From Catenovulum maritimum (GTDB lineage Bacteria > Pseudomonadota > Gammaproteobacteria > Enterobacterales > Alteromonadaceae): a DNA stretch of 64,000 nucleotides. Position 1 is the stretch's first letter. Every line of letters starts with the position of its first letter. Made by a program: the position numbers and the translations under genes. The notes beneath the pieces are model-generated. The model made no database searches and was not told where the DNA came from. It worked only from the letters and a program-made list of their open reading frames with translations. The stretch spans positions 62,001 through 126,000 of the forward strand of contig NZ_KQ130489.1 of assembly GCF_001050375.1 (NCBI RefSeq), written 5' to 3'. Shown in pieces: positions 1 to 64,000 of the stretch.

Positions 1-2
1 AA

Positions 3-572
3 CAGATTGCCATTGTCTTAGTTAGCTTATGGCTAACGAGCTGCGCAATAGTGCCAAAAGATCTACAAGTAGCTGATGATAGTAAATTAGTTAGCTATAA
101 AGAGGTTTCACTTAATCCTAACCAAAACTTAAACCAGCTTGCACGCTGGGGTGGCGTGATTGCTAAAATTGATAATTTGTCTGGTGAAACTATGTTAGAG
201 ATAGTTCACTTTGAAGCGCATTCAAGCACTAAGCCTAAGGTGACTGATAACTCTATTGGTCGATTTAGAGTTTATGTAAAGCATTTTCTTGAACCGAGTA
301 TCTATAAAGAAGGTAGATTAATTTCAGCGTTAGGTACAATTGCAGTGTCAGAGCAAGATAAAATCGGTGAGCAAGATATTTTGTATCCTGTGATTAAAGA
401 CGCCAAAATTTATCTATGGCCCATTGTTAAAGAAAGGCAAGAACATGACCATTGGCGCGATCCATTTTGGCCATATTCAAGTAACTGGTATTGGGCTAGG
501 TATCACAGGCTCCACCCGTACTATATTCAGACTAAATCGATTAATAAAAAAAGCAAAAAAAGAAAAGATTAA
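3..572 (+). CDS. Slp family outer membrane lipoprotein (5' end outside window)
   Basis: The reading frame is open from base 3, so the gene starts before the window. The first visible residues are a hydrophobic stretch ending in the lipobox Leu-Thr-Ser-Cys (Cys at bases 42-44), so a GTG at 51 lies after the lipidation site and is not the start. The mature protein begins AIVPKDLQ and carries the pattern of the Slp/YeaY family: an RWGG segment, GETMLEIVHF, and a long middle domain ending in LWP. Slp proteins are outer membrane lipoproteins of starvation or stationary phase with no defined biochemical role. The Lys/Ser-rich tail is unremarkable. Its stop overlaps the next start by one base (TAATG), so the two genes are probably cotranscribed. 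Confidence 0.85.
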   Translation, partial: QIAIVLVSLWLTSCAIVPKDLQVADDSKLVSYKEVSLNPNQNLNQLARWGGVIAKIDNLSGETMLEIVHFEAHSSTKPKVTDNSIGRFRVYVKHFLEPSIYKEGRLISALGTIAVSEQDKIGEQDILYPVIKDAKIYLWPIVKERQEHDHWRDPFWPYSSNWYWARYHRLHPYYIQTKSINKKSKKRKD

Positions 573-1459
573 TGAGTCTTAGTGAAAAGCCCAATTGGCA
601 GCAAAAATATGTTGAGGTATTAGGTCGTCAGGTTTCTGTGCTGCATAAGCTTGGAGAAAACGACAAGTTACCATTAGTTTTTGTTCATGGTTGGCTAGAT
701 AATGCGGCCAGTTTTGAATTAATAACGTCTTTTTTAGATGAATACGAAATTTATCTAGTTGAGCTTTCAGGCCATGGTAAATCTGATCATATAGGTGCGG
801 ATGCTCACTATCACTTAGTGGATTGGGTTTATGAATTTAAACTTGTGGTCAAGCAACTAGAACTAGACAAATTTAACTTAATTGGCCATTCACTTGGCGG
901 TATTTTAGCTTCTATCTATTCAACTTTAGAGCAAGACAAAATTAACAAACTTATCTTGCTTGAATCCGCAGGCGCATTTGTGCAACCCAACCAAGATCTA
1001 GTGGAAAATTTAAAAGCGGCATTTACCAGCCGTGACCAACTGGCGATAAAAACATCTCACTCGGAAAAAAATAAATTACGGCCTATATCTTTATTAGCGA
1101 GTTTAATTGATTCACGATGTAAAGCCGGTGATTTCAATCAAGAAATTGCTAGCATCTTGATTGAAAGGAATATTGAACGTAAAGATGCGTTTTTTATTTG
1201 GCGAAGTGATGCTAGGTTAAAAACATTATCACCAATTCGTTTATCTGAAGAGCAAGCGGTTGAACTGGTGTCACACATTCATGTGCCGTGTTTAATTATA
1301 TTGGGTGAAACTGGTTTTAAATCGATTAGTGAAGACTTAGAGCGCCGCCAAGCTTACTTTAACAATATGCAGCACACTCAAGTTCCCGGCGGTCATCATT
1401 TTCATTTAGAGCATCCTGAATTAGCAGCACAAAAAATTATCGAATATTTGTCAGTCTAG
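572..1459 (+). CDS. Alpha/beta fold hydrolase (serine hydrolase-like)
   Basis: A 295-residue single-domain alpha/beta hydrolase. The oxyanion-hole motif HGW is at residues 39-41, the nucleophile elbow GHSLGG at 105-110 (Ser107), and the catalytic His is in the late GGHHFHLEHPE segment. The acid residue is probably in the ILGETGF strand, where Glu seems to stand in the usual Asp position. The overall pattern, with VHGWLDNAASFE early on, resembles the SERHL/MhpC-type hydrolases common in Alteromonadales and Vibrio. It has no signal peptide, so it is cytosolic. The substrate is unknown. It is translationally coupled to the upstream Slp gene. Confidence 0.85.
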   Translation: MSLSEKPNWQQKYVEVLGRQVSVLHKLGENDKLPLVFVHGWLDNAASFELITSFLDEYEIYLVELSGHGKSDHIGADAHYHLVDWVYEFKLVVKQLELDKFNLIGHSLGGILASIYSTLEQDKINKLILLESAGAFVQPNQDLVENLKAAFTSRDQLAIKTSHSEKNKLRPISLLASLIDSRCKAGDFNQEIASILIERNIERKDAFFIWRSDARLKTLSPIRLSEEQAVELVSHIHVPCLIILGETGFKSISEDLERRQAYFNNMQHTQVPGGHHFHLEHPELAAQKIIEYLSV

Positions 1460-1510
1460 TTCAGGCTTTACCATATGATTATTTTCAGTAAGCGCGAAGG
1501 GCTGGTTTAG

Positions 1511-2323
1511 CTACCTTTTCGGTGGCACAAACTTACCTGAGTTTATGTCACTAAAATAATCATTGGCTAGACCGTCTAGATCACTTACGCGTATGTTGTC
1601 GTTTTCCAACATAGCGCGTAAAGGTGCTAAATCTATGTCTGTCGCGCCATTTTCTTTGGCTATTTTTCCCCACACATAAGCATGTTTAAATTTTTCTTGT
1701 TTTAAATACAGAGTACTTAAAGTTGTCAAAATTTCAGTGTTGAGTGGCTCAGAACCATCATATAGTTCAAGCGCGTGGTACAGTGTGTCTATTGTGAGAT
1801 CTTGATTATATTTTACATAGTGAGTCGCTAATTTAAATTGCAGCTCAGGTGTTTGTAACACGCCTGTGTCTCTTAATTTTAAGAAACGGCTAAGTGCTGC
1901 TTCATCACCATTACGCGACCAGTGCCAATAAAGTAGGTGAGGGTGATTACTATCTTTAGTCGCCTCAGACAGGCGTTTTAATTCTTTAATTGACGTTACA
2001 TAGCCATTGACTCTAGAAGTGGTTTTTTCTTTTAATTTAATATGTTCAATCAAAGACGCTTTGTGGACACATTTTGAATAAGCTTCAAAATTTTGAATAA
2101 GTTGGTATCTTACTTCATCTGTGGGGGTCGACATTTCTTCGTATCGACCAAAGATAACCAGTCTTCTCTCGTTACGACACCAAGCATCTGTGTTTAAATC
2201 TTGACAAATTTCACTGTGAGTTTCGCAGATGGATCTTAACGATGGACCATTATCACAGGCTGAAATAAGCGGGAATACGAGTGATAAGGTAAAAAATTTA
2301 TAAAAATTATTGAAATTCAACAA
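1511..2323 (-). CDS. DUF2989-like lipoprotein
   Basis: A 270-residue protein with an N-terminal hydrophobic segment and the lipobox LISAC (Cys23), so it is predicted to be a lipoprotein. The early part has the spacing ICETHSEICQDLN followed by WCRNERRLVIFGRY, which I recall as typical of DUF2989, a family of Vibrio, Shewanella and Alteromonas lipoproteins of unknown function. The C-terminal half has helical TPR-like pairs (LYHALELYDG, TLYLKQEKFKHAYVWGKIAKENGA). No catalytic residues are apparent. It is divergent from the thioredoxin-like gene at 2373. Confidence 0.65.
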   Translation of the reverse strand: MLNFNNFYKFFTLSLVFPLISACDNGPSLRSICETHSEICQDLNTDAWCRNERRLVIFGRYEEMSTPTDEVRYQLIQNFEAYSKCVHKASLIEHIKLKEKTTSRVNGYVTSIKELKRLSEATKDSNHPHLLYWHWSRNGDEAALSRFLKLRDTGVLQTPELQFKLATHYVKYNQDLTIDTLYHALELYDGSEPLNTEILTTLSTLYLKQEKFKHAYVWGKIAKENGATDIDLAPLRAMLENDNIRVSDLDGLANDYFSDINSGKFVPPKR

Positions 2324-2372
2324 GGTATTCCCAGTTCACATTAGTTATACCAAATTATATGGAAACTTAGTT

Positions 2373-2897
2373 ATGAATTACAAGTTAACTGCTTGGATAA
2401 AACGAAATCTTAAGCCATTTATTATCAATTCGGCCTTAATTATACTTGTAGTGGCTGTTGTCAGCTGGATCCAAACTCTAAATATGTTAGAAACGGGGAA
2501 AAATATTGAAGACAGCCAAATTGAATTAATCGAAATAACAGGGCTAAAAAAACAAGTTTTTGATTTTAAGCAGCGAGAAACAGATACTCTGGTCTATTTT
2601 TTTGCGCCTTGGTGCAGTGTATGCCATCTAAGCATAGATAATTTAGAAGCTGTGCATAATGATCAAAATACGACTCAGATTATCGCTATTGCGTTAGATT
2701 ATCAAAGCGAAACAGAAGTGAGAGATTTTATTGCACAGCACGAGTTATCTTTTCCGGTTTACTTAGGTAATGAAGAAGTTAAACAAAAATTTAAGATATC
2801 AGCTTATCCAAGCTATTATGTGGTGACAAATCAGGCTGAAGTCCGCTCTAAAGTAGCGGGTTATACGACTGAACTAGGGATTTTACTGAGGTTATAA
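2373..2897 (+). CDS. Membrane-anchored thioredoxin/TlpA-like redoxin
   Basis: A 174-residue protein with an N-terminal membrane anchor at about residues 16-34 and a periplasmic thioredoxin fold. The active site is FAPWCSVC (Cys81 and Cys84), and the cis-proline loop is seen in SAYPSYYVV. This suggests a TlpA/ResA/DsbE-type thiol:disulfide role in the periplasm; the partner is unknown. I chose ATG 2373, which has GGAA upstream. The frame stays open to 2310, but that start would overlap the divergent lipoprotein gene and add a non-signal extension. It ends one base before the MAPEG gene, so the pair is probably an operon. Confidence 0.8.
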   Translation: MNYKLTAWIKRNLKPFIINSALIILVVAVVSWIQTLNMLETGKNIEDSQIELIEITGLKKQVFDFKQRETDTLVYFFAPWCSVCHLSIDNLEAVHNDQNTTQIIAIALDYQSETEVRDFIAQHELSFPVYLGNEEVKQKFKISAYPSYYVVTNQAEVRSKVAGYTTELGILLRL

Positions 2898-2898
2898 C

Positions 2899-3291
2899 AT
2901 GGTTACAGGATTTTATGCAGTATTGCTTACAGCTCTGATGTTTTATCTTGCTTTTAAAGTGATAAAAGTTCGTCGAAAAGAGCAGATTAAATACGCCAAT
3001 GGCGATAGTGAAGAATTGGCTAGAGTCAGAACTGCGCAATTAAATGCCTATGAGAATATTCCTTTCTTTCTAGTATTAATGATGATTTTAGAGCTTAATT
3101 TAGCGCCGATAATTTTATTACATATTATCGCTATTATCATGTTATTAGGTCGCTCGGTTCATGCATTTGGCATATTAAAAGATAAACTGAATTGCCGAGT
3201 AATTGGTATGGGGTTAACCTTTACTGCAATTATGGCAACCAGTATAGCAAACCTAGTTTACTTACCCTGGTATAAAATATTTGGTTTATAA
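2899..3291 (+). CDS. MAPEG family membrane protein
   Basis: A 130-residue protein with four hydrophobic helices and the MAPEG signature: a charged RTAQLNAYENIPFFLVL helix and a LGRSVHAFGI segment. MAPEG proteins include microsomal glutathione S-transferases and eicosanoid enzymes; bacterial members are mostly uncharacterised. Two bases separate it from the upstream redoxin stop, which fits a shared thiol or glutathione-linked role, but that is inference. The length matches bacterial MAPEG proteins. Confidence 0.85.
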   Translation: MVTGFYAVLLTALMFYLAFKVIKVRRKEQIKYANGDSEELARVRTAQLNAYENIPFFLVLMMILELNLAPIILLHIIAIIMLLGRSVHAFGILKDKLNCRVIGMGLTFTAIMATSIANLVYLPWYKIFGL

Positions 3292-3305
3292 AGGTACAAA
3301 TTAAT

Positions 3306-3590
3306 TTGAAGTGGTTAAAAAATATTTTCAATCAAACACTGGTTGCTTTAATCGCCGCGGCTTTAATGATTAGCTTTGCTTTATTTGTCTATTGGTTATT
3401 GAATGGCGGCGCAGGTTTAATTGAAAATAGCCAAAATCCATTTACCAACCCATTCTTATGGGGCGCAATTATCATTGCTGGTTTGGTATCTGGTGCAAGT
3501 CGTTTGTGGCGAAAATATGCCGAGCGTCAATTTATTAAAAAATTAGAAAATAATCGTAAGTTTAACAATTGTAATCAGTCGAAAGACTGA
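3306..3590 (+). CDS. Small two-helix membrane protein, unknown function
   Basis: A 94-residue protein starting at TTG 3306, with AAAGG about 12 bases upstream and only 14 bases after the MAPEG stop. Two hydrophobic segments are visible, at about residues 10-33 and 46-63, followed by a basic tail (RLWRKYAERQFIKKLENNRK). I do not recognise a family. The tight spacing makes it the third member of the redoxin-MAPEG transcription unit. Its stop codon lies inside a terminator-like hairpin. Confidence 0.6.
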   Translation: MKWLKNIFNQTLVALIAAALMISFALFVYWLLNGGAGLIENSQNPFTNPFLWGAIIIAGLVSGASRLWRKYAERQFIKKLENNRKFNNCNQSKD

Positions 3591-3594
3591 TTTT
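3573..3594 (+). terminator. GAAA-tetraloop hairpin at operon end
   Basis: The arms AATCAGTC (3573-3580) and GACTGATT (3585-3592) pair perfectly over 8 bp around a GAAA tetraloop, ending in a short T run. The hairpin covers the stop codon of the upstream membrane-protein gene. The stem is not GC-rich and the T-tract is short, so termination strength is uncertain. Confidence 0.55.
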
Positions 3595-3656
3595 CGCGAC
3601 ATTTAAGTTTTTTATCTGTATCCTTAACACATAATTAATCCCTAGCTAGAAGATAC

Positions 3657-3899
3657 ATGAACAACCAGCCTAATAACCCTCTACATGGTGTAAAATTAGA
3701 AACCATAGTCACAGAACTTGTTGAATACTATGGGTGGCCGTCATTAGCGAGACAAATTAATATTAACTGCTTTAAAAGTGATCCATCCGTTAAATCGAGT
3801 TTAAAGTTTTTACGTAAAACTCAATGGGCTAGGGATAAAGTTGAAGCTTTATATTTAGATATGCTACATGCAAAACAAAATAGTCCGTACAAAACATAA
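3657..3899 (+). CDS. VF530 family (DUF2132) DNA-binding protein
   Basis: An 80-residue protein with the full pattern of the VF530/DUF2132 family: [28 protein letters not shown], then [30 protein letters not shown]. The family is named after a Vibrio fischeri protein of solved structure and is annotated as DNA-binding; its cellular role is not established. It is followed 11 bases later by dbpA. The length is normal for the family. Confidence 0.85.
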
Positions 3900-3910
3900 T
3901 AGGAAAACCA

Positions 3911-5299
3911 GTGAGCCAAGCCAAATTTGACACCTTAGCGTTAAAAACCGATTTATTAGAAAACTTACAAACGCTAGGTTATCACTCTATGACGCCAATT
4001 CAGGCGAAAAGTATCCCTCACATATTAAAGGGTGTAGATGTCATTGCCCAAGGTCAAACTGGCTCAGGTAAAACGGCCGCTTTTGCTTTAGGCTTATTGA
4101 ATAAACTGCAAGTTAAGAAATTTAGAATCCAAACACTCGTACTATGCCCAACTCGGGAATTAGCTGATCAAGTTAGTAACGAAATTCGAAAATTAGCGCG
4201 AAGCATACACAATATTAAAGTACTAACTTTATGTGGTGGTATGCCATTTGGCCCGCAAGTTGGTTCTTTAGAGCATGGCGCGCATATTATTGTGGGCACA
4301 CCAGGACGAATTGTAGATCATATCTCACGTGGTACGCTCGATTTATCTAATGTGGACACTCTAGTTTTAGATGAAGCAGATCGTATGCTTGAAATGGGCT
4401 TTCAAGATTCTTTAGAAGAAGTTCTGGCTGAAATTCCGAAACAAAAGCAAACCCTTATGTTTAGTGCGACTTTTTCGCCTCAAATAGAATCAATTGCTCA
4501 ACGCTACATGGTTAAACCTGCTATGGTAGAAGCAGAATCTACCCACGACGAAAATAGCATACAACAAAGATTTTATAAGGTAGATGGTGCAAATCACAGA
4601 GCCAGCGCGCTTAAATATATCTTACTAGAACATCAACCAGAAAGTGCCATCGTTTTCTGTAATACCAAAAAAGATACCCAAGCTGTTGCTGATAGCTTAT
4701 CGCATTTTGGCTTCACCGTATTATCTTTACACGGCGATTTAGAACAAAGAGATCGAGACCGAGCTATCATAATGTTTAGCAATAAAAGCGCGAACATTTT
4801 AGTTGCGACAGATGTCGCAGCGAGGGGCTTAGATATAGATTCTGTTGAGTTAGTTGTTAACTACGATATGGCACACGATACAGATACTCATACTCATAGA
4901 GTTGGTCGTACGGGCAGAGCCGGTAATCAAGGGATCGCTTGTTCTTTATTTAGTGATAGAGAAAGCCATAAAGTCGAATTGCTGGATTTACCATCTGATC
5001 CTGTGGTTAATTACGATACATTACCAGATAAAGACATCTTAAATGTGAAACCTAGATACGCGAGTTTTAAAACTATCCAAATTGATGGTGGTAAAAAACA
5101 AAAAGTACGTGCAGGTGACATTTTAGGAGCACTCACTGCAGGTAAAGAAATTGATGGTAAGTTAATCGGTAAAATTAACTTATTTGATAACTGGGCTTAT
5201 GTTGCGGTAAATGAAAAAATTGCGAAAAAAGCGTTTCAAAAAATTAGCCAAGGTAAATTAAAAGGCCGTTCATTTAGAGCGAGATTACTGCACGTTTAA
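3911..5299 (+). CDS. dbpA: ATP-dependent RNA helicase DbpA
   Basis: A 462-residue DEAD-box protein starting at GTG. Visible motifs are the Q motif GYHSMTPIQ, Walker A AQGQTGSGKT (46-55), PTREL (80-84), TPGR (130-133), DEAD (154-157), SAT (185-187), VATDVAARGLD and HRVGRTGRAG. The last 75 or so residues form the DbpA-type RRM-like domain (IDGGKKQKVRAGDILGALTA, then KGRSFRARLL), which in E. coli binds hairpin 92 of 23S rRNA and directs the helicase to late 50S assembly. That domain separates DbpA from RhlE and SrmB. The next gene starts immediately after its stop. Confidence 0.95.
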   Translation: MSQAKFDTLALKTDLLENLQTLGYHSMTPIQAKSIPHILKGVDVIAQGQTGSGKTAAFALGLLNKLQVKKFRIQTLVLCPTRELADQVSNEIRKLARSIHNIKVLTLCGGMPFGPQVGSLEHGAHIIVGTPGRIVDHISRGTLDLSNVDTLVLDEADRMLEMGFQDSLEEVLAEIPKQKQTLMFSATFSPQIESIAQRYMVKPAMVEAESTHDENSIQQRFYKVDGANHRASALKYILLEHQPESAIVFCNTKKDTQAVADSLSHFGFTVLSLHGDLEQRDRDRAIIMFSNKSANILVATDVAARGLDIDSVELVVNYDMAHDTDTHTHRVGRTGRAGNQGIACSLFSDRESHKVELLDLPSDPVVNYDTLPDKDILNVKPRYASFKTIQIDGGKKQKVRAGDILGALTAGKEIDGKLIGKINLFDNWAYVAVNEKIAKKAFQKISQGKLKGRSFRARLLHV

Positions 5300-5719
5300 A
5301 TGAGCACTCAATCTACTTGTCATCATTGCCAGCAAGCTTTCGGTTGCGGAGTCGAGTCGAATCTAGATTCAGCTTGCTGGTGTATTAAACTTCCAAATAT
5401 TGCTAGTTTATCTGAGGTGAATACTGAAGGTGAAAATACAGCCAATAACGACCCAAGCAAGAGCCAATGTTTGTGCCCTGAGTGTTTAAAACTCAAAATA
5501 ACGGCACAAATTAACACTTTGATGGTGCAAAAAACTTTAGATGAAATGCTAGTGATAGCTGCACCTTTTGCTAAACCACCTAGTATGGTCGAAGGAATAG
5601 ATTTTAATCTAGAAAATGGCTTTCATGTATTCACGTCTTGGTTCCACTTAAAGCGAGGTAGCTGCTGTAGCAATGGCTGTAAAAATTGCCCTTATTCGGG
5701 TACATTGAATGTGATTTAA
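5300..5719 (+). CDS. Cysteine-rich CWC / DUF5522 protein
   Basis: A 139-residue protein with two Cys-rich ends. The N-terminal CHHCQQAFGCG...ACWC block matches the cysteine-rich CWC family, and a second CLCPECL pair follows. The C-terminal segment SWFHLKRGSCCSNGCKNCPYSG looks like the DUF5522 motif. The Cys clusters suggest metal (zinc or Fe-S) binding; no function is known to me. It begins at the base after the dbpA stop, so it is probably cotranscribed with dbpA and may be linked to RNA or ribosome metabolism (inference). Confidence 0.75.
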   Translation: MSTQSTCHHCQQAFGCGVESNLDSACWCIKLPNIASLSEVNTEGENTANNDPSKSQCLCPECLKLKITAQINTLMVQKTLDEMLVIAAPFAKPPSMVEGIDFNLENGFHVFTSWFHLKRGSCCSNGCKNCPYSGTLNVI

Positions 5720-6032
5720 GTCAGTGGTTTGTTCAACGCGTTTTGCTCTTTTATAAACAAAATAAACCTTATATGCATGATTAAATCTTGTTAACTATTA
5801 GTCTTTTATTTCTAATCTCCTATTTCTAGTGTTAGGGCCTAGGCTTTGACATCTCTTTTTATTTAAACTACTTCTCGTTAGCTTCACCAAGAACCTATGG
5901 AGTTTTAGTGCCTAAAAATCGTGTAACCAGCAGATTAGCTCTTTACTCTTTAATTAATTTTTTTAGTATTATATTGCCTGTGATATTGTTAACTATCTTC
6001 AATTTTTTTTAATGTAAAGGTTAGGAATAATA
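5720..6032. other. Intergenic region, no gene seen
   Basis: About 310 bases between the CWC protein gene and the SDR gene. It is AT-rich, with no convincing reading frame, tRNA or strong hairpin. The promoter of the SDR gene is presumably in the last 100 bases, where AT-rich stretches prevent a confident call of -35 and -10 elements. A GGTTAGGAA segment just before 6033 may act as its ribosome binding site. Confidence 0.5.
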
Positions 6033-6731
6033 ATGCAAAAATGGGTTTTGATTACTGGGGCAGACCGCGGCATGGGATTAGCCTTTGTCGAACATTATTT
6101 ATCTTTGGGGAATCAAGTTATTGCAACAAGTCGACGAGAACCTTTTGGTCGTTCGCTTGGTGAGCTAAAACTGAAATATCGCGATCAGCTAATCGTTCAT
6201 CTAGTCGATTTGGCCGATGAAAACAGCATAAAGCAATTCACAGACAAGCTAACAGCTCGCCAAATTAAGCTTGATTTAGTCATTAATAATGCTGGAATTT
6301 CACAACTACAAAACATAGGACAATGGGACACGGGTACTTTTATACAGCATTTCATAGTGAACAGTATTGCACCAGCATTAGTCTCCCAAGCTGTTATTCC
6401 GCTAATGTCCTCTGGTAGTAAACTCGTGCAAATATCTTCCGGTGTCGCTTCACTCGAGTTAAATATTGCAGCGGATGCTGGTTTAGATGCATACGCTGCA
6501 AGTAAAGCTGCGCTGAATACAATTTCACGCAGACTTGCAACCAAAGTCGCTAAGCAAAATATTATTGTGACATTGATAAATCCAGGCTGGGTTCAAACCG
6601 ATATGGGAGGCGATGAAGCGCCTATGTCTATTGAGCAAGCGGTTCAACTAATGACTAAATCTATAGAAAAGCTCACGCAAGCGCAATCTGGACAATTTAT
6701 TGAAGCCGACGGCTCTCTAATTCCTTGGTAA
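6033..6731 (+). CDS. Short-chain dehydrogenase/reductase
   Basis: A 232-residue classical SDR. The nucleotide-binding motif TGADRGMG is at residues 8-15, NNAG at 85-88, the catalytic Ser in the QISSG strand (about 135-136), and the YxxxK pair at Tyr154 and Lys158. PGWVQTDMGG is the usual cofactor and substrate loop. The family gives NAD(P)-dependent alcohol or carbonyl oxidoreduction; the substrate cannot be told. The sequence resembles the C-factor/CsgA-like cytosolic group. It seems monocistronic. Confidence 0.85.
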   Translation: MQKWVLITGADRGMGLAFVEHYLSLGNQVIATSRREPFGRSLGELKLKYRDQLIVHLVDLADENSIKQFTDKLTARQIKLDLVINNAGISQLQNIGQWDTGTFIQHFIVNSIAPALVSQAVIPLMSSGSKLVQISSGVASLELNIAADAGLDAYAASKAALNTISRRLATKVAKQNIIVTLINPGWVQTDMGGDEAPMSIEQAVQLMTKSIEKLTQAQSGQFIEADGSLIPW

Positions 6732-6798
6732 TTTATTTTTATCAACAACTTATTTAACTTCCTGCGTTCTCATTAAGAGTTAAGGTTAATCATCAGTA

Positions 6799-8019
6799 TC
6801 AATGCATTTGTAATTTTTTATGTTTTGCTTTTTGGGTTTTTGCGGCTTCTAGTTCATTCGGTTTAGTCCAAGGGGCTATACCATGCCAGGCTTTGGGTTT
6901 ACCTGTCACTGAGAGTCTGTCTATAAAGTATTGGTCTATTGGAGTGGGAGTAAACCTGGCGTCTTTAACATCTACAATTATGTCTTTCTCTGTTTCTTTG
7001 ATATCAATAGGGACTAGCCATAAACTCCATTTGTTTTTCTGGTCAAATTTAGTTGTGTATTCATGGTCGAAAGCTGTACTCCACCATTTGCCATTAGGGC
7101 CCTTGAAGATATTGCCATGGCCCGCATTTTTAATCATCATTCTACGTTTGCCATACGGACCTTTTAGGTTATTAGATACTGCATAAAATAAGTCGTAGCT
7201 GTCGCTAGGTTCATAACCATATCGACCTGAGCCTATATGCAGATATTTATCTCCAAACTTAATGATTAAAATACCTTCATAGGCCATTTCATGTTTGCCA
7301 TTATGTTGTAGTTTAGTCGCAGGTTCAGCCAAAGCTGTCATATCTGAATTCATCTTGGCGATATAGTCGGCTTGCCATGCATAATATATGTCTTCGCCTT
7401 CCTTAAATAAGTGAGCATCAATTAATTTATCCATCATAGCTGGGAGGGCTTCATAAGGGCCTTGAACCAAACCTGTTTTACTTTTTAGTAAACCGTGTCC
7501 GCCGCCATTTATACAATGTGGGATCCACCAAGTGCCTTTCATGTAGTGAATTTCAGGTGCCCAAATTGCCACAGGGTTGATAAAATCAGGACGTTTAACG
7601 GGTTTGGTATGATGCCAAGAGTTTTGTGCTTTTCCCTCTTTATTTAGCTGCCAAACAAAGCCTAAGTCTTGCCAGTTGGCTAAATCTTTACTGCGCCAAA
7701 GTCGAACGCCAACCGTGTCTCCCCAATGACTGCCTGCCGTGGTGCCAGTTAAATAATAAAAATTATCTGGCCCTTTGGTTATAAAGGGATCTCTAATTTT
7801 TTCATCAAGTGCTTGAAATGCTACTTGATGTGCCAAGACGAGTTTACGTTTTTCATCTGGTGTTAATGCTATGTAGTTTTTGCTTTTGATTTGTTGGATA
7901 AACTCATCGGTTAACGGACTTGATTGTTTGTGATTTGAGGTGTTATTCAAATTGATACTTGTGTGACTGCAGGCCGATACAATCAGGATAGTTGCAAGTG
8001 AAGTAAGAAGTTTTCTCAT
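6799..8019 (-). CDS. Glycoside hydrolase family 43 lipoprotein
   Basis: A 406-residue protein with a lipoprotein signal (LIVSAC, Cys17) and a five-bladed propeller GH43 domain. The three catalytic acids are in place: Asp77 in RDPFI (base), Asp201 in LIDAHLF (pKa modulator) and Glu248 in MAYEG (acid); WAPEIHYM lies between them. GH43 enzymes cut arabinans, xylans or galactans as arabinofuranosidases, xylosidases and related activities; the exact substrate is unclear. Membrane anchoring suggests action on oligosaccharides in the periplasm or at the surface. No transporter or regulator lies beside it; xylBA is 22 kb away. Confidence 0.85.
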   Translation of the reverse strand: MRKLLTSLATILIVSACSHTSINLNNTSNHKQSSPLTDEFIQQIKSKNYIALTPDEKRKLVLAHQVAFQALDEKIRDPFITKGPDNFYYLTGTTAGSHWGDTVGVRLWRSKDLANWQDLGFVWQLNKEGKAQNSWHHTKPVKRPDFINPVAIWAPEIHYMKGTWWIPHCINGGGHGLLKSKTGLVQGPYEALPAMMDKLIDAHLFKEGEDIYYAWQADYIAKMNSDMTALAEPATKLQHNGKHEMAYEGILIIKFGDKYLHIGSGRYGYEPSDSYDLFYAVSNNLKGPYGKRRMMIKNAGHGNIFKGPNGKWWSTAFDHEYTTKFDQKNKWSLWLVPIDIKETEKDIIVDVKDARFTPTPIDQYFIDRLSVTGKPKAWHGIAPWTKPNELEAAKTQKAKHKKLQMH

Positions 8020-8248
8020 AGATAAACAAAGATAAATATTATTATGAGGATTTTTATATCACAGAAATGAATCAGATTTTTTGACTGGTTTAGCTAGGGC
8101 GAAAGGCTTTTGACTTTTATTTGTTATAAATCAATTGTTTATCATCTTGTTTTTTGCGGCTTGTAACTATTCTTTTCAATTTTTGATAAAAATCAACCTA
8201 AGCTAACTTAGCTTAATAATAAGCAAAGCAAGTTGCTAAATAGACCCG
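8020..8248. other. GH43 upstream region
   Basis: About 230 AT-rich bases before the GH43 start, expected to contain its promoter. It has no reading frame of note. GCTAAAT at 8235-8241 is repeated at 8447-8453 on the far side of the palindromic element. Confidence 0.4.
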
Positions 8249-8445
8249 AGGGTGTGTTGATCTTTTGAGTACGATTTTGCAGCAGTATAAATTTCAAACA
8301 AACGCTGTCCTTCGGATTCGTCGTAAACACTTTTTGCTCTTTGTTGCTCGATATTTACATAGAATAACTATGCTGTATATCTCGCGTCGCGAGCAAAAAG
8401 CGTTTAATTAGAACGAAATATGTACAGAAAACGTCAACACACCCT
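8249..8445. repeat. Nested palindromic (MITE-like) intergenic element
   Basis: The outer inverted repeats AGGGTGTGTTGA (8249-8260) and TCAACACACCCT (8434-8445) are perfect 12-mers, and the match continues inward imperfectly (TTTT and GTAC aligned on both sides). Inside is a second pair, 8325-8339 and 8391-8405, matching 14 of 15 bases (AAACRCTTTTTGCTC and its complement). At the centre is the hairpin CATAG-AATAA-CTATG (8358-8372). There is no reading frame. The structure fits a non-autonomous mobile repeat or a REP/ERIC-like unit; I cannot test its copy number. It lies between the 3' end of the M61 gene and the GH43 promoter, so it could also act as a transcript boundary. Confidence 0.7.
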
Positions 8446-8464
8446 AGCTAAATTGATTTAGTTG

Positions 8465-10252
8465 TTAAATTATTTGCTGCCATTTAGCTGATAATGCTTT
8501 GTCCGATTCAGTTAACTCAATTAACTGGCACTCATTTAAGCTTAATACTAATTGAGTTTCTATAAGTTGAGAATCTCTAAATAAATGGCATTTTACTTCT
8601 GTATTCGCTTGAATGTTCTGCAAGATATTTTCGGCCTGAGCATCAAGTTGTAAATTGTCTATCGCGATTAAAATATCCTTTGGATTTATACCTGCTTTTT
8701 CTGCCGGTGAGTTTTCAATCACAGCCATCACTTGCAGACCTAAATTGTGCTTTTTATAAATAGCACCTAGATAAGGTTGGTAATTGTCGGTTTCTTTAGC
8801 CAGAGTATCTGAAATTTTCGCACTGGTAATTTGCAACTTAATGCCAAATTTATCGAGCAGTTCTGTTAGTAGCAAATGTTCAGGCGTATTGAGTATATGT
8901 TTAAATTCCGCAGTATTGTCTTGTCCGGTTAACTGGTTAAATATTTCAATAAAGTCTGTTTCTTGAGTGCCTTTGTTCTGCATGCCAAAGTTTTGCCATA
9001 AATGACGCATCAAATCATCGAGTGATTTTTCCCCTTGGCTTGTTTTTCGAATGGTTAAATCCATCCAGAGTGCGACTAAACTGCCTTTAGTGTAATAACT
9101 GGTAATATTGTTAACTGCATCTTCAGCTTGCTTGTAAAATTTAGTCCAAGTATAAAAGCTGGATTCATTTAAGGTCTGTTTTAATTCGCCACTACCGCGG
9201 TAAACTCGAGTATAAGTTTTACTGATTATGCTTAGGTATTCAGTAAATGAAATAATCCCAGTGCGATATAAGCTTAAATCATCGTAGTATGAGGTTATAC
9301 CTTCATAAGCCCATAATTGTGTTGTGTAAGATTCGGTTTGTGTTTGATACGGAATAAACTCAACTGGCTTAATACGGCACACGTTCCATGTGTGGAAGTA
9401 TTCATGCGAAGCTAGACTTAAGAATGTGCGATAGCCTTCGGTTAATTCATTTGGTCGATTTTTATTGGCAAAATCAAAATTAGAGCAAAGTAGGGCAGTT
9501 GAGTTTTTATGCTCTAAACCTCCAAAACTATTTGGCAAAATATTGGTTAAAAACCAGTACTCTTTAAATGGCGGCACACCACCTGTTTCTTTTTCGAATA
9601 AATCAACATGGTGTTGGCACAGTTTGGTTAAATCACGCTTAACTCTTTCTTTATCGGCATAATGTTTACCGGTTAATATCAGATAATGCGGTATTTGGTT
9701 TATTTCAAATTCAATACAATCAAAATCGGCAATTTCTACAGGGCAGTCGATGAGTTCGGCATAATCATTCGCCATGTATTCACCAAAACCAAAAATTTTG
9801 GTTTGTTCAGCACGTTGTAAACCAGTAGCGATTTTAAATTCTGCTTTATTTGGTGAGATAAATTCAACAACTTGCTTAGTTTGTTCAAAGCCACTGACTT
9901 GTAAAAAGACACTAGTGCCATTAAAAAAGGCTCTATTATCGTCTAAAAATGCGGTTCTGACTGATGTGTCAAATGCATAGACTTGATAATTTATTTCGCA
10001 GTTTTCACCTTGAGTATCGAGTTGCCATGTTTGTTTATCAATTTTGTTTAAAATTAATTCTTGCTGCTTACTAACTGATTTGGCTGAAATTTGGATAATA
10101 TTTTTAGCAAAATCTCTAATCATATATGAGCCAGGTATCCAAGCTGGTAAAGAAATAGTCAGCTGCTGCTTTTTGTGCTTAGGGATTGATAATTTAATAT
10201 TGAATAAGTGTGATTTGGCTTGCTCGATAGAAACTGTATATTTAATAGTCAT
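8465..10252 (-). CDS. M61 family metallopeptidase with PDZ domain
   Basis: A 595-residue protein of the M61 glycyl-aminopeptidase family. The zinc motif HEYFH is at residues 283-287, within SLASHEYFHTWNVCRIKP, and the third ligand is probably the Glu of YEGITSYYDD at about 317. The N-terminal 170 residues form the family's beta-sandwich, and a C-terminal PDZ domain (VIENSPAEKAGINPKDILIA) is at about 500-570. M61 enzymes remove N-terminal glycine or alanine. There is no clear signal peptide, so a cytosolic role is likely. It is divergent from galM. Confidence 0.9.
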   Translation of the reverse strand: MTIKYTVSIEQAKSHLFNIKLSIPKHKKQQLTISLPAWIPGSYMIRDFAKNIIQISAKSVSKQQELILNKIDKQTWQLDTQGENCEINYQVYAFDTSVRTAFLDDNRAFFNGTSVFLQVSGFEQTKQVVEFISPNKAEFKIATGLQRAEQTKIFGFGEYMANDYAELIDCPVEIADFDCIEFEINQIPHYLILTGKHYADKERVKRDLTKLCQHHVDLFEKETGGVPPFKEYWFLTNILPNSFGGLEHKNSTALLCSNFDFANKNRPNELTEGYRTFLSLASHEYFHTWNVCRIKPVEFIPYQTQTESYTTQLWAYEGITSYYDDLSLYRTGIISFTEYLSIISKTYTRVYRGSGELKQTLNESSFYTWTKFYKQAEDAVNNITSYYTKGSLVALWMDLTIRKTSQGEKSLDDLMRHLWQNFGMQNKGTQETDFIEIFNQLTGQDNTAEFKHILNTPEHLLLTELLDKFGIKLQITSAKISDTLAKETDNYQPYLGAIYKKHNLGLQVMAVIENSPAEKAGINPKDILIAIDNLQLDAQAENILQNIQANTEVKCHLFRDSQLIETQLVLSLNECQLIELTESDKALSAKWQQII

Positions 10253-10363
10253 ATTTATAAGTAGCTTGTTGTATTGAAGGATAAAATGAATTTATTTAAT
10301 AAATCATCATGCTAATATTGTGATTATTAAATTGTCATAATTACAAAATAAAAAGAGTAAAGC

Positions 10364-11458
10364 ATGCTTAATGATTCTAATAGCTTAAACCTAAACTCAC
10401 AATTAAATATAACATCTGATTCTTTTGGGCAAACCCCAGATGGGCAAGAAATTACAAAATTTAGGTTAACCAACCAAAATGGCGTTGAAGCCAGTGTCAT
10501 TAATTGGGGCGCAACTTTGGTTGAATATAAGTGTTTTGATAAAGATGGAAATTTAGGCGATATAGTTTTAGGTTTTGATGATTTAGCTGAATATATTGAA
10601 AACCCGCCATATTTAGGTGCGACTATAGGTAGATATGCGAACCGACTTGCAAATGGCGAGTGCGTGATTGATGGTGTGTTATATCAGTTTGAAAAAAATA
10701 ATGGTCCAAATAATAATCATGCAGGTCCAAGAGGTTTTGAAAAACAGTACTGGGATGCTGAAACCTTTCAAACGGATGACGCTGTAGGTGTGGCTTTTAC
10801 CTATGTGAGTCCAGATGGCGATCAAGGGTTTCCAGGTAATCTAACTGTCGAAACTAAGTACACACTTAACAACCAAAATCAGCTAGTTATTTCGTTTAAA
10901 GCAACGACAGATAAAACCACAGTGGTTAATTTAACCAACCATTCGTATTTTAATTTGAATGGTGAACAAGATGTTTTAGAGCAATATTTCTATTCACCAT
11001 CTGAGTACATGACGCCGTTAAATGAATTTCAAATACCAACTGGTGAAACTCAGGCAGTAGCGGGTTCACCGTTTGACTTTACTCAAGCTAAAACGATAGG
11101 CCAAGATATAGACGCCGATGATGCGCAAATTAAGATAGGAGCAGGTTACGATCATTATTTCCTAATTGATGGCTATGATGGTAAAAAATTAAATTTAGCT
11201 GCAACGGCAAGTGATCCTAAAACGGGTCGAAAATTAGATGTGTTAACGACTGAACCTGGATTTCAGCTATATACAGGCAACTTTTTAGATGGGACAGTTA
11301 AAGCCAAGGGCAGAATGATTTCACGTCGTTCAGGCTTTTGTGTTGAAGCGCAGCATATTGCCAATGGTCCAAGTTTACCTCAATTTCCGACAACCTTATT
11401 AAATCCGGGTGAAACTTTCGAATCCAAAATTGTTTTTTCAGTTGGCTTAATTGACTAA
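10364..11458 (+). CDS. galM: Galactose mutarotase (aldose 1-epimerase)
   Basis: A 364-residue GalM-type epimerase that interconverts alpha and beta anomers of aldoses, feeding sugars to the kinases. Family landmarks are the [10 protein letters not shown] segment, His119 in NNNHAG, the catalytic acid His193 in [11 protein letters not shown], and the catalytic base Glu328 in GFCVEAQ. There is no signal peptide, so it is cytosolic. It is six bases from rluE, but this link is probably positional and not functional. No gal operon is nearby; it could serve glucose, galactose or xylose anomers. Confidence 0.92.
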
Positions 11459-11463
11459 TTAAA

Positions 11464-12177
11464 ATGCCAACTCAACCTAACCCACGAAAAAAATCAAGTT
11501 CATTTAAACCAGCCAAACGCACGAGTAAAAGTGTGTTTGGTAGGCGTTCTAGCCAGTTGAATAAAACGGCCAAAACTCATTCTGAGACGAAAAAATTGAA
11601 TGAGGAAACTAAAGTAATTTTATTCAATAAACCCTATGATGTGTTAACTCAGTTTACCGATGATCAAAATCGGAAAACCCTAAAAGATTTTGTTGATGTG
11701 CCGAATGTATATGCGGCAGGTAGACTTGATAAAGATTCCGAAGGTTTACTTGTTCTGACCAATGATGGCCAGTTACAACACAAATTAGCTAATCCTGACA
11801 AAAAACAAGGCAAGACTTATTGGGTACAAGTAGAAGGCGAGTTTAGTCAAGACGCAAAGTATGAGTTAACTAAAGGTGTTAAGTTAAAAGATGGTTTAAC
11901 TAAACCGGCAAAAGTTGAAATATTACAGCCAGATCAAGTTGAATCTATCTGGGCTAGAGTTCCCCCTATTAGAGAGCGTAAAAATATACCAACAACTTGG
12001 ATTGCGTTAACAATTTTTGAAGGTAAAAACCGTCAAGTTAGACGCATGACAGCCCATGTTGGTTTTCCCACTTTAAGATTGATTCGAGTAAAAGTCAGTC
12101 AATTAAACTTAGGTGATTTAAAGCCGGGTGAGTACAAAGCCTTATCTAATGATGAAGTAGAAGAATTAAATAAATAG
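11464..12177 (+). CDS. rluE: 23S rRNA pseudouridine synthase RluE
   Basis: A 237-residue RsuA/RluE-family pseudouridine synthase. The catalytic Asp89 is in [19 protein letters not shown], followed by the RluE-type NPPIRERKxIPTxW-like stretch (here [13 protein letters not shown]) and [20 protein letters not shown]. RluE modifies U2457 of 23S rRNA in E. coli. The first 45 residues are a basic, low-complexity extension and there is no S4 domain, as in E. coli RluE. The gene starts the conserved block rluE-nudJ-mnmA-hflD-purB. Confidence 0.93.
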
Positions 12178-12188
12178 CTGAGATAAAT

Positions 12189-12635
12189 ATGTTTAAACCA
12201 AATACCACAGTCGCTTGTGTCGTCGTTTGCCAAGATAAATTTTTATTGGTTGAAGAAACAGAAGACGGCAAGCAGGTCTACAATCAGCCTGCAGGGCATC
12301 TAGAAGCCGATGAATCTTTATTGGATGCAGCGAAAAGGGAATTGTATGAAGAAACGGGTTTATCCTTAGATCCAGAGTATTTATTGGGTGTCTATCAAAG
12401 CCAAGTAAAAGACAAAGGTATTCAGTATCTGAGGTTTTGCTATGTGATTGAGTTAGACGGCGATTATCCAGAGACAAACCCACAAGATAGCGATATTACT
12501 GCAGCGCATTGGCTGACTTATAAAGAAATTGAAGCTAAGCAAGATCAATTGCGCAGCCCTATGGTTAAAATTTGTATTGATGATTATCGTCAAGGTTATG
12601 AATTACCGTTGGAAAGCGTTAAAACTTATTTTTAA
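12189..12635 (+). CDS. nudJ: Phosphatase NudJ (Nudix hydrolase)
   Basis: A 148-residue Nudix protein. It starts MFKPNTTVACVVV and continues with NQPAGHLEADESL, both nearly identical to E. coli NudJ. The Nudix box GHLEAD...RELYEETGL spans about residues 36-58. NudJ hydrolyses thiamine pyrimidine pyrophosphate (HMP-PP) and nucleoside di- and triphosphates. It lies 11 bases after rluE and just before mnmA, the same order as in E. coli, which supports the assignment beyond the motif. Confidence 0.92.
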   Translation: MFKPNTTVACVVVCQDKFLLVEETEDGKQVYNQPAGHLEADESLLDAAKRELYEETGLSLDPEYLLGVYQSQVKDKGIQYLRFCYVIELDGDYPETNPQDSDITAAHWLTYKEIEAKQDQLRSPMVKICIDDYRQGYELPLESVKTYF

Positions 12636-12729
12636 TCTTTATTTTCCGTTTGATTAGCCTGTATACCTAAGTTAAACAATGATAAAATGCTGCTCCATTT
12701 TATCTAGTTGCAAATTACAGGTTTATATA

Positions 12730-13845
12730 ATGTCAAATAACAGTGATAAAAAAGTCATTGTTGGTATGTCAGGTGGGGTTGATTCCTCAGTTTCTGCGTA
12801 CTTACTTCAACAACAAGGTTATCAAGTTGAAGGTTTGTTCATGAAGAACTGGGAAGAAGACGACACGGACGAATACTGTGCAGCCGCAGAAGATCTCAAA
12901 GATGCTCAAGCCGTTGCAGATAAACTTGGAGTAGAATTACACACAGTTAATTTCGCATCGGAATACTGGGACAATGTATTTGAATATTTTCTTGCCGAAT
13001 ATAAAGCTGGCCGCACACCAAACCCAGATATCATGTGCAACAAAGAAATCAAATTTAAAGCCTTCCTTGAATTTGCTGCAGAAGCTTTAGGTGCAGATTA
13101 CATAGCGACAGGCCATTATGTCCAACGCCGTATGATTACTGACGAAAACGGTCAAACTCATTGGCAAATGTTACGTGGCTTAGATAACAATAAAGACCAA
13201 AGCTACTTTTTGTACACTTTAGCAGAAGAGCATGTTGCGCAAACTTTATTTCCTGTTGGTGGTTTAGAAAAACCAGAAGTTCGAAAAATTGCAGAAGAGC
13301 AAGGTTTAGTGACTGCAGCTAAAAAAGATTCAACTGGCATTTGTTTTATCGGTGAACGTAAATTTAAAGACTTTTTACAACAGTATTTACCAGCTCAACC
13401 AGGTGACATTGAAACGCCAGAAGGCGAGGTTATCGGTAAACACGAAGGTTTAATGTATCACACATTAGGCCAACGCAAAGGTTTAGGTATCGGCGGATTA
13501 AAAGATGCGAGTGAAGAACCTTGGTACACGGTTGATAAAGATCTTGAACGTAATGTTTTAATTGTTGCTCAGGGCAAAAAGCACCCTAAATTATTCTCTG
13601 TTGGTATGATAGTTAATCAGTGTGATTGGGTTGATCGAGTCGGCCCAAGCAATGGTTTTAAATGCACAGTTAAAACTCGATATAGGCAAGCTGATATTAA
13701 ATGTCAGTTAGAAAAAATTGATGGCGATACTTTCAAAGTAGTGTTTGCCGAGCCTGTGTCTGCCGTAACACCGGGTCAGTCAGCTGTATTTTATCTTGAT
13801 GAAGTTTGTTTAGGCGGCGCAATTATAGATTCATTAATTAGGTAG
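12730..13845 (+). CDS. mnmA: tRNA-specific 2-thiouridylase MnmA
   Basis: A 371-residue enzyme that adds the 2-thio group to U34 of Lys, Glu and Gln tRNAs, using sulfur relayed by the Tus system. The PP-loop SGGVDSS is at residues 14-20, and the two catalytic cysteines are Cys103 (NPDIMCN) and Cys205 (STGICFIG). I chose ATG 12730 ([16 protein letters not shown]) because it matches the E. coli N-terminus; the frame is open to ATG 12679, but that would add 17 unlikely residues. hflD follows after six bases. Confidence 0.95.
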
Positions 13846-13851
13846 TATTGA

Positions 13852-15865
<2,014 letters not shown>

Positions 15866-15951
15866 TTTAAACCTGAATGGCAGGGAGTGTGTCGCGGCTG
15901 TTTAGTTTAAAGCCTTAGCTAACTTCCTAGCTTTATTTTGGGTTATATAAT

Positions 15952-15991
15952 AAAAAAGGATTAATGAGCTATGTTCATTAATCCTTTTTTT
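15952..15991 (+). terminator. Strong intrinsic terminator after purB
   Basis: A perfect 16-bp stem pairs 15952-15967 (AAAAAAGGATTAATGA) with 15975-15990 around a 7-base loop, ending in a T run. The A-tract before and T-tract after make it usable in both directions. It separates purB from the convergent small membrane protein gene at 16027. Confidence 0.9.
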
Positions 15992-16026
15992 ATTGATTTA
16001 ACTTTATATGGATTGTTATTCATAGA

Positions 16027-16170
16027 TTACTTTTGGTCGGCAGGTATATCATTGGCAATTTTTGTCATGAATAACCATACATAGTAACTACATAAGCCAA
16101 CGACAATTGTTAAACCAAATAAAGAACCCCATACGACTGGATCGGCTAATAACATTTCTAAGCTGCTCAT
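16027..16170 (-). CDS. 47-residue single-pass membrane protein (DUF3149-like)
   Basis: A short gene on the minus strand: MSSLEMLLADPVVWGS, one hydrophobic helix (about residues 13-35), then MTKIANDIPADQK. The ribosome binding site GCAGGAG lies seven bases before the ATG, as strong as any in the window, and supports real translation. A short acidic/hydrophobic start, the DPVVWGS turn and one helix resemble DUF3149, a family of tiny membrane proteins of unknown role; I hold this family call only moderately. A near-perfect FNR-type site sits 58 bases upstream, so the gene is probably switched on by low oxygen. Confidence 0.75.
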   Translation of the reverse strand: MSSLEMLLADPVVWGSLFGLTIVVGLCSYYVWLFMTKIANDIPADQK

Positions 16171-16227
16171 CTTTTTTCTCCTGCTTTATCTGTTAAATTA
16201 ACTTTAGGACAAGCTGAAAAATCGGAT

Positions 16228-16241
16228 ATGATTTAGATCAA
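16228..16241 (-). promoter_or_regulatory. FNR/EtrA-type operator
   Basis: Read on the minus strand, the site is TTGAT-CTAA-ATCAT, which matches the FNR consensus TTGAT-N4-ATCAA at 9 of 10 fixed positions. It is centred about 64 bases before the ATG of the 47-residue membrane protein, a distance that allows a class II position near -41 with a leader of about 20-25 bases. No other gene on this strand can use it. Confidence 0.7.
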
Positions 16242-16304
16242 GATCTGAATTGTGTAGTGAATGGATTAGGAAGAAGATTGATCTGGCGCAAACTTTGGGA
16301 CTGA

Positions 16305-16613
16305 TTATACTTTATTCAGGTTTTGCCATTGGTCTAAAAGTTTAGTGAGTGTCTTTTCTACATAATCATATTTACCTTCATTCACGCATGCATGTAAGTG
16401 AGAGTAAATTCGCGACAAATTAGTTGCAAGTTCTGGCCACTTGTCTTGATTAAGCGATTTATTTAGTAACCATAAAACTTTAATAACTCTGATTTGATCC
16501 TGATTTTTACAAGCTAACACACCAATTTGGTAAAGTTTTATTAGCCTTAATACAGGGGCTGAGGCTTGTAGTTGATTTGATGTATAGAGTTGAATGGGAT
16601 CGGATTGGCGCAA
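16305..16613 (-). CDS. FliS-like helical protein (orphan)
   Basis: A 102-residue, mostly helical protein. The segment ASAPVLRLIKLYQIGVLACKNQD followed by NLSRIYSHLHACVNEG and VEKTLTKLLDQWQNL follows the FliS pattern (SPHRLILMLYDGAL; NLxxLYxYMxxRLxEAN; ellxxLrdaW). FliS is the export chaperone that binds the flagellin C-terminal tail. Identity by eye is modest and no flagellar genes lie in the window, so this is a tentative call. Its upstream neighbour on the same strand ends in a flagellin-like tail, which adds weight. Confidence 0.5.
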   Translation of the reverse strand: MRQSDPIQLYTSNQLQASAPVLRLIKLYQIGVLACKNQDQIRVIKVLWLLNKSLNQDKWPELATNLSRIYSHLHACVNEGKYDYVEKTLTKLLDQWQNLNKV

Positions 16614-16664
16614 AAATGTATCCTTTTAAGCTTTCTATTTAACCCGAGTTCAGGTTATTTAATA

Positions 16665-16693
16665 AGTTAAACGCAGATTAACTGCGTTTAACT
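16665..16693. terminator. Hairpin between the two minus-strand genes
   Basis: AGTTAAACGCAG (16665-16676) pairs perfectly over 12 bp with CTGCGTTTAACT (16682-16693) around a 5-base loop. It begins about 11 bases after the stop of the Gln/Glu-rich protein on the minus strand. The T-tract is on the plus-strand side, so on the minus strand it may only attenuate or stabilise the transcript. Confidence 0.55.
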
Positions 16694-16704
16694 ATTATTG
16701 TTTT

Positions 16705-17052
16705 TTATAAGCCAAGTACTTCTTGTGCTGATTGATTTGCTTGAACTTCTTGTGCTAAAGAAGGCTGACTGGCAATTTGTTCCGCGGCTTGTTCAACCGC
16801 TCTGTCTGCTTCAGAGTCACTTTCAAATGATTGAGCTTGTAACTCAGGTGAAGTTGAAACTTGGGTATTTGCTTCAGCTGATTGAGTATTTACTTGAGCT
16901 TCTTCACTTGCTTGGGTTGACTCTGCTTGTTCTGTTTCTTGTGCATTCGATTCTTGAGTGGCTTGTAATTGCTGCTCTTGGCTTTCAAGTTGTTGTATCT
17001 CTTGTAAGCTGCTACCAATGCTTTCATTTGAGTAACCTATACCTTCAGGCAT
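16705..17052 (-). CDS. Gln/Glu/Ser-rich protein with flagellin-like C-terminal tail
   Basis: A 115-residue acidic, low-complexity protein (MPEGIGYSNESIGSSL, then Gln/Glu/Ser/Thr repeats), probably disordered. It has no signal peptide or membrane helix. The last 18 residues, SLAQEVQANQSAQEVLGL, resemble the flagellin D0 terminus (LAQANQxPQxVLxLL), the part that FliS binds. Upstream on the minus strand is AAGGAG close to the ATG. With the FliS-like gene downstream on the same strand this looks like a chaperone-client pair. Function unknown. Confidence 0.6.
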   Translation of the reverse strand: MPEGIGYSNESIGSSLQEIQQLESQEQQLQATQESNAQETEQAESTQASEEAQVNTQSAEANTQVSTSPELQAQSFESDSEADRAVEQAAEQIASQPSLAQEVQANQSAQEVLGL

Positions 17053-17470
17053 GATGCACTCCTTAATTAAAGTTTATATGGTTAAATTTTAGTCCTTAAC
17101 TAGGGTTAAAATAAAGGCTTAAATGCAAATAAAGTAGTAAAGTCTGGTTGGCATGTTCAAATTAATTGCCAGTTGGGATTAATTCTATCCCTTTGTGAAA
17201 TTATAGATTATTCAACCCAAGCCCGACAATAGATTTTCTTATTATCAAAAATAGTGAATCAAAAATAGTGCCATCTATCTCAAAAATTGCTCTAAAGCTT
17301 AGCATGATTACCCCTTAGTTTGAGCTTTTTAGATTTTAGCGGCTAGCGAGTTAGCTTCCTAGTTATGTAAGTAAATACATGAGATTTAATGAGTTTATTA
17401 TTAGATTTTATGCTTTTCTTAAACTAATATTTATAACAATTTGTCTGCCAAAGTTATTATAGTGACGCTA
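17053..17470. other. Divergent intergenic region with a 14-bp tandem repeat
   Basis: About 420 AT-rich bases with promoters expected on both sides. Two copies of ATCAAAAATAGTG stand at 17244-17256 and 17258-17270, one base apart, which could be a regulator site or replication slippage. No other gene or strong hairpin was seen. Confidence 0.5.
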
Positions 17471-18739
17471 ATGGAATTTAATAAAAATAAACGAAACCAT
17501 ATAAAGCAAATTTTACTCGGTTCTTTAGCCATTGGTGTCTACAGTAAAGCGCCTTATGTTTACGCTAAAAATAAGCAAAAGCTTAGGATACTTGGCACAC
17601 ATGTTACGTTACAAGAAGAGATACGTCAGCAAGCTATGGCTGATCTTGGGATTGAATTAGAGTTTGAAGCTAAGGGAAGTGCTTCGGTATTACAAAAAGC
17701 TTCAATGTCACCACAAACCTTTGATTTATATGAACAGTGGTCCAACAGCATTAACGTTTTATGGCGTTCCGGATCGATTCAAGCAATTGATAAAAATCGA
17801 ATTAAGAATTGGGGTGAAATCAATAATTTAGTTAAAACTGGTAAAGTATCTCAATCGGCAAAAATTGGTGCTGGTGATGCGCCATACAAAATACTCAATG
17901 TACAAGCAGATGGACACTTATCACCCCAAGAGACGGATCAAATTAGCTTTTTACCCTATGTTCATAATGTTGATTCATTTGGGTATAACACAAATGTCAT
18001 CCCTAAAGGTATTCCTTATCAAACGGAGAGTTGGGGCTGGTTATTGGATGATAAATATAAAGGTAAAGTCGGAATAGTAAATGCGCCGACAATTGGCTTG
18101 TTTGATTTAGCATTAGCTGCGCAAGCTAAAGGTTTGATGTCTTTTAATAATATTGGTGCAATTTCTAAACAAGAACTGGATCAATTATTTTCGATCTTAA
18201 CTGAGTTTAAACAGAACAAACATTTCAGTGGTTTTTGGACATCAGTGCCTGAATCTGTGCAATTTATGAGTAGCAATCGAGTTGTCATTGAAAGTATGTT
18301 TTCTCCTGCGGTTTCTGCATTAAATGGACAAAATGTTCCTGTTACTTATGCAGCGCCCAAAGAAGGTTATCGAGGTTGGCATGGCGTGATGTGCTTATCA
18401 TCTATGACCCAAGGAAAAGCAAAAGACGCAGCTTATGACTATATGAATTGGTGGTTAGATGGTTGGGCAGGGGCATTTATTGCTCGTCAAGGCTATTATA
18501 TTTCTAACCCTGAACGTTCAAAATCATTCTTAACCGAAGATGAATGGAATTATTGGTATTTAGGAAAAGCGGCACAAAACAACTTAAAAGGGACTGATGG
18601 AAATATTTCTGTGAAAGCTGGAGATATTAGAACTGGTGGCAGTTATGTTGAGCGGTTTAGTAATGTTGCTGTTTGGAATACAGTAATGCCGACGTATGAA
18701 TATAGTTTACAAAAATGGTATGAGTTTATTAGCGCTTAA
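17471..18739 (+). CDS. Extracellular solute-binding protein (family 1, PotD-like)
   Basis: A protein of about 422 residues with an N-terminal export signal (KNKRNHIKQILLGSLAIGVYS), whose KRNHIK resembles a weak Tat motif. The mature part has PotD/PotF-type features: LRILGTHVTLQEE, FLPYVHNVDSFGYNTN, a WGWLLDDKYKGKVGI segment, and the closing NWWLDGWAGAFIARQGYYISN. I chose ATG 17471; in-frame TTG 17441 and GTG 17462 are possible. There is no ABC transporter beside it. Its stop overlaps the start of a hybrid histidine kinase (TAATG), so it is probably the periplasmic ligand sensor of that kinase. The ligand is unknown, perhaps a polyamine or other amine. Confidence 0.8.
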   Translation: MEFNKNKRNHIKQILLGSLAIGVYSKAPYVYAKNKQKLRILGTHVTLQEEIRQQAMADLGIELEFEAKGSASVLQKASMSPQTFDLYEQWSNSINVLWRSGSIQAIDKNRIKNWGEINNLVKTGKVSQSAKIGAGDAPYKILNVQADGHLSPQETDQISFLPYVHNVDSFGYNTNVIPKGIPYQTESWGWLLDDKYKGKVGIVNAPTIGLFDLALAAQAKGLMSFNNIGAISKQELDQLFSILTEFKQNKHFSGFWTSVPESVQFMSSNRVVIESMFSPAVSALNGQNVPVTYAAPKEGYRGWHGVMCLSSMTQGKAKDAAYDYMNWWLDGWAGAFIARQGYYISNPERSKSFLTEDEWNYWYLGKAAQNNLKGTDGNISVKAGDIRTGGSYVERFSNVAVWNTVMPTYEYSLQKWYEFISA

Positions 18740-21456
18740 TGCTTATGTTTAATTCAATTAAAGCACAAATTATGCTAGTTGTGTGTGTGTTAACTAGTTT
18801 AACGATAGTGCAAATATATTTTTCCTATCAGTCTGAGCAGTCTTACACCTCTGGGATAGAAAATACTCAATCAACCATTAGCAAAATTGATCTCGTTAAA
18901 GATTTACAGCGAGAAGTAGTCGATCTACAACGCAATGTTCTCATATACAAGGATAATGGGAGTGAATCTGCACAATCTCGATTTAAGCAGATAGTGGAAT
19001 CTATTTCTACTAAATTAAGCCAATTAGCGAATGTCGAATCTGAGTATAAACTACCACAAGAACACTTAGATTATGTTTCTAGTATGCAGGGGCATTTAAA
19101 AGATTACCAAGAGAATTTCGAACAGGTTGTTTCAGGCAGAGAGCAAAGGGATACACTGTTTAAAGTTAAGATCCTCAATCAATTTAATGCTTTAATTAAT
19201 GAACTACCTACTGTGACAAATGATGAGAAACTAACTCAGATTAATCTAATTAAACTGAAATTATTATCTGCTGAAAATCAAGTGTTTCACTATGTCTTAG
19301 AAGCTGACTTTGCCAAAGTAAATGAATTTAATCTGTCGCTAAATGAATGCCTTACCTTAGTTAATTCGGCTCAGTTGGATAACACTGATTATGTTGTCAG
19401 TGCAATTAAAAATATTAAGATTGATTTTAACCGACTTACACAGATTACGCGGGGTTATGTATTTTTGATTAATGTCGTAATGACAGGCTCAGCTAATGAG
19501 TTTTTATATCTGACTAATGAACTTAATGAGTTAGTATCACAGCGGCAAGCTGAGATTAACCAACAAATCCAAACTCAGATTTCCAGTATTAGAAATAAAA
19601 ACATGCTACTTTCGGTTCTTTCAATTGTTATTACCATATTTATTGTTTTAATTTTGAGTTTGAGATTACTCATCCCGATAAACTCTATCAGCCATGTTTT
19701 CAGGAAGTTAGCTAAAGGTGAAACGGGCTTAGCGATACCTTCTAAAGAAAGACAAGATGAAATTGGTGAGTTAGCCCAAGCTGCGAGTGTATTCCAACAA
19801 ACTAACCTGCAAACTAAAGAGTTGTTGGAAAGTGCACAACATCAAAATAAGCTTCATGCCAAAATGAATGACGATTTAGCAGATGCGAAAGTTAAAGCAG
19901 AGCAAGCAACAGCGGCCAAAAGTATGTTTTTGGCTAACATGAGCCATGAAATAAGAACGCCTCTTAATGGGGTCGTAGGTTTAATAGATTTATGTTTAAA
20001 GTCTAAATTAAATGAAAAACAGCAAGAGTATTTATCTAAAGCTTTCTACTCTAGCCAAATTTTAATGAATGTGATTAATGATATTTTAGATTTTTCTAAA
20101 ATAGAAGCAGGAAAGCTTGATATCGAAGCGATAGAATTTGATTTTAACTTAATGCTTGAAAGCCTAATTTCAAATATTCAAATTAGAGCAAATGAAAAGA
20201 ACAATCGTTTAATTTTAGAAGTTTCTCCCCATGTTCCATTAAAAATGACTGGTGATCCAACACGAATTAGCCAAGTGATTTTAAACTTAGCTAACAATGC
20301 GATTAAGTTTACAGATTCTGGCTTGGTCAAAATTGTCATCAATACATCGCATGAAAATGGTGAAGATTTCTTAGTCGTTAAAGTGATTGATACTGGGATA
20401 GGCATGTCGCCAGAACAGTTAAGTCGGATTTTTGAATCTTTTACCCAAGCTGATGGCTCGACAAGTCGTAAATATGGTGGAACAGGTTTAGGGCTCAGTA
20501 TCGTTAAACAGTTAGTAAAATTAATGGGCGGGCACATAACTGCTAAAAGTGTAGAAAATGAAGGAACTGAATTTTGTGCAGATTTTAAACTATTGGCTAA
20601 ATCAAACACAACTCAAACCGATTTGTTTAACTTTGCACCTAATCAAATTTACTATTTTGCGGATAACAATCAGACTTTTATTCAAAAATCGCTATTAACA
20701 GATTATGGTTTTGGTTGTGACATTATGGCTTCAGCCGAGATTGCAGACTTTAGTAAATCAGCCATATCTTTAGCGACGGATAATGGTTTATCAGCTAATT
20801 TAGTCTTAATTGAATTAAGTTTAGATTCGGATATTAAATTTTTAGCAGACTTTGTGGTTAAGCTAAATAAACTGGGACTAACCTGTTTATTTTTATATGA
20901 AGATAATCAAGTTGGAAAATATTTTTCAACTGATTTAAAAGGGCTTGCAAAATTAAGCTTACCTTCCACGCCAGCTAATTTTATTAACAAGCTGAATTCA
21001 CTATCGCAAAATAGAGAGAAAAAATTAGATAGCGGAACAAAACACACTACAGCTGACTCAGCTAAGCCTAAATATAAGGGGAAGGTTTTATTAGTCGACG
21101 ATAATGAAATTAACTTGTTGGTTGCTTATGAGATTATGAATAGCTTTGGGGTTGAGATCGATATGGCAGAAGACGGTCAACAGGCGATAGATAAATACAA
21201 AGAGTACCGTAACTACGATATCATTTTTATGGATATTCAAATGCCCGTATTAGATGGTTATCAAGCAACCCAAGAAATTATCAAGATAGGTTGTAACGAA
21301 ACTAAAATCTGTGGTTTATCCGCTAATGCGATGAAAGAAGACTTAGATAAAGCCTTCTCTTTGGGAATGTCTGATTATATTAGCAAGCCGTTGCAAGTGA
21401 AGGACATAGAAAATGTACTTAAGAAGTATTTAATAAAAAATACTGAACCTGCTTAA
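18739..21456 (+). CDS. Hybrid sensor histidine kinase/response regulator
   Basis: A 905-residue inner membrane kinase. Order: membrane helix at about residues 8-28; helical periplasmic domain (30-285); second helix (289-312); HAMP; HisKA with His403 in MSHEIRTPLNG; HATPase with NLANNAIKF, DTGIGM and GGTGLGLSI; a receiver-like region at 630-750 with no clear acceptor Asp; and a true receiver at 782-900 (Asp787/788, acceptor Asp832 in FMDIQMP, Lys883). No Hpt domain is seen, so an external phosphotransfer protein is likely. It overlaps the solute-binding protein by one base, suggesting a binding-protein-assisted sensor comparable in plan to TorT-TorS or LuxP-LuxQ. Confidence 0.92.
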   Translation: MLMFNSIKAQIMLVVCVLTSLTIVQIYFSYQSEQSYTSGIENTQSTISKIDLVKDLQREVVDLQRNVLIYKDNGSESAQSRFKQIVESISTKLSQLANVESEYKLPQEHLDYVSSMQGHLKDYQENFEQVVSGREQRDTLFKVKILNQFNALINELPTVTNDEKLTQINLIKLKLLSAENQVFHYVLEADFAKVNEFNLSLNECLTLVNSAQLDNTDYVVSAIKNIKIDFNRLTQITRGYVFLINVVMTGSANEFLYLTNELNELVSQRQAEINQQIQTQISSIRNKNMLLSVLSIVITIFIVLILSLRLLIPINSISHVFRKLAKGETGLAIPSKERQDEIGELAQAASVFQQTNLQTKELLESAQHQNKLHAKMNDDLADAKVKAEQATAAKSMFLANMSHEIRTPLNGVVGLIDLCLKSKLNEKQQEYLSKAFYSSQILMNVINDILDFSKIEAGKLDIEAIEFDFNLMLESLISNIQIRANEKNNRLILEVSPHVPLKMTGDPTRISQVILNLANNAIKFTDSGLVKIVINTSHENGEDFLVVKVIDTGIGMSPEQLSRIFESFTQADGSTSRKYGGTGLGLSIVKQLVKLMGGHITAKSVENEGTEFCADFKLLAKSNTTQTDLFNFAPNQIYYFADNNQTFIQKSLLTDYGFGCDIMASAEIADFSKSAISLATDNGLSANLVLIELSLDSDIKFLADFVVKLNKLGLTCLFLYEDNQVGKYFSTDLKGLAKLSLPSTPANFINKLNSLSQNREKKLDSGTKHTTADSAKPKYKGKVLLVDDNEINLLVAYEIMNSFGVEIDMAEDGQQAIDKYKEYRNYDIIFMDIQMPVLDGYQATQEIIKIGCNETKICGLSANAMKEDLDKAFSLGMSDYISKPLQVKDIENVLKKYLIKNTEPA

Positions 21457-21481
21457 AGGTAAGCGTGATTTTAAGCAGGTT
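21446..21481. terminator. Hairpin between convergent genes
   Basis: AACCTGCTTAAA (21446-21457) pairs perfectly over 12 bp with 21470-21481 around a 12-base loop. It covers the stop codons of the hybrid kinase and of the convergent Nudix gene. There is no T-tract, so it may slow or protect both transcripts more than terminate them. Confidence 0.5.
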
Positions 21482-22007
21482 GGCAGACTAATTCTTGTGC
21501 TATTTTTTCAAGCAAAAAAGTTTCTCGTTCAATCGATAAACCTTTTTTGTTACTTCTGGCTATAGTTTCTTGATTGTGTTTAATTGCATCATATAAATTA
21601 ATCCAAACGGGTTCCATGCCGTTTCTTGTCTCGTAATCTTCGTATTGTGTTGCAGTAAACTCTTCATCAATTGAACATAGATAACAATAAGAAATCATGT
21701 GCATGACATTATGTTCGCCTTTATACCAAGGTCTGAATTCTTCGTAGATACCAAATTCTTGAATATCTTTAATATTTTGCGCGCCAGTTTCTTCTTTAAG
21801 TTCACGTTTAAAGCCTTGAACAATAGTTTCACCTTCGTCAATACCACCACCTGGAAGTGTGTAGTCATCATACCTTTTGGTATACAGCATTAGGATTTTT
21901 TCTTGTTTTAAAACAATTGCTCTTGTGGCTTTACGTGTAAACTGCTTAATGTCAGAACTTTGAAGTTTTAAAACATCTGGATGTGTAGCTTTTCTTAAAA
22001 GGCGCAT
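21471..22007 (-). CDS. Nudix hydrolase
   Basis: A 178-residue protein with a complete Nudix box, GGIDEGETIVQGFKRELKEETG, at about residues 54-75. The N-terminal 25 residues are outside the fold. The box predicts hydrolysis of a nucleoside diphosphate linked to another moiety; the substrate cannot be read. The nearby YDDYTLPGGGIDEGE wording is common in the MutT-like/ADP-ribose group. It lies 15 bases after the DUF3301 gene and may belong to that transcription unit. Confidence 0.85.
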   Translation of the reverse strand: MRLLRKATHPDVLKLQSSDIKQFTRKATRAIVLKQEKILMLYTKRYDDYTLPGGGIDEGETIVQGFKRELKEETGAQNIKDIQEFGIYEEFRPWYKGEHNVMHMISYCYLCSIDEEFTATQYEDYETRNGMEPVWINLYDAIKHNQETIARSNKKGLSIERETFLLEKIAQELVCQPA

Positions 22008-22022
22008 AATAATTTTCTTTAA

Positions 22023-22334
22023 CTAATGTACTCGGTAGGCTTCTGTTGATATATCGACTAATCTTTGATCGATTAAACTTAGGCAACCTTTATTACTGTC
22101 TTCACCATTACCACTAAATTCGAATTCAAATTCGCTATGCCATTCAAACATTTTCTTTTGAAATATTCTTATTTTGGTTTTTTTTCTGGCAACCGAAACA
22201 AATTGAATATTGTTTCTTTCACAATAATCTAGTGAATAAGCAAGAGCAGATTCACTCTGTTTTCTTAATTGCCAAAACTGGTAAATAAATAGACCTATAA
22301 ATATCAGAACTATTAAATCAATGAGTTGTACCAT
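22023..22334 (-). CDS. DUF3301 membrane-anchored protein
   Basis: A 103-residue protein with one N-terminal membrane helix (residues 5-22) and a small soluble domain. The sequence YCERNNIQFVSVARKKTKIRI, then FEFEFSGNGEDSNKGCLSLIDQRLVDISTEAYRV follows the DUF3301 pattern of gammaproteobacteria. Function is unknown. It overlaps the DUF3549 gene by 17 bases, so the two are translationally linked; this pairing is usual in Vibrio and Shewanella as I recall. Confidence 0.8.
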   Translation of the reverse strand: MVQLIDLIVLIFIGLFIYQFWQLRKQSESALAYSLDYCERNNIQFVSVARKKTKIRIFQKKMFEWHSEFEFEFSGNGEDSNKGCLSLIDQRLVDISTEAYRVH

Positions 22335-23358
22335 AGGTTTCCTTAACCATTAATTGCACCGCTGCTCTAGTTTGTGTTAATGAATTAGGGTCTTGCAGCA
22401 AGATGAAGATAAGTCGCCTCAAAGACGGCAAGGCAACTAAATCAGTAAATAAAGCAGAAAATAACCCAGCTTTTTCACTCTGGGCTAGGTGTTCTAAAAA
22501 TAGGGTGAGCAATAAAGGATCGGTAAGCGCAGGCCAACATCTTGCACTTAAGATCGAAAGTAAATTGACAGAATCACAGGCCGAATTTTTCTGGTTAAAT
22601 TGTTCAGTTAATAAGGCTTTAAATTTTTGCTCGTTAGCATGGGCAGCAATGCAGCGAACAAGCGCAAGATTACGATTAGAGTCGGTAAAATCTGTTTCTA
22701 GCTGACGGACTATCTTGTTAAATAAGGCTCGGCTAATTGATTGGTGCTCAATAAAACTAGCAAGTTCAGTTAATAAATCTTCGGGAATTTCGAAAAAGCA
22801 TTTATCGAAGTAACTTTGATACTTAGTATCATCTAACTTGGCTATGAAATCAGCTAAACCTTGCATTTGAAGAGATTGCCAATCGTCAAAATTAGCAGAT
22901 GAAAACATAGCTTCAACTTGAGCTAAACTAGAAGCTGCAGGCAAGCCTAATTTATGCTTTAGTTTTGCATTTATGATAGCTAATTTTTTCTGATCGGGTG
23001 CTTTTATATATGGGTTATCTGGTAAGGCTTGTTGCTCTGAACCTGATGATATTTGATCCCCTAAAGCTTCTTCAATAATAGCGGCAAAGTGGTTTCTAGA
23101 GGCTGCAACTATATTACTTTCTTCATCTAAAGGAAGATTCATAAACCATATATAAGGGTTTTTCACGCCACCAATGGGCCAGTAAACGAGTGCAAATTTT
23201 GCTGTTTTTTGGATAGGAAATGGATATGGTATGGTGCCATTTTCAAATTGCTCAAACTCAGTTTTAGATATTTCACTAATTCGTCTACCAAAGTCAAAAA
23301 CACAATAATCACAACCTGCGCTTTGTACCAATTGAAATAATGTACTGATTTGTTGCAT
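22318..23358 (-). CDS. DUF3549 family protein
   Basis: A 346-residue soluble protein. The N-terminal LFQLVQSAGCDYCVFDFGRRI...EFEQFENGTIPYPFPIQ and FALVYWP segments are those of DUF3549, a gammaproteobacterial family without known function. The rest is helical repeats (NSLTQTRAAVQLMVKE near the end). There is no signal peptide. It is divergent from the yqcC-truC-yqcA block, an arrangement that seems stable in Alteromonadales. Confidence 0.8.
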   Translation of the reverse strand: MQQISTLFQLVQSAGCDYCVFDFGRRISEISKTEFEQFENGTIPYPFPIQKTAKFALVYWPIGGVKNPYIWFMNLPLDEESNIVAASRNHFAAIIEEALGDQISSGSEQQALPDNPYIKAPDQKKLAIINAKLKHKLGLPAASSLAQVEAMFSSANFDDWQSLQMQGLADFIAKLDDTKYQSYFDKCFFEIPEDLLTELASFIEHQSISRALFNKIVRQLETDFTDSNRNLALVRCIAAHANEQKFKALLTEQFNQKNSACDSVNLLSILSARCWPALTDPLLLTLFLEHLAQSEKAGLFSALFTDLVALPSLRRLIFILLQDPNSLTQTRAAVQLMVKETYGTTH

Positions 23359-23502
23359 ATTAAATTCTTAATCGTTCAAATTAAGCCATTATACTCAAAG
23401 CTAACTCAGATGCGAAGTTAACCAAGCCGAATTTCGTTGTTTGTGTCCTTTTTAGACTAAAGCTGGTTTATAATAAGGTTTTTATTTTTTCAGATATATA
23501 TT

Positions 23503-23826
23503 TTGAAAACGACCATAGATACTTTAACTGCTTTATTCACTGAGCTAGAATCCAAGCTTAAACAAGCTAATTTGTGGGCTAGTCAAGCACCTAGTACTGA
23601 AGCTTTAGCCAGCCAACAACCATTTTGTATTGATACTTTAAAGTTTGAGCAATGGCTACAATTTATATTTTTACCAAAGATGCAATATTTAGTTGCTCAA
23701 AAATTAGAGCTGCCCAAATCACTCTGTTTATTGCCGATTGCAGAGCAGGTCTATTCATCTACTCAAACTGAACATATTGATTTGCTGAGTACCATTAAAC
23801 AGATAGATGAGTTATTCGCGTGTTAG
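23503..23826 (+). CDS. yqcC: YqcC family protein
   Basis: A 107-residue helical protein starting at TTG 23503. The pattern LFTELESKLKQANLW, then FCIDTLKFEQWLQFIFLPKMQYL is that of YqcC, a conserved protein of unknown function found beside truC in enterobacteria and Vibrio. No ATG fits the conserved N-terminus. It overlaps truC by seven bases. Confidence 0.88.
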   Translation: MKTTIDTLTALFTELESKLKQANLWASQAPSTEALASQQPFCIDTLKFEQWLQFIFLPKMQYLVAQKLELPKSLCLLPIAEQVYSSTQTEHIDLLSTIKQIDELFAC

Positions 23827-24542
23827 ATATTTTATATCAAGATGAGTATTTAGTTGCAGTTAATAAACCTTCTGGTTTATTAGTTCACCGCTCTATGTTG
23901 GATAAACATGAAACTCAATTTGCAATGCAATTAGTTAGAGATCAAATTGGGCAACATGTTTTTACAGTGCACAGATTAGATAGACCCACTTCGGGTGTGT
24001 TAATTATGGCCTTGTCATCTGAATCGGCTAGAAAAATAGGCGAAGCTTTTCAGGCTAGACAAGTTCATAAACACTACATAGCCATTACGCGAGGTCATAT
24101 CGAATCTGCTGGTTTAATCGATCATGAATTAACTGAAAAATTAGATAAGATTGCAGATAAAAAAGCTAAATTACCTGAGCCCAAAGAAGCTCAAACTGAG
24201 TTTAAATGTTTAGGTCATTCCACTTTAAATGTAGAAATTAACCGATATCCTGAATCTAGGTTTAGTTTAGTTGAATTAATGCCAAAGCATGGCAGAAAAC
24301 ATCAAATAAGACGCCATTTAGCCCATCTTCGGCATCCAATTATTTACGACGTTAATTATGGTGATAACAAGTATAATCGATATTTTAAGCAGTTAGATCC
24401 TGAATTTAGGTTAGCATTACATGCAAAATCCATAGCGTTCAAACACCCTTATACGGGCGAAGATTTACTGATTGACGCACCTATAGATACAAGTTTTAAA
24501 ACTATGCTGACGTTAACCCAATTAGATCATATTGATCTTTAA
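23820..24542 (+). CDS. truC: tRNA pseudouridine(65) synthase TruC
   Basis: A 240-residue RluA-family synthase that makes pseudouridine at position 65 of certain tRNAs. The catalytic Asp54 is in VHRLDRPTSGVL, the same position as in E. coli TruC. Other marks are LYQDEYLVAVNKPSGLLVHRS and PKHGRKHQIRRHLAHLRHPI. The GTG start at 23820 overlaps yqcC by seven bases. There is no S4 domain, as expected. Confidence 0.94.
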   Translation: MLDILYQDEYLVAVNKPSGLLVHRSMLDKHETQFAMQLVRDQIGQHVFTVHRLDRPTSGVLIMALSSESARKIGEAFQARQVHKHYIAITRGHIESAGLIDHELTEKLDKIADKKAKLPEPKEAQTEFKCLGHSTLNVEINRYPESRFSLVELMPKHGRKHQIRRHLAHLRHPIIYDVNYGDNKYNRYFKQLDPEFRLALHAKSIAFKHPYTGEDLLIDAPIDTSFKTMLTLTQLDHIDL

Positions 24543-24591
24543 CGAACAATTTTTATATTAAACATTCAAACGAATCAATGGAGAAAATCAA

Positions 24592-25053
24592 ATGAGCCGA
24601 ATAGCATTATTAGTGGGTTCTGTTTACGGTGGCGCGGAAGACGTAGCCGATAATGCCAAAACACTGCTAACTAAAGCGGGTCATGAAGCAAATATATTTA
24701 CTGATACTAGCTTGGATGAGGTTTTAAAAAGTGATAGCGATATTTGGATCGTTATTACCTCAACTACTGGCCAAGGAGACATACCTGATAATATTGCGGA
24801 AGTGTTTTGTGAATTGAAAGATTCGACCCCTAATCTAAAGGGTAAGTTCTATGCAGTTATCTGCATGGGGGATTCTTCTTATTTCAATACGTTCTGTGAA
24901 GCGGGTAAACAATTTGATGAAATCATGTTTGATACTATGGCTAAGCGAATTGTTAATCGACTTGAAATAGACGCTTGTGAGACTGCAGACCCGTTTGAAG
25001 TTGCTGAACCTTGGTTAGTCAGTTTAAGTGAAAAAATAGCGGAAACAGCTTAA
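24592..25053 (+). CDS. yqcA: Flavodoxin YqcA
   Basis: A 153-residue short-chain flavodoxin. The FMN phosphate loop is GSVYGGAEDVA near the start, followed by the flavin-binding segments STTGQGDIPDN and GDSSYFNTFCEAG. The protein matches YqcA, the third member of the yqcC-truC-yqcA block of enterobacteria, and also resembles MioC. It carries electrons by FMN; the partner is not known. GGAGAA precedes the ATG. Confidence 0.9.
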   Translation: MSRIALLVGSVYGGAEDVADNAKTLLTKAGHEANIFTDTSLDEVLKSDSDIWIVITSTTGQGDIPDNIAEVFCELKDSTPNLKGKFYAVICMGDSSYFNTFCEAGKQFDEIMFDTMAKRIVNRLEIDACETADPFEVAEPWLVSLSEKIAETA

Positions 25054-25074
25054 TTATTTCGACTATCCTTAAAA

Positions 25075-25111
25075 ACTAATTTTTTTTATTTAATTGTTAA
25101 AAAAAATTAGT
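25075..25111. repeat. A/T inverted repeat between yqcA and the CBS gene
   Basis: ACTAATTTTTTTT (25075-25087) and its exact complement (25099-25111) form a 13-bp inverted repeat around an 11-base loop. It contains runs of eight T and eight A, and could act as a weak terminator for yqcA or as bent upstream DNA for the CBS gene. Confidence 0.5.
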
Positions 25112-25171
25112 GTAATGAATCGTTTAGACTAATATTAAATTTAAGAGTCAGTGATTTAAGGAAGGTGGACT

Positions 25172-25591
25172 ATGAAATCATTAAAAGTATCAGACTATAT
25201 GACTAAACGTGCGGTTACCTTTTCTGTTGAAATGACTATCGCCGAAGCCGTTGAGAAAATTCTGCTTACCGATCAGTCTGGTGGGCCAGTTTTAGACGAG
25301 AATAAAAAAGTTATAGGTTTTTTATCTGAGCAAGATTGTATAACTCAAATGTTGGAATCAACTTATTACCGTGAGCAAGTGGCTCGAGTAGGGGATATCA
25401 TGAATTCTGAAGTTATGTCAGTTAAACCCTATGATGCATTATTTGAACTAGCTCAGAAAATGGCACTAACCCGACCAAGGATTTATCCTGTTATAGACGA
25501 TGATGGCATTTTGGAAGGTACAATTACTCGACATCAAGTGATGAAAGCAATCGATAAACACTTACACGAAGCATACAATATGCCGGATTAA
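25172..25591 (+). CDS. CBS domain-containing protein
   Basis: A 139-residue protein made of two CBS motifs: residues 5-60 (VSDYMTKRAVTF...GPVLDENKKVIGFLSEQDC) and about 70-130 (VGDIMNSEVMSVKPYDAL...YPVIDDDGILEGTITRHQV). CBS pairs bind adenosine nucleotides and act as energy-state sensors on partner proteins. No catalytic domain is fused. The start has a good GGAAGG upstream. A strong terminator follows. Confidence 0.9.
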   Translation: MKSLKVSDYMTKRAVTFSVEMTIAEAVEKILLTDQSGGPVLDENKKVIGFLSEQDCITQMLESTYYREQVARVGDIMNSEVMSVKPYDALFELAQKMALTRPRIYPVIDDDGILEGTITRHQVMKAIDKHLHEAYNMPD

Positions 25592-25622
25592 CTCGAAAAT
25601 ATTGCTTTGTTTTGATAGTATG

Positions 25623-25656
25623 ACCCCCGTTTTCAATTCGGGGGTTTTTGTTTTTT
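25623..25656 (+). terminator. Strong intrinsic terminator overlapping the hrpA start
   Basis: ACCCCCG (25623-25629) pairs with CGGGGGT (25639-25645) around a 9-base loop, followed by TTTTGTTTTTT. It is GC-rich with a long T-tract. The last two T of the tract are the first bases of the TTG start codon of hrpA, so the hairpin's right arm occupies the place of the hrpA ribosome binding site. Confidence 0.9.
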
Positions 25657-28600
25657 GTCTCAGTTAAATAATCAATCATTAGCACTTCTTAAAGCCGTAT
25701 ATCCAGCTAACTATTACCAGTTAAAGAAACGCTTTTTCAATATAAAAAAAATTACTAATCAAGCGCAACAACAAGCTAAATTTACGCAATGGTTGGCGGC
25801 AGTAGAATCGTCTATTTTATTTAAACAGACTCGAGCTCAAAACTTACCAAAGATTGAATATCCGGATTTACCCGTTTCAGACAAGCGTGATGAAATAGTA
25901 GAAACTATACGAAACAACCAAGTTGTTATTATTGCAGGCGAAACCGGTTCGGGGAAAACAACTCAATTACCAAAAATGTGTTTAGAGGCCGGTTGTGGCT
26001 TAAATGGCTTTATTGGACATACCCAGCCTAGACGACTTGCAGCGAGAAGTGTTGCAGCTCGAATTGCAGAAGAACTAAAAACAGAAATCGGCCAAGCGGT
26101 TGGTTTTAAAGTTAGATTTAGCGACCAAACTAAAGCTGAATCTTACATTAAGTTGATGACAGACGGTATTTTGCTTGCTGAAATTCAACAAGATAAATTT
26201 TTAAATCAATATGACACTATCATAATAGATGAGGCGCATGAGCGTAGCCTTAATATTGATTTCATCATGGGCTATTTAAGACAGCTACTACAAAGAAGAC
26301 CAGATCTTAAAGTAATTATCACTTCAGCAACCATAGATGTTGAAAAGTTTTCTAAACACTTTGACCAAGCGCCAATTATTGAAGTTTCAGGTCGAAGCTT
26401 CCCAGTTGAAATACGTTACCGTCCTTTAGTTGATGAAGATAGAGAAAAAGATGACAAAGATATTATTCAGGCTATTTCAGATGCGGTAGATGAACTTTGT
26501 GATGCAGGCCCTGGTGACATATTGATTTTCATGAATGGTGAGCGGGAAATACGAGATACGGCTGATGCATTAAATAAATTAAAACTAAAACACTGTGAAG
26601 TTTTACCTTTATATGCACGTTTATCAGCAAGTGAACAAAATCGTATTTTTCAATCTCATGCAGGCCGACGAATTGTATTATCGACCAATGTCGCCGAAAC
26701 TTCATTAACAGTACCTGGGATTCGCTATGTTATTGATCCTGGTACCGCCAGAATCTCTCGTTATAGCGCTCGAACTAAAGTACAAAGACTACCAATTGAA
26801 GCGATATCACAAGCCAGTGCGAATCAAAGAGCAGGACGTTGTGGTCGTGTTGCTGCTGGTATTTGTATTCGTCTATATGCTGAGGATGATTTTAACAATC
26901 GTCCTGAATTTACTGATCCTGAAATTCTCAGAACTAATTTAGCTTCGGTTATTTTACAAATGCACGCTTTAGGTTTAGGTGATATTGAAGCCTTCCCTTT
27001 TATACAAGCGCCAGATAGTCGAAATATTAAAGACGGGGTTAATTTACTTAAAGAAATAGGTGCATTAAACCAGCATAAGCAAGAAATTAAACTGACCAAA
27101 GTCGGTAAACAAGTGGCCTCATTACCCGTTGATCCTAGATTGGGTAAAATGGTTATTACGGCGGAGCAGCTAAATTGTTTAAGAGAGATTTGCATTATTG
27201 TTTCTGGCTTATCAATTCAAGATCCGCGCGAAAGACCGAGTGATAAAAAGCAAGCTTCGGATGAGAAGCACAAGCGTTTTGAAGATAAAGAGTCTGACTT
27301 TTTCAGTTTTATCAAATTATGGAATTACATCGAGACTCAACAAGACGAGTTATCACAAAATCAATTTAGAAAACTATGTAAAGCCGAGTTTTTAAATTAC
27401 TTAAGAATTAAAGAGTGGCAAGACATAGTTTATCAGTTGTCTGAATCAATAAAAGATTTAGGCTGGCGGATAAACACTAATGATGCGGGCTATCAGCCAA
27501 TTCACCAAGCGCTAATTTCAGGTTTACTCAGTCACTTGGGGAATAAGAAACCAGATCAAGGTTATTTAGGCGCTAGAAATAGCCAGTTCTTAGTTTTTCC
27601 AGGCTCAGCACTAGCGAAAACTAAAGCTAAGTGGGTAATGGCAGCAGAACTCGTTGAAACAAGTCGATTGTTTGCACGCGTTGTCGCAAAAATAGAACCT
27701 GAATGGGTAGAGACTTATGCCCAACACTTAGTGAATAAAAAGTATGACGAAGCACACTGGGAGAAAAAGCGCGGCTCAGTTGTCGCATTTGAAAGCCAAG
27801 TGTTGTACGGCCTAACGATTGTTCATAAAAGACGTGTTCAATATAGTAAAATTGATCCTGTTGTGAGTCGCGAAATTTTTATTCGTGAAGCCCTAGTTAA
27901 TGGTGAAATTAATCTAAAAGAAGATTTTATTCAGCACAACACTCAGCTGGTGGATGATGTTGAGTTGCTCGAAGCCAAAACCAGAAGGCGGGATATACTC
28001 GCTGACGAGTCAGATCTATTTGATTTTTACGCCAGTAAAATTCCAGATAATATTTGTGATACAGCCAGTTTTAAACATTGGTGGAAACAGCAAAAGGCAT
28101 CAACACCTAAGTTATTGCATATGACAGAAGCTGACTTGATGAAACATGAAGCTGAACATATCACTAAAGATGCTTTTCCAGATGTATGGCAACAAGGTAA
28201 TTTAAGACTGCCACTTGAATATGTGTTTGAACCAAGCCAGCAAGCGGATGGGATTAATTTAATTATTCCACTAGCGTTAATCAATCAAATTGAAGATACA
28301 GGTTTTGACTGGGGTATACCCGGCTACCGACACGCTCTAATTGTCGCACTTATTAAATCACTGCCTAAATCATTACGTAAAAATTTCGTGCCGGCACCCA
28401 ATTATGCAGATGCATGTTTGCAAAATTTAGTGAATCAAGAAGGCAGTTTTGTCGCTGCTGTTGCTAAACAATTATTGCGTATGACAGGGGTTAGAGTTGA
28501 AGAAGACGACTGGGACTTAACTCAAATCCCTTCTCATTTGAGATTTAATTTTAAAGTCGTAGATGAGAAATCTAAGGTCATATTAATAGGCAAAGATTTA

Positions 28601-29548
28601 TCTCAACTTAAAGATAAACTACAAGGTAAAGTTGCTGAAACACTGACTAAAGTGGCGGATAAGGGGATAGAGCAACAAGGTCTGACTGAGTGGCCAAGTC
28701 TCAAAATACCTGAGGAATATTCACGTAAACAAGCAGGGTATGAAATTAAGGCTTACCCAGCGCTAGTCGATAAAAAGAATGATGTCGCGATTGAATTGTT
28801 CGATACTCAGTTACAAGCAAATTATGCCATGCTGGATGGTGTTGCGAGACTACTTTATCTAAATTTGCCATCAGTCAGAAGTTACTTACAGGATAAGCTG
28901 CCAAACAAGGCCAAATTAGGACTTTATTTTAATCCTTTCGGCAATATAAAAGTGTTAATTGAAGACTGTATTCTAGCTTGTATTAAGGATTATCTAGCTA
29001 GTCTGCCTTCTTTACCGAGAAGCCAATATGAGTATCAGCAATGCCGCGAATATTTAAGAGGTGAAATTGCCGATTTAGTTTTATCCGTTGCTGTGCAAGT
29101 AGAAAAATTACTTAGCCTATACAATGCAATTAATAAAAAGCTTAAAGGCAAAACTAGCTTCGATTTAATTCAAGCCCAATCGGATATCAAACAACAGTTA
29201 GAAAACTTAGTTTTTAAAGGGTTTGTATCTAGTCATGGGGTAAATAAATTAAAAGATGTTGAACGCTATTTAACTGCGATTGAGCGCAGATTAGAAAAGC
29301 TGCCTGTTGATCCTGTTCGAGATAGGTTAAATCGAGACCAAATTGAAAAGGTAATTCAAAACGCTGGCAAATTGGCTGGTTTATATCAAAAGGATAAATC
29401 TAACACAGCTGAAGTGAGTCAGTTTAGGTGGATGGTCGAGGAGCTTAGAGTTTCGTTTTTTGCGCAACAATTGGGGACTGCTTTTCCGGTTTCAACCAAA
29501 AGAGTGAACCAGTTTATAGAAGAATGTAAAAAAATGGGTGTTATTTAG
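25655..29548 (+). CDS. hrpA: ATP-dependent RNA helicase HrpA
   Basis: A 1297-residue DEAH-box helicase, almost the same length as E. coli HrpA (about 1300). Walker A GETGSGKTT is at residues 95-103, DEAH at 192-195, then SATID, NVAETSLTVPGI and QRAGRCGR, followed by the winged helix, OB fold and long HrpA-specific C-terminal region ending EELRVSFFAQQLGT. HrpA resolves stalled or collided ribosomes and processes mRNA. TTG 25655 is the only start that keeps the conserved N-terminus: an in-frame stop lies just upstream (TAG 25616) and no ATG follows nearby. See the finding on the overlapping terminator. Confidence 0.94.
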   Translation: MSQLNNQSLALLKAVYPANYYQLKKRFFNIKKITNQAQQQAKFTQWLAAVESSILFKQTRAQNLPKIEYPDLPVSDKRDEIVETIRNNQVVIIAGETGSGKTTQLPKMCLEAGCGLNGFIGHTQPRRLAARSVAARIAEELKTEIGQAVGFKVRFSDQTKAESYIKLMTDGILLAEIQQDKFLNQYDTIIIDEAHERSLNIDFIMGYLRQLLQRRPDLKVIITSATIDVEKFSKHFDQAPIIEVSGRSFPVEIRYRPLVDEDREKDDKDIIQAISDAVDELCDAGPGDILIFMNGEREIRDTADALNKLKLKHCEVLPLYARLSASEQNRIFQSHAGRRIVLSTNVAETSLTVPGIRYVIDPGTARISRYSARTKVQRLPIEAISQASANQRAGRCGRVAAGICIRLYAEDDFNNRPEFTDPEILRTNLASVILQMHALGLGDIEAFPFIQAPDSRNIKDGVNLLKEIGALNQHKQEIKLTKVGKQVASLPVDPRLGKMVITAEQLNCLREICIIVSGLSIQDPRERPSDKKQASDEKHKRFEDKESDFFSFIKLWNYIETQQDELSQNQFRKLCKAEFLNYLRIKEWQDIVYQLSESIKDLGWRINTNDAGYQPIHQALISGLLSHLGNKKPDQGYLGARNSQFLVFPGSALAKTKAKWVMAAELVETSRLFARVVAKIEPEWVETYAQHLVNKKYDEAHWEKKRGSVVAFESQVLYGLTIVHKRRVQYSKIDPVVSREIFIREALVNGEINLKEDFIQHNTQLVDDVELLEAKTRRRDILADESDLFDFYASKIPDNICDTASFKHWWKQQKASTPKLLHMTEADLMKHEAEHITKDAFPDVWQQGNLRLPLEYVFEPSQQADGINLIIPLALINQIEDTGFDWGIPGYRHALIVALIKSLPKSLRKNFVPAPNYADACLQNLVNQEGSFVAAVAKQLLRMTGVRVEEDDWDLTQIPSHLRFNFKVVDEKSKVILIGKDLSQLKDKLQGKVAETLTKVADKGIEQQGLTEWPSLKIPEEYSRKQAGYEIKAYPALVDKKNDVAIELFDTQLQANYAMLDGVARLLYLNLPSVRSYLQDKLPNKAKLGLYFNPFGNIKVLIEDCILACIKDYLASLPSLPRSQYEYQQCREYLRGEIADLVLSVAVQVEKLLSLYNAINKKLKGKTSFDLIQAQSDIKQQLENLVFKGFVSSHGVNKLKDVERYLTAIERRLEKLPVDPVRDRLNRDQIEKVIQNAGKLAGLYQKDKSNTAEVSQFRWMVEELRVSFFAQQLGTAFPVSTKRVNQFIEECKKMGVI

Positions 29549-29652
29549 CCATAAATTTATGCTACTTTATCTGACGTTAACAAAATGTTTGAATTATACA
29601 TAGTTCATCCACTGAATTAGATTTGTGAATATGTAAAACATAGGAGATGTAT

Positions 29653-29952
29653 ATGATAGGGCATGATGATCAGCGTTCTTATTACCGCATGATGATAAAT
29701 GCAGAATGTATTTTGGTTGTTAATAGTGTTGAAGCACCACAGCAATTCAATGCAATTTGTCGCGATTTAAGTGCAAACGGAATGGCTGTCGAAATTAATC
29801 AAGAAATTGAAGCTGGTGAAGATGTCAGTGTTAAAATTAATTCGACTAATATTCAAATACCTTCATTAACCGCAAAAGGAAAAGTGTTGCGTAGTCGTAA
29901 AGAAGCAGACAATTTATTTGTAGTAGGAATTGAAATAATCGATTTAGCTTAA
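29653..29952 (+). CDS. PilZ domain protein
   Basis: A protein of 99 residues that is a single PilZ domain. Both c-di-GMP binding motifs are present: the RxxxR-type QRSYYR at residues 7-12 and DLSANG at 38-43. It should be a cytosolic c-di-GMP receptor; the target is unknown. I chose ATG 29653, with AGGAG at six bases; ATG 29647 would place the start almost on the ribosome binding site. It is 20 bases before a secreted coiled-coil protein gene and may be cotranscribed with it. Confidence 0.88.
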   Translation: MIGHDDQRSYYRMMINAECILVVNSVEAPQQFNAICRDLSANGMAVEINQEIEAGEDVSVKINSTNIQIPSLTAKGKVLRSRKEADNLFVVGIEIIDLA

Positions 29953-29972
29953 AATTAAAAGGAGTTTTTTGA

Positions 29973-30848
29973 ATGCTGAAAGATTACAAAAGTTATACTT
30001 TATTAGGTCTCTTGTGTTTAAACTCGACTATTGTTTTTGCTAATAGTCCAGATGATTTATTTAAAGAGCTAGATTTTGAAATGGGTGGTTGTAGTGCGCA
30101 ACTTGAACAAGCTAAACAAACTATTTCAAGTTTAACATTGGAAGTTAAGGACTATCAAAATCTATCGAATGAAAGGGATAAATTAAATATAAAAGTAAAA
30201 GCTTATCAAAAGTTACTTGCGGTTAAAGATGCTAAAATTAACCAATTTAATTCATCTGCTACTTACACAAAAAACGATTCATCTGAATTAACTTCGCTAA
30301 AAAAAGAGAACTCTCATTTAACAGGTGAACTAGTCATTGCTAATGCGGAACTAGAACGTTTGCAGGCTCAAAATAAAATATTATTGTCGGCGCTGGCTAA
30401 TCGGGATAAATCTACATCAGTAAGTGCGGCCAAAATACAAACCCCAACTCCCAGTACCCAGAATCAAACTGAAAGCCAAGTTGCGGGTCATACTCTAGTC
30501 AATATTAAATCTTGTCGGCAACTAGAAAAGGTCGTTAGCTGCAGTCTAAATATAAAGTCTCAAAATGTTGATTCTGAGTTGTATACAAAATTATCAAAAA
30601 CAGTTTTTTATAGTGGCATTGGTAATAAATATACAGTCGATGATTATGCTGTTGGTAATGTAAAAAGTAAGAGACGTTATAGTTCGTCTCATATTGAAGC
30701 AAAACTAATTGCTAATATTGATACTGAAATTAAATTGAATTTCAATAATGTTGAAGTCAATACGCGTGAGATCAGCAAGCTTGAATTACCTTTAACTATC
30801 GGTGGGGAAGAATATAGACTCGCTTTTAGAACAATTTCAATTTTATAA
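29973..30848 (+). CDS. Secreted coiled-coil protein, unknown function
   Basis: A 291-residue protein with a signal peptide (LLGLLCLNSTIVFA, cleavage near residue 24), a coiled coil at about 45-140 (EQAKQTISSLTLEVKDYQN onwards), a Ser/Thr/Gln-rich linker, and a C-terminal beta-rich domain of about 110 residues starting at SCRQLEKVVSCSLNI. I do not recognise a family. AAAAGGAG precedes the start. It follows a PilZ gene closely, so a c-di-GMP-linked envelope role is possible but unproven. Confidence 0.7.
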   Translation: MLKDYKSYTLLGLLCLNSTIVFANSPDDLFKELDFEMGGCSAQLEQAKQTISSLTLEVKDYQNLSNERDKLNIKVKAYQKLLAVKDAKINQFNSSATYTKNDSSELTSLKKENSHLTGELVIANAELERLQAQNKILLSALANRDKSTSVSAAKIQTPTPSTQNQTESQVAGHTLVNIKSCRQLEKVVSCSLNIKSQNVDSELYTKLSKTVFYSGIGNKYTVDDYAVGNVKSKRRYSSSHIEAKLIANIDTEIKLNFNNVEVNTREISKLELPLTIGGEEYRLAFRTISIL

Positions 30849-30874
30849 TTTTACAGCTTAAAATCGGTATATAA

Positions 30875-30900
30875 AAAAGCCGTTCAATTGAACGGCTTTT
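30875..30900. terminator. Bidirectional terminator
   Basis: A perfect 26-base palindrome, AAAAGCCGTTCAA (30875-30887) with its complement (30888-30900), with A- and T-tracts on both sides. It lies between the secreted coiled-coil gene and the convergent xylA and can stop transcription from both. Confidence 0.88.
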
Positions 30901-30929
30901 GATGATTAGGACGTCAATCAAACAATCAC

Positions 30930-32261
30930 TTAGATGTATTGGTTGATGATGTTTTCGAATAATTCTTGCTTACCTGAGATTTGCTCTGGTTCGCCAACCG
31001 CTGTACCGATTTCTGCTAACTCTTCTAGGGTTAACTTACCTTCAGTAAACTCTTTACCTTTACCTTCTTCCCAAGTTGAATAACGTTGAGCACGTAATTC
31101 TTTATACTTAGATTTAGTTAAGATTTCGTCAGCTACGATTAATGAGCGAGCGAATGTATCCATACCGCCGATATGACCTAGGAAAATATCTTCCATATCA
31201 GTTGATTCACGACGAGTTTTCGCATCAAAGTTAACACCACCGCCTTGTAAACCACCTGCTTCTAGGAAGACAAGCATAGCTTCGGTTGTTTCATTGATAT
31301 TGTTAGGGAATTGGTCTGTATCCCAGCTATTTTGATAATCACCACGGTTAGCGTCAATTGAGCCTAAAATGTTATTATCAGCAGCAACTTGTAACTCATG
31401 TTGGAATGTATGGCTAGCAAGTGTCGCATGGTTAACTTCAATGTTTACTTTGAAATCGTCAGCTAAACCGTATTTGTTTAAGAAACCAGAAACAGTCGCT
31501 GTATCAAAGTCATACTGGTGCTTAGTTGGTTCCATTGGCTTCGGCTCGATGAAGAAGTAACCTTCAAAACCATTTTTACGAGCATAGTCTTTTGCCATAT
31601 GTAACCACTGTGCAAAATTGTCTAGCTCTTGCTTCATATTGGTATTTAATAATGAGATGTAACCTTCACGGCCTCCCCAAAATACATAGTTTTCGCCATT
31701 TAGCTTGATAGTTGCATCAATTGCTAACTTAAGCTGAGCACCTGCACGAGCTAGAGTTGGGAAATGTGGGTTAGTACCAGCACCATTCATGTATCTAGGG
31801 TTTGAGAATAAGTTAGCAGTACCCCATAACAATTTAACGCCAGAAGCATCTTGTTTTTCTTTTGCGTAGTCTGTGATGAAATCTAACTTTTGACCGAATT
31901 CAGTTACAGATGAATCTTCTTCGTCGATTAAATCTGTGTCGTGGAAACAGTAGTAAGGCAAATTCATTTTTGTGAAGAACTCAAAAGCAGCATCCATTTT
32001 AGCGGTTGCACGGCCTTTAGCATCTTTTGGATTGTTCCACTCAAAACGTTGTGGACCAGGACCAAATGGGTCGTGACCTTGGCCACAGAAAGTATGCCAA
32101 TAACAACCTGCAAAACGTAACCAATCTTTCATTGGTTTGCCTGCTACGATACGCTCAGCATCATACCATTTGAATGCAAATGGGTTGTCTGAATCACGGC
32201 CTTCAAATTGGATTTGACCAACCGATGGAAAATACTCTTTATCACCTAAAACTACGCTCAT
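30930..32261 (-). CDS. xylA: Xylose isomerase
   Basis: A 443-residue enzyme converting D-xylose to D-xylulose. It has the class II pattern: FHDTDL (His and Asp of the active site), the metal site [18 protein letters not shown], and [19 protein letters not shown] at the end of the barrel. Length is normal (about 440). It is downstream of xylB on the same strand, with a hairpin between them, an order opposite to that of E. coli xylAB. No xylose transporter or xylR gene is within reach. Confidence 0.96.
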
Positions 32262-32310
32262 ATTGAACCTCTAGTTATTTTACTAATTAAGCTATGCTTA
32301 GAATTTTAAA

Positions 32311-32330
32311 AATGAGATGCAAACATCTCT
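32311..32330 (-). terminator. Hairpin between xylB and xylA
   Basis: On the minus strand GAGATG-TTTG-CATCTC forms a 6-bp stem with a 4-base loop followed by ATTTTTAAAA. It lies about 20 bases after the xylB stop and 50 before the xylA start, so it could give partial termination or an RNA processing site. A second AGAGATG copy is nearer to xylB. Confidence 0.55.
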
Positions 32331-32350
32331 ATGTTTTAAATAGAGATGTT

Positions 32351-33835
32351 TTACAACTCTAAATATTTTTTCCAGTTTTGATATGCGTTTGCATATTGAT
32401 CTACTTTTTGGTTATCAGGCTGATAACTTTCTAAAATAGATAATCCGTTAAACATTTCTTGGCGGTTGGTGTAATAACCTAAACCGAACCCTGCGCCTCG
32501 AGCTGCGCCATCAGCGCCATCTGTATCGTATAATTCAACACTGGTTTCACAACTGTTGACAAAAGCATCGACAAAGATAGGGCTTAAGAACATATTGCCT
32601 TTACCAGCTCTAACGAGATCGCTACTCACGCCCATTTCTTTTAGGACATCAAAACCATATTTGAGGGCGAATACTATGCCTTCTTGTGCACCGCGAACGA
32701 TATGACCTAAGTGGTGACGATTAAAATCAACACCACGTATGTGACCACCAATATTTTTATTTTGAAGTACGCGCTCAGCACCGTTACCGAATGGGTGAAG
32801 TACTAGGCCATCTGCGCCTATTTCGACATCATCAGCAAATGCATTTAAGGCTGGATATGAAATTTCGCCATTACCGACATTTAATAAACTTCTGACCCAG
32901 CTATATAGACGGCCTGTGCCATTTACACAGAGTAAAACGCCATTTCTTGGGTTTTCTTCAGTATGTGAAACGTGTTGGAATGTATTCACTCGCGATTTAG
33001 GGTCAAATGCATTCTTATCTGTTACTGCATAGATAACACCAGAAGTACCAGCAGTCGCGGCAACTTCTCCAGGTTCCATAACGTTAAGAGAAAGGGCATT
33101 GTTTGGTTGATCGCCACCTCTATAAGTTACTTTTATACCTGAGCGTAACCCTAACGCTTTAGCTGCTGTTTCAGATACTTGACCTTGATCTCCAAAACTC
33201 GGTACTAGGTTTGGAATCAGTGATTTGGCAAAACCATAATCTTCGGTTAGTAATTCCGCGATGTCACCCGTTTCAAAATCCCACAGCATACCTTCGCTTA
33301 AACCTGAGCTGGTGGTATTGATTTCACCCGTTAATTTCATTGCAATGAAATCTCCAGGAAGCATTATCTTATCTATTTGGCTGTAAATTTCAGCTTGATT
33401 ATCTTTAACCCATTTTAATTTAGAAGCCGTGAAGTTACCCGGCGAATTAAGTAAATGAGTTAAACACTTGTCTTGACCAATGCGATTAAAAGCTTGTTCA
33501 CCAATTTCAACCGCTCGGCTATCACACCAAATAATTGCAGGGCGAAGGACTTGTTGATTTTTGTCGACACAAACCAAACCATGCATTTGGTACGAAATAC
33601 CAATAGCTTCAATTTGTTGCGGATCAAAGTCCGCATTTGTGAATAATTCTTGGCAAGCAGATTTAATACATTCCCACCAAGTTTCAGGTGATTGCTCAGC
33701 GAAACCAGCTTGTGGTGCTTGTATTGCTAGTTCAGTTTTAGGAAAATTGGTCGCAGCGACACTTTTACCTGTTTTTGCATCTAAAACTGAAACTTTAGTT
33801 GAAGAGCTGCCAATATCAAGACCGAGAAAATACAT
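32351..33835 (-). CDS. xylB: Xylulokinase
   Basis: A 494-residue FGGY-family sugar kinase that phosphorylates D-xylulose for entry to the pentose phosphate pathway. The N-terminal phosphate loop is GLDIGSSSTKVSVLD, followed by YQMHGLV (substrate), VTYRGGDQPNNALSL, and the C-terminal ATP-binding GADGAARGAGFGLGY. Length and pattern are those of XylB and not of glycerol or gluconate kinase, and the xylA neighbour confirms it. It is the first gene of the xyl unit. Confidence 0.94.
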   Translation of the reverse strand: MYFLGLDIGSSSTKVSVLDAKTGKSVAATNFPKTELAIQAPQAGFAEQSPETWWECIKSACQELFTNADFDPQQIEAIGISYQMHGLVCVDKNQQVLRPAIIWCDSRAVEIGEQAFNRIGQDKCLTHLLNSPGNFTASKLKWVKDNQAEIYSQIDKIMLPGDFIAMKLTGEINTTSSGLSEGMLWDFETGDIAELLTEDYGFAKSLIPNLVPSFGDQGQVSETAAKALGLRSGIKVTYRGGDQPNNALSLNVMEPGEVAATAGTSGVIYAVTDKNAFDPKSRVNTFQHVSHTEENPRNGVLLCVNGTGRLYSWVRSLLNVGNGEISYPALNAFADDVEIGADGLVLHPFGNGAERVLQNKNIGGHIRGVDFNRHHLGHIVRGAQEGIVFALKYGFDVLKEMGVSSDLVRAGKGNMFLSPIFVDAFVNSCETSVELYDTDGADGAARGAGFGLGYYTNRQEMFNGLSILESYQPDNQKVDQYANAYQNWKKYLEL

Positions 33836-33918
33836 AACTAAATATCACCTTTAAGCGACTAAATTAAAGTAGAGGCAGCTAATAGTTGCCAAATTGTTAA
33901 TGATTAGTTTAGGTATGT

Positions 33919-33941
33919 TTTACACTTGCCACAAGTGTTAA
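33919..33941. promoter_or_regulatory. Operator-like inverted repeat upstream of xylB
   Basis: TTTACACTTG (33919-33928) and CAAGTGTTAA (33932-33941) are half-sites that match at 9 of 10 positions around CCA. It is about 85-105 bases before the xylB ATG. There is no T-tract in either direction, so a repressor or activator site is more likely than a terminator. The regulator is not in the window. Confidence 0.55.
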
Positions 33942-33980
33942 ATGTTGTAGTTTATGTATAATATTTACTATTTCTGTGAG

Positions 33981-35177
33981 TTAGCCATTCATTGAGTGCC
34001 AATGGTGTAACCAGTTGTTCAATTTTCTATACGGCATGGGTTTAGCGATATAAAAACCTTGGATTAGATCACAGCCCAAATGGCAAACCATTTGCCATTC
34101 TTTTAAGGTTTCTATCCCTTCTAAAGTAACTTTCATACCAAGCCTTTTACTCATGGCGATCATGGATTCTAAAGTACTTCTTTCGCTTTCGTTGTTAATA
34201 GCATTTTTGATAAATTTTCTATCTATCTTAATTTCGTTAAAAGGGAACTCTAACAATCTTTCAATCGAAGAATAACCTGTACCAAAGTCATCAATTGCTA
34301 AGTTGATTCCATGCATAGACAGACGGCTTAATACTTCTAGCATGTTAATTTGGTTGCTACTCAGGCAGCTTTCAGTGATCTCAAGTGTTAAATAATTGGC
34401 AGGCACACCATACTTATCAAGCTGTTCAAAAATAAAATTAGGCAAATCTAAATCTGCTAATAACAAGGCTGATATATTTACTGCAACGGATAAGGTTTTA
34501 TCTTGGTGTCTAAAAGCCCCCCAATTCGATAATAAATTAGTGAGCTGTTGCATAGTTAGGTGTTTTATCAGTGAATTTTTTTCTAATTCTTCAATAAAAC
34601 AATCGGGCATTAACATGCCTTTTGAAGGATGATTCATTCGTGCCAACGCCTCAATACCAATGACTTCTCGGGTAGATGCGCTAATGATGGGTTGATAAAA
34701 AATTTCGAAATGTTGTTCGTCTAATGCTCTAATTAACTCGTATATTCTAAGCTGATTGGGCTTGTCGTATTGTCTATGACCAGTATCTTCTTTAGCTAAT
34801 TTAAGTGCATTTAAAACACTTGCTTCAGTAACTGGTTTGATAATGCTGCCAATTAAATTGAGTTTGTAATTTTTAGCTAACTTCTCAACCGAATTAATGA
34901 CACGTGCAGACATAGAACTCATAATAATAAGCTGGCCTTTGAATTCAGTTTGGTTTAACAAACGAATAAACTCAACGCCATCAATACCAGGTATGTTTAG
35001 ATCACAAAATATAAGGTTAGGTTGGACTGCTTGGCTTTCTATATAGCCGAGGGCATCCATTGCCATATTAAAACTACTGATACTTTTGACCGAAGCTTTG
35101 GTGAGTATTACTTGCATTAAATCTGTAATCGCACGGCTGTCATCTAATACTAAGCAATTTAAATCTGAATAATCCAT
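33981..35177 (-). CDS. Response regulator with EAL phosphodiesterase domain
   Basis: A 398-residue REC-EAL protein. Receiver at residues 5-125, acceptor Asp59 in FCDLNIPG. The EAL domain follows at about 150-390 with IEALAR, EITES, IDDFGTGYSS, KIDRKFI, EGIE and QGFYIAKP, so the metal and c-di-GMP residues are present and it is probably an active phosphodiesterase. ATG 35177 has AGGA six bases upstream; the frame is open to 35210. No histidine kinase is beside it. Confidence 0.9.
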   Translation of the reverse strand: MDYSDLNCLVLDDSRAITDLMQVILTKASVKSISSFNMAMDALGYIESQAVQPNLIFCDLNIPGIDGVEFIRLLNQTEFKGQLIIMSSMSARVINSVEKLAKNYKLNLIGSIIKPVTEASVLNALKLAKEDTGHRQYDKPNQLRIYELIRALDEQHFEIFYQPIISASTREVIGIEALARMNHPSKGMLMPDCFIEELEKNSLIKHLTMQQLTNLLSNWGAFRHQDKTLSVAVNISALLLADLDLPNFIFEQLDKYGVPANYLTLEITESCLSSNQINMLEVLSRLSMHGINLAIDDFGTGYSSIERLLEFPFNEIKIDRKFIKNAINNESERSTLESMIAMSKRLGMKVTLEGIETLKEWQMVCHLGCDLIQGFYIAKPMPYRKLNNWLHHWHSMNG

Positions 35178-35240
35178 ATCCATTCCTGATTTTATTAAAT
35201 ATAAATCCAACTAAAATTATAGAGGAAAATTATTTTTGTG

Positions 35241-35319
35241 CCTAACTCAAACCTAAAATTAGTTGCATAATATTTGAGTTAGGTTAAGTTTCTATCATTA
35301 TAATTTTAATAATAGAAAC
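35241..35319. repeat. Two inverted repeats in a divergent promoter region
   Basis: CCTAACTCAAA (35241-35251) and TTTGAGTTAGG (35273-35283) are a perfect 11-bp inverted repeat 21 bases apart. Just after them GTTTCTAT (35288-35295) and ATAGAAAC (35312-35319) form an 8-bp repeat 16 bases apart, ending eight bases before the lactonase start. They lie between the REC-EAL gene and the lactonase gene and could be regulator sites. Confidence 0.55.
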
Positions 35320-35326
35320 ATGATAA

Positions 35327-36424
35327 ATGAACAGAATTACGACAAGATTATTCACCTTAGCTTTGGCCTCTAGTTTTATACAAAGTGCAAATGCAGAAAT
35401 TTTAGAATTTGCTGTTTCTAGTGATGATAAAGGTGATAAGTCTGGTGTTTATAAAGTCCAAATAGATACTACTAATCAAGCCTACAAAGTCGACCAAATA
35501 ATTAAAACAACCGATCCGTCATATATAGATATAGATTCAGCTTCACAAAGAATCTTTGCTGTTAATGAAGAGCCTAATTCAGGTGCTTTTGTTTATCGGC
35601 TTAACAAGGATAAATGGCAATTAGAAACGCAATTGACGGGATTAGGCGATTACCCATGTCATATAAGTTTTAACTCAGTGACAAACATGGTTTCGGTTGC
35701 GACTTATGTTTCACCTCATGTGAGTTTGTTGGAATATAAAGAAAACAGATTGAATTTAGTTAAGACTTTTAAACACCAAGGCAAAGGAAAACTGCCAAGG
35801 CAAGATTCGCCACATCCACATTGGTCTGGCTGGTCTCCAGAAGGAAAGTTCTTATACTCAGTAGATTTGGGCATAGATGAAATAAAGCATTATTATTTCG
35901 ATGAGAATTCTCAGGCTTGGGCAAGTAAAACGGCCGTTAAACTTGATGCTGGTGATGGGCCTAGGCATTTAGCTTTTCATCCATACCGTAATTTTGCGTA
36001 CTTAATCAATGAGATTTCAAATACTTTAGTGGTTTTAGAGCAAGATTTACTAACAGGTCAGCTAATAGTAAAACAAAGGTTAAATACGCTTGATCCAAAT
36101 TGGACTAAGCATAGCCAAGCGGCTGCTATTAGGTTGTCTGATGACGGTCAATACATTTATGTCGCCAATCGCGGAGAAAACTCAATTGCTGTATTTAAAA
36201 TTGATCAGCTCGGTGAAGCGAAACATATTCAATCTATTTCCACTGGTGGTAACTGGCCTAGAGATTTTAATTTTTCTGAAAATCAAGATTATATTTTAGT
36301 CGGAAATAAAAAAGATCATAAATTAAATCTATTCACACGCGATGTTAAAACTGGTCTATTGGCGGCCACAAATATTAGTGTCCCAATTATGACACCTAAA
36401 TTTGTCGAGTTTTGGCCTTTTTAA
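35327..36424 (+). CDS. Periplasmic lactonase-family beta-propeller protein
   Basis: A 365-residue protein with a cleavable signal peptide (LFTLALASSFIQSANA) and a seven-bladed propeller of the Pgl-type lactonase family. Visible marks are PHPHWSGWSPEGKFLYSVDLGIDEI, GDGPRHLAFHPYRNFAYLINE, and the final blade GNWPRDFNFS. Cytosolic members hydrolyse 6-phosphogluconolactone, but an exported one more likely acts on other sugar lactones. It is 1.4 kb from xylBA, so an aldonolactone from xylose or other sugars is a reasonable guess, no more. Confidence 0.8.
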   Translation: MNRITTRLFTLALASSFIQSANAEILEFAVSSDDKGDKSGVYKVQIDTTNQAYKVDQIIKTTDPSYIDIDSASQRIFAVNEEPNSGAFVYRLNKDKWQLETQLTGLGDYPCHISFNSVTNMVSVATYVSPHVSLLEYKENRLNLVKTFKHQGKGKLPRQDSPHPHWSGWSPEGKFLYSVDLGIDEIKHYYFDENSQAWASKTAVKLDAGDGPRHLAFHPYRNFAYLINEISNTLVVLEQDLLTGQLIVKQRLNTLDPNWTKHSQAAAIRLSDDGQYIYVANRGENSIAVFKIDQLGEAKHIQSISTGGNWPRDFNFSENQDYILVGNKKDHKLNLFTRDVKTGLLAATNISVPIMTPKFVEFWPF

Positions 36425-36456
36425 CAAGTGTCCAATTTGTATTCGTTCTGGTTTTA

Positions 36457-36488
36457 AGAAAAGCGAGCTATAATTGGTTCGCTTTTCT
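36457..36488. terminator. Hairpin between convergent lactonase and radD genes
   Basis: AGAAAAGCGA (36457-36466) pairs with TCGCTTTTCT (36479-36488) over 10 bp around a 12-base loop. The right arm lies inside the last radD codons. The stem has little T-tract, so its strength is uncertain. Confidence 0.45.
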
Positions 36489-38249
36489 AAACTTGCCTGA
36501 GTAATCAAATATCTTGTTTTTCACATTAGTAAAATGTTTTTCTTTTTTTGCTATTACAAAATCAGGACAAGTGAAATCTGAACTATTGTTAAGAACATCA
36601 GTTATACTTTTAAATTCAGTAGGGCAAGCGCCAAGTTTGAATCTCAGGCCATAATCTTGGTTAAATGATTTTAGACTTTTGTTATGTTTAAAATCATAAA
36701 ATTCAATTAGCTCTAAACCATCCTCATCATAATAAGTTATCTTTAGCTTATGATTATGCTCAGACAATTTCATATCAGCGCATCTAATAATTAGGTAGTT
36801 TTTGAGTTTAAGTGCATCTTTTATGAGTTCATCGGCATCAATTAATTGGTGCTGACAATGGTTACAAACTCTAGCTGCTATGTCATTTTCATGATTACAA
36901 TTTGGACATTGTTTAAATACAAATCTAAATTGGCATTGTGACTCTTGATTGTTGGTTAGCTCAAGCATGCCCTGACACCTTCTACCATAGTGCTCGATTA
37001 AATCGCCATCTTGATCAACTTTGCCCCAGAAAATATTATTAAATTGGCATTGAGGGCAGGGAACTGATACCGGAATACTTTTACTATCTGGCTTTAAGCT
37101 ACCGACTTCTGGATGGTGTAAATCAAAATCATTGCCAGCATAATCTATAATTAGACATTCTTTTTTTCCTTGATCTAAGCGTAAACCTCGCCCGACTATT
37201 TGTTGATATAGACTAACAGATTGAGTTGGCCGTAAGATAGCGATAAAGTCTACGTGTGGGGCATCAAAACCTGTTGTTAAAACAGAAACGTTAATTAGGT
37301 AACGGATTTGTTTCGCTTTAAAAGCCTTGATCAATTGTGCTCGGTCTTCGCTAGATGTTTTTGCTGTCACTAAGGCATAAGAACTAGTGGTATCAAAACT
37401 TGAGATATATTGGGCTATTTCTTCTGCATGTTTTACGCTGGCAGCGAAAATCATCACGCCGGATTTATTAGTCGCTATATTCGCGATTTGCTCACAAATC
37501 GCTTGTGTCACTCTAGGATATTTTAGTAATAACTCATTCACATCATTGGTTTTATATTCACCGGTTTGACCTGGTTTTAAACTGGAAAAATCATAATGTT
37601 CAATCGCGGCATTTATTAACTTAGGTGGTGTTAAATATTCATTTTTTATCATATACCTAAGTGGCAGCTCATAGATGCATTTAACAAACTGAACCGGTTT
37701 TTCACTTCGATAAAAGCCAAAATAATGTTTTTGATAAATCCAACCTGAGTCTAGTCTATAGGGGGTTGCGGTTAGGCCTAGTATCTTTAAATTAGCATTT
37801 TGATTGGTAAAATATCGGATAACCTTTTGATATTCATTTGTGTCCGATTGACTTTCATCAGGTTTTTGTTTTGGGTTTATTAACCCAACCCTATGACATT
37901 CGTCGATAATGATTAAACTATAGCTTTTATCGAATAAGTCCAAGCTTTTTGAGATAGATTGAATACTTGCGAAAGTAACAGAAAAATCAGTTTGTTTGGC
38001 ATTTAAGCCCGCTGAAAATATCCCAGCTTTAAGCCCATAACTTTCATATTTTTGGTGGTTTTGTTCAACTAACTCTTTAACATGAGTTATAACGAGAATG
38101 GGACGGCGGGCTAGCTTAGCTAGCTCCGCAATAACTAAACTTTTCCCCGCACCAGTTGGTAATACAATTACAGCTGAATCATTGGTTTTTCTAAAGTGCG
38201 CTAATGTCGCGTCGACTGCTTCTTGCTGGTAGGGTCTAAGTTTATACAT
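36468..38249 (-). CDS. radD: DNA repair helicase RadD
   Basis: A 593-residue superfamily 2 helicase nearly colinear with E. coli RadD (YejH). Walker A LPTGAGKS is at residues 30-37, DECH at 116-119, then LGLTATPYR, TTGFDAPHVD and QQIVGRGLRL. The C-terminal part has zinc-type Cys pairs (CPQCQFNN, CPNCNHEND, CNHCQHQL) as in RadD. RadD aids repair of double-strand breaks and stimulates RecA strand exchange. It lies six bases after miaE. Confidence 0.93.
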   Translation of the reverse strand: MYKLRPYQQEAVDATLAHFRKTNDSAVIVLPTGAGKSLVIAELAKLARRPILVITHVKELVEQNHQKYESYGLKAGIFSAGLNAKQTDFSVTFASIQSISKSLDLFDKSYSLIIIDECHRVGLINPKQKPDESQSDTNEYQKVIRYFTNQNANLKILGLTATPYRLDSGWIYQKHYFGFYRSEKPVQFVKCIYELPLRYMIKNEYLTPPKLINAAIEHYDFSSLKPGQTGEYKTNDVNELLLKYPRVTQAICEQIANIATNKSGVMIFAASVKHAEEIAQYISSFDTTSSYALVTAKTSSEDRAQLIKAFKAKQIRYLINVSVLTTGFDAPHVDFIAILRPTQSVSLYQQIVGRGLRLDQGKKECLIIDYAGNDFDLHHPEVGSLKPDSKSIPVSVPCPQCQFNNIFWGKVDQDGDLIEHYGRRCQGMLELTNNQESQCQFRFVFKQCPNCNHENDIAARVCNHCQHQLIDADELIKDALKLKNYLIIRCADMKLSEHNHKLKITYYDEDGLELIEFYDFKHNKSLKSFNQDYGLRFKLGACPTEFKSITDVLNNSSDFTCPDFVIAKKEKHFTNVKNKIFDYSGKFRKANQL

Positions 38250-38255
38250 TTAAGT

Positions 38256-38828
38256 TTAATGCAGTGCCGCTCGGAAAGGTAAACCTTCACAAATTTTGGC
38301 TTCTGCGACTAAAATTTCTTCTAACCTTTGATCAACTTCTGTTTTATCAAAGTATTCATAAGCAAGCTCAACGAATAAATTTTTATGTTTTTCTTCTGAT
38401 TTTGCAATCGCCACATAAAAATCTTTATCTTTACCTTCATCTAAAGCTTGAGCGACTAGTGAAAATCTTTCATGACCTCTAGCTTCAATAACACCAGCGA
38501 CGAGCAATCTATCCATCAAAAATACGTCTTTACCATTTCTGAAAACGCTTCGAATTTGTTTAATGTAGCTGTCTTGTTTATCGTCGCCAAGGGTAACATC
38601 TCTTGCTTCAAGTAATTTTAATACCTGCTTGAAATGTATTAATTCTTCTAGTGCTAAGTCTGTCATAGCACGGACAAGCTTTTTTCGATCTGGGTAGTGA
38701 GAAAGCATAGACATTGCCATACCCGATGCTTTTTTTTCAGCCGCAGCATGGTCTTGTAAAAACGCATCAAAGTCAGCTAAAACGGCTTTAGTCCATTCAA
38801 ATGGGGTGTGGTATTTAAGTTCAAACAT
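38256..38828 (-). CDS. miaE: tRNA-(ms2io6A) hydroxylase MiaE
   Basis: A 190-residue four-helix-bundle protein with diiron carboxylate/His ligands spread over the helices: ALEELIHFKQV, EARGHERF and SEEKHKNLF. The wording is that of MiaE, which hydroxylates ms2i6A37 in tRNA to the cis-ribozeatin form, using oxygen. It is the only obvious oxygen-dependent tRNA enzyme in the window. It is upstream of radD in the same unit. Confidence 0.92.
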   Translation of the reverse strand: MFELKYHTPFEWTKAVLADFDAFLQDHAAAEKKASGMAMSMLSHYPDRKKLVRAMTDLALEELIHFKQVLKLLEARDVTLGDDKQDSYIKQIRSVFRNGKDVFLMDRLLVAGVIEARGHERFSLVAQALDEGKDKDFYVAIAKSEEKHKNLFVELAYEYFDKTEVDQRLEEILVAEAKICEGLPFRAALH

Positions 38829-38964
38829 TAAAAAGATTCTAAAAATAAATTTTAGGTATTTTAAAGGCTAATGAATTAAAAAAAAGGGTATAGGGTAAAT
38901 TTATCTAAAAAGTACAATTTAAATTTAGCTTTGAAAACTGTTTATAAGGAGAAAACTTAATTAG

Positions 38965-38987
38965 GTGGCAGCTAAATTAACTGCCAC
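38965..38987 (-). terminator. Hairpin after the beta-helix gene
   Basis: GTGGCAG (38965-38971) pairs with CTGCCAC (38981-38987) around a 9-base loop, starting 9 bases after the stop of the minus-strand beta-helix gene. No T-tract follows, so it may be a weak terminator or 3' stabiliser. Confidence 0.5.
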
Positions 38988-38996
38988 AAAACCCAG

Positions 38997-40118
38997 TTAG
39001 CATCGGCAGCCGGTAATTTCAGCTTGGCGATTGTTTAGCGTTGGTAATTTAAAGTTGGTTTTTACTTCACCTTTACCAATGTGAAGTTGGTCGACTTTTA
39101 GGTGTAGTGGACTATTTTCAACGTGTTTTAACTCGACTTTTGTTTTTTCTGTACCTCGAATATAAACCAAAGGCATAGCGGTAGGTTTAGAGCCTCTTAT
39201 ATTCATTTTTGTTTGATCTGTATATTCTACAGCTAAGCCGTCAATTGTAACGCTTGGCGAAACTGTACCGCCCGAATTGGTGAATAAAGCTAAGTTATAA
39301 CGTTTATCTCTTTGTTTTGGTATGCCTTGTTTGACTAAGATATTTTTTAGGTAGAAATTAGCAGGCTTTTTGTTGCTCCAACCAAATTGAAAAGGAGCAC
39401 CATTACCATTATGTATTATGGTTACATTTTCGACATGCATGCCATCTTTGTAGAGCTTTATCGCATCATCCCAAGTATCAATTTTGGTATTGGTAATACG
39501 AGTATTTGGACCGCCACCTATGCCATCAGAATTACTCTGGGTATCATCTATACGAGTATTTAAAATTGTGACTCTATCAATATCAAATGCATGGTTTTGT
39601 GATGTAATGGCATAAGTTCTAGGGTTAATGATAGTCAAGTTGGATACTTTATATCTTAAGTGTTTAGGGGCTTTTCCAATAACGCTGATGGCACCATAAG
39701 ACCATTTTTCACAATCATGAACTATATCGTCACCCTTAGGACCATTTTTACATGAAGTACCTGGATCTTGTTTTTTATTTTTCCCTCTGGCCCAAGCATA
39801 TGTTTCCGTGCCGTAAATAATACTTGAATCTCTATCAAGACCTGTTATTTCTGCTTGGTCGGTAAACCTAAAACCACCAGTGATTGTGACATCCTTGCCA
39901 AGGATAACCTTTTTAACTGCCTTTGGAATATTCCAATAAAAAGCTTCCTTGTCTTTATCATTACCAAACACGACACTCTTATTAATCGTGATGGTTTTAC
40001 TTGTGTCATCCCAAGACGAATTTTGCGGGTTAAGTTTGGGATGTAGTTGAACTGAGAAGACATTAAAGCTAAGAGATACAGTAAAAATACAACCTAGGTA
40101 AAGCGTAAAATTTTTCAT
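38997..40118 (-). CDS. Secreted parallel beta-helix protein, possible GH49/GH28-like hydrolase
   Basis: A 373-residue protein with a signal peptide (about 22 residues, ending NVFS) and repeats of a right-handed beta-helix (GKDVTITGGF, VSNLTIINP, IDRVTILNT, NTKIDTWDDAIKLY). The acidic cluster Asp198 in NSDGI, Asp214 and Asp217-Asp218 in IDTWDDAIK resembles the catalytic Asp set of GH28 and GH49 enzymes, and the HNGNGAPFQFGW segment resembles GH49. It ends in Cys-Arg-Cys. Substrate unknown; a marine polysaccharide is likely. Confidence 0.65.
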   Translation of the reverse strand: MKNFTLYLGCIFTVSLSFNVFSVQLHPKLNPQNSSWDDTSKTITINKSVVFGNDKDKEAFYWNIPKAVKKVILGKDVTITGGFRFTDQAEITGLDRDSSIIYGTETYAWARGKNKKQDPGTSCKNGPKGDDIVHDCEKWSYGAISVIGKAPKHLRYKVSNLTIINPRTYAITSQNHAFDIDRVTILNTRIDDTQSNSDGIGGGPNTRITNTKIDTWDDAIKLYKDGMHVENVTIIHNGNGAPFQFGWSNKKPANFYLKNILVKQGIPKQRDKRYNLALFTNSGGTVSPSVTIDGLAVEYTDQTKMNIRGSKPTAMPLVYIRGTEKTKVELKHVENSPLHLKVDQLHIGKGEVKTNFKLPTLNNRQAEITGCRC

Positions 40119-40260
40119 AAAACAACTAGAAAATGTAATGGTAGATATATACTAATCTTGGGGTAACTGCAGTAAAGAAAAAACGCTAAAATAGCCGCTT
40201 TAATAATTAAATTTTACATAAGTCTACTTAACTTCACTTTTGGTAAGTTAGCTTAACGTT

Positions 40261-40488
40261 TTATTTGTTTAGTTTAGTTGAAACAGCTGCATAGGTTGAA
40301 ACTGCATATGGCACCATATAGGTCAAAACAATTTTCAAAAATTGGGCAGTTGTAATCTGTGTTTCGCCGATGAAAATTTCATATTGATTGATTAAAGTGA
40401 GTAAGCTACCAACAATCAGAGATATTTTTAATGAACGTGTTACTATTTGTTTATCTGACGCTACGGCCAACCAAGTTTTAATACTCAT
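40261..40488 (-). CDS. NrtS-like nitrate/nitrite transporter
   Basis: A 75-residue protein with two membrane helices. Residues VTRSLKISLIVGSLLTLINQYE, then QFLKIVLTYMVPYAVSTYAAV are the pattern of the small NrtS transporters, reported to move nitrate or nitrite in a marine cyanobacterium. The call is by motif recall. There is no nitrate reductase gene in the window. It is divergent from the olsF-like gene. Confidence 0.7.
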   Translation of the reverse strand: MSIKTWLAVASDKQIVTRSLKISLIVGSLLTLINQYEIFIGETQITTAQFLKIVLTYMVPYAVSTYAAVSTKLNK

Positions 40489-40516
40489 AATTTAAACTTT
40501 AAATAATTAATCAATA

Positions 40517-42277
40517 ATGAAAGATAATAATCTATCACTAAGCCATTTTTTTGCCCAGCAAACATCCAGCTTCTTTTATAAAACGCTGATAAAGATCGCT
40601 GATAAGTTGCTCGGAATCGATAAGTTAAATTATTTATATCAATGCCATGACTTTAATGGCTTATCTCCAAATGAATTTACCCAAAAATTTATTCAGGTTT
40701 TCGATTTAGATATAAAAGTATTAGGTTATGACTTGACACAAATACCTAAAGACAAGGCGATTATTATTGTCGCCAATCATCCATTCGGCGGTATTGAAGG
40801 GGTTATACTAACGCATGTTATCAGCCAATACAGACCCGATTTAAAAGTACTCGCAAATAGAGGACTATCTATATTTAAAGAGTTATCGCCTTATTTTATT
40901 TTTACAAACCCATTAAAAGTTGGTGCTAGTGGTAATTTAGAGTCGATAAAATCATGCAAGAAACATTTAGACAGTAATGGCGCACTGGTTTTATTTCCGG
41001 CTGGTCGAGTGAGTTATTTTAGAAAGGATTTAGGTTACATTACAGATCATAATTGGCACAGAAGTTTAGCTTATTTGGCTAAAAATACGGGAGCCGATAT
41101 TTTACCGCTTTATATAACAGGTAAAAATAGAAGTCGCTTTTATCACTTGGGTAAAATATATTTTAGATTTAGATTGCTAATGTTAATTAGAGAAATGTTA
41201 GCCGCGAAAGGGAAAGCTGTGCCTATGACATTTGCCAACAAAACATTCAAATTACCAGAAGCTACTTCCAGCCAAGCTGCTACCGATTTAGTCCGACTAT
41301 CTACTTATTTGTTAAACCCCGAATATCAACAAGCTTGGACTGCTAGTTTGACTGATAAAATAGAATTAGCGCTTGCCCCTTATATTTGTCCGAATTTATT
41401 AGATGCTGAAATAAAAAATTTAAACTCGAATCAAAAGCTCGCGAGTCATAAGCACTTCAGTGTTTATTATGCTAATTATGATCAGATCCCTAATTTAGTT
41501 GAAGAAATCAGAATAAGACGAGAAGAGACATTTCGTTTATATAAAGAAGGAAGTGGTCAACCACAAGATGGTGATGAACTGGATAAAGTGTATACCCACT
41601 TATTTGTTTTTGACCATGATGAAAATGCTGTCGTTGGGGCATATCGAATGGGACAGACTGATCTGATACAGCAAAATAAAGCCTGCTCTGGTTTATATTT
41701 GAGTCAAATGTTTGATTTTGGTCAGAAATTCATTAACCAAACTCAGGCTTGCCTAGAAATGGGACGCTCTTTTATTTTACCCAAATATCAAAAGAGTTAT
41801 TATTCATTATTATTATTATTTAAAGGCATTGCTCATTTCGTTAACCAAAAGCCCGAATATCAAACCTTGTATGGTACTGTTTCACTGTCTACTGAATATG
41901 AAAAACTAAGTGTTTATTTAATTGAACGGTTTTTAGTAACTGATAGTAAAGACGTTACCCCTAAACAAGCCTTTAACTACCCACCAGTACCTGAATTAGA
42001 TTCTTACCTTAATCAATATCCTAAAGATATCGCCAGTCTGGAGTGGTTAATAAAACAAATTGAACCTGATGGTAAAGGCTTACCCGTTTTACTGAAGCAG
42101 TACTATCAGCTTGGCGCTAAATTTCATTGTTTAGGGATAGACCCTAATTTTGCACAAACGCCAGGCTTGTTACTCAGTGTACATCTTCCATCTGCCCCTG
42201 AAAGGTTACTGAAACTGTATTTAGGGAGCGAGTTACCAAACTATTTGACAAAGGTTAACAAAATATTAGCAGAGTAA
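40517..42277 (+). CDS. OlsF-like bifunctional acyltransferase (aminolipid synthesis)
   Basis: A 586-residue fusion. The N-terminal half is a PlsC-type acyltransferase with NHPFGG at residues 87-92 and LFPAGRVSYF; the C-terminal half, from about 310, is an OlsB/GNAT-like N-acyltransferase (REETFRLYKEGSGQPQDGDELD, VVGAYRMGQ, LEMGRSFILPKYQ). This plan is that of OlsF, which makes ornithine or glutamine lipids in one protein. Such membrane lipids lack phosphorus and often replace phospholipids in phosphate limitation. No phosphate box was sought in detail. Confidence 0.8.
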   Translation: MKDNNLSLSHFFAQQTSSFFYKTLIKIADKLLGIDKLNYLYQCHDFNGLSPNEFTQKFIQVFDLDIKVLGYDLTQIPKDKAIIIVANHPFGGIEGVILTHVISQYRPDLKVLANRGLSIFKELSPYFIFTNPLKVGASGNLESIKSCKKHLDSNGALVLFPAGRVSYFRKDLGYITDHNWHRSLAYLAKNTGADILPLYITGKNRSRFYHLGKIYFRFRLLMLIREMLAAKGKAVPMTFANKTFKLPEATSSQAATDLVRLSTYLLNPEYQQAWTASLTDKIELALAPYICPNLLDAEIKNLNSNQKLASHKHFSVYYANYDQIPNLVEEIRIRREETFRLYKEGSGQPQDGDELDKVYTHLFVFDHDENAVVGAYRMGQTDLIQQNKACSGLYLSQMFDFGQKFINQTQACLEMGRSFILPKYQKSYYSLLLLFKGIAHFVNQKPEYQTLYGTVSLSTEYEKLSVYLIERFLVTDSKDVTPKQAFNYPPVPELDSYLNQYPKDIASLEWLIKQIEPDGKGLPVLLKQYYQLGAKFHCLGIDPNFAQTPGLLLSVHLPSAPERLLKLYLGSELPNYLTKVNKILAE

Positions 42278-42279
42278 GA

Positions 42280-42990
42280 TTATATATAAAGGGTTGATGG
42301 AGAAATGGAAGTACAAGGAGAGCCGTCAAAGTAATCGAATTTTATACTAGAGCGAGTGACATTGATGACACTTAAGCTTTGTGTCTTGGCATCTTGTCTA
42401 TGCATACAAGTCGAGTAGGGCCCCTTTGCTGGAAGATGGCTTTTATGAAAATCAACTAGAGTTTGATCTGAAGCTGTAAATTTTTCAAAAGTGGAAATTC
42501 TGGATGCTTTGACTTGCTCGAATTTATAACCAGATGAAGTTACAATTTGATCGACTGATTGGTACGACAGCTTGTTGCCATCCCAATCAACTTGTAAATT
42601 GTCTATTCGATCCTTTTTATTCGAGTTAGTGAAAATACAGAGTGTGAAAGGCGCAAAATCCTCAATTTTCATATACTGAGCTAAATCTTTAAAGTTTGGT
42701 TTACTTTTTTGTAATTGTCTTAAGCAATTTAAAATAATCATGCCTCGAGAAGTAAGTGGTTTAGTTTTACTGGAATTTTCAGTCGCTTGATAATTATTCA
42801 GCAAGCAAAAACATATTCCAGTTTTTGTTACTCCTATCCAAGTACCACCAGCTTGCGGATCAGTTGGGTAAATCGCTTCCAGTGTTGAATCTATCTTGGG
42901 CGGTTGGGCTTTCGCTCTTGTAACTTGTTCATCTCGGTTAAAGCATACTTGGTATCCATCGGCTAATTTACGCCAAGTTAGAGTGCACAT
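42280..42990 (-). CDS. NRDE (TANGO2-like) family protein
   Basis: A 236-residue protein starting MCTLTW with the family motif NRDE at residues 18-21, and AGGTWIGVTKTGICFCLLNNYQ. The Cys at position 2 suggests an N-terminal nucleophile after Met removal, as seen in related hydrolases (inference). TANGO2 homologues have been linked to heme handling and lipid metabolism, and the bacterial role is unsettled. Its start overlaps the stop of the DinB gene by one base. Confidence 0.85.
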   Translation of the reverse strand: MCTLTWRKLADGYQVCFNRDEQVTRAKAQPPKIDSTLEAIYPTDPQAGGTWIGVTKTGICFCLLNNYQATENSSKTKPLTSRGMIILNCLRQLQKSKPNFKDLAQYMKIEDFAPFTLCIFTNSNKKDRIDNLQVDWDGNKLSYQSVDQIVTSSGYKFEQVKASRISTFEKFTASDQTLVDFHKSHLPAKGPYSTCMHRQDAKTQSLSVINVTRSSIKFDYFDGSPCTSISPSTLYI

Positions 42991-43484
42991 TAACGTTGAA
43001 ATTGAACAGTTGAAGGTGCAACACCAAAGTTATTTGGTGCTGAAATCAGTTGAATGTCTGCAATCAAATTTTTCATTAAAGCATAATGATGAACAGCATG
43101 ACTCGCAGCAAACATAATTTCTCTTGCTATGGTAGATCGGCAGTTAGTGATACATGAATCAGCATTACTGACTTCCGCTCGTACGACACATTCTTGGTTA
43201 AGTTTTTCAATTTTTAATTCATTCAGCCAACTCGATAAAAACTCTAAAGCTTTAAGTGCAGAATCTTTATCTGTTTCGATTGAATTTCCTCTATCTCTAT
43301 CTTCATAATCGACGATTAGACTGTCGGAATCTAGCGCAGATTTAATCACTCTAAAATGATCAATTATGTGTCTGGTATGGGCACCAATTGAACTGCTTTG
43401 GTTTTGACCTAGGTAAGCTTCGTCGCTGATGGAGGATATAAATTCGATTGCTTGCTCAATTGTGGCTTGATAATGTTTGATCAT
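42990..43484 (-). CDS. DinB-like family protein
   Basis: A 164-residue four-helix protein. Histidines that can bind a metal are at residues 36, 39 and 43 (HTRHIIDHF) and 129, 132 and 133 (HAVHH), the spread expected for the DinB/YfiT superfamily. Members are thiol-dependent metalloenzymes or of unknown role. It is directly upstream of the NRDE gene (one-base overlap), so the two probably work in one pathway. Confidence 0.8.
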   Translation of the reverse strand: MIKHYQATIEQAIEFISSISDEAYLGQNQSSSIGAHTRHIIDHFRVIKSALDSDSLIVDYEDRDRGNSIETDKDSALKALEFLSSWLNELKIEKLNQECVVRAEVSNADSCITNCRSTIAREIMFAASHAVHHYALMKNLIADIQLISAPNNFGVAPSTVQFQR

Positions 43485-43603
43485 TAAAAACTAGCTTCCT
43501 GCGATAATTGGTTAATTATTTTGACCGAATCAACTCGCTAACAATTTCAATATAGCGAAATTAAAATTTATTGCAGCAAAAAATTAACCAATCCAACTGC
43601 TAA

Positions 43604-44341
43604 TTACTGAGCATTTAAAGCTTGACCATTTATATTTAGACTATTATCTGACATTAAATGAATATAAATTGGCATTATATCATCTGGCTGAGTTAATTTA
43701 GCTTGTTCTTCTGCTGGGAAAGCTATTCGTCTCATTTTAGTCGCAGTCGCACCAGGATTAATACTGTTAAAACGAATTTGAGTATTATCATATTCATCAG
43801 CTAAAACCTGCATCATGCCTTCAGTTGCAAATTTTGAAATTGAATAAGCTCCCCAAAAAGCTTTTCCTTTGCGTCCTACACCTGAACTTGTAAATAAAAC
43901 AGAGGCTGTTTTTGCTAGCTTTAAAATAGGTAATAGGGCTTGTGTCATTTTAAACTGTGAAGTTAGATTAACTTTAAATATTTCGTCGACCATTTCTTCT
44001 GACATTTGTTCAAATGGCATTATAGTACCGAGTGAACTGGCATTATGTAAAACACCATCTAATTTACCGAACGTGTCTTTAATCGTATTGGCCATATCCA
44101 AATAATTTTGCTTTGTAGCGCCATTTAAGTCGAGTGGAATAATAGCAGGCTCAGGATAACCTAGTTTAACGATTTCATCATAAGTTGCTTCTAATTTAGC
44201 TGTGGTTTTACCTAGTAAAATAACTTCGGCACCAAATTTTGAAAAATGGATTGCTGCTGATTTTCCTATGCCAGCGCCAGCGCCAGTTACTAGGATGGTT
44301 TTTCCTTTTAAGCAATTTTCAGTATTGTTGATTTCTATCAT
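43604..44341 (-). CDS. yciK: YciK family SDR oxidoreductase
   Basis: A 245-residue classical SDR that follows E. coli YciK closely: LVTGAGAGIGKSAA, LDGVLHNASSLG, SVLFTSSGVGRKGKAFWGAYSISKFATEGMMQVLADEY, and INPGATATKMRRIAFP. The SxxxY...K set is intact (YSISK). The substrate of YciK is unknown. The usual cobA neighbour is not here, and the gene seems monocistronic. Confidence 0.9.
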   Translation of the reverse strand: MIEINNTENCLKGKTILVTGAGAGIGKSAAIHFSKFGAEVILLGKTTAKLEATYDEIVKLGYPEPAIIPLDLNGATKQNYLDMANTIKDTFGKLDGVLHNASSLGTIMPFEQMSEEMVDEIFKVNLTSQFKMTQALLPILKLAKTASVLFTSSGVGRKGKAFWGAYSISKFATEGMMQVLADEYDNTQIRFNSINPGATATKMRRIAFPAEEQAKLTQPDDIMPIYIHLMSDNSLNINGQALNAQ

Positions 44342-44586
44342 ATGTGAGCATAATTCAATTAAGATAAGTTATTTTATCGTATCCAATCACAATTGACATC
44401 TTTAGCTGTTGTTTATTTATAGCTAGATCAAACTATTAAATTTTATAGTTTATTAACTTTAATCACGAAGTGCGCAAAAGCTTCAAATTTGCTTAATTTT
44501 CTTACCAAATCTTTACACCACACTGAAGCTGTTTTTCGTTTAATTAGATATAATATTTTTAATTATGATAATTAATACTAAATTGA

Positions 44587-45978
44587 ATGTTCACACACAG
44601 TAAAAAATTGTATTTAGTCTTGCTCTCAGTTGTTATGGCTAGTTGCTCTAGTGCGCCAGATGTAAATGAGGATTTGCATGATGGTTTAATTATACCTGAA
44701 AATTGGCATACTCAAGATGCGACTGAAGAATCATCCGTGTTGATAAATTTACCTCATAGCTTAGTTGAAAATATAAAATTAGCTGGATTAAATAATTTAG
44801 ATATTAAAATGGCTTATCAGCGGCTAAAAATTAGTGAGGCTGCATTATCAACCAGCGAAAGTAAATTCTGGCCACAAGTAAACGCTTCTCTTTCTGGCCG
44901 TCGAGGTCAGTCCCAAGTCGTAGAGAAAAATTGGACAACAAGTTACAGTTCAGGATTTAGGGTAAGCTGGGAGTTAGATATTTGGGATAAATTAGATAAC
45001 TTAGAAAAAGCCGCAATCAGCGATCTTGATGCGGTGAAATTTGATTTAGAAGCTGCCAGTAAATTAGTGACAAGCCAAATCATCCTGACTTATTTCGATA
45101 TCCAACAAGCTAGTGAATTGATAGAAATCGCGAAATCAAATTTAGAAAGTCAAACCAAGCGAGTAGAAATTACCGAACAAAGATTAGATTCAGGCTTAGT
45201 TGATAGCCAAGACTATAGATTAGCCATGAATAGTTTAAAAAATATAGAATCTAATTTAATTCAACAACAACTTAATCTTCATCAATCCATTCAAAAATTT
45301 AATCTTTTACTAGGACAGAATTCAGACTCTTTAACGATAAATCCCGATCTTAATATTGACATACCAGAACAAATCCAAGTTATTTCACCTAAACAAGTTT
45401 TAAGTAAAAGGCCAGATTTAGTTGCAGCGGAATACAGATTAACTAGTGCCTTTTATCGAAAAAAAGAAGCGGATAAAGGCTACTTACCGGATATTAAATT
45501 AACGGGTAATTTACAAGTTAATAATCGAGTTGAATTCTCTCAACTGTTTGATTGGCAGTATTGGTTGTCGTCATTAACTGCGGATATTACTCAGCCTATT
45601 TTTAATGCTGGCGCAATTAAAGCAGAACAAGAATCACGCACAGCAAGACAAGAATTGGCATTAGTTCAATACCAAAAAGCGTTGTTAGTGGCGTGGCAAG
45701 AAATTGAGAGAAGTTTGTATCTAGAAAAAATGCTCAGAGATAAGTTAAAAACGACCCAAGATGGATATACACATATTAAAGCAGCAGAAGCTAGAATTAT
45801 TGAAAAATATCAAGACGGTGTCGCAACAAGTTTTGAGTTACTGAATCTACAGTCTCGCCGTATTAACGCTCAATCAGAATTAACTCGTACCCGCTATAGT
45901 ATATTAGCTAATAGGGTCAGGTTAATTTTAGCTCTAGGTGAATCTTTTAATATTAACGAAACAATGGAAATACTTTAA
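44587..45978 (+). CDS. TolC/NodT-type outer membrane efflux lipoprotein
   Basis: A 463-residue outer membrane factor. The signal ends in the lipobox VMASC (Cys20). Two TolC-type halves are visible, with long helices (KISEAALSTSESKFWPQVNASL) and the second-half copy (DKGYLPDIKLTGNL...QPIFNAGAIKAEQESR). It forms the channel of an RND tripartite pump with the next two genes, from which it is separated by two bases. The family is like OprM/CusC. Confidence 0.92.
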   Translation: MFTHSKKLYLVLLSVVMASCSSAPDVNEDLHDGLIIPENWHTQDATEESSVLINLPHSLVENIKLAGLNNLDIKMAYQRLKISEAALSTSESKFWPQVNASLSGRRGQSQVVEKNWTTSYSSGFRVSWELDIWDKLDNLEKAAISDLDAVKFDLEAASKLVTSQIILTYFDIQQASELIEIAKSNLESQTKRVEITEQRLDSGLVDSQDYRLAMNSLKNIESNLIQQQLNLHQSIQKFNLLLGQNSDSLTINPDLNIDIPEQIQVISPKQVLSKRPDLVAAEYRLTSAFYRKKEADKGYLPDIKLTGNLQVNNRVEFSQLFDWQYWLSSLTADITQPIFNAGAIKAEQESRTARQELALVQYQKALLVAWQEIERSLYLEKMLRDKLKTTQDGYTHIKAAEARIIEKYQDGVATSFELLNLQSRRINAQSELTRTRYSILANRVRLILALGESFNINETMEIL

Positions 45979-45980
45979 TC

Positions 45981-47303
45981 ATGTCTTTTCTTCATCAGCA
46001 TTTCCCAAACACGAACTGGCTTGGCTTTATTAAAAAATGGTTGGTATTTCCACTTATATTAATTAGTTTAACGATGTTAGGATTTAATTGGCTTGATGAC
46101 AATAAGCCACAACCTAAAGAAAGACCCTATAAAGTTAAAAAAATTAAGGTATTTGTTCATGAATCAAAACAAATTTCTCAGCCTTTAATTGGTTATAGCC
46201 AAGGCCAGGTTTTACCTAAAGATTATTTAGAATTAAAAAGTGAAGTCGCCGGTAAAATTAGTTATTTATCACCTAATTTTGTTAATGGTGGTGTCATCAC
46301 TAAAGGTGAAGTGTTGGTTCAATTAGAAGACCAAGACTATAAATTAACGGTTATTCAGCGCCGTGCAAAAGTGGCACAAAACGAGCAGTTATTGGCTAAA
46401 GCGAAAGCCGAAACCAATGCCGCACAAAGAGAGCTAAAACAGCTAGGAAGAGAAAATGCTTCAGAATTAGCGTTAGGGATACCGCAATTAAAACAAGCTG
46501 AAGCAGCTTTAGAATCAGCTCAAGCAGAACTAGCGCAAGCTGAACTTGACTTGACTAGAACGACAATTACAGCCCCTTTTAACGCTCGTATCGAATCTGA
46601 AAACCTAACAGTAGGGCAATACATCAATCGAGCAGGTTTATTAGTCAAACTTTTCTCAACTGAAGTAATGGAAGTCCGTTTAGCTTTAAGTACCCAAGAA
46701 ATTAGCCAAATTGGTATTCCACTCGCTTATTATTCAAACTTTGATGAGTCAGTTTTTAGCGTTAATCTTTCGGCTCAAATTGGCAATGATACTATTGTGT
46801 GGCCAGCTAAAATAGTTAGAACCGAATCTGTGATTGATGATAAAACACGGAGTGTTTATGCCGTCGCACAAGTCAGAAACAGTTACTTAAATCAGTCTCG
46901 ACCTTTATTAAAAGGATTATTTGTTAATGCTGAAATTATCGGCAATATGGCAAATGATATATCTATTTTACCTAAAGAGTCTTTACGAAGTAATCAGTTG
47001 ATTTGGACAGTTGATAAAGACAATCGGCTTAACATCATCACTGCTAATATCATTCAGCGTACACCAGATAGCATAATTGTGAAGGATTTACCTAAGGGGA
47101 GCTTAGTTATTACATCTGCCTTAGCTATACCGACGCCAGGCATGCCGGTTTTGCCTATTAAGATGGGCACATCTGAAGTAATCCGAGGCAATAAAAAACG
47201 TCCAGAAGCAAACATATCTGCCATGCAAAAAGATAGAAAGAAAAGTGACAAAGGGTTAAAGCAAAGCATGACTGGTGAAAAGGGGAAACCTAATGCCATC
47301 TAA
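45981..47303 (+). CDS. RND efflux periplasmic adaptor
   Basis: A 440-residue HlyD/MFP adaptor. One N-terminal helix (residues 17-35) anchors it; the lipoyl halves are VAGKISYLSPNFVNGGVITKGEVLVQLE and TRTTITAPFNARIESENLTVGQY, around a coiled-coil hairpin of about 80 residues. The C-terminal tail is Lys-rich. It joins the RND pump to the TolC-like channel. It overlaps the pump gene by 11 bases. Confidence 0.92.
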   Translation: MSFLHQHFPNTNWLGFIKKWLVFPLILISLTMLGFNWLDDNKPQPKERPYKVKKIKVFVHESKQISQPLIGYSQGQVLPKDYLELKSEVAGKISYLSPNFVNGGVITKGEVLVQLEDQDYKLTVIQRRAKVAQNEQLLAKAKAETNAAQRELKQLGRENASELALGIPQLKQAEAALESAQAELAQAELDLTRTTITAPFNARIESENLTVGQYINRAGLLVKLFSTEVMEVRLALSTQEISQIGIPLAYYSNFDESVFSVNLSAQIGNDTIVWPAKIVRTESVIDDKTRSVYAVAQVRNSYLNQSRPLLKGLFVNAEIIGNMANDISILPKESLRSNQLIWTVDKDNRLNIITANIIQRTPDSIIVKDLPKGSLVITSALAIPTPGMPVLPIKMGTSEVIRGNKKRPEANISAMQKDRKKSDKGLKQSMTGEKGKPNAI

Positions 47304-50300
47304 TTCTATTTTAGCTTGGTGGATTAAAAATCCAATTGCTGCAAATCTAGCCATGTTCTCGTTAGTGGTGGCTGGGATAATGAGTTATTTATTTTCGGTA
47401 GAAAAAGAACCATTTCCAACAGTTAAATTGCCAATTATGGATATTCGAATGAATTGGCGTGGCGCTAGTCCACGAGATGTCGAAGACCAAATTATTGTTA
47501 GATTTGAAGAGTCTGTTAAGAATGTAGAAGGCATAAAATATATTGTTTCAAATGCATGGGAAGGTGGTGCGAAAATATCTATCACAGGTGAGGAAAGGGT
47601 AGATAGACGCAAATTTTCTGATGATATTAGAGAAAAAATTAACTCAGTCAATGGATTACCAAGTGATGCAGATAAGCCTATAGTGACTGAAAGAGTCAAT
47701 CGAGATCAGATGATCCGTATTGCACTTCATGGGGATATGGATGAACTCATGCTAAATAAAGTCGCCCGAGAAATTCGCAGAGAAGTATCTTCCTTACCAC
47801 TAATTGCTAACGTTGATATTTCTGGTGATATCGCAGAAGAAATATCGATAGAGGTTTCAGAACAAAAACTAAGAGAGTATCAATTATCGTTTGACGAAAT
47901 TTCAAATGCGGTTAAGGCTAACTCGATTAATTTATCAGCTGGTTCAGTTGTTGGAGAAACAGAGTCGTTTCGTTTAAGTGTTAGAAATAGAGCTGAAAAT
48001 CAGGTTGATTTTGAAAATATTATTATTAGGCATCAAGCTGATGGCGCCATATTGAGATTAGGTGATGTAGCTACAATAGTCGATGGCTTACAAGCTAGTC
48101 GTAGATATTCATCGTTTGATGGTGAAGTCGCAGTACTCATTGATGTATATAACGGCGATTATATGAACATCCCAGAGATGTCTAAAAACGTAAATGAATA
48201 TATAGAACGCAAAATAAAGACTTTACCTCAGGGTTACAAATTGACGGTTTGGGAAGATTGGAATGATGCTTATCAAAGTAGATTAACGACTATATTTGAT
48301 AGTGCAATCAGTGGTCTAATTTTAGTTTTCACTTTGTTATTGCTTTTTTTACAGCCAAGGATCGCACTTTGGGTTTCAGCCGGCATAGCAACGGCGTTTG
48401 CGGCTGCATTTTGGTTACTACCAACTTTTGATGTATCACTTAACATGTTGTCTTTATTCGCTTTTATGATGGTTATTGGTATTGTGGTAGATGATGCAAT
48501 TGTCATAGGTGAAAGTATTCACAGCCAACATGAAAATGGCTTTCATGGTGAGCAAGCTGCATATAATGGTGTAAAAGCGGTTGCTAAACCTGTAATTTTT
48601 GGCGTATTAACCACTATGATAGTGTTTGCACCTATGGCTTTCTTGCCTGGTAGTACCGCTGAGTTTACCCGGGCAATTTCTATTGTTGTGGTATTAGCGC
48701 TTAGCTTTTCTTTATTTGAAGCTTTATTTATTTTGCCATCTCATTTAAGACATTTGCCAGACGACGATGCAAATAGAGAGCTCAGCAGATTAGATAAAAT
48801 TCAGCAAGGTTTTGCTAATGCCCTCAAATACTTGGCGAATAAAATCTATGCGCCAGCTATGGATTTTATATTAGGTTATCGCTACATAGTGTTAGGCATC
48901 TTTATTGTATTGTTTAGTTTGTCCGTAAAGTTATTAAATGACAATTTTGTACTGCAATCGTTTGAACCTAAAATAGAAGCTGACACTATTCGTTTGAATG
49001 TAACCTTACCAGAAAACGCCTCTTTTGCTCGACTTCAACAAGTTCTAATTCAAATGAACCAAGGCCAAGCAAAACTCGCTAAGCATGTCGCTGATTTATC
49101 CGAAACGGGGGACGGCGGTTTTATTGCTCACCATTACAGTCGAATCAACGGTAGCCGAATTTCAAGCTTTTTAAAATTAGTACCTTATCAAGATAGAATT
49201 ATTGATACTGAAACTGCGACTAATTTATTGACTGAAATGATTGGTGATATTCCAGATGCTGAAGAAGTTGAATTTAAAGCAACCTTAAATGAAAGAGATC
49301 CTAAAATTGCTTTTATGGTGATGGGAGATAATTTAGATGCCATGACTAAGGCTGCTAACGAGCTCAAATTACATATGAATGAATATGATGATATTTATAT
49401 GGTTAGGGACAGCTTAGACAAGGGCAGTAAAGAAATCGTTTTAAGTTTAAAACCCGGCGCAGAAGCTTTAGGTATCAACTTAAAGGATGTCAGCAATCAA
49501 ATCCGCCAAGCGTTTTTTGGTCAAGAAGTACAGCGTTTACCAAGAGAAGGCGGTGATTCACGCGTTAAAGTTAGATACTCTCGGCTTGAAAGAGAAGATA
49601 TCGCGTCACTATATCAGCTAAAAATACGAACACGTGATAAAAGGGAAATCCCACTTATTAATGTAGTCGATATAGACTTAATTCCAGGCGTTAGCCGAAT
49701 TCAGCGACGAGATGGAAAAAAAGTCGTTTGGATTTGGGCCGAATATTCAGGCAATAATGTAGATGTGCTTAAGAATAAAATTCGTCAAGAATATTTACCT
49801 GATTGGTTAAAACGAAATCCTGAAGTGAGCATGGATAGAAATGGTCGTAATCGTAATAAAGATGATTTTATGAATACGGTTTACCATTATGAAGGATTGG
49901 CTTTATTAATTTCGTATGTATTAATGGCAATTGCTTTTAAATCGTATTTGAAACCGCTATTAATTATGTCTGCAATTCCATTTGCCTATACAGGATCAAT
50001 ATTTGGGCACTTAGGACACGAAGTCTATTTTGGCGCTTTTTCTATGCTCGGTATTTTAGCCGCTGCTGGTGTTGTGGTGAATGATAACTTGGTGCTGGTT
50101 GATTGTTTAAATCAACTCAGAGCAAAAGGTTTATCTGCTTTTGAGGCCGCGAAAGAAGCGGGTAGGTTAAGATTTAGAGCAATTATATTAACCTCGCTTA
50201 CAACCTTTGTTGGTTTAGTTCCTATGCTATCTGGGGATACAGAGCAAGCTAAATTTTTGGTACCTATGGTAGTCTCACTCGCTTATGGCGTTGTTTTTGC

Positions 50301-50418
50301 GACACTGACGACACTCATTTTTACGCCTTGTTTATATTTATTTGGTCATGATGTCAAAACAGTTTCGACTAAGTTGTTTTTATTCTGGAAAAATTTAGAT
50401 AAACCAAGGACATGTTGA
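47293..50418 (+). CDS. RND efflux transporter permease
   Basis: A protein of about 1041 residues of the AcrB/MdtC-like hydrophobe/amphiphile efflux group. It has 12 membrane helices with two large periplasmic loops. The helix-4 proton relay is intact in FMMVIGIVVDDAIVIGES. The C-terminal copy has AAGVVVNDNLVLVDCLN, with Asn in place of the first Asp. ATG 47293 has AGGGGA upstream; the frame is open to 47275. Substrate cannot be predicted. No regulator gene flanks the operon. Confidence 0.93.
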   Translation: MPSNSILAWWIKNPIAANLAMFSLVVAGIMSYLFSVEKEPFPTVKLPIMDIRMNWRGASPRDVEDQIIVRFEESVKNVEGIKYIVSNAWEGGAKISITGEERVDRRKFSDDIREKINSVNGLPSDADKPIVTERVNRDQMIRIALHGDMDELMLNKVAREIRREVSSLPLIANVDISGDIAEEISIEVSEQKLREYQLSFDEISNAVKANSINLSAGSVVGETESFRLSVRNRAENQVDFENIIIRHQADGAILRLGDVATIVDGLQASRRYSSFDGEVAVLIDVYNGDYMNIPEMSKNVNEYIERKIKTLPQGYKLTVWEDWNDAYQSRLTTIFDSAISGLILVFTLLLLFLQPRIALWVSAGIATAFAAAFWLLPTFDVSLNMLSLFAFMMVIGIVVDDAIVIGESIHSQHENGFHGEQAAYNGVKAVAKPVIFGVLTTMIVFAPMAFLPGSTAEFTRAISIVVVLALSFSLFEALFILPSHLRHLPDDDANRELSRLDKIQQGFANALKYLANKIYAPAMDFILGYRYIVLGIFIVLFSLSVKLLNDNFVLQSFEPKIEADTIRLNVTLPENASFARLQQVLIQMNQGQAKLAKHVADLSETGDGGFIAHHYSRINGSRISSFLKLVPYQDRIIDTETATNLLTEMIGDIPDAEEVEFKATLNERDPKIAFMVMGDNLDAMTKAANELKLHMNEYDDIYMVRDSLDKGSKEIVLSLKPGAEALGINLKDVSNQIRQAFFGQEVQRLPREGGDSRVKVRYSRLEREDIASLYQLKIRTRDKREIPLINVVDIDLIPGVSRIQRRDGKKVVWIWAEYSGNNVDVLKNKIRQEYLPDWLKRNPEVSMDRNGRNRNKDDFMNTVYHYEGLALLISYVLMAIAFKSYLKPLLIMSAIPFAYTGSIFGHLGHEVYFGAFSMLGILAAAGVVVNDNLVLVDCLNQLRAKGLSAFEAAKEAGRLRFRAIILTSLTTFVGLVPMLSGDTEQAKFLVPMVVSLAYGVVFATLTTLIFTPCLYLFGHDVKTVSTKLFLFWKNLDKPRTC

Positions 50419-50472
50419 TTTTTTTGAGTAAAATTTCAGCTATTTTTTGGTATTTATACAAGGCATAGCGAT

Positions 50473-50500
50473 TGTAGTGTAGTGCATGCACTACACTACA
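50473..50500. repeat. Perfect 28-bp palindrome
   Basis: TGTAGTGTAGTGCA (50473-50486) is followed directly by its exact complement (50487-50500), with no spacer. It contains GTAGTG-type steps in each half. It lies 55 bases after the RND permease stop. There is no T-tract after it. It could be an operator, a transcript cruciform end, or a palindromic repeat unit. Confidence 0.65.
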
Positions 50501-50521
50501 CAAATGCACTGCAAAGTCAGC

Positions 50522-50545
50522 TTACCCCAAATCGATTTGGGGTAA
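50522..50545. repeat. Perfect 24-bp palindrome
   Basis: TTACCCCAAATC (50522-50533) is followed at once by its exact complement (50534-50545). The four C/G pairs make the stem stable. It could end the efflux operon, but no T run follows. It is 21 bases from the 28-bp palindrome. Confidence 0.65.
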
Positions 50546-50682
50546 CGTAGAAGAAATATGCCAATCAAACGCCAACAGACCTTATAGATTTAGCTCTAAA
50601 TTCAAAACATTAAATGGAGAAAATTAATGTAATTAAGCTCTGCTTAGTTACAATAGTGTTTTTGCCACAATAGACTAGTTTA

Positions 50683-51507
50683 ATGATCGGATTTCTTAAA
50701 AAATTACAAACAGAGCTGACATCTCCCGTTAGTTATAACTTACCGCTTAATGATGAGTTGATTAACTTAAACCAATATATAGGTCAAAAAATTCGGTTAA
50801 AGCATACGGGCAATATCCGTTGTTTAAATTGTCAAAAAAAAACCAATAAGAGTTACTCTCAAGGGCATTGCTTTAATTGCATGAGAAAACTGGCTTCATG
50901 TGATATGTGTATTATGAAGCCTGAAACCTGCCATCATAGTGCTGGTACTTGTCGCGAACCAGAGTGGGGTGAACAAAATTGTATGATCCCACATTACGTT
51001 TACCTTGCTAATACGTCGGGTTTAAAAGTCGGTATCACTCGACATAGTCAAGTTCCAACACGCTGGATAGATCAAGGTGCGACACAGGCCTTACCTATTT
51101 TTAAAGTACAAACTCGATTGCAATCAGGTTTAGTCGAAATTGCTTTAGCTGAGTTTATCGCTGATAAAACTAACTGGCGTAATTTATTAAAAGGCAATCC
51201 TGAAGATATAGATTTGAATCAAAAGGCTGTAGAGTTAAAACCTTTAATAGAGCAAAAACTAGCTGAAATCGTTTTGCAATATGGAGCGGATGCAGTCGAA
51301 AGCCTTGATGACGAGATAGTTACAATAGAATATCCAGTCACCCAATTTCCGACTAAAATCACATCTTATAATTTTGATAAGCAAGCAGAAATACAAGATA
51401 CGCTAGTTGGCATAAAAGGCCAGTATTTAATCTTTGAATCGGGTGTTATCAATATCCGAAAATTCACTTCTTATGAAGTAGAATTTGAAGCACTAGATAT
51501 AGCTTAA
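50683..51507 (+). CDS. DUF2797 family protein
   Basis: A 274-residue soluble protein. The Cys-rich segment CLNCQKKTNKSYSQGHCFNC, then CDMCIMKPETCHHSAGTCREPEWGE and HYVYLANTSGLKVGITR, are those of DUF2797. The C4/H clusters suggest zinc binding; the later GLKVGITR part has a GIY-YIG-like look, but no catalytic residues can be asserted. Function is unknown. It is convergent with nadK. Confidence 0.82.
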   Translation: MIGFLKKLQTELTSPVSYNLPLNDELINLNQYIGQKIRLKHTGNIRCLNCQKKTNKSYSQGHCFNCMRKLASCDMCIMKPETCHHSAGTCREPEWGEQNCMIPHYVYLANTSGLKVGITRHSQVPTRWIDQGATQALPIFKVQTRLQSGLVEIALAEFIADKTNWRNLLKGNPEDIDLNQKAVELKPLIEQKLAEIVLQYGADAVESLDDEIVTIEYPVTQFPTKITSYNFDKQAEIQDTLVGIKGQYLIFESGVINIRKFTSYEVEFEALDIA

Positions 51508-52382
51508 TATAGTTTACTGCCCCAATTCAATTTTCGTCTTAATACACCGAAATAATTATAATCTTTCGGATGTATTAGCTTTAAATGATTGGGGTTTTTA
51601 TTAACATGAATCTCATCACCGGCGATAACGGGTAGGGTGGTATGACCATCACAAGTGACGGCAACCTGTGAACCTGTTTTGTTTGAAACAACAAGCCTTA
51701 AACTAGAATTTGCATCTACAACTATAGGTCTATTCGCTAACGAATGTGGAAACATTGGCAGTAAGCAAATCGCATTTAAGTTTGGCGTTAAAATAGGACC
51801 ACCACCAGATAATGAATAAGCAGTTGAGCCTGTTGGTGTACTCATGATTAAACCATCCGCTCTTTGGCTAAAAACGAATTTATCATTGATGTAGACTTCA
51901 AACTCCATCATATGAGCGACTTTATCTGAATGGAGTACGGCTTCGTTAACGGCGGTGTGATTACATTTTACTTCACCTTGACGTTTAACTTCGACTTCTA
52001 GTAAAAATCTTTCTTCTATAGAATGCTCACCTTTGAGCACTTTGGTGAGGATACTTTCATAAGCTTCTGGATGAATGTCGGTTAAAAAACCAAGGTTACC
52101 CCTATTAATACCAATTACAGCAGTATCAAATCGAGATAACACGCGAGCTGCTCCTAACATATTACCATCGCCGCCAATCACTATGACTAAATCACATTCT
52201 TGCCCAAGCTCTAGCAAGCTTAATCTATTAATTGGCTGATCAAAATTATATGCGATTCTTTCTTCTATATAGACTTCACAGCCTCGTTTTAATAAAAAGT
52301 CAGACAAACCCATTAAGGTTTGTTGGGTATCACTATGATTTAATTTACCAACAATACCCACTTTTTTAAAAACTAAATTCAT
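51504..52382 (-). CDS. nadK: NAD kinase
   Basis: A 292-residue enzyme that phosphorylates NAD to NADP. It has the GGDGNMLGAAR motif with the catalytic Asp, GINRGNLGFLTD, AVNEAVLH and TPTGSTAYSLSGGGP. I chose the start at 52382 (MNLVFKKVGIVG), which gives 292 residues, the E. coli length; the frame is open to 52400. It is divergent from grpE, the usual arrangement in enterobacteria. Confidence 0.95.
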   Translation of the reverse strand: MNLVFKKVGIVGKLNHSDTQQTLMGLSDFLLKRGCEVYIEERIAYNFDQPINRLSLLELGQECDLVIVIGGDGNMLGAARVLSRFDTAVIGINRGNLGFLTDIHPEAYESILTKVLKGEHSIEERFLLEVEVKRQGEVKCNHTAVNEAVLHSDKVAHMMEFEVYINDKFVFSQRADGLIMSTPTGSTAYSLSGGGPILTPNLNAICLLPMFPHSLANRPIVVDANSSLRLVVSNKTGSQVAVTCDGHTTLPVIAGDEIHVNKNPNHLKLIHPKDYNYFGVLRRKLNWGSKLY

Positions 52383-52492
52383 AAAAGAAAAATTCCGCAA
52401 GACAACTTAAGACAATGTTAATCGAAAATGAATACTATCATGCCTTTAGATATTCAAAACCATTTATTTTTCACCCTATGAGCAAATATTTA

Positions 52493-52520
52493 CTTGAATA
52501 AGAAATCTAAAGCCCCATAT
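52493..52520 (+). promoter_or_regulatory. Sigma-32 (RpoH) heat-shock promoter for grpE
   Basis: CTTGAA (52493-52498), a 14-base spacer, then CCCCATAT (52513-52520) match the sigma-32 consensus (CTTGAA, 13-15 bases, CCCCATnT) almost perfectly. The predicted start of transcription is about 35 bases before the grpE ATG. Confidence 0.9.
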
Positions 52521-52563
52521 TGGCATAATACGAATTTAAGTACCTTAATTTGGAGTTTCTATA

Positions 52564-53175
52564 ATGAGTAATGAACAAGAGAACGTTCAACAAGAAGTCG
52601 CTCAAGACATCAATGAAAATGAACAAACAGTCGATACGTCTGAAACAGAGCAAAATGTTGAAGTTTCTGATTCAGAAGCTCAAATTGCTGAGTTAACCGC
52701 TAAATTAGCTGCAGCAGAGCAAAAAGTATTAGACCAACAAGATTCTGTTATTCGAGCAAAAGCTGAAGTTGATAATATGAGAAGAAGAACTTCTCAAGAT
52801 TTAGAAAAAGCGCATAAATTTGCATTAGAAAAATTTTCAGGTGAGTTACTACCCGTTGCAGATAATTTGCAACGTGCGTTAGAAGCGGCAGATCGTGATA
52901 ACGAAGATTTAGCACCTATGATTGAAGGCGTTGAATTAACGTTAAAGAGTTTCGATTCAGTGCTAGCTAAATTTAATATTGATGCTGTTTCTCCTGAAGT
53001 AGGTGATGCTTTTAATCCGGAAGTTCATCAAGCTATGTCTATGGTACCAAGTCCAGATGTTGCACCAAACTCAGTTATTGCTTGTATGCAAAAAGGTTAT
53101 ACTTTAAATGGTCGTTTATTAAGACCTGCTATGGTGATGGTTTCTGCAGCAGCGAGTGTTGATACTAACGCTTAA
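52564..53175 (+). CDS. grpE: Nucleotide exchange factor GrpE
   Basis: A 203-residue co-chaperone that releases ADP from DnaK. The N-terminal 40 residues are acidic and disordered, then a long helix ([32 protein letters not shown]) and the beta domain ([34 protein letters not shown]). It has its own heat-shock promoter. dnaK and dnaJ are not adjacent in this window. Confidence 0.95.
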
Positions 53176-53188
53176 TTCGCTTTCATAA

Positions 53189-53221
53189 TTCTAAATGGCT
53201 AACGAGTTTGGCCATTTAGAA
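53189..53221 (+). terminator. Terminator after grpE
   Basis: TTCTAAATGGC (53189-53199) pairs perfectly over 11 bp with GCCATTTAGAA (53211-53221) around an 11-base loop, followed by CATCTTTATTT. It sits between grpE and gpt. Confidence 0.7.
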
Positions 53222-53255
53222 CATCTTTATTTCTATAGATAACGGCAGGCTAACT

Positions 53256-53687
53256 ATGTCTTCAAGCAAATTGGTTATTAGCTGGGATGAATTTCATCTT
53301 CACACAAGGCAACTAGCGAGTCAGTTGAAATCTATTGAAAACATAACTGGAATTGTTGCGGTAACTCGTGGTGGCATAATTCCAACTGGAATTATTACCA
53401 GTGAGCTGAATATTCGTTTAATCGACACAGTTTGTGTTAGTAGCTACGATAAAAACAATCAACAAGCAGAAATTAACCTATTGAAATATCCAAACCATGA
53501 CGGAGATGGTTGGTTATTTATTGAAGATTTAGTTGATAGTGGTAATACAATAAGGTTTTTAAAACAACATTTTCCTAAAGCTATTTTTGCCTGTGTGTAT
53601 GCCAAACCAAACGGGGTTTGTCAGACAGACTATTTTGTTGAAAAAGTTAAGCAAGACAGTTGGATCCAATTGCCTTGGGAAATTTAA
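53256..53687 (+). CDS. gpt: Xanthine-guanine phosphoribosyltransferase
   Basis: A 143-residue type I PRTase for purine salvage. The 5-phosphoribose-1-diphosphate loop is WLFIEDLVDSGNT (about residues 86-98), with AVTRGGIIPTG and DTVCVSSYD as in E. coli Gpt. The protein stops right after LPWEI, whereas the E. coli enzyme continues about 12 residues past the matching PWDM. The purine-contacting Trp is kept, so it is probably active. A short space separates it from the grpE terminator. Confidence 0.88.
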   Translation: MSSSKLVISWDEFHLHTRQLASQLKSIENITGIVAVTRGGIIPTGIITSELNIRLIDTVCVSSYDKNNQQAEINLLKYPNHDGDGWLFIEDLVDSGNTIRFLKQHFPKAIFACVYAKPNGVCQTDYFVEKVKQDSWIQLPWEI

Positions 53688-53689
53688 AC

Positions 53690-54820
53690 TTAATTAATCC
53701 TTTGAATTAACCAAAAGCTACCAATAAAGACCAGTATCAAAGACGATATTTGAAGTAATACTGAGCACTTCTTGCTTTTGTGTAAAGCATATAGCAGCGG
53801 AATAAATAAAATCACTAAGGCTACTTGTCCTGTTTCTACACCTAGGTTAAAAAAGATTAAACTTGGTACTAAATCTTGAGTTAACCCCATCTCTTTTAAT
53901 ATAAATGAAAAACCTAAACCATGAATTAAACCGAATACGAAACTAATTCTTAATCGGTTGTTGTAATAACTTGGCTGCTGTATATCACTGTATTTGTTCA
54001 ATCGTTTAATGTTTTCTAATGCAACAAAGATAATGCTGGCCGCGATAAAGCTTTCGACAAGCCAGATTGGAACTGAAACTAATTCAAATAGAGATAGCGC
54101 TAGGGTTAAAGAATGTGCAATGGTAAAGAAAGTAATGGTTAAAACTAGGTGTCTTATTGAACTTGGTAACAGTATTAGTGCTAATAAAAACAATAAATGG
54201 TCATAACCAAAGATTATGTGCTCTATACCGATGAAAAAGTAATGGCTAGTTGCTGACCAGACTCGGCTTATTTCTGACCAGAAGCTATTTTGTTCAGCAA
54301 GATTTTGATTATTCGGCTCAAAATTATTATCAATTAACTCAATCTGCCACAAATCTATCAGTTTTTTTACTGGTATTTGGTGTTGGTTATTAAGTCTGTC
54401 TAATGTAATTACTTGGGTTCTGCCTGCTATTTTAATTGTTAAGTAGTTTTTATGGTCATTTGTTAGGCTTTCGGATAAATGATAAGTCAGCTTAACCTGA
54501 TCCAAAGCAGTTGGGCATTGGAAGAGCAGGTGATATTGAGTTGAATTAATATTATCCAATGCTTTTTGGACTATTCTATTGACTATGCAAGTTTGACTTT
54601 GGTTGTTTACTTTAAAAAACGACTGGATTAAATTATTTTTAATTGCGTTGTCTTGGCTTATATCTCCAACTAATAACTTATTTGGCAGGGTTAAAGTGAG
54701 CTTTACTTGAGTTTTACCTAATTCAACTTGAGTATCTGTCACGCCTGCCTCATGCGCAGATACCTGAGATGTAAAAATGAGTAATGTGAGGTACATTAAA
54801 TAGGGTAATATTCTTTTCAT
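53690..54820 (-). CDS. HupE/UreJ-like membrane protein
   Basis: A 376-residue protein: signal peptide ending SQVSAHEAG, a periplasmic domain of about 180 residues, then a HupE/UreJ-type membrane part with GIEHIIFGYDHLLFLLAL, FTIAHSLTLALSL, FGLIHGLGFSF and FFNLGVETGQ. The His-rich helices are typical of metal-linked (nickel or cobalt) transport in that superfamily. No hydrogenase or urease genes are near, so the metal and role are open. Confidence 0.82.
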   Translation of the reverse strand: MKRILPYLMYLTLLIFTSQVSAHEAGVTDTQVELGKTQVKLTLTLPNKLLVGDISQDNAIKNNLIQSFFKVNNQSQTCIVNRIVQKALDNINSTQYHLLFQCPTALDQVKLTYHLSESLTNDHKNYLTIKIAGRTQVITLDRLNNQHQIPVKKLIDLWQIELIDNNFEPNNQNLAEQNSFWSEISRVWSATSHYFFIGIEHIIFGYDHLLFLLALILLPSSIRHLVLTITFFTIAHSLTLALSLFELVSVPIWLVESFIAASIIFVALENIKRLNKYSDIQQPSYYNNRLRISFVFGLIHGLGFSFILKEMGLTQDLVPSLIFFNLGVETGQVALVILFIPLLYALHKSKKCSVLLQISSLILVFIGSFWLIQRIN

Positions 54821-54837
54821 AACAACTCTTAATGATA

Positions 54838-54869
54838 AAAAGGCTTAAATCTAGAAAGTTAAGCCTTTT
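54838..54869 (-). terminator. Terminator between MATE and hupE-like genes
   Basis: AAAAGGCTTAA (54838-54848) pairs with TTAAGCCTTTT (54859-54869) over 11 bp around a 10-base loop. On the minus strand a U5 run follows. It is about 220 bases past the MATE stop and just before the hupE-like start, so it can stop read-through into that gene. Confidence 0.7.
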
Positions 54870-55089
54870 ATTTTCTTTTGTAAAAATAGATGTGACGTTA
54901 AGATAAACTTAAAAAAAGCAAAAAAAGTGCAAATCCGATAAAAAACTTGAAATAAATAAAAATGTAATACAGTTTTTTTGGTTTTGTATATCAATTTTAT
55001 TTGCTTTTAGTTATGGTTTTTTACTTTGATTGAATCCAATTGTTAGGAAATAAGAGGTTTAAATTTTTGGTAAGATGATTCCCTAGTGA

Positions 55090-56427
55090 TTACACCTGTG
55101 CCTTCTTGTTTTTGTAAGTCAATCTTAAGCTTAACAAAATTGCAGATGTAGATAAACTAATCAATAATCCTATCCAGTATGCTTGAACTCCAATTGCAGG
55201 AATAAGAAAATCAGTTTCTGCCAATATATAACCAAGTGGAAATCCAATGAACCAGTAGGATATTAGAACGATAATCATAGGTTTTTGAGTATCGGCATAT
55301 CCTCTTAAAATTGCAGAAACAAGTGTTTGAATTACATCTGGTAGCTGGAAAATACCAGCCCAGATTAATAAACCAAATGCGATTAAAGTGATTTCTGGAT
55401 CTGTGGTAAACCAAGAAATAAACACATCTCTAAAAATGATAATGATCGAACATGAGATTATTGAAAAGCTAATCGACATTAATAGACTAGCTCTGGCGTA
55501 TTGTTTAGCTTGGTCTAATTGATTTTCACCAATTTTACGACCCACTATAGCGGTAGTTGCAAAGCCTATGCTGAGTGGAACCATGTAAAAATTGGTAGTC
55601 ACATTTAAAGCGATTTGGTGTGCAGCAGCTGCTGCAGTCCCATGGGTTGCAATTGCTAAAGCAACTGCTCCGAAAAGTGCCAGCTCCATAAAAACTGTAA
55701 TGCCTATTGGAAAACCCAATAACGCGAGTCTTTTTAACTCATGGAAACATGGTCGTTTTAATTTAAATTCTTTTATTGCTGCTTTAGTTTTAGGGAATAA
55801 ATAAGTAAACCAAATTAAAGACAATAAAATTAGTAAGTTAACTATGCTTGTTGCAATTCCACAACCCGCACCGCCAAACGCAGGAATACTTAACCAGCCA
55901 TAGATGAAAATAGCATTTAAAGGGATATTTAAAATAATTGAGACAATACTAATTATCATTAAGGGTTTGGTTTGGCCGACAGCTTCGTTCAAGAATCGGT
56001 AACAAGCCGTAATACAAATAAACGGCAAACCCATATTTAAATAGAATAAGTATTCTAGGCCTATTGTCGCTAAGTCAGTTTCTAGTTTTAACAGATTAAA
56101 TAACTGATCAGAAAAGTTTAATCCTAATGAAGTGATAATACAGACAATTAAAGCTAACCAAAGGCCATTGTTAAATTGCTCAGCCAATTTTTTATGATTT
56201 GCTTCTCCATAACTACGCGCAAGTACGGGGCTTAACACCATAATCACGCCTATACTAAAAAAATAAGCGGGATGCCAGATACCTAAAGCTGTACCAACAG
56301 CAGCCATATCTGTGTCAGATACTCTGGCAGACATTAACAAGTCTATTGTTACTAGTAAGGTTTGAATTAATTGGGTTACGAAAATAGGCCAGGCTAATTG
56401 GTAGATGCTTTTAATGTAAGAAATCAA
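55090..56427 (-). CDS. MATE family efflux transporter
   Basis: A 445-residue protein of 12 predicted membrane helices in two related halves: the first from LAWPIFVTQLIQTLLVTIDLLMSARV, the second from RLALLGFPIGITVFMELALFGAV. It looks like the NorM group of Na+- or H+-driven multidrug exporters, in which the early acidic residues (DTDMAAVG) sit near the cation site. Substrates cannot be told. It is upstream of the HupE-like gene but 270 bases away, with a terminator between. Confidence 0.9.
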   Translation of the reverse strand: MISYIKSIYQLAWPIFVTQLIQTLLVTIDLLMSARVSDTDMAAVGTALGIWHPAYFFSIGVIMVLSPVLARSYGEANHKKLAEQFNNGLWLALIVCIITSLGLNFSDQLFNLLKLETDLATIGLEYLFYLNMGLPFICITACYRFLNEAVGQTKPLMIISIVSIILNIPLNAIFIYGWLSIPAFGGAGCGIATSIVNLLILLSLIWFTYLFPKTKAAIKEFKLKRPCFHELKRLALLGFPIGITVFMELALFGAVALAIATHGTAAAAAHQIALNVTTNFYMVPLSIGFATTAIVGRKIGENQLDQAKQYARASLLMSISFSIISCSIIIIFRDVFISWFTTDPEITLIAFGLLIWAGIFQLPDVIQTLVSAILRGYADTQKPMIIVLISYWFIGFPLGYILAETDFLIPAIGVQAYWIGLLISLSTSAILLSLRLTYKNKKAQV

Positions 56428-56466
56428 AACTGTCTCGGAAGCTACATCATTTTTAAATGCATAAAA

Positions 56467-56489
56467 AAACCCAGCATATAGCTGGGTTT
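56467..56489 (-). terminator. Intrinsic terminator after gltA
   Basis: AAACCCAGC (56467-56475) pairs with GCTGGGTTT (56481-56489) around a 5-base loop. On the minus strand a run of T follows, 20-45 bases past the gltA stop. Confidence 0.9.
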
Positions 56490-56508
56490 ATTAAAAAGCT
56501 AGAAATTT

Positions 56509-57789
56509 TTACTTTTCAATAGGGTTGAAGGTTCTTTGCTCTTCACCTTTGTACAATTGTCTTGGACGACCAATTTTTGCACCAGGCTGACTTAACATTT
56601 CATTCCAATGTGAGATCCAACCTACAGTTCTTGATAATGCAAAAATAACTGTAAACATATTAGTTGGGATACCAATTGCTTTTAAGATGATACCTGAATA
56701 GAAATCTACATTCGGGTAAAGCTTCTTGCTAATGAAATATTCATCTTCAAGTGCAATTTGCTCAAGGCGCATAGCAACATCTAATAAAGGATCTTGGATG
56801 CCTAAAGATTCTAATACTTCATGACATGTTTCACGCATTACTTTAGCTCTTGGATCAAAGTTTTTATAAACTCTGTGTCCAAAGCCCATTAAGCGGAATG
56901 GATCAGCTTTATCTTTTGCTTTTGCTACGTATTCATCGATTCTGTCAACTGAACCAATTTCTTCAAGCATATTTAAGCAAGCTTCGTTAGCACCACCGTG
57001 AGCAGGGCCCCATAAAGAAGCAATACCTGCAGCAATACATGCATAAGGATTAGCACCTGATGAACCAGCTAAACGTACTGTTGACGTAGAAGCATTTTGT
57101 TCATGATCAGCATGTAAAGTGAAGATCTTATCCATTGCTCTAGCAACTGCAGGATTAATTTCATAATCTTCAGCTGGTACAGAAAACATCATGTTTAAGA
57201 AGTTTTCAGAATAAGATAAATTGTTTTTCGGGCTAACGAAAGGTTGGCCAATAGTGTATTTATAACACATAGCTGCAATCGTAGGTAATTTTGCAACTAA
57301 ACGGTTAGCACTTCTAATTCTTTGCTCAGGATCTGTAATATCTAAATCTCTGTGATAGAAAGAAGAAAGCGCGCCAACAGTACCACATAACATAGCCATT
57401 GGATGTGCATCACGTTTAAAGCCACGGAAGAAGAATTCGATACCTTCATGAACCATAGTGTGACGTTTAATAGTATTCACATATTCTTTATATTGCTCAC
57501 TAGTTGGAGCTTCACCATGCATTAACAAATAACAAACTTCTAAATAGTCAGCTTGTGTTGCTAATTCGGCGATAGGATAACCTCGGTGTAATAAAACACC
57601 ATTGCCACCATCTATAAAAGTGATTTCTGATTCACAAGAACCTGTAGCTAAAAAGCCTGGGTCATATGTGAAATAACCGTGTTGACCTAAAGTTCGGACA
57701 TCAATTACATCTTGGCCTTTTGTGCCGGATAGAACTGGAAGCTCTATTTGTTGTCCGTTGATAGTGAGGATGGCTTTATTGTCAGCCAT
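56509..57789 (-). CDS. gltA: Citrate synthase
   Basis: A 426-residue type II (hexameric, NADH-inhibited group) citrate synthase. Landmarks are [34 protein letters not shown] (His), GFGHRVYKN (His) and NVDFYSGI (Asp), the catalytic triad. I chose ATG 57789, with AGGAG upstream; the frame is open to 57810. It is divergent from sdhC, the same layout as in enterobacteria and Vibrio. Confidence 0.96.
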
Positions 57790-58212
57790 AAATATTCTCC
57801 TTTCGAGCAAGTCATTTGACAGGGTTAGTCTTATATTAATACTTGATATTGTATAAAAAAGTCAATCAGAAACTCTTATAAAGAGCTGCAAACACTATTT
57901 AATTACCCAATAGCGGTATTAATCATATTTAACTGTTCACTCATTAAACAAATTTAAAATTGTTACAAATTAAATCTGAATAAATAAATCGATTATTTTA
58001 TCGTGATATATCATAGCCGAATTCACTACTAAGCCTCAAACTATATAGCATTCATGTCAAAAATGCGTTTAATTCATTAAAAAAATGAACTTTCGAAAAA
58101 AAATTAAGGTATAAAATCGCAAAGATTTACAATTTAAGCTATTGTTGTAGCTGCGTTAAATTTAAATCTGTTTATTCTTAATTATAATATTTTAATACAA
58201 GTGGGAACATCT
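57790..58212. promoter_or_regulatory. gltA-sdhC divergent control region
   Basis: About 420 AT-rich bases between two divergent TCA-cycle units. Several TTTAATTA-type and GTTACAAATTAA-type stretches (57895-57975) resemble ArcA recognition steps, but I cannot separate them from the general AT richness. No gene, tRNA or strong hairpin is present. Confidence 0.45.
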
Positions 58213-58587
58213 GTGAAAAAGCAAAGACCAGTCAACCTAGAGCTAAACACTATTAGCTTTCCGGCTACCGCCATTGCTTCTATCCTTCATCGTATAACTG
58301 GCGTTATTATGTTTTTTGCCATGGGCATATTAATGTGGTTATTAGCATTAACTTTATCTTCTGAAGATAATTTTAATATGGTGTCGGATTGGACAAACTC
58401 TTTTATCTTAAAATTTGTTTTTTGGGGCACCTTAACTGCACTTGCATATCATCTACTAGGTGGCTTGCGTCATTTAGTGATGGACCTTGGTTTTTGGGAA
58501 GAACTTGAATCAGGTAAACAAAGTGCTGTTATTACATTAATTATTACAGGCGTATGCTCAATCGCTGCAGGAGTTTGGTTATGGTAG
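58213..58587 (+). CDS. sdhC: Succinate dehydrogenase cytochrome b556 subunit
   Basis: About 124 residues, three membrane helices. KKQRPVNLELNTISFPATAIASILHRITGV is near identical to the E. coli SdhC start, and the heme His is in LAYHLLGGLRHLVMDLG. It is the first gene of sdhCDAB and helps form the quinone site. The start is uncertain: GTG 58213 has GGGA in front, and GTG 58201 is in frame. It overlaps sdhD by seven bases. Confidence 0.93.
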   Translation: MKKQRPVNLELNTISFPATAIASILHRITGVIMFFAMGILMWLLALTLSSEDNFNMVSDWTNSFILKFVFWGTLTALAYHLLGGLRHLVMDLGFWEELESGKQSAVITLIITGVCSIAAGVWLW

Positions 58588-58928
58588 CAAATGCTGCAAC
58601 AATTGGTCGAAGTGGAATTCATGATTTCATCTTAATCAGAGCTACGGCTTTGATATTAACCGCTTACACTTTCTTTATTGTTTGTTTTTTAGCTTGCACA
58701 CCTGAGCTTACATACGATATTTGGAAATCTTTATTTTCTCAAATTTGGGTTAAGGCTTTTACCTTAATCAGCTTGTTTGCCTTATTAATTCATGCTTGGA
58801 TTGGTTTATGGCAGGTATTAACTGATTATGTTAAGTGTGTAGGATTAAGGTTATTCTTACAATTTGTTTTGAATTTAGCTGCGATTAGTTATTTAGCAAC
58901 TGGCGCTGTTATTTTGTGGGGTGTTTAA
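58581..58928 (+). CDS. sdhD: Succinate dehydrogenase membrane anchor subunit
   Basis: About 115 residues, three helices. MVANAATIGRSGIHDFILIRATALILTAY, then LLIHAWIGLWQVLTDYVK match E. coli SdhD, including the quinone-site Asp-Tyr. ATG 58581 fits this N-terminus; the open frame from 58554 lies inside sdhC. It ends directly before the GTG of sdhA. Confidence 0.94.
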   Translation: MVANAATIGRSGIHDFILIRATALILTAYTFFIVCFLACTPELTYDIWKSLFSQIWVKAFTLISLFALLIHAWIGLWQVLTDYVKCVGLRLFLQFVLNLAAISYLATGAVILWGV

Positions 58929-60692
58929 GTGGGTATTACTGTTAGAGAATTCGATGCCGTTGTAATCGGTGCAGGTGGAGCAGGTATGCGAGCTGCTCTC
59001 CAAATTGCAGAATCAGGCAAAACATGTGCGCTTTTATCAAAAGTTTTTCCGACGCGTTCACACACAGTTTCTGCTCAAGGTGGTATTACCGTAGCTTTAG
59101 GAAATGCTCACGATGATAATTGGCAGTGGCATATGTATGACACGGTTAAAGGTTCTGATTATATTGGTGACCAAGACGCCATAGAATATATGTGTGAAAC
59201 AGGTCCTGAAGCTATTATTGAGCTTGAAAATATGGGTTTACCATTTTCAAGATTTGAAAATGGACGAATTTACCAAAGACCTTTCGGTGGACAGTCTAAA
59301 GAATTCGGTGGCGAACAAGCTGCACGTACTGCCGCTGCTGCAGATAGAACAGGTCATGCTTTATTACATCTTTTATATCAGCAAAATGTTAAGAATAAAA
59401 CGACTGTTTTTAGTGAATGGTATGCACTTGATTTAGTTAAAAATCAAGATGGTACTGTTGTTGGTTGTACCGCGATTGATATAGAAACTGGCGAAGTTGT
59501 TTACTTCAAATCTAAAGCGACAGTTCTAGCAACTGGTGGTGCTGGTCGTATATTTGCTTCAACTACAAATGCTCACATTAATACTGGTGACGGCGTTGGT
59601 ATGGCGCTACGTGCTGGTGTACCTGTCCAAGATATGGAAATGTGGCAATTTCACCCAACAGGTATCGCCGGTGCAGGAACATTAGTAACTGAAGGTTGTC
59701 GTGGTGAAGGTGGTTATCTTTTAAATAAAGATGGTGAACGTTTTATGGAACGTTACGCACCAAATGCTAAAGATTTAGCGGGTCGTGATGTTGTTGCACG
59801 TTCAATGATGACAGAAATTCGCGAAGGTCGCGGTTGTGACGGTCCTTGGGGTCCACACATTAAACTTAAATTAGATCATTTAGGTGCTGAAGTTCTAGAA
59901 AGCCGTTTACCTGGTATTTGTGAGTTATCAAGAACTTTTGCTCACGTTGACCCAGTCAAAGAGCCAATTCCAGTAATACCAACATGTCACTATATGATGG
60001 GTGGTATTCCGACTAATGTTAACGGTCAAGCTTTAACTATGAATAGTGCAGGTGAAGCTGAGGTCGTTAAAGGTTTATATGCTTGCGGTGAGATTGCATG
60101 TGTATCTGTACATGGAGCAAATCGATTGGGTGGTAACTCACTACTCGATTTAGTTGTATTTGGTAGAGCAACTGGTTTATACCTTGGTGAAGCTTTAAAT
60201 GATTACTCGGCGCGAGAAGCGCAAGATTCAGATATAGATAATGCTATGTCTAGATTTAATCGTTGGGAAAGCACTAAAACAGGTGAAGACCCTGTACAAA
60301 TTAAGAAAGACTTACAGCAATGTATGCAACTTAATTTCTCTGTTTTCCGTGAAGGCGACTCTATGGCTCAAGGTCTTAGCGAGCTTAAAGAAATTAGAGA
60401 AAGACTTAAATCAGCTAAACTAGCTGATAATAGCTCTGAATTTAATACTCAACGTATCGAATGTTTAGAGTTAGATAACTTAATGGAAACTGCTTTTGCA
60501 ACAGCTGTTGCTGCAAACTACCGTACAGAAAGCCGTGGCGCGCACAGTCGTTTCGACTTCCCTGACCGTGATGATGCAAATTGGTTATGTCACAGTGTTT
60601 ATGACCCTAAAACAGAGTCTATGAGTAAACGTGAAGTAAACATGGCGCCAAATAAGCGTGAAGCATTTCCACCTAAAGTTAGAACTTATTAA
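58929..60692 (+). CDS. sdhA: Succinate dehydrogenase flavoprotein subunit
   Basis: A 587-residue flavoprotein oxidising succinate to fumarate. The FAD fold is [20 protein letters not shown], the covalent FAD His is in SHTVSAQGG, and the active-site [21 protein letters not shown] and GRDVVARSM are intact. It starts at GTG next to the sdhD stop (TAA then GTG). Length matches E. coli (588). Confidence 0.97.
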
Positions 60693-60706
60693 GTAGGTAT
60701 TGTCGA

Positions 60707-61417
60707 ATGAAACAAATTTTCTCGATATATAGGTACAACCCGGATACAGATACAAAGCCTAAAATGCAAACTTATGAATTAGAGTTGCAAGATGGCAGTG
60801 ACATTATGGTGCTAGATGCATTATTAATGTTAAAAGAACAAGATCCAACATTGGCATTTAGACGCTCATGTCGTGAAGGTGTATGTGGATCTGATGGCTT
60901 AAATATGAATGGTAAAAACGGCTTAGCATGTATAACACCATTATCGGCACTATCAGGTTCAAAAATTACGGTTAGACCTTTACCAGGTTTACCTGTAATT
61001 CGTGATTTAGTTGTAGACATGACTCAGTTCTACACCCAGTACGAAAAAGTTAAACCGTATTTAATTCCTGATGAAAAAGCAAGACCAGCGAGAGAGCATT
61101 TACAATCTCCTGAAGAGCGTGAAAAGCTTGATGGTTTATATGAATGTATTCTTTGTGCTTGTTGTTCAACATCTTGCCCATCTTTCTGGTGGAACCCTGA
61201 TAAGTTTGTTGGACCGGCTGGTTTACTTCACGCATACAGATTTTTAGCTGATTCTCGTGACGGTGCTCAAGAGCAACGTTTATCTGAATTAGATGATGCA
61301 TTTAGTGTGTTCCGTTGTCACGGAATCATGAACTGTGTCAATGTATGTCCAAAAGGGTTAAATCCAACAAGAGCGATAGGTAAAATTAAATCTATGCTCT
61401 TAAAACAAGCAGTTTAG
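60707..61417 (+). CDS. sdhB: Succinate dehydrogenase iron-sulfur subunit
   Basis: A 236-residue subunit with three Fe-S clusters. The 2Fe-2S ligands are in SCREGVCGSDGLNMNG...LAC, and the 4Fe-4S and 3Fe-4S ligands in CILCACCSTSCPSFWW and FRCHGIMNCVNVCPKGLNP. It passes electrons from SdhA to quinone. It is 14 bases after sdhA and 94 before sucA. Confidence 0.97.
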   Translation: MKQIFSIYRYNPDTDTKPKMQTYELELQDGSDIMVLDALLMLKEQDPTLAFRRSCREGVCGSDGLNMNGKNGLACITPLSALSGSKITVRPLPGLPVIRDLVVDMTQFYTQYEKVKPYLIPDEKARPAREHLQSPEEREKLDGLYECILCACCSTSCPSFWWNPDKFVGPAGLLHAYRFLADSRDGAQEQRLSELDDAFSVFRCHGIMNCVNVCPKGLNPTRAIGKIKSMLLKQAV

Positions 61418-61511
61418 ATAGTTTATTTAATTATTTTGAATAGCTATTTTGATTTTAAGATAGCTATTTTTAATAAATCAATTTTTGTTTTAGTGGTAAA
61501 AGGGTAAAACG

Positions 61512-64000
61512 ATGCAACAAGGCTCCATGAAGGCTTGGCTTGAGTCATCTCAGCTTGCCGGTGGCAATGCAACATACATTGAAGAATTATACGAACAGTA
61601 TCTCGATAATCCATTAAGCGTCAGTGATGAGTGGCGTGGATTGTTTGAAAGTTTACCTAAAGTTGAAGGTGTGACGGTTGAAACCAAACACTCTTTAGTT
61701 CGAGATACATTTAGAGAATCCGCTAAGAACATACATAGAAATCAAGTTGTTGTTCCAACTGATATTTCAGATACTAAGCAAGTTAAAGTTTTACAGCTTA
61801 TTAATGCTTATCGTTTCAGAGGTCATCAGCATGCTAATCTTGATCCGCTAGGTTTATGGAAACAAGAAAGAGTTCGTGATTTAGAATTAAGTCACCATGA
61901 ATTGGATAATGACGATTTAGACAAAACCTTTAATGTTGGTTCTTTTGCCGTTGGCGAAGAGAAAATGCAACTTAAAGATATCCATAGTGCACTCGTTAAA
62001 ACCTATTGTGGTTCTGTCGGTGCGGAATATATGTATATTACGTCTACTGAAGAGAAACGTTGGTTACAGCAGAGATTAGAATCTGTTCAATGTAAGCCTG
62101 ATATTTCTACTGAACAAAAATTAAAACTATATAAAGAGCTTGTTGCTGCAGATGGCCTTGAAAAGTACTTAGCCAGTAAATTCCCTGGTGCTAAACGCTT
62201 TTCTTTAGAAGGCGGTGACGCTTTAGTTCCTTTGTTAAAAGGTTTGATCAGTCAAGCCGGTGAACAAGGTCAAAAAGAAGTTGTTATTGGTATGGCTCAC
62301 CGTGGACGTCTAAACGTTCTGGTTAACGTACTAGGTAAAAACCCTTCAATCTTATTCGATGAGTTTTCTGGTAAACATGATCATGACACCAATTTAGGTT
62401 CAGGTGATGTTAAATACCACATGGGTTATTCATCAGATTTCGCGACCGAAGGTGGTAATGTCCATTTAGCATTAGCCTTTAACCCTTCTCACTTAGAAAT
62501 CGTAAATCCTGTTGTTATGGGCTCTGTAAGAGCACGTATGGATCGCCGTGGTTGTGCTGATGGTTCACTTGCTTTACCGATTACTATCCATGGTGATTCT
62601 GCAATCGCTGGTCAAGGTGTTGTACAAGAAACATTTAACTTATCACAAACAAGAGCATACTCTGTTGGTGGTACGGTACGAGTTGTAGTTAACAACCAAG
62701 TTGGTTTTACAACATCTAACCCGCAAGATACTCGTTCAACTCAATATTGTACTGATATTGCGAAAATGGTTCAGGCACCAATATTCCATGTGAATTCGGA
62801 TGACCCAGAAGCTGTTTTATTCGCAACTAAAGTTGCATTAGAGTACAGAAATAAATTTAAACGCGACGTGGTTATCGATTTAGTTTGTTACCGCAGACAC
62901 GGACATAATGAAGCTGATGAGCCAAATGCAACACAGCCTCTTATGTATCAAAAAATTAAAAAACACCCAGTTCCTAGAGCACTATATGCTCAGCAATTAA
63001 TTTCGGAAGGGGTTATATCCGAGCAAGATGCAAATCGTGTGATTGAAGAATACCGAGCTGCTCTTGATCATGGTGCCTGCGTAGTAGAAGAATGGCGTCC
63101 TATGATGGAGCATTCAGTAGATTGGCGTCCTTATTTAAACCATGATTGGGATATTGCTTATGATGCCTCAATTCAAATTGATAAGTTAAAAGCATTAGCT
63201 GTAAAAGCTAGTGAATACCCTGCAGATGTAGTGCCTCAATCACGTGTTAAAAAGATTTATCAAGATCGTAAACTGATGGCGTCAGGTGAGAAAGCGTTAG
63301 ATTGGGGTTTTGCTGAAACTTTAGCATATGCTGATTTATCAACTTCAGGTGTGCGTTTAAGAATTACAGGTCAAGATTGCGGACGTGGTACTTTCTTCCA
63401 CCGTCATGCGGTTATTCATAACCAAAAAGACGCATCTACCTATATGCCGCTGCAGAATTTAGCTGAAGAGCAACCACCAGTTGAAATCTATGATTCAGTT
63501 TTATCTGAAGAAGCTGTATTGGCGTTTGAATATGGTTATGCAACAGCAGAGCCTAAAACATTAACTATTTGGGAAGCCCAATTTGGTGACTTCGCGAATG
63601 GTGCTCAAGTTGTTATTGATCAGTTCTTAAGTTCTGGTGAACAAAAATGGGGCCGTTTATGTGGATTAACTTTGTTACTACCACATGGTTATGAAGGTCA
63701 AGGTCCAGAGCATTCTTCAGCTCGTTTAGAAAGATTCTTACAATTATGTGCTGACCATAATATGCAGGTTTGTGTACCTTCAACGCCAGCACAAGTGTTT
63801 AATATGATTAGAAGACAATCGATTAGACCTATGCGTAGACCGCTTGTGGTTATGTCACCTAAGTCATTATTACGTCACCCATTAGCAACTTCTACATTAG
63901 AAGATTTAGCTGAAGGTGTATTCCACAATGTAATTGATGAAATTGATGAAATTGATTCAGCTAAAGTTGATAGAGTTGTATTTTGTAGTGGTAAAGTTTA
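61512..64000 (+). CDS. sucA: 2-oxoglutarate dehydrogenase E1 component (3' end outside window)
   Basis: The frame runs from ATG 61512 to the window edge, about 829 of an expected 940 residues. It starts MQQGSMKAWLESSQLAGGNA with YIEELYEQYLDNPLSVSDEWR, the E2-binding part. The thiamine diphosphate domain has GMAHRGRLNVLVNVLGK and the central RRHGHNEADEP; the second domain starts at WGFAETLAYA. GGGTAAAACG precedes the start. It belongs to sdhCDAB-sucA, and sucB should follow. Confidence 0.96.
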   Translation, partial: MQQGSMKAWLESSQLAGGNATYIEELYEQYLDNPLSVSDEWRGLFESLPKVEGVTVETKHSLVRDTFRESAKNIHRNQVVVPTDISDTKQVKVLQLINAYRFRGHQHANLDPLGLWKQERVRDLELSHHELDNDDLDKTFNVGSFAVGEEKMQLKDIHSALVKTYCGSVGAEYMYITSTEEKRWLQQRLESVQCKPDISTEQKLKLYKELVAADGLEKYLASKFPGAKRFSLEGGDALVPLLKGLISQAGEQGQKEVVIGMAHRGRLNVLVNVLGKNPSILFDEFSGKHDHDTNLGSGDVKYHMGYSSDFATEGGNVHLALAFNPSHLEIVNPVVMGSVRARMDRRGCADGSLALPITIHGDSAIAGQGVVQETFNLSQTRAYSVGGTVRVVVNNQVGFTTSNPQDTRSTQYCTDIAKMVQAPIFHVNSDDPEAVLFATKVALEYRNKFKRDVVIDLVCYRRHGHNEADEPNATQPLMYQKIKKHPVPRALYAQQLISEGVISEQDANRVIEEYRAALDHGACVVEEWRPMMEHSVDWRPYLNHDWDIAYDASIQIDKLKALAVKASEYPADVVPQSRVKKIYQDRKLMASGEKALDWGFAETLAYADLSTSGVRLRITGQDCGRGTFFHRHAVIHNQKDASTYMPLQNLAEEQPPVEIYDSVLSEEAVLAFEYGYATAEPKTLTIWEAQFGDFANGAQVVIDQFLSSGEQKWGRLCGLTLLLPHGYEGQGPEHSSARLERFLQLCADHNMQVCVPSTPAQVFNMIRRQSIRPMRRPLVVMSPKSLLRHPLATSTLEDLAEGVFHNVIDEIDEIDSAKVDRVVFCSGKV

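Follow-up and report, generated by a model that had tools for sequence, protein, structure and literature searches.

A FliS-like protein and a neighbour with a flagellin-like tail are encoded away from flagellar genes in Catenovulum and relatives

FliS is usually described as a flagellin chaperone. What, then, is the role of a FliS-like gene in Catenovulum maritimum that stands beside a gene for a short acidic protein ending like a flagellin? Both genes lie in the window (the whole stretch of 64,000 nucleotides that was analysed, positions 62,001 to 126,000 of contig NZ_KQ130489.1) and are adjacent on the minus strand, as the preliminary description had reported. The upstream gene (16705-17052, minus strand) encodes the acidic protein of 115 amino acids, which ends SLAQEVQANQSAQEVLGL. 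The FliS-like gene (16305-16613, minus strand) encodes 102 amino acids from a TTG start with AAGGA, identified by eye, seven bases 5′ of it; 91 bases separate the two genes. The reading that we favour, to which we give just short of an even chance, is that a FliS paralogue acts as a lineage-specific export chaperone for one dedicated client, a disordered protein with a flagellin-like tail.

The FliS resemblance claimed for the 102-aa protein was borne out by profile matches and by FliS folds in Foldseek. The Pfam FliS profile (PF02561) matched at E 4.4e-5 with a score of 24.2 bits, just under the curated cut-off of 26.7, and TIGR00208 matched at E 4.8e-4 with 20.2 bits (cut-off 53.75). Seven of the eight family members scanned, the window protein included, match Pfam FliS with E-values of 0.1 or lower, the lowest being 1.7e-7. 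When a profile of the seven orphan FliS-like proteins was compared with PDB sequences, four were found at E 1 or below, all of them FliS (1ory, E 0.0011); in the order search the same profile also recovered an ordinary fliS (L028, E 2.1e-11) beside an ORF that is fliD-like by eye. Modelled alone by AF2 from a four-row alignment, the protein is helical (pLDDT 77.3, pTM 0.63, residues 1-16 below 50), and the nine best Foldseek matches of this model are all FliS, with weak E-values (0.034-0.31; probability 0.93-1.00, TMq 0.40-0.66); none of the 432 matches was at E 0.001 or below. Profile-profile comparison of the orphans with canonical FliS by hhalign was also weak (probability 3.8, E 0.011; shallow alignments).

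The FliS-like protein is about 40 residues shorter than the FliS of its own genome (102 vs 143). In an alignment of the orphans with the canonical FliS of 11 genomes, and with gaps as placed by the aligner, the orphans are missing about 15 residues in the helix 2/3 region, about 7 from the stretch that links the last two long helices, and the greater part of the canonical C-terminal extension. The first 19 residues (16557-16613, minus strand) contain Tyr10, in the place of the FlhA-contacting tyrosine of FliS. This residue is invariant in all seven orphans and aligns with a tyrosine of all 11 canonical FliS proteins; its region was aligned with AEAYFQNQ of Aquifex FliS. Tyr10 of Salmonella FliS and Tyr7/Tyr10 of the Bacillus subtilis protein matter for FlhA recognition, according to the available text of PMC6070490 and PMC8527033. 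Judged by its sequence, the 102-aa gene encodes a FliS paralogue that has diverged and become shorter, and both the profile and fold matches and the invariant tyrosine support its reading as a chaperone with a dedicated client.

The acidic, low-complexity character first noted for the 115-aa protein is plain from its composition, with a net charge of -20 and 65% Q+E+S+A, which suggests that the protein is probably mostly disordered. The orthologues share little in the middle and keep the C-terminus. No flagellin match was found in Pfam, either for the window protein at E up to 10 or for the seven orthologues at E up to 0.1. We also considered a minimal or degenerate flagellin as a full description and rejected it, as the acidic N-termini were not clearly above shuffles against either flagellin class: between 94 (L048, the lowest) and 1316 of 2000 shuffles reached the score, the latter for the window protein against the divergent class. 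As far as its sequence goes, the acidic protein falls outside the flagellins and would share with them only a D0-C-like tail, set on an acidic, probably disordered body.

This tail, the last 25 residues plus the stop (16705-16782, minus strand), had been called flagellin-like in the preliminary description, and the statistical tests agree, most clearly for the window protein and its close orthologues. When 16 residues of each acidic tail were compared with ordinary flagellin tails from this genus and closely related ones, the score was reached by 23 (window), 44 (L004), 13 (L005) and 10 (L006) of 2000 shuffles, and by 108 (L021), 390 (L007) and 660 (L020) for the divergent orthologues; the tails of L020 and L021 were outscored by an internal segment of the protein. 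Local alignment of the last 45 residues gave, in the tail register, 0 (window), 5 (L004), 21 (L005) and 7 (L021) of 1000 shuffles, out of that register 3 (L006) and 10 (L020), and 425 for L007. A 25-column permutation against flagellin tails from this genus and closely related ones (shifts of 3 allowed), whose 25-residue block was fixed after the 45-residue result had been seen, was reached in 2 of 20000 permutations for the window, 6 for the four main congeners, 12 for all seven orthologues weighted and 51 for the three divergent orthologues jointly (singly 35 for L021, 341 for L020 and 2188 for L007). By hhalign the acidic and ordinary flagellin tails gave only a weak match (probability 4.7, E 0.0086; shallow alignments).

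The least biased test of the tail is a search of 295 whole family genomes with a profile of the seven tails. It returned 21 rows, namely the seven orthologues and 14 others, 11 of which (L099-L109, all from genus g19) are C-termini of a divergent flagellin of 265-285 residues; of the rest, L111 is flagellin-like and matched at profile positions 4-27 only, and L110 and L112 are unrelated. The same profile over 394 order genomes, a set overlapping the family set, returned two orthologues, two of the same g19 flagellins and L112. In a column-shuffle control on 47 flagellin ORFs, 11 of which had been picked by the tail-profile search itself, the real profile reached 23.2 bits, and the best of 300 shuffled profiles reached 11.6 bits over all 47 ORFs. 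For the 36 flagellin ORFs not so picked, the real best was 9.2 bits (shuffle 95th percentile, 7.1).

Could a Q/A/S-rich protein have come by such a likeness through chance, with the FliS-like gene being an unpaired orphan paralogue? Its biased composition would allow this, as would the 16-residue results, which lack significance for L007 and L020 and are marginal for L021. The 11 matched flagellins come from one genus and thus count as one independent event, and outside the tail search the profile best was low. We consider chance very improbable, given that no shuffled profile came near 23.2 bits, the joint result for the three divergent orthologues, and the agreement of two independent profiles on the same seven genomes (below).

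Over the last 12 residues, the window protein is identical to five g19 flagellin tails at 8-10 positions, and to the ordinary and divergent (L013) flagellins of its own genome at 7 and 5. When query residues 4-53 are paired with chain residues 254-303 of B. subtilis flagellin, positions 297, 299 and 300 are Q, V and L in the window tail; in the orthologues they are Q/I/L (L046), Q/V/V (L047 and L048), E/V/V (L020), E/V/L (L021) and N/L/A (L007). Changes at these three positions of B. subtilis flagellin harmed filament formation, and the authors tie the residues to FlhA recognition (available text of PMC6070490). The flagellin tail as found by the whole-genome profile, with Q, V and L at these positions, supports the reading of the acidic protein as a dedicated client.

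The divergent short flagellins (about 265-285 aa) form a class of their own, comprising L099-L109 and a gene of the window's genome at C1:466229 (L013, 928-1734). The two members scanned, L099 and L013, both have Flagellin_N and Flagellin_C; the g19 tails end like QANQSAxxVLGLL, and the short flagellins in L099, L100 and L081 adjoin a regulator that by eye resembles a sigma-54 activator. Separately, a long, partly masked array lies between flagellin genes at about 223.3-224.5 kb of contig C2 of the window's genome (L009 and L011); all of its reading frames translate to one and the same repeat of seven residues, so its unit is probably 7 bases.

Conservation of the two genes as neighbours, expected at the outset, was found in seven genomes. 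The FliS-like profile matched 12 of the 295 family genomes; in seven of these, the window's own included, the acidic gene lies immediately upstream (five in genus g1, the window's genus, plus G066 and G080), and the tail profile places the acidic gene in the same seven. Genus g18 contributed four weak matches that are probably ordinary fliS; the one that was read (L023) stands after a fliD-like ORF. The remaining match, an orphan of another genus (G029; L008, 1474-1743), has 89 aa and 27.4 bits, over the Pfam FliS cut-off, and has neither an acidic partner nor a flagellar neighbour in the stretch read. In wider searches for distant relatives, FliS-like genes were found only in G000 (the window's genome) and G002, apart from the ordinary fliS L028, among the 394 order genomes, and only in G000 among 369 class genomes.

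Five of the eight g1 genomes, which include Catenovulum sediminis WS1-A (G003) and C. agarivorans YM01 and DS-2 (G004 and G006), have both genes. The other three (G001, G005 and G007) have neither, and at the site of the pair they show the HAD gene, a short gap and then the DUF3149 gene. Two other genera have the pair at this same site, which makes loss in this group appear the simpler history. The three congeners also have FliS and flagellins, which led us to reject a link of the pair to possession of a flagellum; canonical FliS was present in all 11 genomes checked, and flagellins too. Both genes are conserved at the protein level: between the two C. agarivorans records, the one pair compared, the acidic gene has dN 0.12 and dS 2.2 (near saturation), and the FliS-like gene has dN 0.21, with 41 differences at codon positions 1+2 vs 63 at position 3. 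Joint presence in 7 of 295 genomes with joint absence from three congeners, and this conservation, both support the reading as chaperone and dedicated client.

The pair is not encoded with fliD or flagellin, and no flagellar genes were seen beside it in the stretches read (12000-22000 of the window; seven loci). Its neighbours are genes for DUF3149, a HAD hydrolase and UPF0231 (by Pfam) and purB (by eye). In the same genome, the pair lies on contig C8, canonical fliS on C2 after an ORF that is fliD-like by eye, and the flagellins on C2 and C1. The fixed downstream neighbour is the DUF3149 gene (16027-16170, minus strand; 47 aa, one membrane segment by eye; PF11346 at E 4.6e-6, above cut-off), which follows the pair in all seven loci read although the upstream flanks have changed; in L020 an opposite-strand isomerase-like ORF intervenes. 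The HAD gene is upstream in five of the seven loci and absent there in the window and L007. HAD was identified by Pfam in L046, L020 and L021 and DUF3149 in the window and L047, the remaining loci being assigned by eye.

These surroundings are what would be expected of a repurposed cytosolic module in which the pair binds through the old FliS-flagellin interface for a non-flagellar role, perhaps with DUF3149 and without export: the neighbours are non-flagellar, and DUF3149 persists where HAD is missing. We regard such a module as rather improbable. DUF3149 also occurs in 16 of 20 probed genomes without the pair (10 over cut-off), and the FlhA-contact tyrosine is invariant even though identity between the orphans and the window protein is no more than 28-41%.

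We scored the upstream regions for a sigma-28-type site with the consensus TAAAG-N14-GCCGATA. Twelve flagellin upstream stretches, representing about 10 distinct genes (two seen twice), scored 10-12 of 12, and 11 of them have TAAAG-N14-nCCGATA. Upstream of the acidic gene the best score with this consensus was 8-9 of 12 in all seven loci, against shuffle means of 8.2-8.7. The nearest candidate, TAAAG-N13-TCGAATA, lies 22 bases before the start in L046 and scores 9 of 12 vs a shuffle mean of 8.7, and sigma-28 control was rejected. Sigma-54 control was likewise rejected: TGGCA-like matches occur about 120 bases upstream in three loci, where the -12 GC is missing, and those of L046 overlap the HAD stop. 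Some acidic genes have a TATAAT-like -10 upstream.

The missing sigma-28 site counts against the dedicated-client reading. It would also suit the cytosolic module, argues more than anything else against a simple filament-type substrate and leaves room for a competitor, which is the main rival. The acidic tail would occupy canonical FliS or FlhA, gating flagellin export or FliS-FlgM traffic, and the FliS-like protein would titrate the acidic protein. A target exists, since canonical FliS and flagellins accompany the pair, and there are precedents in HP1076, a non-flagellin FliS partner that shares its docking site with flagellin (available text of PMC7248283), and in the binding of FlgM by FliS (available text of PMC8527033). 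We nevertheless hold this role to be less likely than the dedicated pair, because the three of eight congeners that keep FliS and flagellins without the pair make it dispensable at genus level, and because a decoy would not by itself call for a second chaperone that binds the tail.

The reading proposed in the preliminary description stood in part, namely in FliS homology, a flagellin-type tail and neighbour conservation in seven genomes. In the mechanism that we favour, the FliS-like protein, though shortened, would keep a FliS-type helical bundle and the N-terminal FlhA-contact tyrosine; it most likely holds the flagellin-like tail of the acidic protein and most likely brings it to FlhA in the usual export machinery of the flagellum, through which the acidic protein may be exported to whatever role it may have afterwards. 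We infer tail binding and receipt of the complex by FlhA from features that each of the partners has retained. Other evidence counts against this mechanism. In a tandem AF2 read-through of the L048 pair (stop as glycine; six rows, no positive control; pLDDT 58.1, pTM 0.37), the tail was not confidently docked: residues 78-120, among which most of the tail falls (tail residues 78-97), are below pLDDT 50. In L007 (G002) the FliS-like gene is intact, but the acidic orthologue next to it (1803-1955) has no more than 50 aa and its tail, QANLTANDLAAG, is poor; this orthologue may be a client in decay or a minimal one. The weak profile-profile comparisons likewise count against it. It is quite possible, if short of probable, that this is a second, self-contained client-chaperone pair in which a disordered acidic protein is secreted through the flagellar export gate, with only the flagellin tail borrowed as an address label.

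Our data suggest that some Catenovulum-group marine bacteria encode, away from flagellar genes, a spare export chaperone that serves a non-flagellin client of its own. If this is true, the D0-C tail would be a portable export address, the pair a minimal natural system for FliS-client-FlhA recognition without filament assembly, and the acidic protein a secreted or regulatory protein of marine gammaproteobacteria that has so far been overlooked. Our literature search found no paper treating both Catenovulum and FliS, and none joining FliS, flagellin-like, orphan, chaperone and FlhA. Like the FliS-flagellin pair, this one would combine a helical-bundle chaperone that has a conserved N-terminal tyrosine with a partner that has a D0-C-like tail; unlike it, the chaperone is about 40 residues shorter, the partner has no Pfam flagellin domain and no sigma-28 site, and in the stretches read the genes have no flagellar neighbours. 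The divergent short flagellins of g19 (L099-L109) and of the window's genome (L013) have similar tails, but they are full flagellins. HP1076 of Helicobacter pylori is similarly a lineage-restricted non-flagellin protein and binds FliS at the flagellin docking site; unlike the acidic protein, it is a helix-rich, membrane-associated bundle, and the available text of PMC7248283 mentions no flagellin-like tail and no second FliS. The contact of Salmonella FliS with FlgM likewise involves the handling of a small non-flagellin protein by FliS, but FlgM, with which the acidic protein was compared by Pfam scans alone, is an anti-sigma factor (available text of PMC8527033).
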